Source: Entomomonas sp. E2T0 (GTDB lineage: Bacteria; Pseudomonadota; Gammaproteobacteria; Pseudomonadales; Pseudomonadaceae). From it: a stretch of DNA of 64,000 nucleotides. Within the stretch, counting starts at the first letter, position 1, and the number at the start of each line of letters is the position of its first letter. Location of the stretch: positions 2,604,001 through 2,668,000 of the forward strand of contig NZ_CP094972.1 in the NCBI RefSeq assembly GCF_025985425.1, read 5' to 3'. A program made the position numbers and the translations under genes. Below, piece by piece: positions 1 to 64,000 of this stretch. The notes below the pieces were generated by a model that saw only the letters and a program-made list of their open reading frames with translations, was not told the origin of the DNA and did not search any database.

Positions 1-13
1 TTTGTGATGACAC
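1..13 (-). CDS. Possible start of next biotin operon gene (bioD expected), cut by window edge
   Basis: Only four codons lie inside the window. A GTG codon at 13-11 on the minus strand follows a purine-rich AAGGA stretch inside the end of bioC with suitable spacing, and opens a frame reading M-S-S-Q before the sequence ends. In Pseudomonas the gene after bioC is bioD (dethiobiotin synthetase), so that is the expected identity. This rests on position and a plausible ribosome-binding site, not on protein similarity. Confidence 0.3.
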
Positions 14-17
14 GTTT

Positions 18-806
18 TTATCCTTTCCTTAAATAGCCGTAAATAACCTGATAAGTTGCAGGTAGCCCTTGTGTTGTACGAAAACTATCATATGCATTTA
101 TTAAAGTATTTAATTGCTGGCGAGTTGTTAATCCTTTATGACGTTGTGGATTAATATTATGTGCGCCTATTCCCTTTAAATCGTTCATTAATAATTTCAA
201 ATTAGGATAATAACTTTTCTCAGCAATACATTGAGTATCTTGAATGATGAATCTACTACTATGTATTAATTGTTGATAATGTTGATAGTTAATAAAACTA
301 TTAACATGAATATAACTATCTACAGCTTGCCAACTTTGTTTTAACTCCCTTAATGTACCATCACATAAACTGGTAAATAGAAAGATACCTTGCGGTGTTA
401 AAACTCGGTACACTTCATCAAGTACAGCTGAAAAGTCATGACACCACTGTAAAGCTAAATTAGAAAAAACAAGATCTATACTATTATCTTTTATAGGGAG
501 CTGTTCTGCATCTCCAGCTATCCAGCTATTGATTGTTACAGATTGTTGAGCTTGTTTTAACATTCCCTCTGCTAAGTCTAGGCCACATAAAGCTGCTTGT
601 GGAAACTTTTTGTTTAATTGTTGAGTAAAATAGCCTGTACCGCAGCCTAGATCTAAAATACTATTAGCTTGGAAAGCATCTGGTAACCTGTTTAATAGAT
701 TTTTACCAATAGTCCTTTGTAACTCCGCAGAATGGTCATAACTAGTAGCTGCTTTGGAGAAAGAGTCGGCAATATCCAATTTACTGGGTTTGCTTATTGC
801 ATTCAT
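18..806 (-). CDS. bioC: Malonyl-ACP O-methyltransferase BioC
   Basis: 262 aa SAM-dependent methyltransferase that caps malonyl-ACP with a methyl ester so that fatty-acid synthesis can build the pimeloyl chain of biotin. The class I SAM motif LDLGCGTGYF lies at residues 51-60. The later segment reading IDLVFSNLALQWCHD is the usual motif of BioC and relatives. The length is normal for the family. Its start overlaps the end of bioH by 4 bases (ATGA), indicating translational coupling in an order bioB-bioF-bioH-bioC on the minus strand. The gene is cytoplasmic and nothing looks broken. Confidence 0.93.
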   Translation of the reverse strand: MNAISKPSKLDIADSFSKAATSYDHSAELQRTIGKNLLNRLPDAFQANSILDLGCGTGYFTQQLNKKFPQAALCGLDLAEGMLKQAQQSVTINSWIAGDAEQLPIKDNSIDLVFSNLALQWCHDFSAVLDEVYRVLTPQGIFLFTSLCDGTLRELKQSWQAVDSYIHVNSFINYQHYQQLIHSSRFIIQDTQCIAEKSYYPNLKLLMNDLKGIGAHNINPQRHKGLTTRQQLNTLINAYDSFRTTQGLPATYQVIYGYLRKG

Positions 807-1516
807 GAGTTAGCCTTAATAAATTGATCTACTTTTTCGGCTATCAATTGGTATGACTGTACAGGAAAAGCATGCCCAGTACCTTTTAGTAACTCTACAC
901 TAGCCTCTGGTAACAAATCAATTATTGCCTTGCTACAGCTACTTGGAACTAATGTATCTAACTCTGCTAACAAGTGGTATTGTGACCCTTTATACTGTTT
1001 TAATGCCTGTTGTGTATCTAATACAGCCAAAAGATCTAAACCTGCATTAGCTTGCTCTGTAGAATAATCTGGTAAACTTTGTTGTAATTGCCTTACCAGT
1101 TGCTTAGCATCCGCACAACCTTGAGCAACTAGCTGTAGAAAACGTTTTATTGTTTGCTGTGGTGATTGAAGATAATTTTGTTGGAAATTTATAAATGTAT
1201 CTTCTGCCATTGCCGTAGGCCAATCTATTTGGGCTTTAAAACAAGTATTACTAGCCAAAGTTATCAATCCTAAGCACTGCTCACTATATTGTTGAGTCAT
1301 TTGACTGAGTAATTGCCCGCCTAAAGACCAACCTAACCAATAACTTTTTTCTGTTAACTGTTTTGCAAGACTAGATACCCACCGTGTAGAATCTACTAAA
1401 TAAGGTAAATCAGCCAGCTTAACTTCATATCCTAATGTTATTAACTGATTAGCTAGGTTTTCTAATGGTACTGTTCCTATTCCCCAACCTGTTACTAAAA
1501 AGATTGATTGTTTCAT
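803..1516 (-). CDS. bioH: Pimeloyl-ACP methyl ester esterase BioH
   Basis: 237 aa alpha/beta hydrolase that removes the methyl ester put on by BioC, releasing pimeloyl-ACP for BioF. The nucleophile elbow GWSLGG places the catalytic serine at residue 64, and the C-terminal GTGHAFPV segment supplies the likely catalytic histidine. The protein is slightly shorter than the E. coli enzyme but has the full core. It overlaps both bioF (4 bases, upstream) and bioC (4 bases, downstream), so it is embedded in the biotin operon. That context supports BioH over a generic esterase. Confidence 0.9.
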
Positions 1517-2685
1517 TTATTAGAACCTTTAAAACGCTGCCAACAAATAGTTAATGCCTCTAATAGTTGTTCAACATGATTCTCAGTATGTGCAGCGGTT
1601 AAAGTAATACGTAATCTGGCACTACCATCAGGAACAGTGGGGGGACGGATAGCTGTCACTAAAATATGTTGTTCTTTTAAAGCTTCAGAAAACTGTATAG
1701 CTTGTTCGCTTGCGCCTATTAGAATAGGTTGAATGGCTGTTTGGCTATCCATTAAAGGCAGACCTATTTGCTCTGCCCCTTCTCTAAATAATTTAATCAA
1801 TTTATTTAAATGTGTTCTACGCCAAGCTTCCTCTTGAATTAACTGGAGACTTTGTAAGGTAGCTGCTGCTATAGCAGGTGATTGGCTAGTGGTATAAATA
1901 TAAGGGCGAGCAAATTGGATAAGTGTTTCTATTAACTCCTCACTACCTGCAATAAAAGCGCCTGATGTACCAAAGGCTTTACCTAAAGTACCAATTAATA
2001 CAGGCACATCTGCGGTGGTTAAGCCAAAATGCTCAACAATCCCGCCACCATTTTCACCTAACACACCAAAACCATGAGCATCATCTACCATTACCCATGC
2101 TTGTTGTTGTTTGGCTATTTGACAAATAGCAGGCAGGTTAGCTAGATCACCATCCATACTAAATACGCCATCAGTTACAATCAGCGTATCACCTACTGCT
2201 CTTTTTGAACGTAGTTGTAAATTATCAGGGTTATTATGCTGATAACGAAAGAAACGAGCACCACTTAATAAACCTGCATCTAGCAATGAAGCATGGTTTA
2301 AGCGATCTTCTAAAATAGTATCTTGTTTTCCCACTAAACTAGTAACTGCTGCTAGGTTAGCCATGTAGCCTGTAGTAAATAATAATACCCGCTCACGCTT
2401 CGTCCATGTTGCTAATTCAAGCTCTAGTTGATGATGAGGTTCACTGTGACCAATAACTAGATGAGAAGCACCACCACCCACTCCCCACTGTTTCGCACCT
2501 ATTTGTAAAGCTTCAATTACTTTAGGATGAGCAGCTAAACCTAAGTAGTCATTGCTACAAAATGCCAAGTAGTTCTGGCCATTTATCTTAACTTCTGGCG
2601 CTTGTGGGCTTTGTAAATTCAAGCGCGTTCGATAAAGGTGTTTAGCTTTTTGCTCAGCACAACGAGCAGCCAAATCAAAGCTCAT
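1513..2685 (-). CDS. bioF: 8-amino-7-oxononanoate synthase BioF
   Basis: 390 aa PLP-dependent enzyme of the alpha-oxoamine synthase family. It condenses pimeloyl-ACP with L-alanine to give 8-amino-7-oxononanoate, the first committed ring-building step of biotin synthesis. The PLP lysine is K236 in GTLGKAFG. The [10 protein letters not shown] segment (201-210) carries the aspartate that contacts the cofactor, and the glycine-rich [12 protein letters not shown] stretch at about 68-79 is typical. Twelve bases separate it from bioB upstream, and it overlaps bioH by 4 bases. Length is normal. Confidence 0.96.
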
Positions 2686-2697
2686 GATAACTCCTAA

Positions 2698-3747
2698 TTA
2701 AGCTTTAGTAGCATCATAAAACATACTGGACTGACGTTGCTCTAATACTGCTTGCTCAATGGCTGCTTGATGTACTTCATCAGCATGATCTTGTCTTTGC
2801 TCAGGCTTAATGCCTAGCTTTTTAAATAAGGCACGGTCTTTTTCTGCTTGGGGGTTAGCCGTTGTTAATAATCTATCCCCATAGAAAATCGAGTTAGCAC
2901 CTGCTAAAAAGGCTAAGGATTGCATTTGCTCATTCATTTGCTCACGACCAGCTGATAAGCGTACATGTGATTTAGGCATCATAATTCTTGCTACGGCAAG
3001 CATTCGAATAAAATCAAAAGGCTCTACATCTTCTGCATTTTCTAAGGGCGTACCTTTTACTTTTACTAGATTATTAATAGGTACACTCTCAGGATGCTCA
3101 GGTAAATTAGCTAATTGAATTAATAAATTAGCACGATCATCCAATGACTCCCCCATACCTAAAATGCCACCTGAGCAAATTTTCATGCCTGCTTCACGAA
3201 CATAAGATAATGTTTGTAAACGCTCACTATAAGTACGGGTAGTAATAATATTGGTGTAAAAATCAGGTGAAGTATCTAAGTTATGGTTATAGTAATCTAG
3301 TCCAGCATCAGCTAACTGCATTGCTTGCTCTTGATTTAAACGACCTAATGTCATACAGGTCTCTAAACCCAATGCTTTAACACCTTTTACCATTTCTAGT
3401 ACATAAGGCATATCTTTAACAGTTGGATGTTTCCACGCAGCCCCCATACAAAAACGTGTTGAGCCTATTTCCTTGGCGGCCTTAGCCTCTTCCAAAACTT
3501 TTTGTACTTCTAGTAATTTTTCTTTATCAAGTCCTGTGTCATAATGGCCTGATTGTGGACAATATTTACAATCTTCTGGACAGGCTCCTGTTTTAATAGA
3601 TAACAAGGTAGATACTTGTACCTGATTAGCATCAAAGTGCTGACGGTGTACTGTTTGAGCTTGGAAGATTAAATCATTAAAAGGCATCGTAAGCAAATTG
3701 CGAACTTCTGCTAAAACCCAATCATGGCGAATAGCACCTAATGTCAT
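2698..3747 (-). CDS. bioB: Biotin synthase BioB
   Basis: 349 aa radical-SAM enzyme inserting sulfur into dethiobiotin, the last step of the pathway. The [4Fe-4S]/SAM cluster cysteines are C56, C60 and C63 in [10 protein letters not shown]. The C-terminal part carries the RLSAGRE motif typical of BioB, whose arginine binds the second, sacrificial cluster. It is the promoter-proximal gene of the minus-strand biotin operon. A good promoter with an overlapping palindrome lies about 50-75 bases upstream of the start. Confidence 0.97.
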
Positions 3748-4102
3748 CTAAGTATCCTTAATAATAGTAATTACAGGCTAATAATTAACTAATCATAATA
3801 GGATTATCCTAGTTATTGTCAACTATTTTTATATCATCGGTTTACATTTGTTTATTTATTAAACAAAAAAATATTTTGTTAGCTAATTATAAATAGTAAA
3901 AATATACTAAAATGACTATTTTAATTTATTTTATTAATTTTAAAGCCTTTTATAACAATCTCTTAACACTAAAAACTATTTAAAAACAACAATCGATATA
4001 AAAAATAAATCATATAGTTAGTTTTTATTAATTTTTATAATTAATCACATATCCCTATACTTTATACAAGTTTTCAAAAACAGTCCTCATTGGAGAGATA
4101 AT
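3748..4102. other. Divergent bioB / catalase intergenic region
   Basis: A very AT-rich 355-base gap between divergent genes. The left part holds the bioB promoter. The right part ends in a candidate catalase -10 (TATACT, 4056-4061) and a GGAGAG ribosome-binding site just before the ATG at 4103. An inverted repeat AAATAGT / ACTATTT lies at 3891-3897 and 3915-3921. It does not have the spacing of an OxyR tetrad, so no regulator is assigned. No RNA gene or small ORF was seen. Confidence 0.5.
3795..3822 (-). promoter_or_regulatory. Predicted bioB promoter with overlapping operator-like palindrome
   Basis: Read on the minus strand, TTGACA (3822-3817) is followed after 16 bases by TATTAT (3800-3795), a near-consensus sigma-70 promoter pointing at bioB. 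The palindrome TAGGATTATCCTA (3799-3811) covers the end of the -10 and most of the spacer, where a repressor would block RNA polymerase. A second dyad, TAACTA and TAGTTA (3786-3791 and 3810-3815), brackets the region. Biotin repressor BirA is the obvious candidate regulator, but the sequence does not match the enterobacterial bio operator, so the regulator is unknown. Confidence 0.6.
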
Positions 4103-5548
4103 ATGACTAATAAAACGATTTTAACTTCAGCTAGCGGTGCTCCTGTAGCTGACAATCAAAACTCTCGTACTGCTGGCAAGCGTGGTCCAGTGACTTTAGA
4201 CGACTTCCATTTAGTTGAGAAATTAGCTCACTTTAACCGTGAAAATATTCCTGAAAGACGTGTTCATGCTAAGGGTTCAGGCGCTCATGGTATATTTACA
4301 GTGACTAACGATATCACTAAATATACTTTTGCAAAACTATTCTCAAAAGTAGGCAAACAAACACCAATGTTTGCTCGCTTCTCTACGGTAGGTGGTGAAC
4401 GTGGTTCTGCCGATACTGCACGTGATCCACGCGGTTTCGCGTTAAAATTCTATACTGAAGAAGGTAACTTTGATTTAGTGGGTAATAACACACCTGTATT
4501 TTTTATTCGTGATGCTATTAAATTCCCTGACTTTATTCATACTCAAAAACGTGACCCAAAAACTAACTTAAAATGCCCTCGTATGATGTGGGACTTCTGG
4601 TCACTTTCTCCTGAGTCATTACATCAAGTAACTATTTTATTCTCAGATCGTGGTATTCCTGATGGTTATCGTCATATGCATGGTTTTGGTAGTCATACAT
4701 ATAGCTTAATTAACCAAGATGGGGTTCGTACTTGGGTTAAATGGCACTTTAGAACTAAACAAGGTATTAAGAACATCCATCCTAAAAAAGCTGAAGAGTT
4801 AGCAGGTACTAATCCAGATTGGGCTCAAGATGATTTATTCCATGCGATTGAGCGTGGAGATTATCCAAAATGGGGGGTTTATATTCAAGTAATGACTGAG
4901 AAACAAGCCAGTGAGCGTACTGAAAACCCATTTGATGTGACTAAAGTGTGGTCACAAAAAGAATTCCCATTAATTGAAGTGGGTGAATTTGAATTAAACC
5001 GTAATCCTGAAAACTACTTTGCTGAAGTAGAACAAGCTGGCTTTGCACCTAGCAACGTTGTGCCTGGCACAGGTTTATCACCTGACAGAATGTTACAAGG
5101 TCGTGTTTTTGCTTATGCTGATGCACAACGTTATCGTATTGGTACTAATTATCAACAATTACCAGTAAATGGGCCTAAATGCCCTTATCATACCTATCAA
5201 CGTGATGGCTCTATGCGTTTTGATGGTAATAGTGGTGGTATGCCAAACTATGAACCTAATAGTTTTGAAGATGCACCTAAACAAACTAATATTAAAGAAC
5301 CTATTTACCCTGAATCTAATTCAGGCCCAGCTTATCAGTATGATCATCGTGAAGATACAGATTACTACAGCCAAGCAGGCGCTTTATTTAGATTAATGAA
5401 TGATGAGCAGAAAGCTTTATTAATTGATAACATTGTTAATTCAATGAGAGGGATTGATGAGACTATTCAACGTCGTCAAATTGAGCATTTCTTGAAAGCT
5501 GATCAGGCTTATGGCGAAGGTGTTGCTAAAGGCTTAGACATTAAATAA
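4103..5548 (+). CDS. katA: Monofunctional heme catalase (small-subunit type)
   Basis: 481 aa catalase that dismutates hydrogen peroxide to water and oxygen. The three active-site landmarks of the family are present at the expected spacing: distal His55 (in [12 protein letters not shown]), Asn128 (in FDLVGNNTP) and the proximal heme-ligand Tyr338 (in [10 protein letters not shown]). The length fits the small-subunit clade, and there is no C-terminal extension or signal peptide, so it should be cytoplasmic. It is a single-gene unit closed by a strong hairpin. The exact paralogue name (katA, katB and so on) cannot be decided from sequence alone. Confidence 0.95.
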
Positions 5549-5554
5549 GAATTT

Positions 5555-5587
5555 AGGATTGAGCTTACATCAAGCTCAATCCTTTTT
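5555..5587 (+). terminator. Rho-independent terminator after catalase
   Basis: Perfect 12-bp stem (5555-5566 with 5572-5583), 5-base loop and a run of T residues. It starts 6 bases after the catalase stop codon and also faces the convergent gene ending at 5600. Confidence 0.85.
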
Positions 5588-5599
5588 CATAATAAAATA

Positions 5600-5977
5600 T
5601 TAATCACACTTAGTTGCTAATTTTACAATCTGTGCCTTATAAACAGAGTCATCTTCTGAGGCAAACTCAATAAAACTCTTAATATGACCTTGTGCCTTTA
5701 ACATACCTGTAGTAAACGTTTCATCAATAGTATCTACCTTAAACTCTTTGCCTTTATCATCATAAGCTTTAAAGCACACTTTTGATAAATCTACAGCTTT
5801 TGGCCCAATATTTAGTAACTCCACATTAAAGCTCTTTACATAAAATACTTTATTACCTACAGAAACAGCACTTAACTCACCTTGATTTGATCTCACCATT
5901 ACGGTGTCATAGGGAGTTTCAGCAAAAACATTGATAGCTAGTAGTAACCCAAAACCTGTTGCTATTACTTTTTTCAT
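5600..5977 (-). CDS. Small secreted protein, DUF4354-like
   Basis: 125 aa predicted periplasmic protein. The ATG at 5977 is chosen because a GAGG ribosome-binding site precedes it and it opens a clean signal peptide (MKKVIATGFGLLLAINVFA, cleavage before ETP). A longer frame back to 6013 lacks both. The mature part is about 105 residues of predicted beta structure, with ...DLSKVCFKAYDDKGKEF and a C-terminal cysteine four residues after ATK. The pattern resembles the DUF4354 family as I remember it; function is unknown. Two cysteines could form a disulfide. It is a stand-alone gene convergent with catalase. Confidence 0.65.
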   Translation of the reverse strand: MKKVIATGFGLLLAINVFAETPYDTVMVRSNQGELSAVSVGNKVFYVKSFNVELLNIGPKAVDLSKVCFKAYDDKGKEFKVDTIDETFTTGMLKAQGHIKSFIEFASEDDSVYKAQIVKLATKCD

Positions 5978-6050
5978 TAATAAAACCTCATTATCATACA
6001 GATAAAACTTCAATTTTTATTATAGTAAACATTAGGCTAACTTTTGTGTG

Positions 6051-6461
6051 CTAGGCTCCTTTCACTTCCTCTAATAAATTTGGATGTTTATCTAATATTT
6101 TCAATAACTTAACTACAGATACAGGAGGTACAGCCTTACCTGTTTCATACCGTGAAAAAGCGTTTACACCCCCACCAAAAATATCTGCGGCTTCTTGTTG
6201 AGTAAGCTCTAACTTTTTACGAACCCGTATTATAAATTCTGGGTTTATTTCTTTAGCATTTACTTTTTTATTTAAAATGGTTGCTGCATCACTAATTAAT
6301 CGACTAATCTCCATATCATAGATAACTTCATCGCAACCTGTACAATATAAACCTGGTAGTTTTTTGAGGGTTACACTTTCACCTTTATAAGCATAGGTAA
6401 AATCTTTCCTATCCCTGACTAACTTTGCACCACACTCTGGACATTTATTAATAGTCATCAT
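6051..6461 (-). CDS. mqsA: MqsA-type antitoxin / transcriptional repressor, without adjacent mqsR
   Basis: 136 aa two-domain protein. The N-terminal YgiT-type zinc domain has ligands C7, C10, C40 and C43 (CPEC and CTGC). The C-terminal HTH-XRE domain (about 72-136) contains GGGVNAFSRYE, which carries the DNA-reading asparagine and arginine of MqsA (here N100 and R104). Similarity to E. coli MqsA runs over the whole length. A GGGAG ribosome-binding site sits just upstream; ATG at 6458 is an alternative start. In E. coli mqsR precedes mqsA in one operon. Here the 168 bases upstream cannot encode MqsR (about 98 aa) and the next gene is unrelated, so this is an orphan antitoxin or a repurposed regulator. 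Confidence 0.88.
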   Translation of the reverse strand: MMTINKCPECGAKLVRDRKDFTYAYKGESVTLKKLPGLYCTGCDEVIYDMEISRLISDAATILNKKVNAKEINPEFIIRVRKKLELTQQEAADIFGGGVNAFSRYETGKAVPPVSVVKLLKILDKHPNLLEEVKGA

Positions 6462-6530
6462 CGCTCCCTCTTTATATTACTTTGTATAACCATAACAAAC
6501 TTACTAAATATTAATACTTTACGACTCATA

Positions 6531-6547
6531 CTAACCTATAAGGTTAG
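6531..6547. promoter_or_regulatory. MqsA operator-like palindrome
   Basis: Perfect inverted repeat CTAACCT-ATA-AGGTTAG, 70 bases upstream of the mqsA start. It matches the AACCT-N3-AGGTT palindrome known to be bound by E. coli MqsA. Around it, on the minus strand, TTGATG and TAGTAT separated by 17 bases could be a promoter whose spacer holds the palindrome, consistent with autorepression. Confidence 0.75.
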
Positions 6548-6629
6548 CAACATCAATTAGTATCATGGTCTAATATAAAGTAAAAAATTCTTTATAATTC
6601 TGATTGTTATTTATTATAACTAAGTAAAA

Positions 6630-7145
6630 TTAATTACAGGTTAATTTTGACCATATTGTCACTATTTGCTTTTCATCTAATTGTAATTTTAATAAATCAA
6701 CAAAGTTGTTTTGGTAATCTCTTAACAGCTGCTTACCATCAGGGATTATCCCCTTTTGTTTACGATTTAACAAACGACAAGGGACAACTTGTTGCACCAT
6801 TTGACGTTGTTGCTTTTGTGTATCTGGGGCGGTATCAATCTGATCATTAACAACCCCTAATACAGTTCCTAATGAATTAGTTTTAGGTACATTATCACTA
6901 CGAATTAAGAAATCATAAAATTGCATATAATTTAATACTGAAAACTTTTCTTTTGTTGTTAGATCTTGCTGTTCTTGCTCTAATAAATTTGACACAGGAT
7001 TGTAGGCTAACAAAGAGGCTTCTAATAAATAATCTTCTTGGGCATGATAAAAACGCCCCTGCTCTATTGCTTGCTGCATTAAAAAGCTATAAGCAACAAC
7101 AATAACCAATGGCACTAGCAAATAATTAATTACTTTCTTTTTCAT
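6630..7145 (-). CDS. Unknown membrane-anchored protein (downstream member of tandem pair)
   Basis: 171 aa. A lysine-rich start and one hydrophobic segment (about residues 6-25) suggest an N-terminal anchor with the rest outside the cytoplasm. I do not recognise a family. The soluble part is helical and glutamine-rich, with a late cysteine pattern (VPCRLLNRK and a final ...SKLTCN). The preceding gene has the same layout and a comparable ending, so the two look like diverged duplicates. Only 2 bases separate them, which implies one transcript. Confidence 0.6.
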   Translation of the reverse strand: MKKKVINYLLVPLVIVVAYSFLMQQAIEQGRFYHAQEDYLLEASLLAYNPVSNLLEQEQQDLTTKEKFSVLNYMQFYDFLIRSDNVPKTNSLGTVLGVVNDQIDTAPDTQKQQRQMVQQVVPCRLLNRKQKGIIPDGKQLLRDYQNNFVDLLKLQLDEKQIVTIWSKLTCN

Positions 7146-7147
7146 GG

Positions 7148-7639
7148 TTATTTAGCCTCACAAGAAAGGTTAAGTATTTGCAACCAATCATTATTAACTG
7201 TCTGTATATATATTGCCTTTAATTGTTCCATATTTTGTTTATTATCTTTAGCATTATCATTAAAAAGTACATCATAATAATCTTTTGTTATGGGGTGTTT
7301 TAAACGATAACGTTGTAAATCACAGAGTAATAACTTATTTTCTTGCTCTTTTATCGCCAGTTCTTTAAAACTAAATAAACGAACAATTCGATTAATATTT
7401 TTACCATTAACAGACCAATCTATTATTTTACTGTTTAAATTAGCTTCTATTAGTGCATCACTAGGTAAATTTGTAGCCTCAATGGTTTTCATTTGATTCC
7501 ATGCTAATTTAGGAGCTTCTAAATAGCGTTGATAATATCTAGCGTTATGAAATCCTTTCAATAACATATAAAAACTACCTGGAATCACTATTACACAAAT
7601 AAAAGCAATAATTACCCGTTTTATAATTACTTTAGACAT
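7148..7639 (-). CDS. Unknown membrane-anchored protein (upstream member of tandem pair)
   Basis: 163 aa. A basic start is followed by one hydrophobic segment (about residues 8-27) and a helical, probably periplasmic domain. Length, single anchor, the LLCDLQRYR segment and a cysteine three residues before the end parallel the downstream protein, suggesting a duplication. I do not recognise the family. It is the first gene of a two-gene operon whose upstream region is shared with the divergent small ORF and ampE. Confidence 0.6.
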   Translation of the reverse strand: MSKVIIKRVIIAFICVIVIPGSFYMLLKGFHNARYYQRYLEAPKLAWNQMKTIEATNLPSDALIEANLNSKIIDWSVNGKNINRIVRLFSFKELAIKEQENKLLLCDLQRYRLKHPITKDYYDVLFNDNAKDNKQNMEQLKAIYIQTVNNDWLQILNLSCEAK

Positions 7640-7774
7640 ATTAATATACTTATTTAAATTTCCATTAATAGCCTTGTCTAATCCTTCGCATAAATCATAA
7701 ACAAGAGTTGTAACAAGTGACTAACTGTATTAAATTAGCGGCCAAAGTTATGAGCAAGTATAGGAAATAAGTTA

Positions 7775-7873
7775 ATGACTTCCGATATTTTATCCCTATC
7801 AATCACTATAGTGATTGTTATTATTATAGCGATTGTAGCAATTAAAGTGATTAAAAATTATCTTGATGATTAA
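7775..7873 (+). CDS. Candidate 32-aa single-pass membrane protein
   Basis: Small ORF in an otherwise empty 373-base gap. An AGGA motif lies about 9 bases before the ATG. The product starts MTSDILSLS, continues with about 16 hydrophobic residues (Ile/Val/Ala) and ends KVIKNYLDD: one transmembrane helix with a short charged tail. This design resembles small bacterial membrane subunits such as KdpF or CydX, but there is no sequence match I can name. The ORF ends 139 bases before ampE. Coding status is inferred only from the ribosome-binding site and the amphipathic layout. Confidence 0.45.
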   Translation: MTSDILSLSITIVIVIIIAIVAIKVIKNYLDD

Positions 7874-8012
7874 AAACAAGATTCTATTCTTTACTTATAT
7901 GGCACTGTATAAAACGTTATACAATTACTAATAAATTACTCATACTACTTATCGTTTTAAGTTATGATACAAATCTAGCCATAATTATCCTGTATCCCCT
8001 TAGGAGAAACTA

Positions 8013-8861
8013 ATGTCCTTTTTGGTGTTACTTATTTTAATTGCTGTAGAAAAGTTTTCTAATGGCCGTCATCGCATCCAAAAAGATTCCTTTTGGTTAA
8101 ACCAGCTACAACAATGTGAAAATCAAACTTCTCAAGCAAGTAGTGCAAACCATGCAATATTCAAGCTAACCATATTACCTGTCATTATTATTGGTATTAT
8201 CATTTTCTTGCTTCACAATATATTTCACGGCATTTTCTTATTCTTTATTGATATAGCGATTATGCTTTACGCATTAGGGCGTGGTGATTTAGTACAACGC
8301 TTTGGTTCATTCCGTGATGCATGGCGACGTGATGACCAAGAAGGCTTAAAAATTGCTGCTGAACGAGATCTTGGTTTAACTGATATAGATACAGAAAACC
8401 CTAACCAATTACTTCATCAAGCCCAAAGCAAACTATTATGGCAGAGCTATGAAGGTTTTTTTGCTGTTATTTTCTGGTACATGTTATTAGGTCCTCTTAT
8501 CCCTCTTTTCTATCGTTTGATTGCTCTTGTTGACGATTTAACCGTTAATGAACAACTACGAGCAAAGGCCTCTTTTATTCGCTATTATTTAGACTGGTTG
8601 CCTAGCCGTATCCTAATTTATAGCTTTTGCTTAGTTGGTCACTTTACCACTTGCTTTGATGTGCTTATAAAAGAGCTTTTTAATAAAAAACTATCTGCTA
8701 AAGAGTTAATAAATAAAGCAGGTATTGCAGCAGTACAAACACAAGAAGTTAGTGAAGAAGGAGAACAAATATCTTCTTTGGACATATTATGGAATCTACT
8801 GATTAGATCAGCCATATTATGGTATGTTATCTACGCATTATTTATTATTTTTATCTATTAA
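8013..8861 (+). CDS. ampE: AmpE-like inner membrane protein
   Basis: 282 aa polytopic membrane protein of the AmpE family, related to CobD/CbiB. Features typical of AmpE are YALGRGDLVQRF near residue 90, WQSYEGFFAVIFWYMLLGPL near 148 and the following long helix pairs. AmpE is named for its link to AmpD and beta-lactamase induction in enterobacteria and Pseudomonas, but its biochemical role is unsettled. A good AGGAG ribosome-binding site precedes the ATG. Unlike the usual arrangement there is no ampD gene directly upstream. Confidence 0.82.
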   Translation: MSFLVLLILIAVEKFSNGRHRIQKDSFWLNQLQQCENQTSQASSANHAIFKLTILPVIIIGIIIFLLHNIFHGIFLFFIDIAIMLYALGRGDLVQRFGSFRDAWRRDDQEGLKIAAERDLGLTDIDTENPNQLLHQAQSKLLWQSYEGFFAVIFWYMLLGPLIPLFYRLIALVDDLTVNEQLRAKASFIRYYLDWLPSRILIYSFCLVGHFTTCFDVLIKELFNKKLSAKELINKAGIAAVQTQEVSEEGEQISSLDILWNLLIRSAILWYVIYALFIIFIY

Positions 8862-9003
8862 AGCCTATTGATTAGTAATTATATGCTTTAATTACTTAAT
8901 ACTACCCCTACTAATCAATAGCTAGTTAATTTAAATGATAGAACCTCATTTTAGTCTCTGCTAAAATTAACCCTTATTTTTAACAACTACTGGAATCTTT
9001 GGC

Positions 9004-9570
9004 ATGAGTATAAAAGCAGATAAGTGGATTCGCCGTATGGCATTAGAACATGGCATGATTGAACCTTTTGTTGAACGTCAAGTTCGTACAGAAGGTGCTG
9101 AAAAGCTTATTTCTTATGGTGTTTCTAGTTATGGTTACGATGTACGTTGTGCCAATGAATTTAAAGTATTTACCAATATTCACTCAGCCACTGTTGACCC
9201 CAAGCACTTTGATGAAAAAAGCTTTGTTGATATTGTAGGCGATGTATGTATTATTCCACCTAACTCTTTTGCCCTTGCTCGTACGGTTGAATACTTTCGT
9301 ATTCCACGTAATGTACTGACTATTTGTTTAGGTAAAAGTACTTATGCACGTTGCGGCATTATCGTTAATGTAACGCCGTTAGAACCTGAGTGGGAAGGTC
9401 ATGTAACCTTAGAGTTCTCTAATACCACTAACTTACCTGCCAAAATCTATGCTAATGAAGGCGTGGCACAGATGTTATTTTTAGAGTCTGATGAGGTATG
9501 TGAAATTTCTTATAAAGATCGTGGTGGTAAATACCAAGGTCAAACAGGTGTTACCTTACCAAAAGCTTAA
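9004..9570 (+). CDS. dcd: dCTP deaminase
   Basis: 188 aa enzyme of the dCTP deaminase/dUTPase trimer family, converting dCTP to dUTP for thymidylate synthesis. The N-terminal [13 protein letters not shown] and the central [16 protein letters not shown] segments are family signatures; the latter carries the catalytic glutamate. The glycine-rich C-terminal tail ([13 protein letters not shown]) closes over the nucleotide. Length matches close homologues. It is a monocistronic unit followed by a hairpin terminator. Confidence 0.97.
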
Positions 9571-9573
9571 TAT

Positions 9574-9598
9574 AAAGGGGATTTTAATCCCCTTTTTT
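9574..9598 (+). terminator. Terminator after dcd
   Basis: G/C-rich stem (AAAGGGGA with TCCCCTTT, short T-rich loop) followed by T residues, directly after the dcd stop. It reaches the stop codon of the convergent gene rnz and may serve both directions. Confidence 0.8.
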
Positions 9599-10511
9599 AT
9601 ACTTTAAATACTGCAAAATCCACTGCCATTTCTGTATTGGCAAATATTGCCCTACATTCGTCGACTAAACGTCCATTATCTATAAGCTCATAACGTGCAC
9701 TAATATGAGTAATAATCAATTTTTTAACATTTGCTTGTTTGGCAATGGTAGCTGTTTGGGTAGTAGACGAATGACCATATTTTTCAGCACCCTCTGTTAA
9801 TGAACCTTCTACAGTGGCTTCATGTACCATAATATCTGCATTATTGGCTAACATGATAGATGATGGTGTAGGCTTTGTATCACCAAAGATAGCAACTACT
9901 TTTCCTTTGTCAGGTGATTTAAGCAAATCTTTACCATTAATAACACGGCCATCTTCCAAGGTAACTATTTGTCCCTCTTTAAGATATTTTAAGTGGGGGC
10001 CTGATGGGATATCCATAGTTGTTAATAAATCAACATCCAAATGCCCTAATTTATCTTTCTCAACAATCCTATAACCATAGCTAGCCACCCTATGATTTAA
10101 AAGAGCTGTAGTAACAATAAACTGCTCATCTTCAAAAATAACACCCTCTTCAATTTCTACGACATTAAGGGGATATGGGATATAACTTTCAGAAACTTTT
10201 AGTACAACTTCTAAAAACTGTTTAATCCCTTTTGGGCCATATACAGTCAACTCACCTGCTTCATTTCTAAAAGAGCGACTACCCAATAAACCTGGTAAAC
10301 CAAAGAGATGATCACCATGTAAATGAGTTATAAAAATTTTGTCTATTTTATTAATTTTTAATCTTGTCTGTAAGAATTGATGCTGAGTTCCCTCCCCACA
10401 ATCAAACAACCATAATGTATTACGCTCTGCCATTAAATTAAGCACACAACTAGTAACATTACGTTCTTTAGTGGGTAAACCTGCTCCAGTGCCTAAAAAA
10501 ACTAATTCCAT
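9597..10511 (-). CDS. rnz: Ribonuclease Z / RNase BN
   Basis: 304 aa metallo-beta-lactamase-fold endonuclease that matures the 3' end of tRNA precursors. The start at 10511 gives the canonical MELVFLGTGAG and has an AGGA ribosome-binding site 6 bases upstream; the frame extends back to 10547 without support. The zinc motif HLHGDH gives H63, H65, D67 and H68. Later ligands are in FGDT, and in the helical segment GHSST, which is typical of tRNase Z. Length equals the short bacterial form. It is convergent with dcd. Confidence 0.93.
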   Translation of the reverse strand: MELVFLGTGAGLPTKERNVTSCVLNLMAERNTLWLFDCGEGTQHQFLQTRLKINKIDKIFITHLHGDHLFGLPGLLGSRSFRNEAGELTVYGPKGIKQFLEVVLKVSESYIPYPLNVVEIEEGVIFEDEQFIVTTALLNHRVASYGYRIVEKDKLGHLDVDLLTTMDIPSGPHLKYLKEGQIVTLEDGRVINGKDLLKSPDKGKVVAIFGDTKPTPSSIMLANNADIMVHEATVEGSLTEGAEKYGHSSTTQTATIAKQANVKKLIITHISARYELIDNGRLVDECRAIFANTEMAVDFAVFKV

Positions 10512-10595
10512 ATATTTCCTGACAATACTTTTGTCTTTACTAATCACTTTTTGTCTATGTATAGTATCTCAACACACTAGCAAAGGGAATGATCA

Positions 10596-11032
10596 ATGCT
10601 TATTCAACCAGCGACTATAACTGACCTGCCTGCCATTTTAGAACTGCAAAAATTAGCTTATCAAAGCGAAGCCAAATTACTCAATAATTTTAATATACCA
10701 CCGCTTAAACAAACACTTATAAATGTTGAGGAGGAGTTTAAGAAAGGTATTATTTTACCCATCATCAAATTATTGGTTCTGTAAGAGGCTATACAAATGA
10801 CAATACCCTCCATATTGGCAAACTTATAGTACACCCTAATCAACAAAATCAAGGGTTGGGCACATTGCTTTTACTGACTATAGAGAAATACTACCCTCAG
10901 CTACGTTATGAACTTTTTACCAGTACTAAAAGCAAAAAAAACTTAGCGCTTTATCTTAAAAATGGTTATAAGGAATTTAAAAGGCAAAAAATAAGTGACA
11001 ATTTGGATTTTGTTTTTTTAGAAAAACAATAG
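10596..11032 (+). pseudogene. Frameshifted GNAT-family N-acetyltransferase
   Basis: The ATG frame at 10596 reads a GNAT N-terminus (MLIQPATITDLPAILELQ) but stops at 10784 after 62 codons. The -1 frame continues the protein from about 10755 to 11032, reading HHQIIGSVRG, then KLIVHPNQQNQGLGTLLL (the acetyl-CoA-binding motif A) and ending YLKNGYKEF...FLEKQ. The two parts make one normal acetyltransferase of about 145 residues if a single base is restored near 10750-10762. A TTTT run sits at that spot. No good slippery heptamer in the correct frame was found, so decay or a sequencing error is likelier than programmed frameshifting. Confidence 0.8.
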
Positions 11033-11160
11033 TTTTCCACTGTAAATACTTTATTACTAATCAATATTAACTCGTTTATTAACTACTAATAGCCATACTC
11101 TATTAGTTTGGCACGCACAATATTTCTACTAATCCCTCTTTCTCTTGTGATATAACTATA

Positions 11161-11194
11161 AAAAAAGGCCAAGCATTAATGCTTGGCCTTTTTT
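11161..11194 (-). terminator. Terminator of the sdh-suc cluster (after sucD)
   Basis: Perfect stem AAGGCCAAGCAT / ATGCTTGGCCTT flanked by A and T runs on both sides, 22 bases downstream of sucD. The symmetry lets it act in both directions, but no plus-strand gene needs it except the broken acetyltransferase. Confidence 0.88.
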
Positions 11195-11215
11195 ACTTAT
11201 TAGCAATGCTAATAA

Positions 11216-12097
11216 TTATTTCATTGGCCAACCAGTTAACTCTGATAACGCTTTGCCAATGTCTGCTAAAGAACGCACAGTTTTAACACCAGCATCTTCT
11301 AAGGCAGCAAATTTTTCATCAGCAGTACCTTTACCACCAGAAATAATTGCACCCGCATGGCCCATACGTTTGCCAGCAGGAGCTGTTACACCAGCAATAT
11401 AAGAAACTACAGGCTTAGTTACATTAGCTTTAATAAATGCAGCTGCTTCTTCTTCTGCACTACCACCAATTTCACCAATCATCACAATTGCTTCAGTTTT
11501 AGGATCTGCCTGGAATAGCTTTAAGATATCGATAAAGCTAGAACCTGGAATTGGGTCGCCACCAATACCAACACAAGTAGATTGACCGAAACCAGCATCA
11601 GTCGTTTGTTTCACCGCTTCATAAGTTAACGTACCAGAACGAGAAACAATACCCACTTTACCTGGTAAATGAATGTGACCTGGTTGAATACCAATTTTAC
11701 ATTCACCCGGAGTGATAACACCTGGGCAGTTAGGGCCAATAAGTACCACGCCTAATTCGTCACACTTAACTTTAGCTTCTAACATATCGATAGTAGGAAT
11801 ACCTTCAGTGATACAAACGATTAATTTGATACCACCAAATGCAGCTTCTAAAATAGAATCTTTACAGAAAGGAGCTGGTACATAGATAACACTGGCATCT
11901 GCACCTGTAGCTTCTACCGCTTCTTTTACTGTATTAAATACAGGCAAACCTAAATGAGTAGTACCACCTTTACCCGGAGTAACACCACCCACCATTTTAG
12001 TACCATAAGCAATTGCTTGTTCTGAGTGGAATGTACCTTGGCTACCAGTAAAACCTTGGCAAATAACTTTAGTATCTTTATTAATTAAAACGCTCAT
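11216..12097 (-). CDS. sucD: Succinyl-CoA synthetase alpha subunit
   Basis: 293 aa subunit that binds CoA and carries the phosphohistidine of succinyl-CoA synthetase, which couples succinyl-CoA cleavage to nucleoside triphosphate formation. The phosphorylated residue is H247 in GHAGAI. The N-terminal Rossmann-like CoA-binding part ([13 protein letters not shown] at about 15-27) is intact, and [10 protein letters not shown] precedes the power-helix region. The start codon overlaps the sucC stop by one base (TAATG), so the two subunits are translationally coupled. It is the last gene of the cluster and is followed by a strong terminator. Confidence 0.98.
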
Positions 12098-13263
12098 TAT
12101 TTACCCTCCGCTGCCGCTACCACTTTTTGTGCAGCATCAGTTAAACCACTTGCAGCAATAATATTTAGGCCACTTTCAGATAATACTTTAGCACCTAATT
12201 CAGCGTTATTACCCTCTAAACGAACCACTACAGGTACTTTTACGCCTACTTCTTTTACTGCACCAATAATACCTTCAGCGATCATATCGCAACGTACGAT
12301 ACCACCAAAGATATTTACTAATACGGCTTTAACATTTGAGTCAGAAAGGATAATTTTAAACGCTTCGGTTACACGTTCTTTAGTAGCACCACCACCAACG
12401 TCTAGGAAGTTAGCTGGTTTGCCACCGTGTAAGTTTACAATATCCATGGTACCCATTGCTAAACCAGCACCGTTAACCATACAACCGATGTTGCCATCTA
12501 ATGCTACATAATTAAGTTCAAATTGTGCAGCGTGTGCTTCACGTGGGTCATCTTGTGATGGATCGTGCATTTCACGCAATTTAGGGTGACGATATAAAGC
12601 ATTACCATCAATATTAATTTTAGCGTCTAGGCAGTGTAAGTTACCATCTTTCTTAATCACTAATGGATTGATTTCTAATAACGCTAAATCATAATCTTGG
12701 AACAATTTAGCTAAACCTAAGAAGATATTAGTAAATTGTTTGATTTGATCGCCTTTTAAGCCTAATTTAAACGCTAAATCACGGCCTTGGAAAGGTTGTG
12801 CACCTACTAATGGATCAATGGTCGCTTTTAAGATTTTTTCTGGGGTGTCATGAGCTACTTTCTCAATTTCAACACCACCTTCAGTAGACGCCATAAATAC
12901 GATACGGCGGCTTGAACGATCAACTACTGCACCTAAATATAATTCTTTATCAATATCAGTACATGTTTCTACTAAAATTTTACTAACAGGTTGACCATTA
13001 GCGTCTGTTTGATAAGTAACTAATCTTTTACCTAACCATTGTGCTGCAAAAGCTTTTGCATCAGCTGGGTCTTTTACTAATTTTACGCCACCAGCTTTAC
13101 CACGACCACCTGCGTGTACTTGAGCTTTAACAACCCACTCAGTACCACCAATAGTTGTACATGCCGCAGCGGCTTCTTCTGGTGTATCTACTGCGATGCC
13201 TTTCGATACAGGTAATCCATATTCAGCAAATAACTGTTTACCTTGATATTCATGGAGATTCAT
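12097..13263 (-). CDS. sucC: Succinyl-CoA synthetase beta subunit
   Basis: 388 aa ATP-grasp subunit giving nucleotide specificity and the succinate site. The start [16 protein letters not shown] is the standard family start. The ATP-grasp loop [10 protein letters not shown] lies at about 52-61, and [11 protein letters not shown] near 315 belongs to the subunit interface and carboxylate-binding region. Length equals the E. coli enzyme. A 133-base gap with a hairpin separates it from lpd, so it may be transcribed partly by readthrough. Confidence 0.98.
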
Positions 13264-13360
13264 AAGCTATACTATCTCTTTGGTATTGCTATGTTTAGAT
13301 GATACGGAATCGTACCACCACCTAATTGCCAGCTTGTTTATTGACTACTTTCTGGCGAGT

Positions 13361-13385
13361 AAATGGGGCAATAAATGCCCCATTT
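13361..13385 (-). repeat. Stem-loop between lpd and sucC
   Basis: Perfect 10-bp stem AAATGGGGCA / TGCCCCATTT with a 5-base loop, 12 bases after lpd. There is no following U run on the minus strand, so it is more likely an mRNA-processing or stability hairpin, or a leaky attenuator, than a full terminator. Confidence 0.65.
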
Positions 13386-13396
13386 GAAGACGGTTA

Positions 13397-14860
<1,464 letters not shown>

Positions 14861-14946
14861 TTACAACAGAGTGACTTTAATTCATTAAGAATGATGTTAA
14901 CTAATGCATCATTACTACTATACTTTTTAGAAAACCGCAATAAACC

Positions 14947-14969
14947 TTCAAGCCGCTAAGCGGCTTGAA
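14947..14969 (-). repeat. Stem-loop between sucB and lpd
   Basis: Perfect 10-bp GC-rich stem TTCAAGCCGC / GCGGCTTGAA with a 3-base loop, 8 bases after sucB, in a 143-base gap. On the minus strand it is followed by GGTTTATTG rather than a clean U run, so it looks like an attenuator or RNase-protection hairpin. Confidence 0.65.
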
Positions 14970-14976
14970 TTATACA

Positions 14977-16194
14977 TTACACATCTAACAATAAACGAGC
15001 AGGATCTTCTAATAAATCTTTCATTGTTACTAGGAAGCTAACGGCTTCTTTACCATCAATCATACGGTGATCATAAGAAAGTGCTAGATACATCATCGGT
15101 AAAATAACTACTTGACCATTTACAGCCATAGGACGCTCTTGAATTTTATGCATACCTAAAATAGCAGTTTGTGGTGGGTTAACAATTGGTGTTGAAAGTA
15201 ATGAACCGAATACCCCACCATTAGAAATAGTGAATGTACCACCTGTCATTTCTTCAATAGTTAATTTGCCTGCTTTAGCTTTTTTACCAAAATCGGCAAT
15301 ACCACCTTCAATTTCTGCAAGGCTCATAAACTCAGCATTACGAAGTACAGGTACTACTAAACCACGGTCGCTTGATACAGCTACACCAATATCTTGATAA
15401 CCATGATATACCACGTCATTACCATCAATTGAAGCATTAACACCAGGGAAACGTTTTAATGCTTCAGTAGCAGCTTTCACAAAGAAAGACATAAAGCCTA
15501 AACGCACACCATCATGTTTCTTTTCAAATAAGTCTTTATATTTAGAGCGTAAATCCATAATAGGCTTCATATTAACTTCATTAAAAGTAGTTAACATTGC
15601 CATAGAAGATTGTGCTTCAACTAAACGCTCTGCTACCTTAGCACGTAAACGTGTCATTGGCACTCGTTTTTCAACACGATCACCAACTGCTACTTGAACG
15701 TTTGTAGTAGCTGCTCTTGGTGCAGTAGAAGCAGCAGGTGCAGATGATTTATTAGCAATCGCTGCAACTACATCTTCTTTAGTAATACGACCACCTTTAC
15801 CTGTACCTTTAATAGTAGCTGGGTCAATATTATTCTCTTCTGCTAATTTACGTGCTGCTGGAGCTAAAATTGGATCTTCATCAGATGTTTCTGTTACTGA
15901 TGCAGGAGCTGCGGTTGGAGTAACTTCAGCTTTAGCAGCTGGAGCAGCTGATGCTGTAGCACTTTCATCAACACTACCAATCACTTCATTACTTAAAACA
16001 GTATCACCTTCATTTTTAACAATAGTTAACACACCATCAGCAGGGGCAACTACCTCTAACATTACTTTGTCAGTTTCAATCTCGACCAGCAATTCGTCAC
16101 GCTTGACGGCTTCGCCAGATTTTTTTAACCAGTTAGCAATAGTACCATCAGCGATGGATTCGGGAAAAGAAGGCGCTTTAATTTCTTGAGCCAT
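14977..16194 (-). CDS. sucB: 2-oxoglutarate dehydrogenase E2 (dihydrolipoyl succinyltransferase)
   Basis: 405 aa core of the 2-oxoglutarate dehydrogenase complex. The lipoyl domain (1-77) carries the lipoylated K43 in [11 protein letters not shown]. An Ala/Pro/Thr-rich linker leads to the peripheral-subunit-binding domain (about 110-142, [15 protein letters not shown]). The catalytic domain ends with H376 and D380 in [10 protein letters not shown] single lipoyl domain is the norm for SucB. It lies 54 bases after sucA, and the protein would transfer succinyl groups to CoA for use by SucCD. Confidence 0.98.
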
Positions 16195-16248
16195 TGTAAA
16201 ATTCCTTAAATTTATTAGAGGGCGCCCATGCGCCCATCTGATCGAGTA

Positions 16249-19077
16249 TTAAACAGTAAATGCGTCTTGCAATAATTTCTCTTGCTGTTCAGCATGCATT
16301 GATGGATAACCACAAGCAGGTGCCGCAGAACTATCGCGGCCAGCATATTGTAAATCTAATGGTGGATTGTATTCGGCTGCCGCACGACGAATATTGTGCT
16401 GACTGCAATACCATGCACCTTGATTCATAGGTTCTTCCTGACACCATACTAAACGTTTTAGATTTGGATAGGTTGCCATAATTCTATCTAAACTCTCATT
16501 AGGGAATGGATAGAGTTGTTCTATACGAACAATAGCAATATTGTCTTGTCCTTCCGCACGACGTTTTTCCAATAAATCGTAATATACTTTACCACTACAT
16601 AAAATAAGGCGATCTACTTTCTTAGGATTAATATCATCCACTTCAGGAATAATAAGCTTAAATGATCCCTCTGCCAATTCTTCTAAAGTAGAAATGGCTA
16701 GTTTATGACGTAATAAAGACTTCGGACTCATTATCACTAGCGGCTTACGAATTGGACGTACCACTTGACGACGCAATAAATGGAATATCTGTGCTGGTGT
16801 AGTAGGTACACATACTTGAATATTCTGGTCTGAGCAAAGTTGTAAGTAACGTTCTAAGCGTGCGGAAGAGTGCTCTGCACCTTGACCTTCATAACCATGA
16901 GGCAACAGCATAGTAACGCCACTTAAACGTTCCCATTTAAGCTCACCACTGCTGATAAACTGATCGATAACAACCTGCGCACCGTTGGCAAAATCACCAA
17001 ATTGTGCTTCCCAAATAACTAGAGCATTAGGTGTTGTTGAAGCATAACCGTATTCAAAGGCTAACACCGCTTCTTCAGATAAGAATGAATCATAAATATC
17101 CATTCTTGGCTGACCATCGAATAAATGCTGTAATGGAACATAAACAGAATCATCTTTTTGGCTGTGTAATACAGCATGACGATGTGAGAAAGTACCACGA
17201 CCGATATCTTGCCCCGTCATACGCACTGGATAACCTTCGGCTAATAAACTAGCATAGGCCAAGGTTTCTGCATAACCCCAATTAATAGGTAAAGAACCTA
17301 CTGTCATTTTTTCACGATCTTCATAGATCTTTTTAACTTGGCGCTGTAACACAAAACCTTCTGGAGTTGTGGTCATCTTTGTAGCTAGATCTTGTAACTT
17401 CTTAAGATCTACTGTTGTGTCATAATAAGAATTCCACTCATGGCCAATATAAGGTGTCCAATCTACAAATAACGCTTTGTTAGGTTCTTTGACTAGACTT
17501 CTTACCACATGACGACCATTATCTAAGTCATCACGGTATTCATCCACTCTTTGCTGTGCTTCTGCTTCTGTAATAACACCTTGTTTTACTAATTCATCAG
17601 CATATAAACTACGAGGTGTATTGTGTTTAGCAATAGCTTGATACATAAGTGGTTGAGTTCCACTAGGCTCATCAGCTTCATTATGACCATGACGGCGATA
17701 ACAGAAGAGATCTAACACCACATCTTTATGGAATTGCATACGGAAATCTAAGGCCATTTGCGTTACAAATAAAACAGCTTCAGGATCATCACCATTTACA
17801 TGAAAAATAGGTGCCTGTACCATTTTTGCAATTTCAGTAGCATATTCTGTAGAGCGAGCATCATCAGGACGGCTAATAGTAAAACCGATTTGATTATTGA
17901 TTACGATATGAACCGTACCACCTGTTTTATATGCACGGGTTTGTGACATTTGGAAGGTTTCCATTACCACACCCTGCCCAGCAAAAGCGGCATCACCATG
18001 AATAGTAATAGGTAATACAGCTTCACCTGTTGTATCCGCTCTACGGTCTTGGCGAGCACGCACTGAACCAGCCATTACAGGCGAACCAATCTCTAAATGA
18101 GATGGGTTAAAACCTAACGCTAGATGAGTTTCTCCACCTTGAGTCATTACATTGGAAGAAAAACCTTGGTGATATTTAACATCACCTACCCCAACCTTAG
18201 CACGCTTCTTACCTTCGAACTCATCGAATAATTCACGTGGATTTTTACCGAGGGTATTAACTAACACATTTAAGCGACCACGGTGTGCCATTGACATGAC
18301 AACTTCTTTTACACCATAAGTACCAGAGCGTTGAATCAACTCATCAACCATCGGGATAAGTGCATCACCACCTTCTAAACTAAAACGTTTTGCACCTGGA
18401 TATTTATTACCTAGGTATTTCTCTAATCCTTCAGCAGCCGTTAAACGTTCTAATAAATGCTTTTTAACATCTGATGAGTATTGTTGACGACCTTTGACAT
18501 GCTCAAAACGGCGTAATAACCAACGACGCTGTTCTGTGTCAATAATATGCATGCACTCCATGCCAATGGTACGGCAATAAGTATCTTTTAAAGTAGCAAT
18601 TATCTCACGCAGTGTTGCTTCTTTTTTATCAGTGAATAGATCACCACAAGAGAAGGTAATATCTAAATCTGCCTCAGTAAGCTCATTATCATGCAAAGAT
18701 AATGCTTCTGGCACTGGACGCTGCCACAAACCTAAAGGATCAAGATTAGCAACCTGATGTCCCTGCATACGATACATCTGAATTAAACGCAGTACTTTTA
18801 CTTGCTTCTTCTCGTGATCACTAGATACGCTGGCAGCAGCAACAGGTTGTGCTCTGTTTTGGGTCTTGGCCAGCATTACAAAATAATCACGAATTGGAGA
18901 ATGCGGTACATCTGCACCATTTGAGGCAGCAGGCAGCTTTTGGAAGTAAGTACGCCATTCTTCAGGAACTGCATTAGGATCATGCAGATATTGTTCATAA
19001 AGCTCATCTACATAGTCTGCATTATCCGCAGATAAATAAGCGCTATCCCACAATTGTTGCATCATGCTTTCGGGCAT
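16249..19077 (-). CDS. sucA: 2-oxoglutarate dehydrogenase E1
   Basis: 942 aa thiamine-diphosphate enzyme that decarboxylates 2-oxoglutarate and succinylates the E2 lipoyl arm. It has the usual N-terminal DSAYLSADNADYVDELYE segment used for complex assembly. The ThDP-binding region contains HGDAAFAGQG and the downstream VINNQIGFT. The C-terminal ELYPFP-like segment reads EQLYPFPNES. An AGGTGA ribosome-binding site precedes the ATG at 19077. A terminator-like hairpin sits in the 215-base gap from sdhB, so a separate suc promoter is likely in the sequence after that hairpin, although I could not pinpoint one. Confidence 0.98.
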   Translation of the reverse strand: MPESMMQQLWDSAYLSADNADYVDELYEQYLHDPNAVPEEWRTYFQKLPAASNGADVPHSPIRDYFVMLAKTQNRAQPVAAASVSSDHEKKQVKVLRLIQMYRMQGHQVANLDPLGLWQRPVPEALSLHDNELTEADLDITFSCGDLFTDKKEATLREIIATLKDTYCRTIGMECMHIIDTEQRRWLLRRFEHVKGRQQYSSDVKKHLLERLTAAEGLEKYLGNKYPGAKRFSLEGGDALIPMVDELIQRSGTYGVKEVVMSMAHRGRLNVLVNTLGKNPRELFDEFEGKKRAKVGVGDVKYHQGFSSNVMTQGGETHLALGFNPSHLEIGSPVMAGSVRARQDRRADTTGEAVLPITIHGDAAFAGQGVVMETFQMSQTRAYKTGGTVHIVINNQIGFTISRPDDARSTEYATEIAKMVQAPIFHVNGDDPEAVLFVTQMALDFRMQFHKDVVLDLFCYRRHGHNEADEPSGTQPLMYQAIAKHNTPRSLYADELVKQGVITEAEAQQRVDEYRDDLDNGRHVVRSLVKEPNKALFVDWTPYIGHEWNSYYDTTVDLKKLQDLATKMTTTPEGFVLQRQVKKIYEDREKMTVGSLPINWGYAETLAYASLLAEGYPVRMTGQDIGRGTFSHRHAVLHSQKDDSVYVPLQHLFDGQPRMDIYDSFLSEEAVLAFEYGYASTTPNALVIWEAQFGDFANGAQVVIDQFISSGELKWERLSGVTMLLPHGYEGQGAEHSSARLERYLQLCSDQNIQVCVPTTPAQIFHLLRRQVVRPIRKPLVIMSPKSLLRHKLAISTLEELAEGSFKLIIPEVDDINPKKVDRLILCSGKVYYDLLEKRRAEGQDNIAIVRIEQLYPFPNESLDRIMATYPNLKRLVWCQEEPMNQGAWYCSQHNIRRAAAEYNPPLDLQYAGRDSSAAPACGYPSMHAEQQEKLLQDAFTV

Positions 19078-19253
19078 GTCAGGTCACCTTCTATTAAAGC
19101 ACTGCACTGAAAGAAAAACCATTCTGTTTTTATTTTTATTAAGCAAAGAGATAAAAGCAGCGTGGACTTTAGTCAGTGTAAAAACCAGCTCAGTGCTCCT
19201 TTGGTTTATTCAAAATACAAATTAACTACAAGTAAAACACTTGCGCCTATGGC

Positions 19254-19285
19254 AAAATGCCTCTTACTATTATAAGAGGCATTTT
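19254..19285 (-). terminator. Terminator or attenuator between sdhB and sucA
   Basis: Perfect 13-bp stem AAAATGCCTCTTA / TAAGAGGCATTTT with a 6-base loop, 8 bases after sdhB. Its short U4 tail suggests partial termination separating sdh from suc expression. Confidence 0.7.
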
Positions 19286-19292
19286 AATTTTT

Positions 19293-20000
19293 TTAAGTTC
19301 CGCTTTGTAACAACATACTGCGGATATGTCCTATCGCTTGTGTGGGGTTCAAGTTTTTGGGGCAAACATGAACACAGTTCATAATGCTCCGGCAACGGAA
19401 CACGCTGAAAGGATCATCCATCATTGCTAGACGTTTTTCCGTGTAAGTATCACGGCTATCCGCCAAGAAACGATATGCCTGCAATAATGCAGATGGACCT
19501 AAGAACTTATCAGGATTCCACCAGAATGAAGGACATGAAGTTGAACAACAAGCACAAAGAATACACTCATATAAACCATCTAACTTATCACGCTCTTCAA
19601 TACTTTGAAGACGCTCAATAGCTGGTGCTGGCGTATCATTTTGTAAATAAGGCTCAACTTTTTCGTATTGTTTGTAGAAAATATTCATGTCTACAATCAA
19701 GTCACGAATAACAGGTAAACCTGGTAATGGTCTAATAACTAATTGCTCACCTGCTTTTACCACTTCTGACAATGGAGTAATACAGGCTAAACCATTTTTA
19801 CCATTAATATTCATACCATCTGAACCACAAACACCTTCACGGCATGAGCGACGATATGAAAAACTTTCATCTTGTTCTTTTACAAGCTCAAGAACGTCAA
19901 GCACCATTAAATCTTTACCACCAGTATCAATCTGGTAAGTTTTCATACTAGGTACTTTATCTTGATCAGGATTATAGCGATATACACTTACTGAGAGCAT
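19293..20000 (-). CDS. sdhB: Succinate dehydrogenase iron-sulfur subunit
   Basis: 235 aa electron-transfer subunit of complex II. The [2Fe-2S] ligands are in SCREGVCGSDGM and GLAC. The [4Fe-4S] and [3Fe-4S] ligands are in CILCACCSTSCP and CRSIMNCVHVCPK. This set and the length match proteobacterial SdhB. Twelve bases separate it from sdhA, and it closes the sdhCDAB unit. Confidence 0.98.
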   Translation of the reverse strand: MLSVSVYRYNPDQDKVPSMKTYQIDTGGKDLMVLDVLELVKEQDESFSYRRSCREGVCGSDGMNINGKNGLACITPLSEVVKAGEQLVIRPLPGLPVIRDLIVDMNIFYKQYEKVEPYLQNDTPAPAIERLQSIEERDKLDGLYECILCACCSTSCPSFWWNPDKFLGPSALLQAYRFLADSRDTYTEKRLAMMDDPFSVFRCRSIMNCVHVCPKNLNPTQAIGHIRSMLLQSGT

Positions 20001-20012
20001 GACAATCCCCTA

Positions 20013-21785
20013 TTAATAAACACGTTTTTTAGGTTCAAAAGCTGGTACAGTCTTAGGAGCAAAATTCACTGCTCGCTTACTTACACGTTTTTCCCCAGGG
20101 AAATAAAGTGTATGACATAACCAGTTAGTATCATCACGCTCCTCATAATCTTCACGAGCATGAGCACCACGAGATTCTGTACGAACGTTAGCCGCAATCG
20201 CCGTAGCTTCAGCAACTTCCAATAAGTTTTGTAACTCAAGTGCTTCCATTCGTGCAGTATTAAATGCCATGCTCTTATCAGTGATTTTCACATGTTCAAT
20301 ACGCTCACGTAAAGTAGCAAGCTCTTTGATACCTTTTTCCATGTATTCACCAGTACGGAATACACCGAAATAGTTTTGCATACAATTTTGTAGTTCACGT
20401 TTTAATGGAGCTACTTCTTCGCCTTCAACACGCTCATTTAATGAAGTTAAACGCTTACTTGCAGCTTCAATATCAGTTTGGCTAGCTGCACGGTATTCAA
20501 TACCTTCTTTTAATGCTTTCTCAAGGTATAAACCGGTTGCACGACCAAATACTACTAAGTCTAATAATGAGTTACCACCTAAACGGTTAGCACCATGTAC
20601 AGACACACAAGCAACTTCACCTACTGCATATAAACCTTCTACAACTACATCATTGCCATTAGCATCTTGAGTTAATGCTTGACCATGAATGTTAGTTGCA
20701 ATACCACCCATCATATAGTGACAAGTTGGTACTACAGGAATTGGAGCAGTCACTGGATCTACGTGAGCAAATGTTTTAGAAAGCTCACAAATACCAGGTA
20801 AACGACTATGTAGAACCTCTTCACCTAAGTGATCAAGTTTTAATAATACATGGTCTTTATTAGGACCAACACCATTACCTGCTAAAATCTCTTTAACCAT
20901 TGAACGAGCAACCACATCACGACCTGCTAAATCTTTAGCATTCGGTGCGTAACGTTCCATGAAGCGCTCGCCATCTTTATTAATTAAATAACCACCCTCA
21001 CCACGGCAACCTTCGGTTACTAATACACCAGCACCATAAATGCCCGTTGGGTGGAACTGCCACATTTCAATATCTTGTACAGGTACACCTGCACGTAATG
21101 CCATACCAACACCATCACCTGTATTGATGTGAGCATTAGTGGTAGAAGCATAAATACGACCCGCACCACCAGTAGCTAATACCACTGCTTTAGAGCGGAT
21201 ATAAACAGTTTCACCGGTTTCTAAACAGATAGCAATAATACCTACTACAGCATTATCTTGATTTTTTACTAAATCAACTGCATACCATTCTGTTAAGAAC
21301 GTAGTGTTATTTTTTAAGTTATTTTGATAAAGGGTATGTAATAAGGCATGACCTGTACGGTCCGCTGCTGCACAAGTACGTGCTGCTTGTCCACCTTCAC
21401 CAAAATTTTTAGATTGACCACCAAAAGGACGTTGATAAATACGACCAGTTTCAGTACGTGAGAATGGTAAACCCATATGGTCTAATTCAAATACAGCTTC
21501 AGGACCTACTGAACACATATATTCAATAGCATCTTGGTCACCAATATAGTCAGAACCTTTAACAGTATCATACATGTGCCAACGCCAATCATCATTAGGA
21601 TCGGCAGAAGCAATTGCACAGGTAATACCACCTTGTGCTGATACAGTATGAGAGCGTGTTGGAAATACTTTAGTTACAACCGCTGTTTTATAACCAGAAC
21701 TGGATAATTGTAAACCGGCGCGCATACCTGCACCACCACCGCCAACAACAATAGCATCAAAAGAAAGAGTACGTATAGTAGACAT
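20013..21785 (-). CDS. sdhA: Succinate dehydrogenase flavoprotein subunit
   Basis: 590 aa catalytic subunit oxidising succinate to fumarate. FAD is bound through [10 protein letters not shown] and covalently through H46 in [10 protein letters not shown]. The substrate-site segment [21 protein letters not shown] and the C-terminal [14 protein letters not shown] are present. It lies 6 bases after sdhD and is of normal length. It acts at the cytoplasmic face of the inner membrane, anchored by SdhCD. Confidence 0.98.
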
Positions 21786-21791
21786 AGTTTT

Positions 21792-22160
21792 TTAAACACC
21801 CCAAAGAATCTGTATACCCCAGACAAAAATCACAAACATTAACATGCCACATAGTGCTTGCACTAAGAAGCGAACGCCAGTAGCCCACTTACCTAAAGCC
21901 ATACGTGTTAAATAGTCTGTAGTAATTGTCCACATACCTACCCAAGCATGAACGCTTAAACAAAGTAGTGCTAGTAAACTATAGGTACGCATCCATTTAT
22001 TGTGGAAAAGACTATACCATTGTGAATAGTCAAGATTAGGGTTACAAATAACAAAACCTACTAAAAAAACAAAGTATGTTGCCAAAATAACGGCCGATAC
22101 ACGCTGTGCCATCCAATCGAATAAGCCTGAGCGTGAAAAATTCGTGACATTAGTTACCAT
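21792..22160 (-). CDS. sdhD: Succinate dehydrogenase membrane anchor SdhD
   Basis: 122 aa hydrophobic anchor with three transmembrane helices. The ATG at 22160 (MVTNVTNFSRSGLFDWM) fits the Pseudomonas family start and has GGAG 10 bases upstream. An upstream GTG at 22169 lies too close to that site. The histidine in LSVHAWVGMWTITTDY is the candidate heme b ligand or neighbour. It overlaps the end of sdhC by 7 bases. Confidence 0.94.
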   Translation of the reverse strand: MVTNVTNFSRSGLFDWMAQRVSAVILATYFVFLVGFVICNPNLDYSQWYSLFHNKWMRTYSLLALLCLSVHAWVGMWTITTDYLTRMALGKWATGVRFLVQALCGMLMFVIFVWGIQILWGV

Positions 22161-22543
22161 ATTATCCACACTCCTGCAATCACGATAAGGATTACTGAAA
22201 CGATTAATACTACTTTAGCACCGAAACGGCCACCCTCAAGAGATTCACCAATACCTAAGTCCATAATCAAATGACGAATGCCTGCAACTAAGTGATAAAT
22301 TAACGCAGAGAGCATACCCCAAACGATAAACTTCACAAAAAAGTTAGACATCCACGATTTAACTGTGGCAAAGCCTTCTGGACCAGATAGTGATCTATCC
22401 AGTAAGAAAAGCGCGATAACAAGTGAAACAAAAAGGATAACACCAGAGATACGGTGCAGAATGGACGCATAAGCTGTAATAGGTAGCTTGATAGTCCGAA
22501 GATCAAGATTTACGGGTCGTTGGCTATTCACGTTTCTATTCAT
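22154..22543 (-). CDS. sdhC: Succinate dehydrogenase cytochrome b556 subunit SdhC
   Basis: 129 aa membrane subunit with three helices. RPVNLDLRTIKLPITAYASILHR is the conserved N-terminal SdhC segment (quinone-site Ser and Arg), and GIRHLIMDLG supplies the heme b ligand histidine. It is the first gene of the sdhCDAB-suc cluster. A near-consensus promoter lies about 110 bases upstream. Confidence 0.95.
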   Translation of the reverse strand: MNRNVNSQRPVNLDLRTIKLPITAYASILHRISGVILFVSLVIALFLLDRSLSGPEGFATVKSWMSNFFVKFIVWGMLSALIYHLVAGIRHLIMDLGIGESLEGGRFGAKVVLIVSVILIVIAGVWIIW

Positions 22544-22653
22544 CTTTATAAGCCCCTTAAGTGGGAGCGGTTATTGGAAAGAATTAAACTACTCAAAGGT
22601 CAATATTATTAGCTTTGATTAACCTCACCGCCTTATGTGGCAGATAGCCGCAC

Positions 22654-22682
22654 AGTATAGTCGGTTATTTCTATATTGACAA
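22654..22682 (-). promoter_or_regulatory. Predicted sdhC promoter
   Basis: On the minus strand TTGTCA (22682-22677), a 17-base spacer and TATACT (22659-22654) form a strong sigma-70 promoter, giving a leader of about 105 bases before sdhC. The 309-base gap 22544-22852 otherwise holds the leader on its left side and the secF terminator on its right; no gene was seen in it. No clear regulator site was identified. Confidence 0.7.
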
Positions 22683-22797
22683 CTAGATATATGGTTAAGT
22701 TCACTATTTTATTTATATTTTCAGTTATTTCCCCCTCCCTTTGTCGTATTACTGTTTTTATTACCTAAGACGAGAAATTTACTTATTATAACTGATT

Positions 22798-22833
22798 AAA
22801 AAAAAACTTCCCTATAAAAATATAGGGAAGTTT
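22798..22833 (-). terminator. Terminator after secF
   Basis: Perfect 13-bp stem AAACTTCCCTATA / TATAGGGAAGTTT with a 4-base loop, followed on the minus strand by a run of nine T residues that begins inside the stem. It closes the queA-tgt-yajC-secDF operon. Confidence 0.88.
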
Positions 22834-22852
22834 AATTATTATTACACTAATA

Positions 22853-23788
22853 TTAAGGATGTTGCTCTTTAAGATCTTGTGAGCTAGGTGGTGGCAGCAA
22901 ATCTTCACGAGTTAATTTTAACCACACTAACACGGGACCTGCTATATAAATAGAAGAATAAGTACCTACAAATACACCAATTAACATAACCAATGCAAAA
23001 CCACCTAAAGATGGACCGCCAAAGATTAATAAGGCAATCAGCGCCATAGCCGTTGAAGTTGAAGTAGCTATGGTTCTTAGCAAGGTTTGTGTAACAGAAA
23101 CATCAATATTCTCAATAATATCTGCTTTACGTAATACACGGAAATTCTCGCGAACACGATCATAAATAATAATCGTATCATTCAAGGAATAACCTATCAT
23201 GGCTAATATTGCAGCAAATACTGTTAAATCTACAGGTATTTGGAAAAAAGCAATAACCCCAAGCGTTACAATTAAATCGTGGAATAATGAAGCAATAGCA
23301 CCTAAACCAAATTTCCATTGGAAACGAAATGCTAAATAAATCAGAATACCTGCTAATGCTAATAAACAGGCAATCCCCCCTTTATCCAAAAGCTCTTTAC
23401 CAACCTGTGCACCTACAGTCTCCGCACTAATTAGTTCAAACTTATTATCAGGGTCTATACGATGTAATTTAGCAGCTACTAAATTACCAACATTTGCTTC
23501 ATCATTTTTTAAACGAATTAACACACTGTTGGTAGAACCAAAGCTTTGCACAATCGCATCATCAAACTTTTGCTCTTGTCCTGGCTCTGCAGTAGCTAAC
23601 TCTAAACGAATTTTTTCTAAATCAGCTGGTTTTTCATAGAGTAATTCAATAGAAGTACCCCCTGTAAAATCCAAACCAAGATTTAAACCCTTATGAAACA
23701 GACTTACTAAACCTACAATAGTAATAAGTACCGTAATGACAAAAGCAACATTACGGATTTTCATAAAATGAATAGTGGACTTAATCAT
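22853..23788 (-). CDS. secF: Protein translocase subunit SecF
   Basis: 311 aa six-helix inner membrane protein that works with SecD to finish Sec-dependent export using the proton gradient. GLNLGLDFTGGTSIELLYE in the N-terminal periplasmic region is the family signature. The helical part contains ALAGILIYLAFRF and YSLNDTIIIYDRVREN, the conserved segment holding the proton-path aspartate. It lies 12 bases after secD and is followed by a terminator. Confidence 0.97.
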   Translation of the reverse strand: MIKSTIHFMKIRNVAFVITVLITIVGLVSLFHKGLNLGLDFTGGTSIELLYEKPADLEKIRLELATAEPGQEQKFDDAIVQSFGSTNSVLIRLKNDEANVGNLVAAKLHRIDPDNKFELISAETVGAQVGKELLDKGGIACLLALAGILIYLAFRFQWKFGLGAIASLFHDLIVTLGVIAFFQIPVDLTVFAAILAMIGYSLNDTIIIYDRVRENFRVLRKADIIENIDVSVTQTLLRTIATSTSTAMALIALLIFGGPSLGGFALVMLIGVFVGTYSSIYIAGPVLVWLKLTREDLLPPPSSQDLKEQHP

Positions 23789-23800
23789 AGTAATATCACC

Positions 23801-25654
23801 TTATATCCACAATTTCTTAACATTACGACCACCAAACAGCAAGTTCACAATACCACGTGTAACCATTACGGCTGTAAATAAGGAGGTAATAATACCCAGT
23901 GAAAGTGTTACCGCGAAGCCTTTGATTGGCCCCGTACCCATTTGGAATAAGATAGCCCCTACCAATAATGTAGTTAAGTTACTATCTATAATTGCTGTAT
24001 AGGCACGGTCAAAACCTTCATGTATTGCTCTTTGTACTGATAAACCATTATTTAACTCTTCTCGAATACGAGAATAAATCAGTACGTTAGCATCAATCGC
24101 CATACCCAATGTCAGTACAATACCTGCGATACCTGGTAAGGTGAGTGTTGCACCGATAATTGAAAGCAGTCCAGTTAATAATACTAAGTTGAACGCTAAA
24201 GCTACGGTAGCAATTATGCCAAAGAACTTGTAAATGATGACCATAAAGATAGCAATTAAGATCATTGCCCAAATAGTCGAATCAATACCCATTTTGATAT
24301 TTTCTTCACCTAGACTTGGACCTAAAGTACGCTCTTCAACAAAGTGCATAGGTGCTGCTAAACCACCAGCCCTTAATAATAAGGCTAGCTCTGAAGCTTC
24401 TTTAGTAGATTTAGAACCAGAAATTACAAAACGACTACTTAATACATCGCGAATAGTCGCCAAGCTAATAATTTTTCTATCTTCTATATAAGCTTGTACA
24501 GCTTTTTCTTTATTACTACCCTCTTCTTTCACATAGTGAGTAATTGGGCGTTGCTCAATAAAGATTACTGCCATGCTACGCCCAACATTGCCTTGGGTAG
24601 CTTTGAACATTAAATCGCCACCATGACCATCTAACTCAATTTCTACTTGTGGTTGATTATTACGTTGATCGAAACCTACTTTAGCACTGGAAACTTGATC
24701 ACCTGTAATAATTACTGCACGTTCTAATGCAACTGGTCGACCTTCAAAATCAAACTGTTCCGTAGAAATAGCAGGATCATCAGGCTTAGCCGCTAAACGA
24801 AACTCTAAGTTAGCTGTTTTACCTAAAATACGTTTTGCTTCAGCGGTATCTTGCACACCTGGCAGTTCTACCACAATACGATTAGAACCTTGTTGCTGCA
24901 CAATAGGCTCTGCAACACCTAACTCATTAACACGATTACGAACAGTTTGTAAGTTTTGGGAAACAGCATACTCTGATAAGTCAGAGATAATACTAGGCGA
25001 CATTACTAATTTAAGTACTTGAGCCCCTTCTTCCGCAACTGTTGTAATAGTAAATTGATTAAATTTACCAGTAATTAGTGTTTCAGCCTTAGCTGCTGTC
25101 TCTGCGTCTGCAAAGCTAAATTGAATACTGCTATCTTTACTAGGAATACTACGATAACGAATACGCTCTTCACGTAATAAGTTTCTGATTTCGCCATCAT
25201 ACATATTAAGACGTGTTTTAATGGCTCTATCCATATCCACTTCAAGCAAGAAGTGAACACCACCAGATAGGTCAAGTCCTAACTTCATAGGACGCGCACC
25301 TATTTTCGTTAACCATGCGGGGGTAGTAGGTGCTAAGTTTAAAGCCACTACATAATCATCACCTAATGCTTTTTGTAAAGCTGCTTTTGCAGGTAACTGA
25401 CTAGCTAATTTAGTTAGTCTAATTAAAACACCATCTTTTTTCTCAATAGCTACTGACTTTGCTTCAATATTAGCATTTTTTAAAATCTGTTCAATTTTAG
25501 TTACAGTAGCGTCATTAATTTCTAAGTTTACATCAGTACCCGTAATTTGAACGGCAGGATCGTCAGGATACAGATTTGGTGCAGAGTATAATAATCCTAT
25601 AGTCAACACGACTAAGATTAAGATATATTTCCATAAAGGATATTTGTTAAGCAT
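23801..25654 (-). CDS. secD: Protein translocase subunit SecD
   Basis: 617 aa six-helix partner of SecF with a large periplasmic domain that helps pull exported proteins across the membrane. The ATG at 25654 (MLNKYPLWKYILIL) matches the family start; a second ATG four codons upstream is possible, and neither has a strong ribosome-binding site. GLDLSGGVHFLLEVD (P1 region) and LTLGMAIDANVLIYSRIREE near the C-terminus, with its proton-path aspartate, are hallmarks. It sits between yajC and secF. Confidence 0.96.
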   Translation of the reverse strand: MLNKYPLWKYILILVVLTIGLLYSAPNLYPDDPAVQITGTDVNLEINDATVTKIEQILKNANIEAKSVAIEKKDGVLIRLTKLASQLPAKAALQKALGDDYVVALNLAPTTPAWLTKIGARPMKLGLDLSGGVHFLLEVDMDRAIKTRLNMYDGEIRNLLREERIRYRSIPSKDSSIQFSFADAETAAKAETLITGKFNQFTITTVAEEGAQVLKLVMSPSIISDLSEYAVSQNLQTVRNRVNELGVAEPIVQQQGSNRIVVELPGVQDTAEAKRILGKTANLEFRLAAKPDDPAISTEQFDFEGRPVALERAVIITGDQVSSAKVGFDQRNNQPQVEIELDGHGGDLMFKATQGNVGRSMAVIFIEQRPITHYVKEEGSNKEKAVQAYIEDRKIISLATIRDVLSSRFVISGSKSTKEASELALLLRAGGLAAPMHFVEERTLGPSLGEENIKMGIDSTIWAMILIAIFMVIIYKFFGIIATVALAFNLVLLTGLLSIIGATLTLPGIAGIVLTLGMAIDANVLIYSRIREELNNGLSVQRAIHEGFDRAYTAIIDSNLTTLLVGAILFQMGTGPIKGFAVTLSLGIITSLFTAVMVTRGIVNLLFGGRNVKKLWI

Positions 25655-25728
25655 GATGCCAACCATCTATCAAAAAAATAATAAACACTATGATTAAATA
25701 TTTTATATAACCATAATGTCAGTTGTTA

Positions 25729-26076
25729 TTATTCATCAATCGCTTTTAAAGTACCTTTAGGCAAGGTTGCAGCAATTGCTGATTTTTGAAATTTTAACTG
25801 TACATTATCTGATACAGCTAATACGATAAACTCATCAGATACTTTTACTATTCTACCTGCAATACCACCTGTGGTAAGTACCTCGTCACCCTTTTGTAAA
25901 GAACCTAATAAATTACGGTGTTCTTTACCACGCTTCATTTGCGGACGTAGAATCATAAAGTAAAAAATAACGATAAAACCGCCTAGGAATATCCATGTAA
26001 ACATGCCATTAGGATCACCTGCAGCACCCGTTGTTGCTGCTTGTTGAGCATAAGCAGAGGAAATAAAAAAACTCAT
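25729..26076 (-). CDS. yajC: Preprotein translocase subunit YajC
   Basis: 115 aa single-pass protein associated with SecDF. The hydrophobic helix is at about 29-45 (WIFLGGFIVIFYFMILRPQ) and is followed by the conserved MILRPQMKR segment and a small cytoplasmic domain (KGDEVLTTGGIAGRI). An AAGGAG ribosome-binding site precedes the ATG. It sits between tgt and secD, the normal order. Confidence 0.95.
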   Translation of the reverse strand: MSFFISSAYAQQAATTGAAGDPNGMFTWIFLGGFIVIFYFMILRPQMKRGKEHRNLLGSLQKGDEVLTTGGIAGRIVKVSDEFIVLAVSDNVQLKFQKSAIAATLPKGTLKAIDE

Positions 26077-26108
26077 AAATTACAACTCCTTAACACAAAA
26101 ATGCGGAT

Positions 26109-27236
<1,128 letters not shown>

Positions 27237-27246
27237 TTAACCTTCC

Positions 27247-28275
27247 TTATGCCTTTGGATTACGAGTAATAAACATCGCATCCCCATAACTAAAAAACCT
27301 ATATTGTTCTGCTACAGCAACTTTATATGCTTCCATTACAGCATCATAACCTGCAAAAGCAGACACCAACATTAATAAAGTAGACTCAGGCAGATGAAAG
27401 TTAGTCACTAACGCATCTACCACATGAAACGGTTTACCTGGATATAGAAAGATGTCAGTATCACCACTAAAAGGTTTTAACTCCCCCTCTAAAGCGGCTG
27501 TTTCCAACGAACGCACACTGGTAGTCCCTACCGCAATAACTCGTCCGCCTCTTTTCTTACAATCCTTTATAACCTTTACTACTTGTGCTGAAACCTCCAA
27601 CCACTCTTTATGCATATGGTGATCTTCAATAGTTTCCACTCGTACAGGCTGAAAAGTACCTGCACCTACATGCAATGTCACAAAAGCAGTATCTATACCT
27701 TTTTCTTTAATTGCAGCTAATAATGCTTCATCAAAATGTAGTCCTGCTGTAGGAGCCGCAACAGCACCCTCATTTTTCGCATAGACTGTTTGATAACGTT
27801 GCTTATCTGCTAATTCATCACTGCGATCAATATAAGGCGGTAATGGAACATGTCCAATTTGCTCTAATATTTCTAATACGGGTTGGTTAAAAACCAATTC
27901 AAATAACGAACCATGTCTTGCTAACATAGTAGCCTGTATTTGCTCATTAAATACTATGACTGTTTCTTCTTTAGGGGCTTTACTTGCTTTTACATGCGCA
28001 AGCACCTTATAGGTATCCAATAATCGTTCAATCAATACCTCGACTTTGCCACCCGTTTCTTTTTGGCCAAACAAACGTGCGGCAATTACCTTAGTATTAT
28101 TAAATACCATTAAATCACCAGTATTAAGATAACTTAATAAATCTGTAAAATGCTTATGATCAATCTTTCCTGATGGGCCATCAAGAACAAGCAAACGGCT
28201 AGCTGTCCTGTTTTGTAAAGGATAACGAGCGATTAAATTATCTGGCAATTCAAAATTAAAATCAGCAACACGCAT
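27247..28275 (-). CDS. queA: S-adenosylmethionine:tRNA ribosyltransferase-isomerase QueA
   Basis: 342 aa enzyme that adds the ribosyl part of SAM to preQ1 in tRNA, forming epoxyqueuosine. Family landmarks include [27 protein letters not shown] near 160, [11 protein letters not shown] near 190 and [10 protein letters not shown]. It is the first gene of the queA-tgt-yajC-secDF operon. Confidence 0.97.
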
Positions 28276-28372
28276 GGATAGAAATAATGCTTAACAAAAA
28301 ATAAGGCGCAATGGTAACGATGATTGAATACAACAACAAGTAAAGAATAATAATTTTACAATTAAATTGGCA

Positions 28373-29845
28373 TTATTGCTGTTTTTTCTGCAATGATGTA
28401 TCAATCTTATTATCTATTTGCTCTAATAAATAAGGATAAAAAGGATTAGCAGAAGCACGCAATAGATTATCTAAACTTGTCACTAACACTCCTCTTTCTC
28501 CACGAATAGCTAATACGCCTATGCTAATACCAAATTCTGCTCGTTTTTCTGGATAACGTCCATAAAGCGAATCAGACTCTGGAAATGGTAAGGCAATATG
28601 TGAAAGTGAATAAATATCCGCTGGATAATCTAAACCCAAATCATAAATCTGCTGTTCTGTTTGTAAAGGCTTAGTAATATAAGCCACCGCCTCATTAGTA
28701 TCTGGAGACTTATTAGTAATAACCGTTGTTTGATATATTCTTGGTGGCTTAGGTAATAACTCAGTAACTGCATTATAGGCTTTATCTTTTAATAGCGGCC
28801 CCAATTTGACAGTCTTATTTACATCAAACAATACCAACTCATGATGAGTATTCGATAACAAATTATAAAGCGTTATTACTGAATGAGCAGTAACTGTACT
28901 ATCTACCACAGATTGAAATGTTAATATGGGAGGCAGTTGCGCTATTTTTTCATCTCCAATATTCAGTAAACGTTTCTGTAAGGCATTGATTAGCTCATAA
29001 GACTGGCGCGCACCATTAACAGGGAAAGAGTTATATTTAAATGGATTATATTCAGCCACTAGATCAATCCACGCAGCTTTAGCAAAAGGAGGAAATATTG
29101 AAGGTAAACCTGCTAGACCAGCAAAACGAGCAAAACTAGTTACCCCTATCATAGGAGATATTAAAATAACCTGATCAGGTTTTGCTAACTGAGAATTATC
29201 AAGCGCGTCTAATGTATAAATTAATGCTAATGCACCACCATTAGAATAACCTACAATATGAAAGGGTTGTGATGGCTCAATATAACGTTGTGCCTCTCTA
29301 ACAGCTAGACGTGTAGCTGCCAACCAGTCCTCCCAATGCACTTCTGTCAAAGCACCTGGAACTGTACCATGTGCGGGCATTCGAACAGCTACTACGACAA
29401 ACCCTCGCCTTTGATAGTGGAATGCTATATTTCTTAAACTATAAGGAGAGTCCGTTAAACCATGCAATAAAACCACTGCACCGCTGGGCTTACCTTCAGG
29501 TTTTAATAAAAAAGAACGATTCCAATTTTGTTTAAAGTGTTCTGGATAAATTGAACTATTTATTGCATAACGGTTTAATGCATATCGACCATCATTATGC
29601 ATTTTATCAGTTACTTTATTTTTTAGTTCATCAAATACTTGTTGTTCTGCTTTTAAATAACCCTGCCAATCTGTTCTATCAATTTGTCTAGCAGTCAGCT
29701 CATGGAGAGTTACTGTATGCCACAGTTCTAAAGGAGCCCCTCGCTGCGTATCATAAATACGAATGATTAAAAGTGTTATGACAATAACAATAACAGCCCT
29801 AGTTATTCGTCTAAACCATCTTTTTAACCAACGAGGAGTTCGCAT
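28373..29845 (-). CDS. Membrane-anchored alpha/beta hydrolase
   Basis: 490 aa. A basic N-terminus and one hydrophobic helix (about 17-30) anchor a large, probably periplasmic hydrolase. The catalytic triad can be read as S201 (GYSNGG), D315 (VVDSTV) and H416 (SLSHIALPFP), with the oxyanion HG at 128-129. The lid between D315 and H416 is about 100 residues, longer than in simple lipases. The substrate is unknown; an esterase or lysophospholipase acting on envelope lipids is possible. It is a single gene downstream of and co-oriented with the envelope genes at 30-32 kb. Confidence 0.75.
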   Translation of the reverse strand: MRTPRWLKRWFRRITRAVIVIVITLLIIRIYDTQRGAPLELWHTVTLHELTARQIDRTDWQGYLKAEQQVFDELKNKVTDKMHNDGRYALNRYAINSSIYPEHFKQNWNRSFLLKPEGKPSGAVVLLHGLTDSPYSLRNIAFHYQRRGFVVVAVRMPAHGTVPGALTEVHWEDWLAATRLAVREAQRYIEPSQPFHIVGYSNGGALALIYTLDALDNSQLAKPDQVILISPMIGVTSFARFAGLAGLPSIFPPFAKAAWIDLVAEYNPFKYNSFPVNGARQSYELINALQKRLLNIGDEKIAQLPPILTFQSVVDSTVTAHSVITLYNLLSNTHHELVLFDVNKTVKLGPLLKDKAYNAVTELLPKPPRIYQTTVITNKSPDTNEAVAYITKPLQTEQQIYDLGLDYPADIYSLSHIALPFPESDSLYGRYPEKRAEFGISIGVLAIRGERGVLVTSLDNLLRASANPFYPYLLEQIDNKIDTSLQKKQQ

Positions 29846-30063
29846 TTAATTGTTATTCCATAGATCTGTATTTTTATGTAAAACGCCCTTTTCTCAATCT
29901 AAGGGATATAACTATCATATCATTGTAAGTTTGTTTTATTTAAGCCGATAAAAAGTAATCCTTAGAGATCGATTCACATTCAAATCATATAATAGTTTAT
30001 TATTAATTATTCTACTTAAAATTTTTAAGGTATTTAATTCAATAATGTCACTGTATTGACATT

Positions 30064-30828
30064 CTATTCTACAGTTTCTTTTATTACATCTTTAACTAAC
30101 TTACCTGTATCATCCCAATGACTCCAACGTTCTACTCGTTGATCTTCTTTATAGCGACCAGCTTCTTTTTTCCTACCATTACCATACCAATAAATCCAAA
30201 CACCTTCCCTTTTATCAGTTTTGTAATAGCCTTTTTGCATTCTTCTACCATTTTGGTACCATACGGTCCACTGTCCTTCTTTTAGCCCTTCTTTATAGTG
30301 ACCTGATGATTTCTTTTGACCATTTTCATACCAAGATACCCATAAGCCTTTTCGTTGTCCTTGGTCAAATACACCCTTTTGTTCAACTTGGCCATTTTTA
30401 AACCAGACAATTAACAAACCATTAACATCCATATGGTCATAATTTACCGCATCAAAATTTTGATGTTTAGCCTGTTCTATATTAGTAATTAAATAGGGAT
30501 CTGTTCTTTTTTCACCTGAATTATAAAAATCTTGGATAATAAAAAACATACCCTTTTGCCCTTTATCAATTCGATAAAAATCATCACCTTGTACTAAAAT
30601 GTGTAATACCACTTGATTGGCATGTTGATCTATATTTTTATTATCATCTGTCTCAACTACTTCGCTAACAACGACTGACTCACTTTCAATGACACTTTCT
30701 TGTTCACTGTTAGCTTTATTGGCTGTAATAGATTCTTTTTCTGTAACAGTAGTTGTCTGTTCTTGAGCATAACTCACTGTATTACTAACACTTAAACAAA
30801 TAAATACAGTGACTAACAACTTTTTCAT
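30064..30828 (-). CDS. Exported MORN-like (YwqK-type) repeat protein
   Basis: 254 aa. A signal peptide (MKKLLVTVFICLSVSNTVSYA) is followed by a Ser/Thr/Glu-rich spacer to about residue 65. A globular segment leads into about five tandem repeats of roughly 23 residues from about 140, of the type G-x-W-x-x-W-Y-x-N-G-x-x-x-x-x-G-x-Y-K, for example KEGQWTVWYQNGRRMQKGYYK. This is the MORN/YwqK-like pattern that databases often label antitoxin. Nothing nearby looks like a toxin, and an exported structural or binding role fits better. Confidence 0.75.
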   Translation of the reverse strand: MKKLLVTVFICLSVSNTVSYAQEQTTTVTEKESITANKANSEQESVIESESVVVSEVVETDDNKNIDQHANQVVLHILVQGDDFYRIDKGQKGMFFIIQDFYNSGEKRTDPYLITNIEQAKHQNFDAVNYDHMDVNGLLIVWFKNGQVEQKGVFDQGQRKGLWVSWYENGQKKSSGHYKEGLKEGQWTVWYQNGRRMQKGYYKTDKREGVWIYWYGNGRKKEAGRYKEDQRVERWSHWDDTGKLVKDVIKETVE

Positions 30829-31004
30829 TTCACTAAATTCCCATCAAAATAATTGATCTATTTAACTTAATATCAGTTATTTCATTAATATTAGTGACAA
30901 TCATCTATCTCTCAACTCTTATAATTTCTAGCAGTAACTTAGCCTACAGTTTAATAAACTCAATTTAAACTGATCATATTTTTAGCTAATAATAAAACAA
31001 AAAA

Positions 31005-31628
31005 TTAATTATTTTTCTGATAATTTGTTACTGCATATAAATTGGCTAACGTAGCTATATCCCTATCTTGCTTTTGAACAATAATTAATTCAACACGTCT
31101 ATTTTGCTCACGGCCTTTTGAAGTTTTATTAGTAGTAATTGGTTGATTAGAGCCTACACCTGTAGAAAAAACCTGTCTACGTGGTAATCCTGCTACATTA
31201 AACACTGAACCAACACTCTTAGCTCTCTTTAAACTCAGTTCATTATTAACAGCTGCCCCACCTGTATCATCAGTATGTCCTACAATAACTACCACACTAT
31301 TAGTGTCTTGCTTCACTAATTTAGCAATCTTAGTTAATGGTGTTAATGTCACTGGTAATAAAACATCTTGCCGCTTAGCATTAAAGCTAGCATTTACAGG
31401 CATAACAATTACAATGCTATCACCCCTTGTTTCCATTACAAATTTAGAGCCTGCTATCGCTTGTTTAACCATAGCTTCATTAATCGAGGTAGAGGTATAA
31501 GTTACTCCACCCCTTTTTACTTGAATAACCTGTTGTTGAGGCTCTGGGCTAGAACAGCCAGTAGCAGTTAAGAGACTTGTTAATAACACACTAGCCATCA
31601 CAGCTTTCATTGAATTAAATATAGGCAT
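31005..31628 (-). CDS. OmpA-domain outer membrane lipoprotein
   Basis: 207 aa. The N-terminus ends in a lipobox LTATGC, so the mature protein should be lipidated and, with Ser-Ser after the cysteine, sent to the outer membrane. The C-terminal OmpA-like peptidoglycan-binding domain (about 85-195) has VVIVGHTDDTGG, NNELSLKRAKSV and GREQNRRVELI, including the diaminopimelate-binding Asp and Arg. There is no Pal-type operon around it. A second ATG at 31610 would also leave a working signal peptide. Confidence 0.85.
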   Translation of the reverse strand: MPIFNSMKAVMASVLLTSLLTATGCSSPEPQQQVIQVKRGGVTYTSTSINEAMVKQAIAGSKFVMETRGDSIVIVMPVNASFNAKRQDVLLPVTLTPLTKIAKLVKQDTNSVVVIVGHTDDTGGAAVNNELSLKRAKSVGSVFNVAGLPRRQVFSTGVGSNQPITTNKTSKGREQNRRVELIIVQKQDRDIATLANLYAVTNYQKNN

Positions 31629-31791
31629 AATACTTTCAGGGCAAATTAAGGATGTTTTCAGGATATTATAAATCGTAACATCCTATCACATCCTAGTCAT
31701 TGATTTAAGTTTAGTTATATTCATTTTGTAACAAAGCATTCAGCATATTACCAACCTAAATGTATAAACCCTTATAAGCTATGTGACAGCG

Positions 31792-32403
31792 CTATTTATA
31801 GTAACGATAATGACCAATCATTTGCCAGTCAAATAACACATCCTCTTCTTGTGCGCCCCAACCTATGTTATGAATAATCAGTGGTCGTGTTTCATTGTCA
31901 TTCATATTAGTTGATACAATACCAATATGAGGTCGACCATTATCCAAACGCCATGAAACAATATCACCTGCCTGATAATCTTGAGATTGCTGAGTAATTG
32001 GTAAACTTTTTCCTTGACGCTTAAAAAATACTTCTAAGTTTGGTACACGGCGGTGGTCTATATTTTTATCAGGCTTAGTTAATCCCCATGTTTTAGGGTA
32101 TACCGCAAACTGCTGACGCATATCTTCATGAACCAACTGCTGTAAGTCGACCTTATGACTACTTCTTAAAGCTCGAATTACCACATCGGTACAAACACCC
32201 CGTATTAATGGAATATCACCCATTGGATAAGCTAATAATGTATAGCTAGGATCATATATAAGGGTTTTACCTACTTGATCTTGAGCAGCTGTTGCTATTT
32301 GAACATTATTAGCCCAACTAAAAATAGGCAAACAAATCAAAATAACAATAATACCCTTCAACCAATGTAATATTCTTAACTCCTTTCCCTTGACGCTTAT
32401 CAT
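31792..32403 (-). CDS. DUF1287 secreted protein (NlpC/P60-like Cys-His pattern)
   Basis: 203 aa. A hydrophobic signal segment (about 14-31) precedes a domain with the DUF1287 hallmarks: RGVCTDVVIRALR, NIDHRRVPNLEVFF, GDIVSWRLDNGRPHIGIV and a closing IIHNIGWG. The conserved Cys and His resemble the catalytic pair of NlpC/P60-like peptidases or amidases, so a cell-wall-related role is plausible but unproven. It is divergent from miaE with a short AT-rich gap between them. Confidence 0.8.
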   Translation of the reverse strand: MISVKGKELRILHWLKGIIVILICLPIFSWANNVQIATAAQDQVGKTLIYDPSYTLLAYPMGDIPLIRGVCTDVVIRALRSSHKVDLQQLVHEDMRQQFAVYPKTWGLTKPDKNIDHRRVPNLEVFFKRQGKSLPITQQSQDYQAGDIVSWRLDNGRPHIGIVSTNMNDNETRPLIIHNIGWGAQEEDVLFDWQMIGHYRYYK

Positions 32404-32495
32404 CTATCATTTACTCTTTATAAAAACCCACTTTATGTTTTAATAGTAAGAATGCTAAAATTCTATACTTTCAATCAATTAATTATATTTTAATA

Positions 32496-33110
32496 ATGAC
32501 TATACAGCTACTTCCTGAAATAGAACAATTTTTACTCTGTCCTACACCTGATTCTTGGTTAGAACAAGCCAAGCAAAAAGAAAATGAAGCTATTTTATTA
32601 ATTGATCATGCTAATTGTGAAAAAAAAGCTGCTTTTACCGCATTAAACTTAATAGTCCGTTATACTGAATTCGAAGATTTACAATATAAACTTTCTCGCT
32701 TAGCCCGTGAAGAATTACGCCATTTTGAGCAAGTAGCTGCCATCATGAAAAAGCGTAATATCGAATATGTATTTTTAGAAGCAGCACAATATGCTCAACG
32801 ATTACGTAAACATCTAAGAAAACCTGACCCAGAACGTATGATTGATATTTTAATTATAGGTGCCTTTATCGAGGCTCGTTCTTGTGAGCGCTTTTATCGG
32901 GTTGCCCCCTATGTAGATGATGAGTTAGCAAAATTTTATTTATCTCTTTTAAAGTCAGAAGGTCGTCACTACCAAGACTATTTAAAACTAGCTGAAAAGT
33001 ACTCTCCTGAACCAATTGATGAACGTGTGGCTTTCTTTGCAGAAATAGAAAAACAAGCCATTCTAACTCCTGATAATACTTTCAGATTCCATAGTGGCGC
33101 TGTAATATAA
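32496..33110 (+). CDS. miaE: tRNA 2-methylthio-N6-isopentenyladenosine-37 hydroxylase MiaE
   Basis: 204 aa ferritin-like diiron monooxygenase that hydroxylates the isopentenyl group of ms2i6A-37 in tRNA. Iron ligands are visible as E73-x-x-H76 (EELRHFE), E126 (FIEARS) and E155-x-x-H158 (SEGRHYQ), the family arrangement. Length is typical. No Shine-Dalgarno is apparent in the AT-rich leader. It stands alone between divergent DUF1287 and the SMI1/KNR4 gene. Confidence 0.93.
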   Translation: MTIQLLPEIEQFLLCPTPDSWLEQAKQKENEAILLIDHANCEKKAAFTALNLIVRYTEFEDLQYKLSRLAREELRHFEQVAAIMKKRNIEYVFLEAAQYAQRLRKHLRKPDPERMIDILIIGAFIEARSCERFYRVAPYVDDELAKFYLSLLKSEGRHYQDYLKLAEKYSPEPIDERVAFFAEIEKQAILTPDNTFRFHSGAVI

Positions 33111-33280
33111 AAATAACATTTTCTGTATAAATTCCTCTATAACAAACTTATAACTTATGCAATAATAACTCTATAAGTTACTAAATTAGTATCATCAATT
33201 AATAACTTAAAATAAATTCCATAAACCGTTTATTATTGTACAAATTTAGCGTCCCATTGCTACAATGCAGGTTTAGAGTA

Positions 33281-33844
33281 ATGAGCTTAACATTTAAAAA
33301 ATTTGGTTATACTTCAAAATCATCAGAGACTGTAAAAAATATTAATGGCTTCAAGAACAGCAATTTGCAACTTCAAAAGAAACTATTAGAAGCTTATAAT
33401 CAACCTCTGCCAACACTTGAAGATATAGCATTATTTGAAGAACAAACTAATATTCAATTACCAGAAGATTATTCTAACTTTTTACTCACTATCAATGGTG
33501 GATATCCAAATTACTATTATATTCCTACTATTGAGAGTACAGTAGATCACTTTTACCCTTTTAACTGTCCATTTCAAACTAGCTCAATGAATGATCTGTT
33601 AGTTCTTAACAAAAAAGACTTCTTCAAAGATGATCGTTACAACTACCTACCTATTGCTTGCTCACTGGGTGGTGATGAGTATTTAATGGGACTAAAAGCT
33701 GATGGAACAAACCCTATTTACTTATATAATTTCAGTGATTTATCACTTATAGATTTTGATGAATCAAAACTAGTTTTTGTAGCTGACTCTTTTTCTGTTT
33801 TGCTTAATTTACTAGTACCCTATGAAAAAGCTCAAAAATTATAA
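33281..33844 (+). CDS. SMI1/KNR4-family protein
   Basis: 187 aa from the ATG at 33281; the frame runs back to a TTG at 33236 without a ribosome-binding site. The SMI1/KNR4 (SUKH) fold is indicated by IALFEEQTNIQLPEDYSNFLLTI followed by NGGYPN, and by LPIACSLGGDEYLMGL. In bacteria this family commonly provides immunity against polymorphic or contact-dependent toxins. No toxin gene is adjacent, so it may be a stray immunity protein or have a housekeeping role. No signal peptide, so cytoplasmic. Confidence 0.8.
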   Translation: MSLTFKKFGYTSKSSETVKNINGFKNSNLQLQKKLLEAYNQPLPTLEDIALFEEQTNIQLPEDYSNFLLTINGGYPNYYYIPTIESTVDHFYPFNCPFQTSSMNDLLVLNKKDFFKDDRYNYLPIACSLGGDEYLMGLKADGTNPIYLYNFSDLSLIDFDESKLVFVADSFSVLLNLLVPYEKAQKL

Positions 33845-33927
33845 TTATTTATTTTATTATTAACCTAATTAATAGTTTTACTACTTTATATAATTTACTA
33901 ATCAAAATAATTAACGAATAACTAAAG

Positions 33928-35025
33928 ATGGATAAAATAGATTACGTTGTAATTGGTGCTGGTGTAGTTGGCCTAGCTATTGCGAGAAAGTTAGCTGTAA
34001 TTGGTAATGATGTTATTATTATTGAAAAAGAAACAGCTATTGGTACTGAAACAAGCTCTCGTAACAGTGAAGTAATTCATGCAGGTATTTACTACTCTAC
34101 TAACTCGTTAAAAGCAAAACTTTGTGTACAAGGTAATCAATTACTCTATGAGTATTGTGAACAGCATAATGTAGACTTTAAACGTTGTGGCAAACTAATT
34201 GTTGCCACTAATAATAATCAAATTAAAGAATTACAAGCGCTTCAAAGACAAGCGTCTGCTAACAATGTACCTCCATTAACTTGGTTAGATAAAGATCAAG
34301 TTACCGCATTAGAACCTGAACTTAATGCTACATGCGCTCTACTTTCACCCAGCACAGGTATTATTGATAGTCATGGTTATATGCTTGCCTTACAAGGTGA
34401 TTTAGAAGCTAACGGTGGAATGATTGCGCTTAATAGTCCTGTTCAATCTGCCAAATTAACTGCTGAAGGGATTATCCTAACAATCGCTGGAGACGAACCT
34501 TTTCAGTTATTAGCTAAAAAGGTGATCAATTGTGCTGGACTTTATGCTACTCAATTAGCTCAAAACTTTGCAGGATTGCCAAAGCAATATATCCCTAAAG
34601 AGTATTATGCAAAAGGTAGTTATTTCAGCTTAGCAAAACGTGCACCTTTTTCTCATTTAATCTATCCAGTACCTGAAGCAGGTGGCCTTGGGGTACATCT
34701 AACACTTGACTTAGCAGGCCAAGCTCGCTTTGGCCCTGATGTAGAATGGATTACTGAACTTGACTACTCAGTAGATCAACAGCGTTGTAATAAATTTTAT
34801 GCGGCTATTCGTAATTATTGGCCTAACCTTCCTGATGATACATTACAGGCTGCCTACAGTGGTATAAGGCCTAAAATCACTCCCCAAGGAGCAACAGCTG
34901 CGGACTTTAGAATAGATAGTTCAACAACTCATGGAGTTAATGGATTAATTAATCTATTTGCAATAGAGTCACCTGGGTTGACTGCTTCATTGGCTATAGC
35001 AGATTATGTAGTTACCCTACTCTAA
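33928..35025 (+). CDS. lhgO: L-2-hydroxyglutarate oxidase-like FAD-dependent oxidoreductase
   Basis: 365 aa DAO-family flavoprotein. FAD is bound by the N-terminal VVIGAGVVGLAIARKL, followed by TETSSRNSEVIHAGIYY, characteristic of the LhgO/L2HGDH group, and the C-terminal IESPGLTASLAIADYV. E. coli LhgO oxidises L-2-hydroxyglutarate to 2-oxoglutarate with electrons entering the quinone pool. No csiD or gab genes lie next to it, so the substrate is assigned by family only. Confidence 0.82.
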   Translation: MDKIDYVVIGAGVVGLAIARKLAVIGNDVIIIEKETAIGTETSSRNSEVIHAGIYYSTNSLKAKLCVQGNQLLYEYCEQHNVDFKRCGKLIVATNNNQIKELQALQRQASANNVPPLTWLDKDQVTALEPELNATCALLSPSTGIIDSHGYMLALQGDLEANGGMIALNSPVQSAKLTAEGIILTIAGDEPFQLLAKKVINCAGLYATQLAQNFAGLPKQYIPKEYYAKGSYFSLAKRAPFSHLIYPVPEAGGLGVHLTLDLAGQARFGPDVEWITELDYSVDQQRCNKFYAAIRNYWPNLPDDTLQAAYSGIRPKITPQGATAADFRIDSSTTHGVNGLINLFAIESPGLTASLAIADYVVTLL

Positions 35026-35040
35026 ACTAATTAATTTTTA

Positions 35041-35077
35041 ATGGATAGTTAGTCATCTAAATTTACTAACTACCCAT
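35041..35077. terminator. Hairpin between convergent lhgO and L,D-transpeptidase genes
   Basis: Imperfect 13-bp stem ATGGATAGTTAGT / ACTAACTACCCAT with one mismatch and an 11-base loop, lying in the 62-base gap between convergent genes. U runs are weak on both sides. Confidence 0.55.
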
Positions 35078-35087
35078 TAATACTTTA

Positions 35088-36143
35088 TTATTCTTCTATA
35101 CCTTCAGATAAATCATTTAACTTTTGTGCTTCTTGCTCTTTATGCTCTTCTCTTTGTTGATCTGCATTTTCAGCATGGTTAGCACCTTCTTCAGGTGTTG
35201 CTGGCGCTTCTTCAACTACCTGTGTTTGCATCGGAATTCCTTCCGTATTACCTATTTGCACAGGAATACCGTCGTGGTGACTAGCAACCATCTTAGCAAG
35301 CGACATATCTACCACAAAATTAGGGTTATTATATCGTTTCTGAGCATTCAAGATAAATTGCTCTACATCTGGTGCAGGATGTTCATCTAAAGCCTTATGT
35401 GCTTCAAAATAAATCTTTCCATTCTCAACACCTATTTTATAAGGTTGAGTCACAATAGTAACCTTTGTACCCATTGGTAAAATACCAAATAGATAAGTAA
35501 CATCAGGATTCAGCATTCTAAAACAACCATGGCTAGTACGTGTACCAATGCCAAATTGTTTATTAGAACCATGAATTAAGTAACCACTAAATCCTAACTG
35601 TATCTTATAAGGGCCTAATGGATTATCTGGACCTGGTGGTACTACTGCGGGTAGTGGATCACCATCTTCAGCATGCTCTTTGCGTATTGAAGCAGGTGGA
35701 ACCCAAGAAGGATCCTTAACTTTGCCCACTACTTTAGTAGCGCCTAAAGGTGAGCCCCAACCTTCACGACCAATACCTAATGGAAACGTATAGACAATAT
35801 CTTGACCTTTTGGATAATAATAGAGACGATACTCTGGCAAATTAATTACAATACCTTCACGAGCGCTATCAGGTAAAATATAGCGAGTAGGTAATAAAAT
35901 ATCTGTACCCTCACCAGGCAACCAAGCATCTATACCAGGATTTGCGGCAATCATTTGACTATAACCTAAGCTATAAGTATCACCTAAATCAACAAACGTA
36001 TCTTCATACTTAGCTTTAATAATCTGCATCTGTCCGATTAAATCTTCACCTTCTGCAGGCAATTTATACTGAACTGCAAATACATTAGTAGCCAAGGCAC
36101 CCCATAAAAGACTACTAATAATAACTCTAGACAAACGCACCAT
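35088..36143 (-). CDS. L,D-transpeptidase (YkuD family)
   Basis: 351 aa exported enzyme that makes 3-3 peptidoglycan cross-links or attaches lipoprotein. The ATG at 36143 is preferred over an in-frame GTG at 36152; a GTGGGG stretch precedes it. A signal peptide (to about residue 24) is followed by a LysM-like part (to about 90) and the YkuD catalytic domain with LIHGSN and SHGCFRM, whose cysteine is the nucleophile. The C-terminus is a Gln/Glu-rich tail of about 50 residues. It resembles the ErfK/YbiS/YcfS group; the exact reaction cannot be told. Confidence 0.9.
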   Translation of the reverse strand: MVRLSRVIISSLLWGALATNVFAVQYKLPAEGEDLIGQMQIIKAKYEDTFVDLGDTYSLGYSQMIAANPGIDAWLPGEGTDILLPTRYILPDSAREGIVINLPEYRLYYYPKGQDIVYTFPLGIGREGWGSPLGATKVVGKVKDPSWVPPASIRKEHAEDGDPLPAVVPPGPDNPLGPYKIQLGFSGYLIHGSNKQFGIGTRTSHGCFRMLNPDVTYLFGILPMGTKVTIVTQPYKIGVENGKIYFEAHKALDEHPAPDVEQFILNAQKRYNNPNFVVDMSLAKMVASHHDGIPVQIGNTEGIPMQTQVVEEAPATPEEGANHAENADQQREEHKEQEAQKLNDLSEGIEE

Positions 36144-36291
36144 GCACCCCACTCAACCTAAAAATTAATAATATTAAAAATTTTGGCTATTTTAAAATGT
36201 TCGCCATTTTAACCAGTTTATAATCAACCTTATAGTACTAAATAGTAATAAACTACAACAATTTTATAAGTTATTAATTATTTGTTTATAT

Positions 36292-36894
36292 TCACTTTAA
36301 TAATGGTTGTAACTTCTGCCAAACATCTTCCATTATAATTGCTTGCCCTTTAGTATTAGGATGTACCCCATCCGTCTGCATTAAATCTGGATTACCCCCT
36401 GTATTCACTACAATAGAAGGTAATAAAGCCACTTCTTGTTCCTTCGCCACAGTTGGATAAACAGCTACAAATCGATCTAAATATTGCTGGCCATAGTTTG
36501 GTGGTAATTGTATTCCCACCAATAATACTGTTGCTTGTTGTTTAGCAAGACTTACCATTTGTGTTAAATTTTTTTCAATTAATTTTGGTGGTGTTCCACG
36601 CAGACCATCATTACCACCTAATTCAATTACCACCACATCTGGCTTATATTTCTCTAATAAATTAGGTAACCTTGCAACACCATTCGTTGAAGTATCACCC
36701 GAAATAGATGCATTAATTAATTGGTAATTATATTGTTTATCTTTTAAGCGTTGCTCTAGTAAATTTACCCAGCCTTGACTGACCTCAATACCAAAACCTG
36801 CACTAATACTATCCCCCACAATAAGCAATGTTTTGCCGCTAGCAATAGGTATAGTAAATAATGCCATGATAATAATTAGCATTCTTTTAAACAT
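36292..36894 (-). CDS. tesA: Arylesterase / acyl-CoA thioesterase I TesA
   Basis: 200 aa SGNH-hydrolase of the periplasm. A signal peptide (about 1-20) is followed by block I GDSISAGFG with nucleophile S29, the block III asparagine in ELGGNDGLRG, and D175/H178 in TDGVHPN near the C-terminus. It hydrolyses acyl thioesters and lysophospholipids in E. coli and Pseudomonas. It is divergent from the ABC pair, as in E. coli where tesA faces ybbA. Confidence 0.92.
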   Translation of the reverse strand: MFKRMLIIIMALFTIPIASGKTLLIVGDSISAGFGIEVSQGWVNLLEQRLKDKQYNYQLINASISGDTSTNGVARLPNLLEKYKPDVVVIELGGNDGLRGTPPKLIEKNLTQMVSLAKQQATVLLVGIQLPPNYGQQYLDRFVAVYPTVAKEQEVALLPSIVVNTGGNPDLMQTDGVHPNTKGQAIIMEDVWQKLQPLLK

Positions 36895-37255
36895 CTGAGC
36901 AATCCTATAAGCAAAAGTATCTTCAATTTAAAACAAGATACCTTCTCTTTACAACCATCCTTTATTGTCTAAATATTACACCGACCCTATTGATAATTAA
37001 GTATTTTTATAACTTCTTAAAAGCCGAGCGTAACTATTTGATATTGAATAGTTATATTATTTAATAACCATACAACCATGTGTTATATAGTTTTAAAATT
37101 AAACATTAGAATTAAATATATACATATTAAATATTGTAGTTACTTTAATATACTTTTTAAAATAGTTATTAAATTAAAAAATAGAATGGGAATATAAATA
37201 AAAATATTACCTGTCGTCCTTATATTTTTATTTATATACAAGGGGTTATAACAGT
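36895..37255. other. Divergent tesA / ybbA intergenic region
   Basis: A 361-base, very AT-rich gap. It holds a short inverted repeat AACTATT / AATAGTT near 37040 and, at its right end, a long hairpin directly before the ybbA ribosome-binding site (listed separately). No ORF or RNA gene was recognised. Promoters for both genes must lie here, but AT-richness makes -10 calls unreliable. Confidence 0.45.
37192..37237 (+). promoter_or_regulatory. Long leader hairpin upstream of ybbA, loop complementary to the ribosome-binding site
   Basis: A perfect 16-bp A/T stem (37192-37207 with 37222-37237) encloses the 14-base loop TACCTGTCGTCCTT. The ybbA ribosome-binding site AAGGGG (37240-37245) begins two bases after the stem. 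The loop end CCTT (37218-37221) is complementary to AAGG of that site, so a pseudoknot-like structure could hide it. This is a sequence-based structural inference. Confidence 0.55.
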
Positions 37256-37924
37256 ATGATTTTGAGTGCACAGCAAGTTGGAAAAGTGATTAAGGGTGAA
37301 CAAGACCTTGTCATTTTACAAGACATTAGTTTTGATCTTAAAGCAGGTGATAGTTTAGCCATTGTAGGAAGCTCAGGTTCAGGTAAATCAACATTATTAG
37401 GACTACTTGCTGGTTTAGATACACCTAGCTCTGGCACTATTACATTAGCAGGAAAAATACTCAATCAATTAAATGAAGATCAGCGTGCTGCCGTAAGGGC
37501 TGAGAATGTTGGTTTTGTTTTTCAATCTTTTCAATTGCTTGATACATTAACAGCATTAGAAAATGTCATGTTACCCTTGGAGTTAGAGGGAAATAGTAAT
37601 GCTAACAAACAAGCACACCAATTATTAGCAAGAGTAGGATTAAAACATCGCCTGCATCACTACCCTAAACAGCTATCAGGTGGTGAACAGCAAAGAGTTG
37701 CTATTGCTCGTGCCTTTGCCTCAAACCCTAAAATATTATTTGCCGATGAGCCAACAGGTAATTTAGATACTCATACAGGCGAACATATTAGCGATTTATT
37801 ATTTGAACTTAATAGAGAACAATCTACAACACTAGTATTAGTAACTCATGAAGAACGACTCGCGAAACGTTGTCAACGACAAATTCAAATTGAAGCGGGT
37901 CAACTTACAAATGAGGCTAACTAA
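37256..37924 (+). CDS. ybbA: ABC transporter ATP-binding protein (YbbA/LolD-like)
   Basis: 222 aa ATPase. Walker A is GSSGSGKST (38-46), the Q-loop is near FQSF, the signature is LSGGEQQRVAIARA (from 140) and Walker B is ILFADEPTGNLD (160-171). This is the MacB/LolD/FtsE group that drives mechanotransmission rather than classic transport. It is paired with the downstream FtsX-type permease, 2 bases away. In E. coli the equivalent pair lies divergent from tesA, supporting the name. Confidence 0.9.
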   Translation: MILSAQQVGKVIKGEQDLVILQDISFDLKAGDSLAIVGSSGSGKSTLLGLLAGLDTPSSGTITLAGKILNQLNEDQRAAVRAENVGFVFQSFQLLDTLTALENVMLPLELEGNSNANKQAHQLLARVGLKHRLHHYPKQLSGGEQQRVAIARAFASNPKILFADEPTGNLDTHTGEHISDLLFELNREQSTTLVLVTHEERLAKRCQRQIQIEAGQLTNEAN

Positions 37925-37926
37925 GG

Positions 37927-40434
37927 ATGAGTAAGCTGGTTCCTATCAAATTATTCTCTCTCGCTTTTAGGCAACTGTTAAGAGATATAAGAGCAGGCGA
38001 GTTACGAATTTTATTCTTTGCTTTAATGATAGCTGTTACTTGTAGCACCGCTATTGGTTACTTTAGTGCTCGTTTACAAGCTTCAATGGAGACAAAAGCT
38101 GGTGAATTTTTAGCGGCAGACCTTGTTATTAGTGGTAGTTCTCCTGCAACCACTGAACAAATTAATGAAGGTGAAAAACTAGGCTTAACACAAGCCAAAA
38201 CAGTTTCTTTTAGTACTGTTGTCATTAATCAAGATGAGATGCAGTTAGTAGGTGTTAAAGCGGTAGATAATAACTATCCCTTACGTGGACAACTAAAATA
38301 CAAAACTGCTTTTGATATAACAGAACAAACAACATCTAATGGCCCTCCTGCTGGTGAAGTATGGGCTGAACAACGCTTATTTATCGCATTAAACGTTAAC
38401 TTAGGGGATATGATTAATATTGGTAATGCTCAATTACGCGTCACCAAAATTCTAACTTATGAACCTGATCGCTCAATGGATTTTTATACGTTAAACCCTC
38501 ATATTCTTATGAATATGTCTGATCTACCTGCCACCAATGCCATACAACCTGGTAGTCGTGCTAGTTATCGGCAACTTTGGGCAGGTACAGCAGAAGCCAT
38601 CAATCAATATCACACCAAAATCACACCAACCATTGCCCCTCACCAACGTATTTTAACAGGGAAAGATGGCAATATTCAGCTAAACAATACACTGAGTAGA
38701 GGTGAAAACTATTTAAACTTAGCTAGCTTAGTAGCTATCTTGTTAGCCAGTGTAGCAGTTGCTCTCTCAGCCAATCAGTTTGCTACTCAACGTTTTGATA
38801 GTAGTGCATTACTGCGTTGTTTAGGTCTATCACGCAAGCAAGTGCTAATACTTTATACACTGCAACTTGCTTATATTGGCTTAATCGCCTGTATCTTAGG
38901 CGCTGCTTTAGGTTGGTTAGTACAATTAGGTTTATTTAAATTACTTGCTGGATTAGTTAGTGGCGTTCTTCCTTCTGTTGGCCTATCTCCAGCTTTAGCT
39001 GGTATAGCTACAGGCTTAATTGCTTTGGCAGGCTTTGCTATTCCGCCCTTAGCCGCATTGGGTAATACACCACCAATCCGTGTCTTACGCCAAGACATTT
39101 TCCCTACACCTCCTCGTAGTTGGTTTGTTTACGGTCTTGCTATCCTAGCTTTAGCCATTATCATGTGGAGACTTAGTTTAGATATTAGGTTAACTCTTTC
39201 ACTAATGGGAGGCGGCTTAATAGCTATTGCTATGCTAGGTGGCCTATTATTATGGGGATTAAAAGGTTTAAGAAAACTATTAACAAAAGCCTCTTTACCT
39301 TGGCGATTAGGATTAGGACAATTACTCCACTATCCAATACGTGCTATTGGTCAAATTTTAGCCTTTGGTGTTATTTTAATGGCTATGGCTTTGATTATCT
39401 TACTACGTAGTGAATTATTAGATACATGGCAAAAGCAACTTCCGAAAAATGCGCCTAACTATTTTGCTATGAATATTACTGATGCTGAATTACCGCTATT
39501 TCAAGAACAGGTAAAGCAACTGTCTAACCATATTGCTCCCTATTATCCAATTATTGCTGGACGCTTAACAGAAGTAAAAGGAACGCCTGTTGCGCAACTA
39601 AACTTAACAGGTCGTGGAGATAATGCTACCCACCGTGACCTTAGCTTGACTTGGACAGCAGAACTGCCCAGTGAAAATATCATTACCAGTGGTGCATGGT
39701 GGTCTGACTCAACTGAAGATAAAACATTAGTTAAAGTTTCTTTAGAAGACGAATTAGCAAAAAGTTTAGGAGCCAATATAGGTGATCAACTGACCTTTGT
39801 AATTGGTGGTGTTGAATATAAAACCATTATGACCAGTACACGGAAAATTAATTGGGATAATTTTCAACCAAACTTCTTTGTAATCTTTGATCCAGAAAGT
39901 GTACAAAACATACCTGCTACTTATTTAACAAGCTTTTATATTGCTACTGGGCACGATAAAGAAATTGTTGAACTAGCAAGAAATTTTCCAACTGTTACCT
40001 TGCTGGATATTGATGGGTTACTAAAACAATTAAATACCATCCTTTCTCAAGTGACTATTGCTGTAGAATATATTTTATTATTTGTCTTATTGGCAGGTAT
40101 TACGGTGCTATTTGCTGGCTTACAATCCACGTTAGATAATCGTATTCGCCAAGGTGCTTTATTAAGAACATTAGGTGCCAAAAGACAACTACTAAAACAA
40201 ACACAAATTGCAGAGTTTGCTTTATTAGGTGCTATGGCTGGTGGTTTAGCTGCAATAGGTTGTGAAGTGATTAGTGGATTACTGTACCACTTTACTTTAA
40301 AAATTAGTTGGCACTTTCATCCTTGGTTATTGATATTACCTGTGATTGGGGCGATACTTATTGGCTGCATAGGTGTATGGGGCACTCGACGTACCATTAA
40401 TAGTAGCCCCCTACAAGTATTGCGCGAAGGTTAA
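37927..40434 (+). CDS. ybbP: ABC transporter permease, FtsX family (YbbP-like)
   Basis: 835 aa inner membrane protein with the double-FtsX layout. One helix near residue 30 is followed by a large periplasmic domain (about 55-260), three helices, a middle helix pair, a second periplasmic domain (about 500-700) and three C-terminal helices. RCLGLSRKQVLILYTLQLAYIG and LRTLGAKRQLLKQTQIAEF are the two cytoplasmic coupling segments. Its partner is the ATPase upstream. The substrate is unknown; the family extracts or moves envelope molecules. Confidence 0.9.
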   Translation: MSKLVPIKLFSLAFRQLLRDIRAGELRILFFALMIAVTCSTAIGYFSARLQASMETKAGEFLAADLVISGSSPATTEQINEGEKLGLTQAKTVSFSTVVINQDEMQLVGVKAVDNNYPLRGQLKYKTAFDITEQTTSNGPPAGEVWAEQRLFIALNVNLGDMINIGNAQLRVTKILTYEPDRSMDFYTLNPHILMNMSDLPATNAIQPGSRASYRQLWAGTAEAINQYHTKITPTIAPHQRILTGKDGNIQLNNTLSRGENYLNLASLVAILLASVAVALSANQFATQRFDSSALLRCLGLSRKQVLILYTLQLAYIGLIACILGAALGWLVQLGLFKLLAGLVSGVLPSVGLSPALAGIATGLIALAGFAIPPLAALGNTPPIRVLRQDIFPTPPRSWFVYGLAILALAIIMWRLSLDIRLTLSLMGGGLIAIAMLGGLLLWGLKGLRKLLTKASLPWRLGLGQLLHYPIRAIGQILAFGVILMAMALIILLRSELLDTWQKQLPKNAPNYFAMNITDAELPLFQEQVKQLSNHIAPYYPIIAGRLTEVKGTPVAQLNLTGRGDNATHRDLSLTWTAELPSENIITSGAWWSDSTEDKTLVKVSLEDELAKSLGANIGDQLTFVIGGVEYKTIMTSTRKINWDNFQPNFFVIFDPESVQNIPATYLTSFYIATGHDKEIVELARNFPTVTLLDIDGLLKQLNTILSQVTIAVEYILLFVLLAGITVLFAGLQSTLDNRIRQGALLRTLGAKRQLLKQTQIAEFALLGAMAGGLAAIGCEVISGLLYHFTLKISWHFHPWLLILPVIGAILIGCIGVWGTRRTINSSPLQVLREG

Positions 40435-40467
40435 TTTATTTAAAAATGCTAATATTTTAGAGAATCT

Positions 40468-40962
40468 ATGAGTCGTTATCGTCCACCACGAAAAGCTGGT
40501 ACTGCTCTTATTACCCCAGAAGGTGAAGCTAAATTACGGGCTGAACTACATGAGTTATGGCATGTAAAACGCCCCAAAATCACCCAATCAGTTAGTGAAG
40601 CAGCTGCCCAAGGTGATCGTTCTGAAAATGCTGAATATACCTATGGCAAAAAAATGCTACGGGAAATAGATAGCCGTGTACGTTTTCTAACTAAACGTCT
40701 AGAAGCATTAAAAGTAGTAGATCAACCACCTACCGATCAAACAAAAGTTTATTTTGCTGCATGGGTTAGTTTAGAGGATGAACAAGGTACAGAAATGCGT
40801 TGCCGTATTGTCGGCCCCGATGAATTAGACTTAAAAAACAATCATATTAGTATTGACTCTCCTCTAGCCAGAGCATTACTAGGAAAAACATTAGATGCAG
40901 AAGTAATGGTACAAACACCAACGGGTATTAAACGTTGGTATATTCTAGATATAACTTATTAA
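40468..40962 (+). CDS. greB: Transcription elongation factor GreB
   Basis: 164 aa factor that stimulates cleavage of backtracked RNA by RNA polymerase. The N-terminal coiled coil carries the acidic tip region with ...AQGDRSENAEYTYGKK, and the C-terminal FKBP-like domain binds polymerase. The basic start RYRPPRKAGTALITPEG and overall length fit GreB rather than GreA. It lies 34 bases after the ABC permease and 5 bases before comF, so it is probably in the same operon. Confidence 0.94.
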   Translation: MSRYRPPRKAGTALITPEGEAKLRAELHELWHVKRPKITQSVSEAAAQGDRSENAEYTYGKKMLREIDSRVRFLTKRLEALKVVDQPPTDQTKVYFAAWVSLEDEQGTEMRCRIVGPDELDLKNNHISIDSPLARALLGKTLDAEVMVQTPTGIKRWYILDITY

Positions 40963-40967
40963 ATGTT

Positions 40968-41708
40968 ATGACCAATAGCTTGTTTGCGGTTCTTAAAAAA
41001 CTTAAGCCTTTTTGGCTTACCCTACGACCTACTTGTTTACTGTGCCTAACAACAATTAAAAACAGCACATTAGCTATTTGTGACGATTGCAGAAAAGATT
41101 TACCTGCTATAATACAAGGTTGTCAATATTGTGGTTTACCTATTCCACATCAGGGTATTTGTGGACAATGTCTACAACAACCTCCTAGCTATCATAAGAT
41201 TATAGCCCCTTATCGTTATGACTTCCCTATTGCCCAACTTATTGCTAAATTTAAATACCAACAACAATGGCCTATGGGGTATCTACTAGCATCACTATTA
41301 ATAGAATACTTACAGCAAAATTATAATAATAGCTTAGCCAAACCACAGTATTTAATCCCTGTCCCACAGTCTAAACAACGATTACGACAACGAGGTTTTA
41401 ACCAAGCAGAAATGCTTGCTAAATGGTTAGGTAAAAATTTAACTATACCCACCCAATACCATTTACTTACTAGGGTGATAGATACACCACCCCAACAACA
41501 ACTTTCTGCTAAAAAGCGATTACAAAACTTAAAAAATGCATTTAATATTAATCCTTCTATCAATATTAACAATGCACATTTAGCTATTGTTGACGATGTG
41601 GTTACCACAGGTGCAACAGCTAATATTTTAACTAAAATACTCTATAAAGCAGGCGCTACCAGAGTGGATATTTATACAATTGCTAGAACGCCACAAACTT
41701 TTAAATAA
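40968..41708 (+). CDS. comF: ComF-family phosphoribosyltransferase-like protein
   Basis: 246 aa from the ATG at 40968, just after the greB stop; an upstream in-frame start would lie inside greB. The N-terminal zinc-finger region has four CxxC-type pairs (CLLC, CDDC, CQYC, CGQC). The C-terminal phosphoribosyltransferase fold has the PRPP motif IVDDVVTTGAT and the RQRGFNQAEMLAKWL segment. ComF proteins act in DNA uptake during natural transformation. In Pseudomonas comF commonly neighbours bioB; here the two loci are about 37 kb apart. Confidence 0.9.
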   Translation: MTNSLFAVLKKLKPFWLTLRPTCLLCLTTIKNSTLAICDDCRKDLPAIIQGCQYCGLPIPHQGICGQCLQQPPSYHKIIAPYRYDFPIAQLIAKFKYQQQWPMGYLLASLLIEYLQQNYNNSLAKPQYLIPVPQSKQRLRQRGFNQAEMLAKWLGKNLTIPTQYHLLTRVIDTPPQQQLSAKKRLQNLKNAFNINPSININNAHLAIVDDVVTTGATANILTKILYKAGATRVDIYTIARTPQTFK

Positions 41709-41786
41709 AACCTAAGTTTATTATCTATTAACCAGTGATTTGTACTATAATTTCGCACTAAATTTTAAATTGACAATGGACATAGT

Positions 41787-42749
41787 ATGAGCAAACCATT
41801 TTCTGATACCTCTCAACAGCCAACCTTTCAACTTAAAGGAACTATGCTGGCCATCACTGTATTTGAACTTGCTCATTTTAATATTGAACGTCTAACAAAA
41901 GAACTCACTGCTAAGGTTAAAGAAGCACCAGAGTTTTTTGGTACCATTCCAATGGTACTAAGTATTGATAAACTAGATATCCCTTTAACAAAAGTAGAAC
42001 TTAAAGGGTTAATTACTCTTTTTAAAGAATTCAATATTCAACTAATGGGCTTGCGTACAGATGATGAAAAATCAGTGATCACAGCCCACAAATTAGGTTT
42101 AGTTGTATTACCTCCAACAGGCGCTAGAGAAAAACTTATTGAAATTGCAGTTAATCGTCCTATTGTTGCAGAACCAACCTCAACAGAGCCTATAACTGAA
42201 ACGCCAGAGCCAGAACAACAAGTATCTGCTGATGGACAACAGCAACTCCCTATAGAAGAAGCACAGCAAGCTATAGATACTGCTATTGTTACTAATGAGA
42301 ATATACCTGAACTAACCAATGAAGCAATAATCACTGAGGGAGATGCTCTCAATGGAGAGATTATTGCAGCTAATGTAACCACACATGCTGAAACAACTAA
42401 ATCTAAACATCAACCAAAACCTACTATGATTGTTGCAACACCTGTGCGTAGTGGTCAACAAATTAAAGCTGATGACTGTGACTTAATTGTAACCTCTAAT
42501 ATCAGTACTGGTGCAGAGCTAATGGCAGATGGTAACATTCATATTTACGGTATTATGCGTGGAAGAGCCATGGCAGGCTTCCATGGCAATAACAAAGCAC
42601 GTATTTTTTGCGCGCATTTAACGGGTGAACTTATTTCTATTGCAGGACAGATGATTACTGAGGAAGAACTAAGACGGCACCCTTTATGGGGAAAACCAGC
42701 TCAGTTATATCTCGAAGAAAATCAGTTAACTATTACCCCCCTTTCTTAA
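41787..42749 (+). CDS. minC: Septum-site inhibitor MinC with lengthened linker
   Basis: 320 aa, against 230-250 in most relatives. The N-terminal FtsZ-inhibiting domain spans about 12-118 and the C-terminal beta-helix domain about 215-320, with the MinD-binding RGRAMAGFHG at 258-267. Between them lie about 95 residues of Glu/Thr/Pro/Ala-rich, low-complexity sequence with no predicted fold, so the extra length is in the linker. It is the first gene of minCDE, 101 bases before minD. Confidence 0.95.
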   Translation: MSKPFSDTSQQPTFQLKGTMLAITVFELAHFNIERLTKELTAKVKEAPEFFGTIPMVLSIDKLDIPLTKVELKGLITLFKEFNIQLMGLRTDDEKSVITAHKLGLVVLPPTGAREKLIEIAVNRPIVAEPTSTEPITETPEPEQQVSADGQQQLPIEEAQQAIDTAIVTNENIPELTNEAIITEGDALNGEIIAANVTTHAETTKSKHQPKPTMIVATPVRSGQQIKADDCDLIVTSNISTGAELMADGNIHIYGIMRGRAMAGFHGNNKARIFCAHLTGELISIAGQMITEEELRRHPLWGKPAQLYLEENQLTITPLS

Positions 42750-42850
42750 GTATGATTAGACTTTAAAAGGTGTTTATAAAAGGTTATTATGTTCAGCAAT
42801 TTTATAGTTTTATCATCTATTAACTAAATTTATTATATTGAGGTGGAAGC

Positions 42851-43666
42851 TTGGCCAAAATTATTGTAGTCACTTCTGGTAAAGGTGGCGTAGGGAAAAC
42901 AACTACGAGTGCAGCAATAGGTACAGGATTAGCCTTGCGTGGTTTAAAAACAGCTGTTATTGATTTTGATGTTGGTTTAAGAAACCTTGACTTAATCATG
43001 GGCTGTGAACGCCGTGTGGTATATGACTTTGTTAATGTTATTAATGGCGATGCAACGCTAACCCAAGCATTGATTAAAGACAAACGTGTAGAAAACCTTT
43101 TTATTCTTGCAGCAAGCCAAACACGTGATAAAGATGCCTTAACCGTAGAAGGTGTTGAAAAAGTCATTAACGAACTTTCTGAAACTTTTGACTATATTAT
43201 CTGCGACTCCCCTGCTGGTATTGAAAAAGGTGCCCATCTTGCCATGTACTTTGCAGATGAAGCTGTTGTTGTGACTAATCCAGAAGTTTCTTCAGTGCGT
43301 GACTCTGATCGTATGCTAGGTCTTTTAGCGAGCAAATCACGTCGTGCTGAAAAGAATGAAACACCTATTAAAGAACATCTATTAGTTACTCGCTACTCTC
43401 CTGAGCGTGTAGAAAAAGGTGAAATGTTAGGTATTGAAGATGTAAAAGAAATTCTATCCATTGAGCTAATTGGTGTCATCCCTGAATCAAAAGCTATTCT
43501 TAAAGCTTCTAACCAAGGGATTCCTGTAGTATTAGATGATCAAAGTGATGCAGGCCAAGCCTATAATGATGCTGTAGATAGACTGCTAGGTAAAACTGTA
43601 CCTTATCGCTTCTTAGAATTACCTAAGAAAGGAATTTTTCAACGCTTATTCGGAGGTAATGAATGA
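42851..43666 (+). CDS. minD: Septum-site ATPase MinD (TTG start)
   Basis: 271 aa ATPase that recruits MinC to the membrane at cell poles. The deviant Walker A is GKGGVGKTT (10-18) and [10 protein letters not shown] follows near 38. The C-terminal amphipathic helix [10 protein letters not shown] is the membrane-targeting sequence. The start codon is TTG at 42851, supported by a strong AGGTGG site about 6 bases upstream and by [13 protein letters not shown] matching the family start. It overlaps minE by 4 bases. Confidence 0.97.
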
Positions 43667-43926
43667 GTATCCTAGATTTCTTCCGAAGCAAGAAGCAACC
43701 CAATAGTGCATCTATCGCTAAGGAACGTTTACAAATTATTGTTGCCCACGAACGAGGGAGACATTCACAACCTGATTATTTACCACAATTACAGAAAGAT
43801 TTACTAGATGTAATTCGTAAATATATTCCTATTGAACAGGATCAAATACAAGTAGAGTTAGCTACTCAAGATAACTGTTCAGTACTTGAGTTAAATATTA
43901 CTCTACCTGAATCAGAAGGGCGCTAA
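43663..43926 (+). CDS. minE: Cell division topological factor MinE
   Basis: 87 aa activator of MinD ATPase that drives pole-to-pole oscillation. The N-terminal [11 protein letters not shown] is the membrane-targeting helix. The anti-MinCD segment (about 15-30, [15 protein letters not shown]) and C-terminal dimer domain follow. It is coupled to minD by an ATGA overlap and closed by a hairpin at its stop codon. Confidence 0.97.
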
Positions 43927-43943
43927 TTTATTAGCGCCTTCTT
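43915..43943 (+). terminator. Terminator overlapping the end of minE
   Basis: Stem GAAGGGCGCTAA / TTAGCGCCTTC with one bulged G and a 4-base loop, followed by a T-rich stretch. It begins inside the last codons of minE. Confidence 0.7.
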
Positions 43944-43991
43944 CATTACTACTCAATATAGTTATTTGCACTTTGATATAAAGAGATATTT

Positions 43992-44627
43992 ATGCCGTTA
44001 TCTTCTATCGAAATAATCTATGAGTGCCCTTCTTTTCTTATTGTTAATAAGCCGCCCTACCTACTGTCTGTACCTGGTCGAGCTGAAGATAATAAAGATT
44101 GCTTAATCACTCGCCTACAACAAAATGGTTATCCAGAAGCATTGATAGTCCATAGACTTGATTGGGAAACTTCTGGCTTATTAGTTATAGCACGCGACCC
44201 TGATAGCCATCGAGAACTTTCTCGACAATTTCAAGACAGAGAAACTCAAAAATCTTATACTGCACTATGTTGGGGAATACCTAATTTAGACAGTGGTTCT
44301 ATTGATTTACCGTTACGTTATGATCCTATTAATAAACCTCGCCATATTATAGATTATCAACAAGGCCGCCATGCCCTAACCTTTTGGAAAGTATTAGAAC
44401 GCCATGATTACCATAGCCGTTTAGAGCTAACCCCTATTACAGGAAGATCTCATCAACTACGGGTACATCTATTATCTATTGGCCATCCTATTTTAGGTGA
44501 TAAGTTATATGCTCATGAAGATGCTCTAGAAGAGCAACCACGACTATGTTTACATGCTACTGAGCTATCCATCACACACCCAACTACAAAAGAACGATTA
44601 TTCTTTGAAAGTCCTGCTCCTTTTTAA
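43992..44627 (+). CDS. rluA: RluA-family pseudouridine synthase
   Basis: 211 aa. The catalytic motif HRLDWETSGLL (from residue 54) holds the nucleophilic D57. No S4 domain precedes it, as in RluA itself, which modifies 23S rRNA U746 and some tRNAs. The small size and position after minCDE, as in Pseudomonas, support RluA over RluC or RluD. The C-terminal RSHQLRVHLLSIGHPILGD segment is intact. Confidence 0.85.
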   Translation: MPLSSIEIIYECPSFLIVNKPPYLLSVPGRAEDNKDCLITRLQQNGYPEALIVHRLDWETSGLLVIARDPDSHRELSRQFQDRETQKSYTALCWGIPNLDSGSIDLPLRYDPINKPRHIIDYQQGRHALTFWKVLERHDYHSRLELTPITGRSHQLRVHLLSIGHPILGDKLYAHEDALEEQPRLCLHATELSITHPTTKERLFFESPAPF

Positions 44628-44751
44628 TAAAATATTGTATAATTTGTTACAAACTGCTTATTTATTACAAAAATATTGATCTATATTGTAGTAAATTAGT
44701 TATATAAGTGCTAAAAATGTTGCATTAATAGTTAGTTAGTATTAACTTTAT

Positions 44752-44759
44752 GTTATAAT
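44752..44759 (+). promoter_or_regulatory. Candidate extended -10 promoter
   Basis: The sequence TGTTATAAT (TG one base before TATAAT) lies 47 bases before the gene starting at 44806. No clear -35 was seen, as is common for extended -10 promoters. Confidence 0.45.
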
Positions 44760-44805
44760 GTTTTCAACAAGTTTATGAATTGTTCTTTAAAGAAGGATCG
44801 AGTTA

Positions 44806-45162
44806 ATGAATACTCTTCGCCGGATTGCTACTACATTTATTCTTGCTCTAGGCATAATTGTTGCGCCTGCTTATGCTGCTACAGACTATGCAGAACAAAG
44901 TAAATATGAAGACCCTCGTTTTGATGTTAATGCACCACCTGCTTATGCAATGGTTGGTGATTTAGTAATTGCTCGCCCTATGGGTGCAGTACTAACAGTA
45001 ATTGGAACAGGTGTATTCTTAGTTACTTTACCTTTCTCAGCATTAGGTGGTAATGTTGGTGAAGCAGCTGATGCTTTAGTGGCTGAGCCTGCTCGATTAA
45101 CTTTTGCTCGTTGCTTAGGTTGTACAACCACTCATAAAGCATACAGCGCTGATAATCAATAA
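44806..45162 (+). CDS. Small exported membrane-associated protein, unknown function
   Basis: 118 aa. A signal peptide (MNTLRRIATTFILALGIIVAPAYA) is followed by a Tyr/Pro-rich stretch and one hydrophobic hairpin (about 48-80, VIARPMGAVLTVIGTGVFLVTLPFSALGG). It ends with a conserved-looking FARCLGCTTTH. Similar short proteins are widespread in Pseudomonas with no known function, sometimes misnamed multidrug transporter. AAGGAT precedes the ATG and a strong terminator follows, so it is its own unit. Confidence 0.8.
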   Translation: MNTLRRIATTFILALGIIVAPAYAATDYAEQSKYEDPRFDVNAPPAYAMVGDLVIARPMGAVLTVIGTGVFLVTLPFSALGGNVGEAADALVAEPARLTFARCLGCTTTHKAYSADNQ

Positions 45163-45191
45163 TTATTTTTAGTACTGTTTTATAAATTTTT

Positions 45192-45227
45192 AAAAAGCTG
45201 TTTATAGCAATATAAACAGCTTTTTTT
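45192..45227 (+). terminator. Strong terminator
   Basis: Perfect 15-bp stem AAAAAGCTGTTTATA / TATAAACAGCTTTTT with loop GCAA and seven T residues. Confidence 0.9.
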
Positions 45228-45303
45228 ATAGTTATTGATATTAGTTAAACTAAAACTTCATTAACAATTGCCATAACATCATTATATTTGTTAGGTGTTA
45301 TTC

Positions 45304-46836
45304 ATGTCTTTTACATCGTTTATAAAACAACTTTTCGCTTTTAATAGTAAAAAGGAAATGTATGCATTAGGCATATCTCCTACTCTTTTAAAACAAGCTA
45401 AACAAGGTGATAGTAGAGCTCAACTAGAAATAGCTGGCCATTATTTTGCAACCAAACAAGAGAATTTTTTAGTAAAAGCTATTTATTGGTTTGAGCTATC
45501 TGCAAATAATCAAAATCCTGATGCTATGTTTAGTCTTGCAACACTTTATTATCGGGGTGTAGGTATAAAGCAAGATTTACAAAAAGCACTCTCTTGGTAT
45601 CAACAAGCAGCCAAACTTGGACAACCCAAGGCAATCCAAACAATCAATAAAGTTATCATCTCTCTGTTAGAGCAAAAAGCAGAACAAAATGATCATGAAG
45701 CTATGTATGAGCTAGCTAATCACTATTTAGCAGGTGATATTACTGAAACTGATTATCAAATGGCTAAATACTGGTATGAAAAGGCGGTTGAGCTAGGCAA
45801 TACTAAAGCACTGGTAAACCTTGCTACTTTGTATGATAACGGATTAGGTACTTCACAAGATCCTAAACAAGCAGCTAACTTGTATTTACAAGCAGCGAAA
45901 AATCATAATGATGTAGCCATGTTAAATATTGGTATTTTATATCTAACAGGTGAAGGCATTGATAAAGATATTAATGAGGCCATTTATTGGTTAGAGCAAG
46001 CTTTCCAGCAAGGTAATGCAAAAGCCGCCTATAATTTGGGGACCATCTACTATTTTGGTGAAGTAGCACCCCAAAACTATAGCAAGGCAATAGACTACTT
46101 TTTAGAAGCCGCCAAAATTGGCTCCAGTGATGCTATGTACAATCTTGGCATCATTTATCAAACAGGCAAAGGTCTCCAGCAAGACCTAAGTCAGGCAAAG
46201 TCTTGGTTTGAACAAGCCAGTTTATTAGGTCATGAACAAGCTACCTATCAACTTAATACCAACCAGCTTAATCAATATATACAAGAGGCTTCAACAGGTA
46301 ATCGCCAAGCTATTAAAAACTATATCAACTTATGTGCTACAGCTAAGATAAAAATTGATAATGAACAGTTAATTACTTGGCTTCACAAAGCTGCCAATAA
46401 TGGTGATAGCCATGCCATGATTGACATTGGTAATTTTTATGCAAATGGCACAGCTCCCATTACTCAAGACTACCAACAGGCAATTAATTGGTTTATAAAA
46501 GCTAGTGAACTAAATAATGATCAAGCTATGAATCTTATTGGTTCTGCCTACTTACTAGGTCAAGGTGTAGCACAAAATAATCAATTAGCTATACAATGGT
46601 TTGAGAAAGCGGCTGCCTTAAATAATGATAAGGCCATGTTTAATATAGCAAATATTTATTTGAACGATGCATCTATTACCCATAACTATCAGCAAGCCTA
46701 CTACTGGCTTACAAAAGCTGCTGAACTCGGTAATAATGCAGCAATGCAATCATTAAGTTATATCTATCAGCATGGACTAGGTGTAGAAAAAGACCTACAA
46801 AAAGCTAATTATTGGCAACAACAATCCAAGCAATAA
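45304..46836 (+). CDS. Sel1-like repeat protein
   Basis: 510 aa from the ATG at 45304 (a GTG three codons upstream is also in frame). It is almost entirely Sel1-type alpha-alpha repeats of about 36 residues, roughly eleven units, for example AMFSLATLYYRGVGIKQDLQKALSWYQQAA. Several copies keep the A-x-x-x-L-G-x-x-Y-x-x-G core; the units near 110 and 320 are degenerate. No signal peptide or anchor is seen, so it should be a cytoplasmic scaffold. Partner and process are unknown. The gene is monocistronic. Confidence 0.88.
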   Translation: MSFTSFIKQLFAFNSKKEMYALGISPTLLKQAKQGDSRAQLEIAGHYFATKQENFLVKAIYWFELSANNQNPDAMFSLATLYYRGVGIKQDLQKALSWYQQAAKLGQPKAIQTINKVIISLLEQKAEQNDHEAMYELANHYLAGDITETDYQMAKYWYEKAVELGNTKALVNLATLYDNGLGTSQDPKQAANLYLQAAKNHNDVAMLNIGILYLTGEGIDKDINEAIYWLEQAFQQGNAKAAYNLGTIYYFGEVAPQNYSKAIDYFLEAAKIGSSDAMYNLGIIYQTGKGLQQDLSQAKSWFEQASLLGHEQATYQLNTNQLNQYIQEASTGNRQAIKNYINLCATAKIKIDNEQLITWLHKAANNGDSHAMIDIGNFYANGTAPITQDYQQAINWFIKASELNNDQAMNLIGSAYLLGQGVAQNNQLAIQWFEKAAALNNDKAMFNIANIYLNDASITHNYQQAYYWLTKAAELGNNAAMQSLSYIYQHGLGVEKDLQKANYWQQQSKQ

Positions 46837-46914
46837 CTCATTGATATATGAAGTAAACATAGCCATCTATAACTTGTACATCTTGTTCATTATGTCAAAA
46901 AAACTCTAAAGATC

Positions 46915-46944
46915 ATTATGACTACAATATACTTTAGTCATAAT
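46915..46944. repeat. Inverted repeat upstream of hcp
   Basis: Perfect 10-bp arms ATTATGACTA and TAGTCATAAT separated by 10 bases, centred about 130 bases before the hcp start and about 75 bases before a likely start site from TATAAT (46993-46998). Size and symmetry suit a dimeric regulator binding on two helix faces. It does not match the FNR consensus. Confidence 0.55.
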
Positions 46945-47061
46945 AACCCATCATATCACTATCATATTGATTCTTATACTATTATACTTTGGTATAATAA
47001 TTGATAACTCATCTACTACAAACAATAAATCTATTACAAGTAAATGATGAGGTACTTCAAT

Positions 47062-48711
47062 ATGTATTGCGTACAGTGTGAACAAACAATGAGAACGCCA
47101 CAAGGAAATGGTTGTGCTTATGCTAAAGGAATGTGTGGTAAAACAGCGGAAACATCAGATTTACAAGACTTACTAATAGCTACTTTACAAAGCTTATCAG
47201 CATGGGCTATTAAGGCAAATGAACTCAATATCATTGATACAGAAGTTAATTTTTTCTCTCCTAAGGCTTTCTTCTCCACTTTAACCAATGTTAACTTTGA
47301 TTCTAGCCGTATTATTGAATATGCCATGGAAGCTATTCAATTAAGAGATCAACTTATCAAGCAATGTCAAACTAAAGATGCTACTGTACAATTAGATCAT
47401 CCCCTTGCTTTATTACAATTGCAGGGCAATACCATTGAAGCATTACAACAACAAGCTAAAGATTTTTCTTTAAAATCAAAAAAAGAAATTAGCGAAGATG
47501 TACACGGTTTGAGAATGCTTTGCCTATATGGTTTAAAAGGCGCAGCCGCCTATATGGAACACGCCCATGTGTTAGATCAAGCTGATAATAATATACACTT
47601 ACAATACCATCAAATCATGAGTTGGCTTGGAACTGAACCAACAGATATCAATGCATTATTAGATAATGCAATGGCTATTGGTCAAATGAATTTTGGGATC
47701 ATGGAATTATTAGATAAGGGAGAAACCAGTAACTTTGGTGATCCTGTACCAACCACTGTGAATACCAAGCCTGTAAAAGGTAAATGTATTGTTGTCTCTG
47801 GTCATGATTTAAAAGATCTTTATGCACTACTAGAACAAACTGAAGGCAAAGGTATTAATGTTTATACCCATGGTGAAATGTTACCTGCCCATGCCTACCC
47901 TGCTTTTCATAAATTTAAACACCTAGTAGGTAACTATGGTAGTGCTTGGCAAAATCAACAAAAAGAATTTGCTGATTTTCCTGGCCCTATTATCATGACA
48001 TCCAATTGTATTATTGATCCTAATGTAGGCAACTATCAAGATCGTATTTGGACACGTAGCATGGTAGGCTGGCCTGAAGTCAACCATATAGCAGATAGAG
48101 ACTTCTCAAAAGTTATTCAGCAAGCCTTGAGTTTATCTGGTTTTCAGCATACAGAGGTAGAACACTCAATCACTATAGGCTTTGCTCGTAAAACATTATT
48201 AGGTGCAGCAGATACTGTTCTTAACCTTGTTAGCCAACAAAAATTACGTCATATATTCTTAGTAGGTGGTTGTGATGGCAGTCGTGATGAGCGTAATTAC
48301 TATAATGACTTCGCTATGAATGTTCCGCAAGACTGTGCCATTCTTACCTTAGGCTGTGGCAAATATCGTTTTAATAAGGAAAGCTTTGGTGACATTGAGG
48401 GTCTACCAAGACTAATAGATGTCGGGCAATGTAATGATGCCTATTCAGCCGTTATACTAGCAGTTCATTTATCAGAAAGATTAGGCTGTACAGTTAACGA
48501 TTTGCCATTAACACTTGTGCTTTCTTGGTTTGAACAAAAAGCTATTGTTATTTTACTCACACTATTATCACTAGGCGTTAAAAACATCTATGCAGGACCA
48601 ACCTTACCCGCTTTTTTAACGCCTAACCTCATTAATATTATTGTTGAAAAATTTGATTTACATCCAACAACAATCGCAGAACAAGATCTTAATAAAATTT
48701 TAGCCGCTTAA
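47062..48711 (+). CDS. hcp: Hybrid cluster protein (hydroxylamine reductase / NO reductase)
   Basis: 549 aa, starting at 47062 where GAGG precedes the ATG; two earlier in-frame ATGs lack this. The N-terminal cysteines follow C3-x2-C6-x11-C18-x6-C25, the enterobacterial (class II) spacing that binds a [2Fe-2S] cluster. The hybrid-cluster ligands lie in segments such as [28 protein letters not shown] and [12 protein letters not shown]. In E. coli Hcp acts with Hcr as a high-affinity NO reductase under anaerobic nitrosative stress. No hcr gene is adjacent. Confidence 0.95.
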
Positions 48712-48718
48712 ATCTATA

Positions 48719-48743
48719 AAAAGGGATATTTTTTATCCCTTTT
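48719..48743 (+). terminator. Terminator after hcp
   Basis: Stem AAAAGGGATA / TATCCCTTTT with a 5-base T loop, 7 bases after the hcp stop. Confidence 0.8.
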
Positions 48744-48811
48744 ATAAGAATCTCCTGTTATCTATAACTTATAAACATGACAAGCAGTAATAAAATGTAT
48801 AAAATAAAGGA

Positions 48812-48864
48812 ATGCGACATTTTGTCCATATAAGTAATAAGCCATATGTGAGAAAATGTCGCAT
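48812..48864. promoter_or_regulatory. Large inverted repeat before the DUF2946 gene
   Basis: Perfect 12-bp arms ATGCGACATTTT (48812-48823) and AAAATGTCGCAT (48853-48864) with a 29-base spacer. The left arm extends into GACATTTTGTC, itself a palindrome. The right arm touches a TATAAA (48864-48869) that could be the -10, so bound protein would control the promoter. The left arm fits 13 of 15 positions of the RegA/PrrA/RoxR consensus GNGRCRTTNNGNCGC as I remember it. Confidence 0.6.
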
Positions 48865-48901
48865 ATAAAATATTAACATTTTATTTCGCTGGAGGAGTAC
48901 A

Positions 48902-49360
48902 GTGTTTAAACGCAAGGCATTAAAGCGTTTTAACATTTACTTGGGCTTGTTTGCCATATTACTGATTACAATTTGTCCAGTAATTACTCAAACGATCGCT
49001 CTATTAGGCGAGTCATCTCAAAATACACCTAATCATGCACCTTCATTAAACCATTTTGAATGTGCCTCTCAGTTTTACAAAGAGAATCATCTAAACCCTA
49101 GTGATTTTTTAGAGACTAAAACAGAACCACCTCTTTTCTCAAAGGATACCTCTAACAATACAGAAGACAGCAATAACATTGTAAATTGTGGTTATTGTGA
49201 TTTATTGCATACTGCCTCAATATTAGTAGCATTTTATACAACCATATTTACCCCCCCAAAACAACAACCTATTATTAGGGTTACTGATCCTTACCTTCTT
49301 TCCCTTAACTACTGGTCCATTCTTAGTAGAGCTCCTCCTTCAACCAAAGCAATTGTTTAG
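48902..49360 (+). CDS. DUF2946-like small exported protein (GTG start)
   Basis: 152 aa. The start is GTG at 48902, supported by a very strong GGAGGAG site 4 bases upstream. One N-terminal hydrophobic segment (about 11-33) precedes a polar, low-complexity part. The conserved-looking NCGYCDLLHTAS, a second hydrophobic stretch and a closing SRAPPS follow. This CxxC...RAPP pattern is the DUF2946 family, often found near copper or respiration genes; function unknown. It lies upstream of cydP, with a 173-base gap. Confidence 0.72.
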   Translation: MFKRKALKRFNIYLGLFAILLITICPVITQTIALLGESSQNTPNHAPSLNHFECASQFYKENHLNPSDFLETKTEPPLFSKDTSNNTEDSNNIVNCGYCDLLHTASILVAFYTTIFTPPKQQPIIRVTDPYLLSLNYWSILSRAPPSTKAIV

Positions 49361-49533
49361 TAAGAATTTTCATATTCTCAACGTTATTTTTATAGTTAAT
49401 TAATAAATTTGTTGTTTGTTTAATTGATAGAAAGTTTGTGCCATGTTTTGCACTGTAGCATTTCTGCCTACATAAGCTTTCATAAATTAAAAGCACCGTG
49501 ATTGTTAATTACATACTCGATTGGAGAGTTTTG

Positions 49534-49719
49534 ATGAAAAATCGAGAACAATGGTTTCCACCATTAAGCAAACATTTGCTTTTAATCGTAATTATAAAAG
49601 TACTGATACTTTATTGTCTCTGGTACAGACTGGTTCGTCTTTATAAAGTGAAATTTAATGTTCACGATATTTATAACGTGCAATCAGGTCAGTTTTTATC
49701 AGAAGGAGCTAAATCATGA
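49534..49719 (+). CDS. cydP: Cytochrome bd oxidase small subunit CydP
   Basis: 61 aa from the ATG at 49534 (GGAGAG upstream). It has one hydrophobic helix (about 13-30, KHLLLIVIIKVLILYCLWY) with a basic tail. Small proteins of this type precede cydAB in many proteobacteria and are named CydP. The start of cydA overlaps its stop by 4 bases (ATGA), so it is translationally coupled to the oxidase. Confidence 0.78.
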   Translation: MKNREQWFPPLSKHLLLIVIIKVLILYCLWYRLVRLYKVKFNVHDIYNVQSGQFLSEGAKS

Positions 49720-51260
49720 TAGACGGTAGTGCTGTTGATCTTGCCAGATTGCAGTTTGCAATCACTGGGATGTATCACTTTATCTTTGTACCCTTAACGC
49801 TAGGGTTGGTATGGATTCTAGTTATTATGGAATCTGTTTATGTTATTACTGGTAAAGAAATTTATAAGGAGATGACCAAATTCTGGGGAAAACTCTTCGG
49901 GATTAACTTTGCTCTAGGAGTGACTACTGGTATTACTATGGAATTCCAGTTTGGTACTAACTGGGCTTATTACTCTCATTATGTGGGTGATATCTTTGGT
50001 GCACCACTTGCTATTGAAGGTTTAATGGCATTCTTCTTAGAGTCTACCATGATTGGCCTATTCTTCTTTGGCTGGAATAGACTATCCAAAGGTAAACACT
50101 TATTGGTCACAATCTTATTAGCACTAGGCTCCAACCTCTCTGCTGTATTGATTCTGATTGCCAACGGCTGGATGCAAGACCCTCTTGGCGCGCATTTTAA
50201 CCCTATTACTATGCGTATGGAGTTAAATAGTTTTGCTGATATCGTCTTTAACCCAATGGCACAAGAGAAATTTGTTCATACTGTTTCTGCAGGTTATGTA
50301 ACAGGCTCAATGTTTGTGCTTGGTATTTCTGGTTGGTATTTATTAAAAGGCAAATATATAGACTTTGCTAAACGCTCTTTCTGTGTAGCAGCTGCCTTTG
50401 GTATTGCCTCAGCTTTCAGTGTGGTGATATTAGGTGACGAATCGGGTTACTCTGTTACTCAATCTCAAAAATCTAAATTAGCAGCATTAGAAGGTATGTG
50501 GGAAAGTGAAGAAGCTCCTGCTGGCTTTACTCTATTTGCTATTCCTGATGAAGAAGCAGAGACTAACCACTATGAAATTAGAATTCCATATGTATTAGGT
50601 ATCATTACTACACGTTCTTTTGATACTAAACTACCTGGTATTAAAGATATTCGCGCTCAAAATGAGCAACGTATTACTAGTGGTATTCAAGCAGTTTTAG
50701 CACTAAATATTCTAAAAGATAAAACTAGAACAGCTGAGCATGATGCGGCAATGCAACAATTACAAGCGCATCAAGCAGATTTAGGCTATGGTCTACTTGT
50801 TCACCAATACGTTGAAAAAGTTGAGGATGCTACACCTGCCATTATCAAACAGGCTGCTCACAATAGTGTACCTAAAGTGGCTCCACTATTCTGGTCATTC
50901 CGTGTAATGGTTGCCTTAGGCTTCCTCTTTATCTTCATGTTTATCTATGCATTCCGTCTTTCAATTAAAGATACCATGCAAGAAAAACGTTGGTTCCTTA
51001 AAGTTTGCTTATACTCCATCCCATTACCATGGATTGCCATCATGTGCGGTTGGTTCCTAGCTGAATATGGTCGTCAACCTTGGACTGTATTTGGTGTATT
51101 ACCTACTTATCTGTCACCTTCCTCTGTTGGTGCAGGTTCTGTACTAGCATCATTAATTGGCTTTATTGTGTTCTATACAGGTTTACTAATAGCGGAAATG
51201 TATTTGATGTTTAAATATGCTCGCTTAGGCCCTGTTGTGCTAACTGAACCAGTTAAGTAG
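49716..51260 (+). CDS. cydA: Cytochrome bd ubiquinol oxidase subunit I
   Basis: 514 aa heme-bearing subunit reducing oxygen at the expense of ubiquinol. H21 near the N-terminus is the high-spin heme ligand, and the NGWMQDPLG segment lies in the first half. The quinol loop is long: the stretch from TQSQKSKLAALEGMWE to the next helix at WSFRVMVALGF is about 150 residues, as in E. coli bd-I and unlike the short-loop Pseudomonas CIO. An AAGGAG site precedes the ATG. Confidence 0.97.
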   Translation: MIDGSAVDLARLQFAITGMYHFIFVPLTLGLVWILVIMESVYVITGKEIYKEMTKFWGKLFGINFALGVTTGITMEFQFGTNWAYYSHYVGDIFGAPLAIEGLMAFFLESTMIGLFFFGWNRLSKGKHLLVTILLALGSNLSAVLILIANGWMQDPLGAHFNPITMRMELNSFADIVFNPMAQEKFVHTVSAGYVTGSMFVLGISGWYLLKGKYIDFAKRSFCVAAAFGIASAFSVVILGDESGYSVTQSQKSKLAALEGMWESEEAPAGFTLFAIPDEEAETNHYEIRIPYVLGIITTRSFDTKLPGIKDIRAQNEQRITSGIQAVLALNILKDKTRTAEHDAAMQQLQAHQADLGYGLLVHQYVEKVEDATPAIIKQAAHNSVPKVAPLFWSFRVMVALGFLFIFMFIYAFRLSIKDTMQEKRWFLKVCLYSIPLPWIAIMCGWFLAEYGRQPWTVFGVLPTYLSPSSVGAGSVLASLIGFIVFYTGLLIAEMYLMFKYARLGPVVLTEPVK

Positions 51261-51278
51261 GATGCAAGGAGATAAATC

Positions 51279-52415
51279 ATGTTAGATTATGAAATACTAA
51301 AACTTATCTGGTGGCTAATAATCGGTGTTGTTTTATTCGGTTTTGCCATCATGGATGGACACGATATGGGTGTTGGTACATTGCTTCCTTTCTTAGGAAA
51401 AAATGATAAAGAACGCCGTATTATAATTAATAGTGTGGCACCACACTGGGATGGTAACCAAGTCTGGTTTATTACTGCAGGTGCAGGTGTATTTGCGGCA
51501 TGGCCAGTGGTTTATTCCATTGCCTTCTCTGGTCTTTATTGGGCTATGTTACTTTTATTAGCTGCCTTATTCTTTAGACCTGTTGGCTTTGAATACCGCT
51601 CTAAAATAGCCAGCGATAGATGGCGTAAAAATTGGGACTGGGGTATTTTCGTAGGTAGTGCTATTCCTTCATTATTATTTGGGGTGGCTTTTGGTAACCT
51701 ATTATTAGGTATTCCATTCCACTTAGATGATAATATGCGTTCTTTCTATGATGGTAACTTCTTCCAATTATTACATCCATTTGCTCTTGTTTGTGGTGTA
51801 GTAAGTTTGACGTTATTAACCTTACAAGGTGCTACCTTCTTGGCACATCGTACTGAAGGTGCATTACAAGCTCGTGTAATTAAAGCAGCACGCATAGCAG
51901 GTCTTGTTATGTTGATTTGCTTTAGTATTGCAGGCATTTGGGTATTCTTTCTGAAAGGAATAGTAATTGATACTATGCCTGATCCTAAAGAAATTATTAA
52001 CCCATTAATGAAAACAGCTCATGTTGAAGAGGGTGCATGGTTAAATAACTATAAAGCAATACCTGCTCTATGGATTATACCTGTACTAGTTTATGTAATG
52101 GTGCTTACCACATTAGGCTTACAAGCGATGAAACGTACCTTATTAGCCTTTGTAACTTCATCTTTAGCTGTAGCTTGTACTATCCTAACAGCCGCTGTTG
52201 CTCTATTCCCATTTGTACTTCCATCTGCGGTTGACCCTAGTATGAGTATTACATTATGGGATGGTACATCAAGCTATTACACCTTAGTCGTTATGTTAAT
52301 CGTGGTAATTATCTTTGTACCTATGATTCTTACTTATACCGCATGGTCTTACTACGTAATGCGTGGTAAATTAAATGTTGAGTATATCGAAGCAAACGAC
52401 AAAACTTTATATTAA
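51279..52415 (+). CDS. cydB: Cytochrome bd ubiquinol oxidase subunit II
   Basis: 378 aa, eight or so helices. It starts [19 protein letters not shown] with the typical MDGHDMGVG following (residues 26-34), and [14 protein letters not shown] is the other family hallmark. It lies 18 bases after cydA with its own AAGGAGA site. The length equals E. coli CydB. Confidence 0.97.
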
Positions 52416-52426
52416 GGAGAACCATT

Positions 52427-52540
52427 ATGTGGTATTTTGCTTGGTTTTTAGGTGTTGGCTTCGCTGTACTATTAGCTGTAGTCAATGCATTATGGTATGA
52501 ATCACGTCTTGAAGGTAAAAATACTGACAAGAAAGATTAG
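52427..52540 (+). CDS. cydX: Cytochrome bd oxidase accessory subunit CydX
   Basis: 37 aa. It starts MWYFAWFLGVGFAVLLAVVN, one transmembrane helix, and continues ALWYESRLEG, matching CydX, which stabilises the heme site of bd-I oxidase. An AAGGAGAA site precedes the ATG, 11 bases after cydB. The gene is too short for ordinary gene callers. Confidence 0.93.
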   Translation: MWYFAWFLGVGFAVLLAVVNALWYESRLEGKNTDKKD

Positions 52541-52549
52541 TAACTAATA

Positions 52550-52584
52550 AAAAATAGGGTCTTATCATTTAAGGCCCTATTTTT
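52550..52584 (+). terminator. Terminator of the cyd operon
   Basis: Stem AAAAATAGGGTCTTA / TAAGGCCCTATTTTT with one wobble pair and a 5-base loop, then T residues, 10 bases after cydX. Confidence 0.85.
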
Positions 52585-52702
52585 ATTTTAATTATAATAA
52601 TTATTTATATTACTAACCTTTTCCATCTATAGCTAAAAAAAATATTAAGTCAAACCATTTAATCTTAATAACATCTGTTAAATCTAAAGCCAATATGTAT
52701 CC

Positions 52703-53302
52703 TTACTCAAGAGTACGATAATTAGGATGGTTAGCCGCTTCTAACATCTGCTTATCCCCCTCTGAATCACCATAGGCATAAAGCTCATAATGGGATAAAT
52801 CACCTAACAATTTCTGTAAACGGTTTACTTTCTCTTGGCAACGGCAGTTAGCTCCCTGCAACTTACCAGTAAATATATCGTCTTGTTCTTCTAGGGTTGT
52901 ACAAAGCAAATCATCAAAACCTAAATCTTTTGCAGCTTTTTCTAAATAAAGATTCAATGACGCACTCACCATTACCAAACGATGCCCTTGTTCTTTATGC
53001 CATTTAATACGTTTAAGTGCCTTGGGTCTAATCAAAGGAGTGAAAGAACTCGCATAGCCCGCTCCTAATACTTTTAGGTGCTTAACCGATTGATTAGTAA
53101 ACAATGCTGCTACTATTTTTTCTTTAAAAAAATCACGATTAGATAGCTTTAAAACAACTTTAACTGCTTCAGGTAGTAATTTAATAAATACTTTATAAAC
53201 TTTCACTTTACCAAATGCCCAGTAAAGAAAGGGAACAAAGGTGTCTTTTGTTGTAATAGTAACATCAAAATCAAAGGCAGCAACAACTGGCTTATCTGTC
53301 AT
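52703..53302 (-). CDS. HAD-IB family phosphatase
   Basis: 199 aa from the ATG at 53302, which has an AAGGA site; the frame runs back to 53353 without support. Motif I is AFDFDVTITTKDT, with Val in place of the usual Gly after the second Asp. Motif II is LVMVSASLN, and motif III/IV is YAYGDSEGDKQML. HAD-IB members include phosphoserine phosphatase-like and CicA-like enzymes; the substrate is unknown. A terminator hairpin separates it from hemG. Confidence 0.82.
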   Translation of the reverse strand: MTDKPVVAAFDFDVTITTKDTFVPFLYWAFGKVKVYKVFIKLLPEAVKVVLKLSNRDFFKEKIVAALFTNQSVKHLKVLGAGYASSFTPLIRPKALKRIKWHKEQGHRLVMVSASLNLYLEKAAKDLGFDDLLCTTLEEQDDIFTGKLQGANCRCQEKVNRLQKLLGDLSHYELYAYGDSEGDKQMLEAANHPNYRTLE

Positions 53303-53342
53303 TAAATTATCCTTAAAATATAAAGTTAATAGCCAAAACAAC

Positions 53343-53368
53343 AAAAGGTTCAAATAATTGAACCTTTT
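53343..53368 (-). terminator. Terminator after hemG
   Basis: Perfect 11-bp stem AAAAGGTTCAA / TTGAACCTTTT with a 4-base loop, 17 bases after hemG on the minus strand. Confidence 0.75.
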
Positions 53369-53385
53369 ATCCAGTATTAATATTA

Positions 53386-53931
53386 CTATTTACGTGTTAG
53401 CGCGATAAACTCTTTAGCAAACTCATCCACTTTTTGCCAATTAGTATAATTATATTCCTTACTTAAATCTTGTTTTTCACCATCCATCCACATAATAAAC
53501 TTAATTAAAATCTTATCGTACCAAGTATAACGTGGATAACGTAAAGAACCTGCAAAAACACCTTTTAAAGTGGGTTTCCATGGTGTTTTTGCTAAAAATC
53601 TACGAGCATAACCATTGGTTTCAGGTGTATCTTTTCCTGGCTTTCTAGCTGTCAAATTAACACAAAAGAAAGCCGAGTTTTTTTCATTCAATGTTTTATA
53701 GTTCTTTTCAATAAAATCCAAAAAAGGTTTATCAAATTTGTTATAGCGAATTGCTGCCCCCATTAGAATTGTAGAGTATTCATTCAAATCTAACTCTGGC
53801 ATTTTCCATAAATCATAAACTTCATGTTCAATATCTTCAGCTTCTTCAGTCATGCGTAAAACTATTTTAGAGATGATTGCAAATGTCTGACCATCGATGG
53901 TTGAATACAGCAACAATGCTTTCTTTTTCAT
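53386..53931 (-). CDS. hemG: Menaquinone-dependent protoporphyrinogen oxidase HemG
   Basis: 181 aa flavodoxin-like enzyme oxidising protoporphyrinogen IX to protoporphyrin IX, passing electrons to the quinone pool. The FMN-binding loop is LYSTIDGQTFAI, and MGAAIRYNKFDKP, FCVNLTARKPGKDTP and AGSLRYPRYTWYD are HemG hallmarks. Length matches E. coli HemG. Placed near the bd oxidase genes, it would feed electrons into the same quinone pool and supply heme for the oxidase. Confidence 0.93.
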   Translation of the reverse strand: MKKKALLLYSTIDGQTFAIISKIVLRMTEEAEDIEHEVYDLWKMPELDLNEYSTILMGAAIRYNKFDKPFLDFIEKNYKTLNEKNSAFFCVNLTARKPGKDTPETNGYARRFLAKTPWKPTLKGVFAGSLRYPRYTWYDKILIKFIMWMDGEKQDLSKEYNYTNWQKVDEFAKEFIALTRK

Positions 53932-54089
53932 AGTGAGCTAACTCTTAACATGTCGTATTACATAGTTAATAAATGCTGAACAGTATATTAAGATAAGCTA
54001 TTAATATCAATTACTATTAATATTTATAATTATGTAAAAATAACTACAAAATAGTGACAAAATACAAGATATTATTATATTACACTTGT

Positions 54090-54095
54090 TATAAT
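54090..54095 (+). promoter_or_regulatory. Candidate -10 element
   Basis: TATAAT 38 bases before the preferred start at 54133. No -35 was recognised. The position makes the first in-frame ATG (54109) unlikely, as its leader would be only a few bases long. Confidence 0.4.
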
Positions 54096-54132
54096 ATGTT
54101 ACATGTTCATGGATAAAACAGGTAAGTTAGTT

Positions 54133-54591
54133 ATGATGAATAAAAATACGTTACAAATTAATAAACAAGATGGATCACTAACAATAAAGAATTACCCTAT
54201 AGTACTTAAAAAAGGGACTACTAGAGAAGAAATAGGTACCGTTTTAACACACCTCTATCGTTCTAATATTGACTATAAAAATGGCACTGAATGGATGTTT
54301 TTTGAAGAAATAGAGTTTAGTGAATGCCCTTGTACACTGGGCTTATATATTGATCATGGCGTTCTAACTGAAGCAAAAATCACTATTGTTCCAGTTCACT
54401 CAGATCGTTCTGCAGCTGGTTGGTCATCTAATGCAACTGTTGATGAAGCTGTTTTATTGGCTTTAATTGAATACAGAATTCAACTATCACGTCCTTTTAA
54501 AGAAGGCACAGAGTTTTTTGATTGGGGTGAAGTTTGGTGCTTGCCAGACTACAAACGCTCTGAAATGAACTCAGGCATCAAATATAAATAA
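54133..54591 (+). CDS. Protein of unknown function
   Basis: 152 aa from the ATG at 54133, preceded by AGGT; the frame continues upstream to 54103 but the likely transcription start makes that doubtful. No family recognised. It looks like a soluble alpha+beta protein with KNGTEWMFFEEIEFSECPCTLGLY, then VHSDRSAAGWSSNATVDEAVLLALIEYR and a closing DWGEVWCLPDYKRSEM. The layout resembles small immunity-type proteins but no toxin is nearby. It is a single gene with its own terminator. Confidence 0.6.
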   Translation: MMNKNTLQINKQDGSLTIKNYPIVLKKGTTREEIGTVLTHLYRSNIDYKNGTEWMFFEEIEFSECPCTLGLYIDHGVLTEAKITIVPVHSDRSAAGWSSNATVDEAVLLALIEYRIQLSRPFKEGTEFFDWGEVWCLPDYKRSEMNSGIKYK

Positions 54592-54592
54592 G

Positions 54593-54625
54593 ATTATCCC
54601 TTAGCTTATAAAGCTAAGGGATAAT
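54593..54625. terminator. Bidirectional terminator
   Basis: Perfect 15-bp stem ATTATCCCTTAGCTT / AAGCTAAGGGATAAT with a 3-base loop, between the convergent unknown gene and speE. Confidence 0.85.
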
Positions 54626-54628
54626 TTA

Positions 54629-55489
54629 TTAATCATTATTTTGTTTACCAATTGCTTCCAATACATATTGTGGTAAAGCAAAAGCGGCATAATGCATAGC
54701 AGGATTATAATAACGAGTTTTAATATTTGCTTTATTAAAACGAGCCTTTAACTCATCAAGGGATGTATAGCGTAATTCTTTGTCTTTACTCCCCCAAGCA
54801 AAAGTCATATCACCACCAATATAAGTAGGCACCGCTGCACGATAAAAATGCCAATCCGCAAACAAGCCTTGCATTTTATTAGCTGTACTCTTTACTTCAT
54901 CTAATTGCATAAAAGGTGTGCCATTCTGAGTAACCAATACACCTTTTTCAGTTAAACAACGATGACAAGCTTGATAAAAATTCTCAGTAAATAAGACTTC
55001 TGCTGGCCCAATAGGATCTGTAGAGTCTGAAATAATTACATCATATTTTTGTGACGTATTAGCCACAAACTCCATACCATCGCCAATCACAAGCTCTAAT
55101 CTAGGATCTTGATAAGCGCCAGCTGAATGATTAGGTAAATATTTAGTACAAAGGTCAATAACCCCTCTATCAATTTCTACCATAGTAATTTTTTCTATGG
55201 TTGCATGGCGACATACCTCACGCAGCATTCCCCCATCACCACCACCAATAATTAATACACTTTTCACATTACCATGTGCCATAATGGGAAGGTGAGCCAT
55301 CATTTCATGGTAAATAAATTCATCAGCTTCTGTAGTTTGAATAACACCATCTAAGGCCATTACAGTGCCCATTTTTCCATTACGGAAAATGACTAATTTC
55401 TGATGGTCTGTTTGGGTTTCAAATAACATTTCATCAATACTAAAACGTTGACCATAATCAGGATACAGGGTTTCTAAATAATCACTCAT
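54629..55489 (-). CDS. speE: Spermidine synthase
   Basis: 286 aa aminopropyltransferase converting putrescine and decarboxylated SAM to spermidine. The ATG at 55489 has a GGAAAG site and gives [16 protein letters not shown]. The nucleotide motif [14 protein letters not shown] and the catalytic Asp in [11 protein letters not shown] are intact. No speD lies beside it. The fusion gene upstream ends 27 bases before this start, so the two probably share a transcript. Confidence 0.95.
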
Positions 55490-55516
55490 TACTCTTTCCA
55501 CAATATCAAATTAAAT

Positions 55517-56647
55517 TTATTGGCTGCAATTAGGGCAACTGATTTTACCTGTGCGACGATGATAGATCACTTCTGTTCCCTCATCTACTGGCTCACCACA
55601 ATGATCACATACAGTAGCACAAGTTAATACTTCTTTATCAAATGATTCTAAGTCAACAAACTCATCACCTACTTTAATGGGCCATGGTTTATCCTTTACT
55701 ACATCAGGTCGGAATTTTTCTTCATACTGGTGCCAAACATGGCGTTGCTCATCCGTTAAACCATGGTCTTTGAAGGTATCATCTAAAATAACACGACGAT
55801 GATCCATTAAATCATCTGAAATCACCATCCAATGATGTAAATTACGAGGACGTTGACCAAAATGAACATGTTCACGAGTAAACAAATACTTCATAAAAGA
55901 AAATTGTTTTTCAACTAAACGTGTTTTACTCACATTAGCAAAAAAAGGAGCTAAGCGTTCATCCTCATAAACTCGATCATAAAAATCGATCAATACAGTC
56001 CTAACTTTCGCACCATCATCTAACTGATGCCACACCTCTAAATTTGGTTCTGGGTCTGGCTTTTCTTCCGTTAGCCACATCGGTATTTGTTGTGAATAAG
56101 GGCCACGAATTTGAATCATTGTATCTGGCTGTAATTCACCTTGTAGCCAAGTTAATGTTGCAGGGGCTGTATCAGCTAATAACTCAACAGTAAGCACCCA
56201 CTCACCATCAGTTTCTACTACTTTAACTACCGCCTCATCAGTTGTACCATCAATGATTTTAAAGGTATCCCCTACTTCAAACTTACGACTTCTACCTAAC
56301 TCAATCGTAAAACGATATTTAGGCTGTGCTGCTGTCGGCTGCTCTACAGCCATTAAGAAAGCATCTGTGATAACATCATCAGGACTTAATGGTGCAATGG
56401 TCATATCTGTTGTTGGAATACAACGACAAGTCAATACATAGCCTTTTTCTTTTTGGTAATCTGACAAGCCAAGTTGTGCTTCTGCAGGGATATCACCCTC
56501 TAAACAACGCACAGCACAAGTTTGACAAGAACCACCACGACACGAAAAAGGTATTGAAACGCCACTACGAATAAAACCATCTAATACAGTTTCATCAGGC
56601 TTAATTTCTACTACATTCGTTTCAAAATAAACACGCTTATTTGACAT
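55517..56647 (-). CDS. Ferredoxin - FNR-like barrel - truncated globin - zinc ribbon fusion
   Basis: 376 aa from the ATG at 56647 (GGAAAT upstream). Residues 1-85 are a plant-type [2Fe-2S] ferredoxin with ligands C36, C41, C44 and C74. Residues about 105-188 resemble the FAD-binding barrel of ferredoxin reductases, ending MIQIRGPYSQ, but without its NAD domain. Residues about 212-316 look like a group II/III truncated globin, with LHHWMVISDDLMDHR supplying the proximal histidine (H271 or H272). The C-terminus is a zinc ribbon with C347, C350, C371 and C374. An electron-fed oxygen or NO chemistry is plausible; no function is proven. Upstream of speE. Confidence 0.8.
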   Translation of the reverse strand: MSNKRVYFETNVVEIKPDETVLDGFIRSGVSIPFSCRGGSCQTCAVRCLEGDIPAEAQLGLSDYQKEKGYVLTCRCIPTTDMTIAPLSPDDVITDAFLMAVEQPTAAQPKYRFTIELGRSRKFEVGDTFKIIDGTTDEAVVKVVETDGEWVLTVELLADTAPATLTWLQGELQPDTMIQIRGPYSQQIPMWLTEEKPDPEPNLEVWHQLDDGAKVRTVLIDFYDRVYEDERLAPFFANVSKTRLVEKQFSFMKYLFTREHVHFGQRPRNLHHWMVISDDLMDHRRVILDDTFKDHGLTDEQRHVWHQYEEKFRPDVVKDKPWPIKVGDEFVDLESFDKEVLTCATVCDHCGEPVDEGTEVIYHRRTGKISCPNCSQ

Positions 56648-56714
56648 TATTACTATTTCCATACAAAAACTAGTGCTATTGTACAGGTTAATAACTAAAA
56701 ATTAAGCTATTAGT

Positions 56715-58883
56715 TTATAATTTATTTAATGTTTCCTTTAAAACAGTTAAGTTAGCGTCCCTTACTTTCTTAATAAACTTATGAAAAGGCACATCCGTAA
56801 TAGCTACTAATCCCATATGGCCATTTTCACCATCCAGTAAACGTCCCGTAATAGGTTCATCTATATACTGAAACCAATGTAATCCCACCATATGCGGATC
56901 TTCAAAAGCACCTTCAACAAACTGCTGATAACTATCGCCACGCGCTTTATCATCTGTGACAGCCACAGGACCAGCCCATAAAGCCCCTGTAGCCTTAGAA
57001 CCAAAAGTAAACTCAGTAATCATAATAGGCTTATCTAAACTGGCCACTAGTTTAGTATCATAGCCTTGCTTAGCTAATAATGTGTAAGTATTAAAACTAA
57101 TTACGTCACAATATTTGGCACAAGAGGTTATTACTTCAGGTAACTTCACTGCAAAACGATTACCTAAAAATAAATGGTTAGGATCATATTTAGTGAGCAT
57201 CTCTTTTACTGTTTTAAAGTAATTATCTGCATAACTTCTCAAAAAATAACTATAATCCTCACTAATTGCTGTATATTTAGCACTAGGCAAAGGAGCAGTA
57301 AAACTTTGTTGCTCCAGATCTTGCCAAGATTTAATAGAAATCCCCCAAGCACTCGCTAACTTATCAATCTCTTTATATTTATTCTTTAATTGTTTTATAA
57401 ATACCTGCTTTGCTGGACTTTCACTATTTCTACTTAACGAATTAATTGCTAAAGCATAGTGTGCTGCTGGTGAGCTATCTAGCCCTCCCCATGATAATTC
57501 ATTATCCGCAAAATATCCGACTAACCATGGATCATTCACTCTATTTTCAGTAGCTAACTTTACTGCTTTCTCCACAGCTTCAGTAAACTTAGGATCAAAT
57601 GTATCAGGCATAAACCCCCACCAATCCATACCTGATGGAACACTGGCATAGTCACCCTTAATTAAAATAGGCATGGTATAGGGTAAACGTTTTTCTGCAA
57701 TTAACTGTTTATCACTCCAATTACCAATAGTATTAAATCCCCATGCTTTAAAACGATTTATGGTACGATTACGCCAATTTTTTAAAATAGCTTTACCAGA
57801 TACACGATACATATTGGCTTGATAAAAATCATACCACTGTCCCTTATCTATCCCTCTGCCTCCTTGTGCTGCATTACCACTATTGGTATTAGCATGACCA
57901 TAAAAATTAGCTAGTGGCGTATTTTTCTCAGGCAGTGAAGCAAACATAAAATCACGCCCTGCTATATAGGTCTGACTTTGATCAGGCACAACAGTATTAA
58001 TCCCCAAAGAAATAAATGCATGTCCCTTTGGAGACACTAAATACCATCTATCATTATGTTTTTCTGTTCTAAAGTAATTAGTCGCTTTAAATTGAGGTTT
58101 AGAGCCTAAACCACCAAACTTATCTTGTATTAACTGATGACTTAACCACTCTTTTAATTGAGCTTGTTCAGCTTGAGCTACTTGTTGTAGTTGTTTATCA
58201 CTAATAATTTTATCTGACCATTTAACAATATTATTTTGACCATATTTATCCACGATATGATGATAGGCCATATAGTCTACATCATCGCCTATAGCTTTAA
58301 TATTGCCTATCAATAGGCTTTGTGGGATAGCTGGTTTAACCATTGTAAGGGTGATACTTGCTAGCTTACTTATATCTATCTTACCTACTACACTAATAGG
58401 TAATAAATAGCGTGTATTATCTCTTTGCCATGATGAGGTTATACCTTCTCGCATTCCCCATGCACGTCCAGATGTTTCTTTAAGTGGAATAAGTAAGTTT
58501 TGAGCAGGGCCAGCAGGTAATGCAACTGTCGCCCTAAGTACAGTTTTTTGGTCTGTATCCTTAATATCAACATATAATGTTAAATCCCAATCCATTGCAT
58601 TTTGCATACGCAAACTTAATGCCTTTTGATTGATAAGATTAATTGGCTGATTAAATTGCAAGGCAATACTTGGGTTATCTATATTATTAGCAAACGTTAA
58701 TCTTCTGAATGACTCATGCTGTTGGTTATACTCTAGCTCACTATTAGGTAAAGTTACTCCTTGAGTAAATAAATTTACCTTACTTGAAGGCTGTAAAAAA
58801 TTATATAACGGTTGCTCATCCGCCAATACTAAACTGATCGAACTAACACATAACAGGGATAACATCACAATACGGTTTAACAT
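56715..58883 (-). CDS. Secreted clan GH-A glycosidase, beta-agarase/GH50-like
   Basis: 722 aa from the ATG at 58883. A signal peptide (to about residue 22) is followed by an N-terminal beta-rich region (about 30-210) and a TIM-barrel (about 280-720). The acid/base candidate is in YFADNELSWGG and the nucleophile candidate in IMITEFTFGS, the two-glutamate pattern of clan GH-A. WGFNTIGNWSD and GRLLDGENGHMGL resemble GH50 beta-agarases. Similar genes occur in Pseudomonas that do not use agar, so the substrate may be a galactose-containing host or bacterial polymer. Confidence 0.72.
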   Translation of the reverse strand: MLNRIVMLSLLCVSSISLVLADEQPLYNFLQPSSKVNLFTQGVTLPNSELEYNQQHESFRRLTFANNIDNPSIALQFNQPINLINQKALSLRMQNAMDWDLTLYVDIKDTDQKTVLRATVALPAGPAQNLLIPLKETSGRAWGMREGITSSWQRDNTRYLLPISVVGKIDISKLASITLTMVKPAIPQSLLIGNIKAIGDDVDYMAYHHIVDKYGQNNIVKWSDKIISDKQLQQVAQAEQAQLKEWLSHQLIQDKFGGLGSKPQFKATNYFRTEKHNDRWYLVSPKGHAFISLGINTVVPDQSQTYIAGRDFMFASLPEKNTPLANFYGHANTNSGNAAQGGRGIDKGQWYDFYQANMYRVSGKAILKNWRNRTINRFKAWGFNTIGNWSDKQLIAEKRLPYTMPILIKGDYASVPSGMDWWGFMPDTFDPKFTEAVEKAVKLATENRVNDPWLVGYFADNELSWGGLDSSPAAHYALAINSLSRNSESPAKQVFIKQLKNKYKEIDKLASAWGISIKSWQDLEQQSFTAPLPSAKYTAISEDYSYFLRSYADNYFKTVKEMLTKYDPNHLFLGNRFAVKLPEVITSCAKYCDVISFNTYTLLAKQGYDTKLVASLDKPIMITEFTFGSKATGALWAGPVAVTDDKARGDSYQQFVEGAFEDPHMVGLHWFQYIDEPITGRLLDGENGHMGLVAITDVPFHKFIKKVRDANLTVLKETLNKL

Positions 58884-59083
58884 TAGAATACCAATTATTA
58901 TAGGCAAATATTCTTATAAGACTTAATAACTGAAAAAAAAGTTTAATTTCTACCATAAATGCAATGTAATAATTTGTACAAACACTCCTATTAATATTTA
59001 GTCATAGTATTTCTAACCTATTTAAGAACTATAAACTACAATGATCTCTCTAATATATAAATAATCTTAAAAGGATTCTTATT

Positions 59084-59650
59084 ATGTTGAATGACAATCA
59101 ATACCCAGAGCTAATACAAAAGCTACAGATGAACCGTATTTGGTTCCTTATTTTAGGGGTATTATTAGTAGTAGGCGGTTTTTTCGCACTAACCTATAGT
59201 TTTATTACTACTATTGTTGCTATGTACTTCTTAGGTGGTTTTTTAATTGCAACAGGGCTAATTCAACTATTTCATAGTTTTTATGCTAAACAGACAACAG
59301 CTGTTTTTGTGCTTTCTATCTTATGGTCTGTTAGCTATTTAGTAGCTGGCATTTGTTTGCTTATCATTCCTATGGAGTCAGCACTTTATCTCGCTTTACT
59401 GTTAGCTATTTTATTAATAGCATTTGGCATTAGCCGTTTATTTTATAGCTATAAACTACGTAAAATGGTTGGTAGTCAATGGTTATATCTTACAGGCTTT
59501 TTAAATATTCTGTTCGGTATCATCATTATTGCAGCATGGCCTGTCAGCGGTACAATTTTTGGTATTATGATAGGCATTGATTTATTAATGCAGGGTGTAA
59601 GCTTTATTATGGTTTACATAGCTATTCGTAAAGATTCTTTTAAAGCATAA
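59084..59650 (+). CDS. hdeD: HdeD family membrane protein (DUF308)
   Basis: 188 aa with six hydrophobic helices in three pairs, the DUF308 layout. It starts after a polar 18-residue stretch, and LGGFLIATGLIQLFHSFYAK and its repeat FGISRLFYSYKLRKM show the internal duplication. In E. coli HdeD is an acid-resistance membrane protein; the role here is unknown. It is a single gene with a following terminator. Confidence 0.82.
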   Translation: MLNDNQYPELIQKLQMNRIWFLILGVLLVVGGFFALTYSFITTIVAMYFLGGFLIATGLIQLFHSFYAKQTTAVFVLSILWSVSYLVAGICLLIIPMESALYLALLLAILLIAFGISRLFYSYKLRKMVGSQWLYLTGFLNILFGIIIIAAWPVSGTIFGIMIGIDLLMQGVSFIMVYIAIRKDSFKA

Positions 59651-59658
59651 TTCATTAC

Positions 59659-59682
59659 AAAGCCCAATTTTATTTGGGCTTT
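59659..59682. terminator. Terminator between convergent hdeD and DUF1275 genes
   Basis: 9-bp stem AAAGCCCAA / TTGGGCTTT with a 6-base loop, followed on the plus strand by a short T run; it serves hdeD and possibly the opposite gene. Confidence 0.75.
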
Positions 59683-59689
59683 TCTGTTT

Positions 59690-60469
59690 CTAAGCTACTT
59701 TTTTATAATTCCTTAAACGAGTACGTGCCTTTAAATCATGAGAGATCGATAGTGCTCCCCAGACAAATAATAAAATAGCTAATGGCAAAATAAATTGAAA
59801 CCCAAGATGTCTAAAACCTAAGGCACCTACTACTCCACCTATAAAGAAATAAAACAAAATACCAATAAATAATACTAATTTACGTCTATTGGTTTTAATG
59901 GCTGCAACTTTTTTAAGTGGATTTTTATGGAAATACATAGCTTTTGATAATTCAATACCGATATCTGTAGCAATCCCTGTCATATGTGTACTACGTAACA
60001 AGCCATTAGACAAAATAGTAATAACTGTATTATGCATTCCCATAATAAAACACAGCAACATAATAGTAGGCGAAAAAAATAAAAACTTCCATTCCGTCCC
60101 TAAAGTTATTCCTAGCGTACCAAATAGTAAAAGAATAAATGATTCTACACACATGGAAATACCATAGCCACTACGAAAACGACTACGCCTTGCCCAAATA
60201 ATTAACCATGTAGAATGCATGGCACCACCAATAAAGCAGAGTAACATGCAAAAAAATAAAATAACTAACTGAATATCACCTAATACTAAGTGATCAGCCA
60301 TCGCAGACACTTCGCCTGTTACATGCGAGGTATAATAGCCAATAGCGAAAAAACCACCTGCATTTACCGCGCCAGCAATAAATGCCATGATATAGCCTAA
60401 CTTACGTAGGGCATTATCTTCAAAAGTAACCTTATCAAGCAGTACAGTGATACGCGTACGACGTTCCAT
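59690..60469 (-). CDS. DUF1275 (YoaK-type) membrane protein
   Basis: 259 aa with about six helices. YIMAFIAGAVNAGGFFAIGYYTSHVTG is the family N-terminal signature (aromatic/glycine-rich with SHVTG), and LRSTHMTGIATDIG is its second conserved motif. YoaK/DUF1275 proteins are widespread inner membrane proteins of unknown function. Single gene. Confidence 0.85.
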   Translation of the reverse strand: MERRTRITVLLDKVTFEDNALRKLGYIMAFIAGAVNAGGFFAIGYYTSHVTGEVSAMADHLVLGDIQLVILFFCMLLCFIGGAMHSTWLIIWARRSRFRSGYGISMCVESFILLLFGTLGITLGTEWKFLFFSPTIMLLCFIMGMHNTVITILSNGLLRSTHMTGIATDIGIELSKAMYFHKNPLKKVAAIKTNRRKLVLFIGILFYFFIGGVVGALGFRHLGFQFILPLAILLFVWGALSISHDLKARTRLRNYKKVA

Positions 60470-60547
60470 GATAATTTAAAATAACATTTAGAAGTTAATA
60501 GTATAAGGAATATATTATAAGCTATCGCATAAATCATTAGCTAATAA

Positions 60548-60577
60548 AAAAGGATGATTATAATCAATCATCCTTTT
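60548..60577 (-). terminator. Terminator after sodC
   Basis: Perfect 12-bp stem AAAAGGATGATT / AATCATCCTTTT with a 6-base loop, 23 bases after sodC on the minus strand. Confidence 0.82.
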
Positions 60578-60600
60578 CCAAATACTGATTATTAAAAATA

Positions 60601-61128
60601 TTATTTAATAATGCCACAAGCAAAACGTCCACCGCCACCACCTAAAGGCATTGGATGATCACTATTATTATCGCCACCGGCATGAATCATTAGTGCTGTA
60701 TTTTTAATTTCCTCTAACTTTTTAATACGTGGCGCTAATACTGGATAAGTTGCTGTACCATCTTGAGCAACATAGAGTGGTGGTACATCACCTAAATGTC
60801 CCTCTTTATCATAAGGGCCTAAATGTTTACTTGTTTTGTTAGGGTCAAAATGCCCACCCGCTGCTAAAGCAGCTTGCATTTTGCCATCTTTCTCAGCTGG
60901 CTCACAACTAGCTTTTTCATGGATATGAAAACCACGCATACCTGCTGGTTGCAATCCTTTTAAATGGGGTGTAAATAGTAAACCATATTCTGTTTCAGTA
61001 ATAGTTACAGTACCGATTGAATCACCTACCCCTTTTTCTGTTGTTAAGTACATAGGTACTTCGATACTAGCAGCATGTGCTTGCAATGCTAATAATCCAC
61101 CCATAATAAGTGTTAAAGTTGTTTTCAT
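60601..61128 (-). CDS. sodC: Periplasmic Cu/Zn superoxide dismutase
   Basis: 175 aa with a 19-residue signal peptide ending AHA. Copper ligands lie in [10 protein letters not shown] and in the C-terminal [14 protein letters not shown]. Zinc ligands lie in [20 protein letters not shown]. The C-terminal [11 protein letters not shown] supplies the disulfide cysteine partner of the one in KASC. It removes superoxide in the periplasm, complementing the cytoplasmic catalase. An AAGGAGA site precedes the ATG. Confidence 0.95.
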
Positions 61129-61216
61129 TATTATCTCCTTTATTTTATTTAAGAATCTATCCTAAAAGATTTAGATTTAGATTTAAATTGTAATATACAT
61201 TAGGCTGATAAAAATA

Positions 61217-62206
61217 TTAAGCAATAGCTAAATCTGTATTGGCCTTACTTAACTCATCATGTAATTTAATAATTTCAGCTACTTTATCATCTACTGTAGC
61301 GTTTCCTATACTTTTAATAAAACGACAGGCTGCAAAATCTTTCGCTTTATTACTGTACTCCTTCACCCAATCTTCACGAATGGTCAAATATTGTTCCTTA
61401 ATTGGCCAATTTCCTGATTGAGGAGTAATATGTTGATTCATATTAATTCGCCAAGGCTTAGGAGTTACCCTTGCTCTAAAACACTGTTGATTTTTACACA
61501 TTCTTGCATATACAGGATCAACATCCATTAATTTAAAAAACAAATCTACTTCTGAATCATTGGGCTGCATTGTCTTATGAGTAATTAGTAAGCGTAATCC
61601 AGCTGGAGTCTCATAGACTCTTACTCCCCATTTTGGATATTTTTCTAAAAATAACTCTATCTTTTTTAAATGATCATCTATGATTTTACTATTGTTATGT
61701 TCAATAGGTTTTTCCAGTTTTTTTCTTATTTTATTAGTTATAAATAGTAAACAGAATAATCCAGTAAATAAAACAGCTGCTTCATAGTATCCTTTTAATA
61801 AACTAACTATAAAAGCTATTGAAAAAATAAAATATAAAAGCGGTGATAAGCAACTGCCCTCTATTGAAAAATCGCCGTCAAAATCAATATCCGCAAACAT
61901 AACATCAGGTGTATTTAAACACAGTGCACCATAACTATTTCTAGTAATTACTACATCATTATGCCTACTAATCACCTGTTCTCTAATAGGTAAGCCATCC
62001 GCACCATTATAGTATATTTTTTTCTCACGGAATGTAATTAATTTACCTGCTAACCAATCATTCAGAGCATCATCAGCACGCTTTTGAGCTTCTAATTGAG
62101 CATCTTCTTGATTAATATCAGACCAACCAAAACGTTTGATGGTAACTTTTCGACTACCTTCTTTATATTTAATAATAGCTTCTGCCCAATAATTAGGTAC
62201 TATCAT
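61217..62206 (-). CDS. Unknown protein with central membrane hairpin, coupled to efflux gene
   Basis: 329 aa from the ATG at 62206, which follows AAGGA and lies 2 bases after the stop of the upstream efflux gene; a GTG at 62212 overlaps it. Two helices (about 122-157) split the protein. The part before them ends VMFADIDFDGDF (D106, D108, D110). The part after holds WGVRVYETPAGLRLLITH and CFRARVTPKPWR. Conserved hypotheticals carry the second pair of motifs. The DxD followed by a Gly-x-x-x-x-x-x-His pattern recalls archaeo-eukaryotic primase folds, but this is speculation. No function assigned. Confidence 0.65.
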   Translation of the reverse strand: MIVPNYWAEAIIKYKEGSRKVTIKRFGWSDINQEDAQLEAQKRADDALNDWLAGKLITFREKKIYYNGADGLPIREQVISRHNDVVITRNSYGALCLNTPDVMFADIDFDGDFSIEGSCLSPLLYFIFSIAFIVSLLKGYYEAAVLFTGLFCLLFITNKIRKKLEKPIEHNNSKIIDDHLKKIELFLEKYPKWGVRVYETPAGLRLLITHKTMQPNDSEVDLFFKLMDVDPVYARMCKNQQCFRARVTPKPWRINMNQHITPQSGNWPIKEQYLTIREDWVKEYSNKAKDFAACRFIKSIGNATVDDKVAEIIKLHDELSKANTDLAIA

Positions 62207-62208
62207 TA

Positions 62209-63618
62209 TCACTCTTCCTTAGTTAACTTTGTTATATCCCATCCGCCACCAATAGCAGCAATTAATTTAACACTTGCTGTTAGTTGATTACCTAATAAGG
62301 TAATACCTGTTCTCTCCGTATTCAATGCAGAATATTGGGCTGTTGCCACATTAAGATAATCAATCATACCTGCTTCATATTGATTGGTAATTAGCTGTAA
62401 TGACTCCTTCGCTGAATCTGTGGCTTCTTTCTGAACAATGGCCTCTTGTTCCATAATATAAAGTTGTACAAGATAATCCTCTACCTCTTTAAAACCATTT
62501 AATACCGTTTGTCGATAGTTAGCTACTTTCTCATCATAAGCTGCTTCAGCTTGCTCATAACGAGAACGAATTAAACCACCATCAAACAATGTCATAGCAA
62601 ACTTTGGTCCTAATGACCAATAACGATTTGGACTATTAATCCAATGACTAAAACTATTACTGGAATATCCTGCACCCGCTGATAAGGTTAAATCTGGAAA
62701 CCACGCAGCTTTTGCTACACCTATTTGAGCATTGGCAGAAATAACTTGTTGCTCGGCAGAAGCAATATCTGGCCTACGTTCTAATAACTGGGAAGGTAGA
62801 ACCTTAGGCACAACGGGTAATGGTGGAACTTTATAGGTTGCTTTAATACTAAAATTAGCAGGTGCTTCACCAATTAATACAGCAATCGCATGCTCTAGTT
62901 GTGCTCGTTGGTATTTAATATCAATTGCCTGTGCTTCAGTATTTTTAAGCTGTGTTCTAGCCTGTGTCATATCAGACTTAACAACCATTCCTGCATTATA
63001 TTGATTCTCTGTTAATGTGAGAGATTTTCTATAAGCTTCTACTGTATGATCCAACAACTGTTGATGGATATCCATAATTCTAAGTTGCAAATAAGTTTGT
63101 GCTAACTCAGACTGCAAACTAAGCTTTGCAGCAGCTAAATCTGCTTGGCTACCTTGTGCATCTGCCTTAGCAGACTCAACTTGACGACGAATTTTGCCCC
63201 AAATATCTAGTTCCCAAGAGGCAGAAGGACCTAAGTCATAACTATCAGTTACTGTATTGCCTTTACCTTGCTGTGCCCTGGTAGAGTTAACATTAGCAGA
63301 TACTGTTGGGAAATAAGCTGCTCTAGCACCTTTCACTAAAGCAATAGCTTGCCGATAACGCGCCTCATATTGTGCTAAATTTTGGTTAGCCATTAATAGT
63401 TTTTGTTGCAGCTGATTTAACTCAACATCGTTATACAAGGTCCACCAACTTTCTGGTAAAGTTGTATTTGCAGGGGTAGCCAACTTCCACCCTTCAACCT
63501 GCTTAAAATCAGCTGATTGCGCTGTGGATGGTCGTTGATAATCAGGACCAATGGCACAGCCTGCCAATACACCTACCAATACAATTGATAACGTTTTTAT
63601 ATAAAATCTTTGGTTCAT
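62209..63618 (-). CDS. RND efflux outer membrane lipoprotein (NodT/OprM family)
   Basis: 469 aa outer-membrane channel of a tripartite pump. The lipobox is LAGC (C21). The two OEP repeats give long helices with [22 protein letters not shown] and [20 protein letters not shown]. Its start overlaps the end of the permease gene by 4 bases, so the pump operon is translationally coupled. Exported substrates unknown. Confidence 0.93.
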
Positions 63619-64000
63619 GCTGTTTCTCCCGAGACATCATGAGCATTTTTTTTGGGGTGACGACGACGCCACCAATTACTTAAGCTGTCAAAATATAAAT
63701 AAACCACAGGTGTGGTATATAAAGTTAATAATTGACTCAAAATCAAACCACCAACAATTGTGATACCTAACGGTTGACGCATCTCTGCACCCTCTGCACC
63801 ACCCAACATTAAAGGTACTGCACCTAAGATAGCAGCCATTGTAGTCATTAAAATAGGTCTAAACCTTAGAATACTAGCCTCTTGAATAGAAGTTCGTGAA
63901 TCCATACCTTGTTCTCGTTCAAATTGCAAAGCAAGATCAATCATTAAAATAGCATTTTTCTTAACAATACCAATTAATAAAAATAGCCCCAATAATGAAA
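63615..64000 (-). CDS. RND efflux inner membrane permease, C-terminal part (MdtB/MdtC-like)
   Basis: Partial: the last 128 or so codons of a transporter of about 1030 residues; the frame stays open to the window edge. [23 protein letters not shown] and [22 protein letters not shown] are the conserved end-of-repeat segments of HAE1-family permeases, closest to MdtB/MdtC (MuxB/MuxC in Pseudomonas). The next gene overlaps by 4 bases. Confidence 0.92.

Follow-up and report, generated by a model that had tools for sequence, protein, structure and literature searches.

A toxin-less mqsA gene behind an MqsA operator-like palindrome in Entomomonas sp. E2T0

The mqsA gene and its upstream region

The stretch of DNA analyzed here (64,000 nucleotides, hereafter the window) comes from Entomomonas sp. 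E2T0 (CP094972), an isolate from Zophobas morio larvae (PMC9872594). Its genome of 3,325,929 bases is made up of two contigs, of which the larger measures 3,315,933 bases, and the organism is a beetle-gut bacterium. On the reverse strand of the window, at 6051..6461, lies mqsA, which encodes an orphan antitoxin-family protein of 136 amino acids with an N-terminal CxxC...CxxC zinc domain and a C-terminal HTH-XRE domain. A first-pass annotation of this DNA had described an MqsA protein retaining its zinc cysteines and the DNA-reading residues N100 and R104, and this description holds. In profile searches the whole protein matches PF15731 (MqsA_antitoxin) with 172.9 bits against a cut-off of 30, and TIGR03830 with 132.7 bits against a cut-off of 61.8, while its residues 5-133 match E. 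coli MqsA (PDB 3gn5) with 131.1 bits. Cysteines C7, C10, C40 and C43 align to E. coli C3, C6, C37 and C40, N100 and R104 align to N97 and R101, which we take to be the DNA-reading residues of the E. coli protein, and the GNFSRYE pattern of the HTH-XRE domain is identical to that of E. coli at all seven columns compared. According to the available text of PMC2791442, E. coli MqsA contacts MqsR through its N-domain and DNA through its C-domain, where residues 98-105 are predicted to do the DNA binding.

Upstream of the gene, at 6531-6547, stands the 17-bp perfect palindrome CTAACCTATAAGGTTAG (CTAACCT-ATA-AGGTTAG), the end of which is 69 bases from the mqsA ATG. It matches exactly the MqsA motif published as 5'-AACCT(N)3AGGTT-3' (PMC4894380, available text), just as the first-pass annotation, which placed an MqsA site some 70 bases upstream, had it. 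Within the 64-kb window AACCTN3AGGTT occurs only here. The genome-wide search that the same annotation had proposed found four exact copies in 3.33 Mb, as compared to three for a reversed control pattern, so that the motif as such is not enriched; the other three copies are all intragenic and none is promoter-placed. The density of these three predicts about 1.4e-4 exact sites for the 168-bp gap upstream of mqsA, and what is improbable about the palindrome is its location, not its genomic frequency.

The palindrome appears to be embedded in a promoter. A putative -35 hexamer, TTGATG (6551..6556, reverse strand), starts 10 nt ahead of TAACCT, and a putative -10 hexamer, TAGTAT (6528..6533, reverse strand; TAATAT in G002, a second Entomomonas genome), overlaps the operator end at a spacer of 17. 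This pair scores 8/12 and lies under the threshold of a consensus promoter scan, which called two other sites versus 4.3 in shuffles. The register is nevertheless not peculiar to this locus: among 19 operator sites with at most one mismatch, drawn from 18 of the 30 mqsA loci described below, TTG stands at exactly -10 from the operator in 12, E2T0 and G002 included, although the nominal binomial value of 2.6e-17 is far too small because the loci are related. It is common to toxin-bearing loci, for example those of G077a, G256 and G460a, which resemble the window locus in operator, promoter-like hexamers and register and differ from it in that an intact mqsR separates their operator from mqsA. 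In sequence terms, what lies upstream of the E2T0 gene looks like an autoregulatory promoter-operator, its palindrome and hexamers being spaced as at toxin loci.

The distance from the operator to the first cysteine codon is 330-388 nt (mostly about 330) at loci with full-length mqsR, 103 nt in the window and 128 nt in G002. In place of mqsR there is a leader (6462..6525, reverse strand) with no recognisable mqsR remnant. A short frame in this leader ends in a TGA overlapping the mqsA ATG, as the mqsR stop does at partnered loci; we judged this overlap uninformative because every start written ATGA yields it. Since the operator sits in the promoter register of toxin-bearing loci, mqsR was probably lost from its place between promoter and mqsA, and the locus looks like an mqsRA promoter from which mqsR is gone.

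The missing toxin and its loss at other mqsA loci

The first-pass annotation had found no mqsR adjacent to mqsA and had suggested a genome-wide search for homologues. Both its observation and the outcome of the search agree: the MqsR profile PF15723 has no match in the complete E2T0 genome, nor in any of the four genus genomes, and a custom MqsR profile built on 14 mqsR frames finds nothing credible in the 700 nt upstream of mqsA (best i-E 0.66). PF15723 does detect mqsR in 13 of 144 relatives, the 13 on which its sensitivity rests and one of which is matched over 39 profile positions. Among the 369 class genomes it detects mqsR in 8, with 7 of these matches above cut-off; 14 control genomes gave no match either. 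The PF15723 result in E2T0 and all four genus genomes leads us to reject a toxin elsewhere in the genome. As a possible refutation the first-pass annotation had named an mqsR that is fused or frameshifted within the upstream 168 bases; the custom profile was used to look for one and found none, and we reject this alternative as well. The E2T0 protein belongs to the MqsA protein family but not to an MqsRA system.

Could one of the neighbors have replaced MqsR? The reverse-strand frames at 6630-7145 and 7148-7639 lie directly upstream, on the flank where one would look for mqsR, and might be an unrecognised new toxin partner of MqsA. However, both also occur in G001, a genus genome that lacks mqsA, which makes them unlikely partners; neither has a family match at E 0.001, the operator sits between them and mqsA instead of ahead of them, and at 163 and 171 aa and a dN/dS of 0.14 they evolve like ordinary neighbors. 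We consider this explanation scarcely credible. Both frames have hydrophobic N-termini, and the pair is kept in G002 and G001.

The absence of the toxin has parallels. We hand-picked 30 mqsA loci, strong and mostly full-length matches from relatives and from the 369-genome class sample, and sorted them by manual reading of profile output: mqsR is intact at 18, broken at 9 (G034b, G006, G013, G044, G042, G070, G078, G374 and G192, of which the single-lesion cases G034b, G013, G044, G042 and G078 could reflect sequencing errors) and without trace at 3 (E2T0, G002 and G115), the absence in E2T0 and G002 probably representing one event. With mqsR broken or absent at 12 of 30 loci, toxin loss is recurrent. 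Left out of the 30 were fragments and weak matches, among them G003, G047, G062, G020, G035 and G131 and, from the class sample, G206, G210, G411, G338, G234, G246 and G144. We also omitted one of the two G115 copies, the second, as well as G138, in which mqsR is frameshifted and mqsA cut off. No intact mqsR without mqsA was seen, the frameshifted gene of G138 being the sole candidate.

In an MqsA tree of 31 rows the Entomomonas pair and E. coli MqsA belong to one clade of 16 rows (support 100/98), and the broken and absent loci are scattered, with 8 of 28 inner branches open and a single origin per label still compatible. The zinc cysteine set of G454a and G454b is incomplete as read. Orphaning is not general, given the near-equal counts of the two genes in 5426 E. 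coli genomes, where mqsR was found in 2290 and mqsA in 2291 (at 80% coverage, 2264 and 2290).

The individual loci differ in what remains. In G006 (L058) the open frame of mqsR is cut to 61 aa, and in G044 (L015) it continues into mqsA to form a single frame of 236 aa. G192 (L112, L153), with an operator, the last 26 mqsR codons and mqsA, shows another stage of toxin loss in which the operator is retained, here for a distant MqsA; its L112 locus is like that of E2T0 in the lost mqsR and in an operator 105 nt before the first cysteine codon (103 in E2T0), and unlike it in the distant MqsA, the mqsR remnant kept and a second, imperfect operator copy. G115 has two copies (L059, L060) of a region in which an orphan MqsA, lacking an operator, lies next to mobile-element-like genes, so that operator retention is not universal. 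Upstream of mqsR at L022, L023, L024 and L025 (G070, G086, G078 and G031), the related operator TACCCT-N3-AGGGTA replaces TAACCT-N3-AGGTTA; these sites go with a divergent MqsA subgroup, a pattern that would fit a joint change of operator and protein.

Conservation and selection within the genus

The orphan gene is not restricted to E2T0. G002, which we take to be E. asaccharolytica (and G001 E. moraniae), has an mqsA 89% identical, with the same palindrome and between the same neighbors, one extra acetyltransferase-like gene being inserted on the far side. The promoter-operator block (6526..6563, reverse strand) is identical at 37 of 38 positions in an ungapped comparison, whereas from +20 towards mqsA only 10 of 40 ungapped positions match, the leader containing indels. 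Between the two species mqsA has a dN/dS of 0.077 at a dS of 0.88, with 0.080 for the zinc domain and 0.073 for the DNA-binding part, figures from one species pair in which the dS of the C-terminal half (1.12) is near saturation. Values for the neighbors are 0.053 for catalase and 0.070 for the AmpE-like gene, both close to that of mqsA, 0.113 for DUF4354, 0.142 and 0.144 for ORF171 and ORF163, and 0.009 for the dcd-like gene.

These values bear on two other explanations. First, mqsA could be a decaying remnant, devoid of function and persisting by chance after a recent toxin loss. Toxin loss is common enough, as counted above, and within the genus mqsA is absent from G001 and present only as a fragment in G003. 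Against this, the frame has stayed open in two species across the divergence given, the zinc and DNA-reading residues are intact, the operator block is nearly unchanged, and purifying selection is equal on both MqsA domains, which is why the gene is not a decaying remnant by this measure; the selection test already disfavors the explanation, and we hold it to be very unlikely. The G003 fragment (L057, about 4900-5075) corresponds to the C-terminal part of an MqsA, with 70% identity, and has a tRNA-Leu-like gene nearby; no toxin was seen.

Second, the orphan might serve as an anti-addiction antitoxin that neutralizes MqsR brought in by plasmids or mobile elements, its zinc domain being selected for toxin binding. 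This is one of the roles suggested for orphan antitoxins as a class (PMC10790755, available text), and it would account for a toxin-binding domain constrained like the DNA-binding one, although this constraint could be purely structural. In addition, 95 plasmid records hold a relative of the E2T0 MqsA, several with MqsR annotated alongside. At the 13 interface positions the E2T0 protein agrees with that of G034a, a relative whose mqsR is intact, in six letters, but with E. coli MqsA in only 4, and three of the eight N-domain changes between E2T0 and G002 fall on the 13 interface columns out of 65 (Fisher p 0.19, not significant), contrary to the trend that strong selection on binding would produce. 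Given further that none of the four genus genomes has MqsR, we regard an anti-addiction role as unlikely.

A probable stand-alone autorepressor and other operator-like sites

The explanation that we consider probable is that the locus is an mqsRA operon minus its toxin gene, with MqsA autorepressed from the retained promoter and kept as a stand-alone DNA-binding protein. An ancestral operon would have lost mqsR, leaving mqsA and a promoter with the operator between -35 and -10. MqsA would then be made alone, from a promoter carrying its own predicted operator; an MqsA dimer on the palindrome would exclude RNA polymerase and hold the MqsA level low and steady, and selection would keep mqsA, its product most probably working as a small DNA-binding protein on its own. 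It is from sequence that we infer the descent by mqsR loss, the binding, the repression and any action in trans, and the arrangement suggests self-regulation of MqsA. Of the two options left by the first-pass annotation, a domesticated regulator is thus the better supported, by conservation of gene and operator in a second species and by purifying selection; the other, a toxin located elsewhere, was not found.

Comparison with E. coli MqsRA indicates how such a locus might behave. The likeness to E. coli MqsA (YgiT; PDB 3gn5 and 3o9x) extends over the whole length of the protein, the zinc cysteines, the HTH and the AACCT(N)3AGGTT site. In E. coli, in contrast to E2T0, mqsR is present; there are two palindromes (PMC4894380, available text) and only one here; and mqsA is driven by two mqsR-internal promoters, and MqsR was shown to alleviate MqsA binding (both PMC6918082, available text). 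With mqsR gone, its internal promoters, impossible in the window locus, would be gone as well, and the operator-bearing promoter would be the only one remaining; with no MqsR to remove MqsA from DNA, plain negative autoregulation would result. It is conceivable, albeit rather unlikely, that the zinc domain, freed from the toxin, has taken on a new ligand or sensing role, which would make MqsA a self-repressed one-component regulator in Entomomonas. If so, the recurrent loci with operator and mqsA and a lost mqsR would be repeated starts on that path.

Orphan type II antitoxins are widely reported, and roles as regulators or in anti-addiction have been proposed for them (PMC12654330 and PMC10790755, available texts). 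The window locus shares with them the lack of a toxin and differs from those surveyed there in being documented with operator, promoter register, selection on both domains and two species. Within openly licensed literature we found no report of an Entomomonas antitoxin and, in titles and abstract openings, none of a toxin-less MqsA/YgiT. What is new here is the orphan with its operator in a second species, the selection on both domains, the promoter register, the recurrent toxin loss and the finding that E2T0 has no second exact N3 operator in a promoter position. Two points are in dispute, namely whether an antitoxin that has lost its toxin turns into an ordinary regulator, and whether MqsA has targets beyond its own promoter, csgD, cspD and rpoS not being MqsA-regulated according to PMC6918082 as opposed to PMC4894380 (available texts). 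A natural toxin-less MqsA with intact operator in two species makes both questions testable free of toxin effects.

As for such targets, the contexts of the exact and one-mismatch N3 sites of the E2T0 genome reveal no wider regulon of the N3 motif. With spacers of N2 to N4 there are 16 exact sites in E2T0, 23 in G002, 12 in G001 and 9 in G003, the contexts covered being 13 of the 16 (all except 195807, 443847 and 2633168), part of those in G002, 4 of the 12 in G001 and none in G003. Among them, the N2-spaced AACCTNNAGGTT at G000:C1:727997-728008 and 458889-458900 lies near gene starts and is conserved in G002. One conserved N2 site, at an rlmH-mrdA-like junction, is 25 nt before the start (14 in G002); the second precedes a transporter-like gene by 228 nt (by 215 in G002) and reads as part of a terminator stem. 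Both count against a purely local role of MqsA and must be explained away. One-mismatch N3 sites number 19 versus 11 in the control for E2T0, and 17 versus 7 for G002. The contexts of all 19, once read, proved mostly intragenic or after stops; the others include a site 92 nt before a 467-aa gene (with no G002 counterpart in the list), one that overlaps the end of a gene and precedes a thymidylate-synthase-like start by 18 nt, one located 19 nt ahead of an uncertain frame of 85 aa and, in both E2T0 and G002, one on the start codon of an endonuclease-I-like gene.

Follow-up and report, generated by a model that had tools for sequence, protein, structure and literature searches.

The window analysed here is a stretch of 64,000 nucleotides (G000:C1:2604001-2668000) from the 3,315,933-base chromosome of Entomomonas sp. 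E2T0, an isolate from darkling-beetle larvae (PMC9872594) with a genome of 3,325,929 bases. Entomomonas is an insect-gut bacterium. Towards the end of the window lies a gene whose product combines a ferredoxin domain, a degenerate ferredoxin reductase (FNR) barrel, a truncated globin and a zinc ribbon in a single chain (Table 1). An in-frame ATG at position 56662 offers an alternative start and would give a product of 381 aa. A glycosidase-like gene is located upstream, with speE following about 16 nt downstream and a hemG-type gene a little further on. No hemG match was detected near the 64 other family loci examined, and a conserved link to haem genes was dropped on these grounds.

Table 1. 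Position of the globin gene, its predicted domains and its downstream neighbours in the window
Feature	Position	Strand	Residues	Details	Basis
Whole gene, Fer2 - degenerate FNR barrel - group 1 truncated globin - zinc ribbon	55517..56647	-	376 aa		ORF, orthologues, omega
[2Fe-2S] plant-type ferredoxin domain (predicted)	56372..56647	-	1-92	Cys36/41/44/74	Pfam, fold, Cys conservation
FNR FAD-binding barrel remnant	56078..56371	-	93-190	RxYS gone; NAD-binding domain deleted after GPY motif	model, alignments
Group 1 truncated globin domain (haem predicted)	55694..56050	-	200-318	TyrB10 = Y223, LeuE7 = L244, GlnE11 = Q248, HisF8 = H271	family profile, fold, conservation
C-terminal zinc-ribbon tail (predicted)	55520..55693	-	319-376	CxxC-x20-CxxC	four Cys kept, weak family matches
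speE (spermidine synthase)	54629..55501	-		not counted as part of the system	same strand as globin gene
hemG-type menaquinone-dependent protoporphyrinogen IX dehydrogenase	53386-53931	-			

Orthologues of the gene were identified within the genus (L003 and L005, together with a broken copy, L004). Comparison with the nearest congener gave an omega of 0.02-0.05 in every domain, which indicates purifying selection, and the ORF is for this reason considered a real gene rather than a chance composite or an artefact of annotation. The broken copy, the fourth in the genus (L004:1078-2202 / L076), was found in a metagenome-assembled genome labelled Ventosimonas and has an in-frame stop within the barrel remnant, for which decay and assembly error are both possible explanations. 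No relatives were found among viral contigs and no full-length match on plasmids, and a phage origin of the gene and its spread by plasmids were rejected.

The position of the gene directly upstream of speE had been taken in the preliminary description as a hint of a link to polyamine or oxidative chemistry. A co-directional speE is indeed found about the same distance away in all four genus members, which would suit an oxidative enzyme of polyamine metabolism acting together with SpeE. However, none of the 64 other family loci has an adjacent speE, the neighbours in Saezia, which is the closest relative outside the genus, are uvrA-like and pyrF-like, and the gene cassette described below contains no polyamine-related gene. 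The adjacency is thus restricted to the genus, the suggested link is abandoned, and a role in polyamine metabolism appears highly improbable.

The N-terminal domain is predicted to be an intact ferredoxin of the [2Fe-2S] type. It was recognised by Pfam as Fer2 (E 4e-16) and matched plant-type ferredoxins both by sequence (E 3e-16) and by fold in an AlphaFold model (Z ~14.5), and the ordered cluster cysteines, already pointed out in the preliminary description, were found to be unvarying in 47 of 47 relatives. The model of the whole protein has a pLDDT of 86.6 and a pTM of 0.50, and was accordingly trusted for single domains and not for their arrangement. Its residues 3-185 align with the ferredoxin and FAD-barrel half of the reductase GcoB (5ogx) with a Z of 14.7 over 175 residues. 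The rmsd for the two domains together is 10.6 Å, the mutual orientation of the domains either being different or left unfixed by the model. A beta-barrel that aligns with the barrels of GcoB and T4moF is present (at this high two-domain rmsd), with a pLDDT mostly of 80-93 that falls to 65-68 near its end. The FNR-like fold proposed for this segment was therefore recovered, while its proposed identity as a flavin domain was not. At the position of the RxYS/T flavin motif the window protein reads DEAVVKVV. This motif is absent from all relatives of the same architecture, and half-decayed versions of it (KARFSLA and RARYLLA) were seen in copies from Gallionella and Nitrosomonadales. The barrel is only 51% identical to that of the congener, against 82-88% in the neighbouring domains, and 23% identical to that of Saezia, against 47-73%. 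Because of the loss of RxYS and this much faster divergence, the barrel is probably no flavin domain now. Alignment with longer relatives also confirmed that the NAD-binding half is missing between barrel and globin, and since both the flavin motif and the NAD half are lost the barrel is referred to here as a remnant.

The globin was below threshold when the window sequence alone was submitted to Pfam (19.3 bits against 21). A profile of the family, on the other hand, matched group 1 truncated haemoglobins, with an E of 4e-12 to 3aq5 (Tetrahymena group 1 proteins) and of about 1e-9 to cyanoglobins, and the modelled domain superposes on trHbN of Shewanella benthica (7tt9) with a Z of 13.6 and 2.0 Å over 113 residues. 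TyrB10 and the proximal HisF8 are unvarying in 47 of 47 relatives, position E11 is occupied by Gln in 38 of them and by Val in nine, and E7 is variable. By its 2/2 fold, its profile and these two residues the domain is assigned to the group 1 truncated haemoglobins and is predicted to bind haem. The distal pair TyrB10 and GlnE11 is that of trHbN of Mycobacterium tuberculosis, which is an NO dioxygenase. The C-terminal tail carries two CxxC knuckles (Cys347, 350, 371 and 374), likewise unvarying in 47 of 47 relatives, and is predicted to bind zinc; its Pfam matches are weak and under the cut-off (Zn_ribbon_3, E 0.029; L24e, E 0.09). The truncated-globin-like region and the four-cysteine ribbon of the preliminary description were both upheld by these results, as was the domain order with the ferredoxin first. 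The structure prediction that had been suggested as a check returned a globin fold with HisF8 and a middle region resembling a ferredoxin reductase barrel.

The same conservation data bear on the possibility that the protein is a structural or adaptor protein, in which the globin fold, ferredoxin and zinc ribbon serve for protein contacts and the haem and cluster have no catalytic or sensing role. The degenerate and fast-evolving barrel, the tolerance of domain-wise loss in the family (see below), the variable E7 and the Val at E11 in some relatives would all agree with such a function. An adaptor would not need HisF8, TyrB10 and the four cluster cysteines, however, and the fact that these are invariant across the 47 sequences, the window protein included, makes the explanation improbable.

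Whole-protein searches gave full-length matches within the genus only, which at first made the protein appear to be an oddity of Entomomonas. A profile of the core formed by the globin and zinc ribbon then revealed a wider family of 133 relatives in genome contigs from Pseudomonadota, Myxococcota, Acidobacteriota, Nitrospirota, Gemmatimonadota and other phyla, of which 80 were fetched and examined. The core, 72-73% identical between the window protein and Saezia, is homologous throughout and is the part common to all members. Half of the relatives examined (40 of 80, broken pieces included) are full-length proteins of ~530 aa with the order Fer2-FAD-NAD-truncated globin-zinc ribbon, and the intact ones among them nearly all possess RxYS and mostly a GTG-type NAD motif. 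In one such protein Pfam recognised Fer2, FAD_binding_6, NAD_binding_1 and Bac_globin, and the AlphaFold model of a full-length relative matches GcoB over residues 1-321 with a Z of 31.6. The architecture of the window protein, a barrel lacking RxYS with no NAD domain, was found in 16 relatives. In 12 others the ferredoxin is joined directly to the globin without any reductase, and in a further 12 the ferredoxin is also gone, leaving only globin and zinc ribbon. A single clade containing all the window-type proteins was rejected by the AU test (p 0.0007), ruling out a single loss of the reductase for this type. This suggests, for an unrooted tree and on condition that the full-length form is ancestral, that the flavin and NAD machinery was lost more than once. 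The window protein belongs, in shortened form, to this widespread bacterial family, whose members are electron-linked truncated globins of group 1 that end in a zinc ribbon.

Two other arrangements were noted among the sequences collected. In Gallionella a stand-alone truncated globin lies beside a Fer2-FNR reductase, near a window-type gene (L108:8369-9697), and could represent a split fusion; this stand-alone reductase is 41% identical to the fused one. A number of distant matches (L048, L058 and similar) are apparent double globins of ~300-380 aa, in which a 3/3-like globin at the N-terminus precedes a truncated one.

Since the full-length relatives keep the whole Fer2-FAD-NAD chain ahead of the same globin and zinc ribbon, they correspond in design to a flavohaemoglobin based on a truncated globin, and the analogy with flavohaemoglobins that had been drawn from the window protein fits them well. 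As in the NO dioxygenase Hmp, the globin shares a chain with an FNR-type reductase and electrons would pass from NADH through flavin to haem. The differences are that Hmp has an N-terminal 3/3 globin, whereas the 2/2 globin of this family is on the C-terminal side, preceded by a [2Fe-2S] domain and followed by a zinc ribbon. The window protein, with its eroded reductase, has neither the N-terminal 3/3 globin nor the NAD-binding domain in the same chain that mark a flavohaemoglobin. Nor does it resemble a globin-coupled sensor of the S family, as its globin is of the group 1 truncated kind instead of an N-terminal sensor-type 3/3 globin and the chain has no transmitter domain. Reductases of the GcoB and PRK05713 type have the Fer2, FAD and NAD domains in the order of the full-length relatives (NCBIfam PRK05713, E 4e-52, below the cut-off) and differ in having no globin or zinc ribbon; the window protein for its part lacks their flavin motif and NAD domain. 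In raphidophytes the nitrate reductase NR2-2/2HbN carries an inserted 2/2 haemoglobin (PMC3820574), which likewise unites a truncated globin with an FNR-type reductase, but in a eukaryotic nitrate reductase chain with another set of domains. In Legionella a truncated globin, glbN, is paired with a ferredoxin-type reductase, as in the present family, but as separate proteins in one operon under NsrR (PMC3820574). Compared by description, the review indicates no zinc ribbon or GTPase/phosphatase cassette in the Legionella operon. Searches of the openly licensed literature returned such partial precedents only. Neither the family nor the fusion nor the cassette was found described in it, which is weak evidence given the restriction to open papers, and the family is apparently undescribed.

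Clustering of the ORFs around the relatives revealed a recurrent operon. In it the genes for an uncharacterised protein and a small Ras-like GTPase are followed by that of the ABC-phosphatase, according to Pfam a fusion of an ABC ATPase with a dual-specificity tyrosine phosphatase, and then by those of a 135-aa roadblock-like protein (RB1) and a Roadblock/LC7 protein, with the globin gene last. The assignment of RB1 as a roadblock protein is tentative, since the profile match behind it is weak (41% probability, E 3e-4) and neither Pfam nor PDB sequences confirmed it. In a tblastn survey of the 57 loci flanked on each side by 3 kb or more of sequence, RB1 or the ABC-phosphatase adjoins the globin gene in 40, often with the Ras-like GTPase and Roadblock/LC7 proteins as well. 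The cassette accompanies all four architectures, namely the full-length type in 23 of 28 loci, the window type in 7 of 12, ferredoxin-globin in 7 of 10 and globin-zinc ribbon in 3 of 7. Window-type genes with the cassette include those of Polaromonas, Azonexus, Acinetobacter junii, Gallionella and Methylotenera. There was no PADLOC match for the globin protein and the ATPase gave only ABC-type matches, and a defence system was rejected.

Small Ras-like GTPases occur in one operon with Roadblock/LC7 proteins in the MglA/MglB and conservon systems too, which the cassette resembles in this respect; in the passages found on these systems (PMC4316618, PMC13343842) neither an ABC ATPase-phosphatase fusion nor a haem protein is reported. 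That a globin may act on a roadblock protein has its precedent in HGbRL of Methylacidiphilum, a globin-Roadblock/LC7 fusion proposed to be a sensor (PMC4476040). It links a haem globin to a regulator of small GTPases, but its globin is non-truncated and is fused directly to the roadblock domain, without ferredoxin, reductase or zinc ribbon. It should also be noted that in one gammaproteobacterial group (L145:4548-4961 and similar) the place of the second roadblock gene, immediately ahead of the fusion gene, is taken by a gene for a CxxCxxCC protein, putatively metal-chelating.

In Entomomonas itself no cassette genes lie beside the window gene. RB1 and the ABC-phosphatase are present side by side 1.35 Mb away (G000:C1:1305583-1307652), and are likewise paired in the congeners. 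On one side the pair adjoins metF-like and ahcY-like genes, and beyond its opposite end lie a LysR-type regulator and a PilS/PilR-like gene pair (L195:5578-7680). In an Azonexaceae locus (L114) the same metF-like and ahcY-like neighbours flank both cassette and globin gene. Three further cassettes with a small GTPase and Roadblock-type proteins were observed in Entomomonas (L202, G000:C1:2004000-2016000; L203, G000:C1:3309000-3315900), which include a protein of unknown function of 216-437 aa; two of them are in tandem near a PilT/PilU-like gene.

Across genomes, the globin and RB1 were found to occur together. RB1 is present in three of 390 Pseudomonadales genomes, and these are the three with an intact globin-zinc-ribbon protein (Fisher p 4e-7). 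A set of 312 class genomes contains four with both genes, two with RB1 only and none with the globin only (p 4e-8); a weak RB1-like match in G944 (6e-21) was left out of the count. Ten of 11 genomes carrying the globin gene contain RB1, the eleventh being a 65%-complete genome with a broken gene. As exceptions, two genomes (G489 and G496) have the ABC-phosphatase/RB1 pair without a detectable globin protein. RB1 homologues with 36-41% identity, annotated as hypothetical, were also seen on Ruegeria plasmids (L210, L211 and L212), where a conserved operon combines them with a Ser/Thr kinase and four proteins of the dynamin family and contains no globin. These surroundings point to a role of RB1 with NTPases in general, and together with the two exceptional genomes they indicate that the cassette can exist without a globin input.

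It is plausible that the window protein is electron-fed and reacts with O2 or NO, as first proposed. In the full-length chain electrons would pass from NADH to FAD, then to the [2Fe-2S] cluster and the haem. In Entomomonas the barrel may be kept as a fold or a spacer, and an outside donor would be needed as the NAD domain is gone and the barrel is only a remnant; electrons, if still required, would enter the ferredoxin domain from another protein. A ferredoxin-NADP reductase, Fpr, is present in the genome (identified from its sequence) and could reduce this domain.

The main rival to a signalling function is that the protein is a turning-over enzyme, an NO dioxygenase or O2-reducing enzyme comparable to flavohaemoglobin, whose ferredoxin domain receives electrons from a separate reductase, for example Fpr, and which the cassette either regulates or neighbours by accident. 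The complete NADH-FAD-[2Fe-2S]-globin chains of the full-length relatives speak for it, and the retention of the whole NADH reductase in half of the relatives suits a catalytic role no less than a sensing one. The distal TyrB10 and GlnE11 shared with the mycobacterial protein, the presence of Fpr in Entomomonas and the adjoining globin and Fer2-FNR pair of Gallionella point the same way, and the NsrR-controlled operon of Legionella (PMC3820574) also keeps the explanation alive. Against it, the Entomomonas genome already encodes a complete Hmp adjoining a NorR-like gene (both identified from sequence), and with Fpr and this Hmp in the same genome bulk detoxification of NO is unlikely as the sole role. 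Furthermore, NO dioxygenation has no need of a zinc ribbon, and the reductase and even the ferredoxin have repeatedly been lost while globin, zinc ribbon and cassette stay. As an account of the window protein, catalysis of this kind is thus regarded as rather unlikely.

The reading considered best, with about an even chance of being correct, is that the protein is a haem/[2Fe-2S] input component of the phosphatase/GTPase signalling cassette. An input module fits better than a turning-over enzyme because the core stays with the cassette while its electron feeds vary and vanish, and the conserved partner genes favour signalling over stand-alone detoxification. The window protein is accordingly more likely a gas or redox input to the cassette than a plain NO-removing enzyme. 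The separation of the globin gene from the cassette in Entomomonas counts against the signalling function. The haem ligand, O2 or NO, and the reduction state of the haem would most likely be what the phosphatase/GTPase switch receives as input, and partner proteins would probably be contacted through the zinc ribbon. The ligand, the direction of signalling and the physical contact are inferred here, as is the occupancy of the haem, [2Fe-2S] and zinc sites, whereas the architecture, the conserved ligand residues, the recurring reductase loss, the association in operons and the co-occurrence across genomes are shown. A more specific proposal, with somewhat less than an even chance, is that of an undescribed bacterial signalling system built around a truncated globin as sensor of NO or O2. 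A ferredoxin reductase, either in the same chain or external, would keep this globin reducible, and the globin would control the ABC ATPase-tyrosine phosphatase together with the switch formed by the Ras-like GTPase and roadblock proteins.

If this is true, a haem-gated, G-protein-like pathway would exist in several phyla, with graded architectures that show the reductase being shed. Flavohaemoglobins are the textbook globin-reductase fusion, and the present family is a second one, independently arrived at and based on a truncated globin, which is found in several phyla and associated with a GTPase/phosphatase cassette. That cassette provides a concrete, testable set of partners for a family of globins whose physiological roles are often unclear. 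The series of architectures, from full reductase through flavin-less remnant and ferredoxin only to globin only, is a natural deletion experiment by which sensing could be told apart from catalysis.
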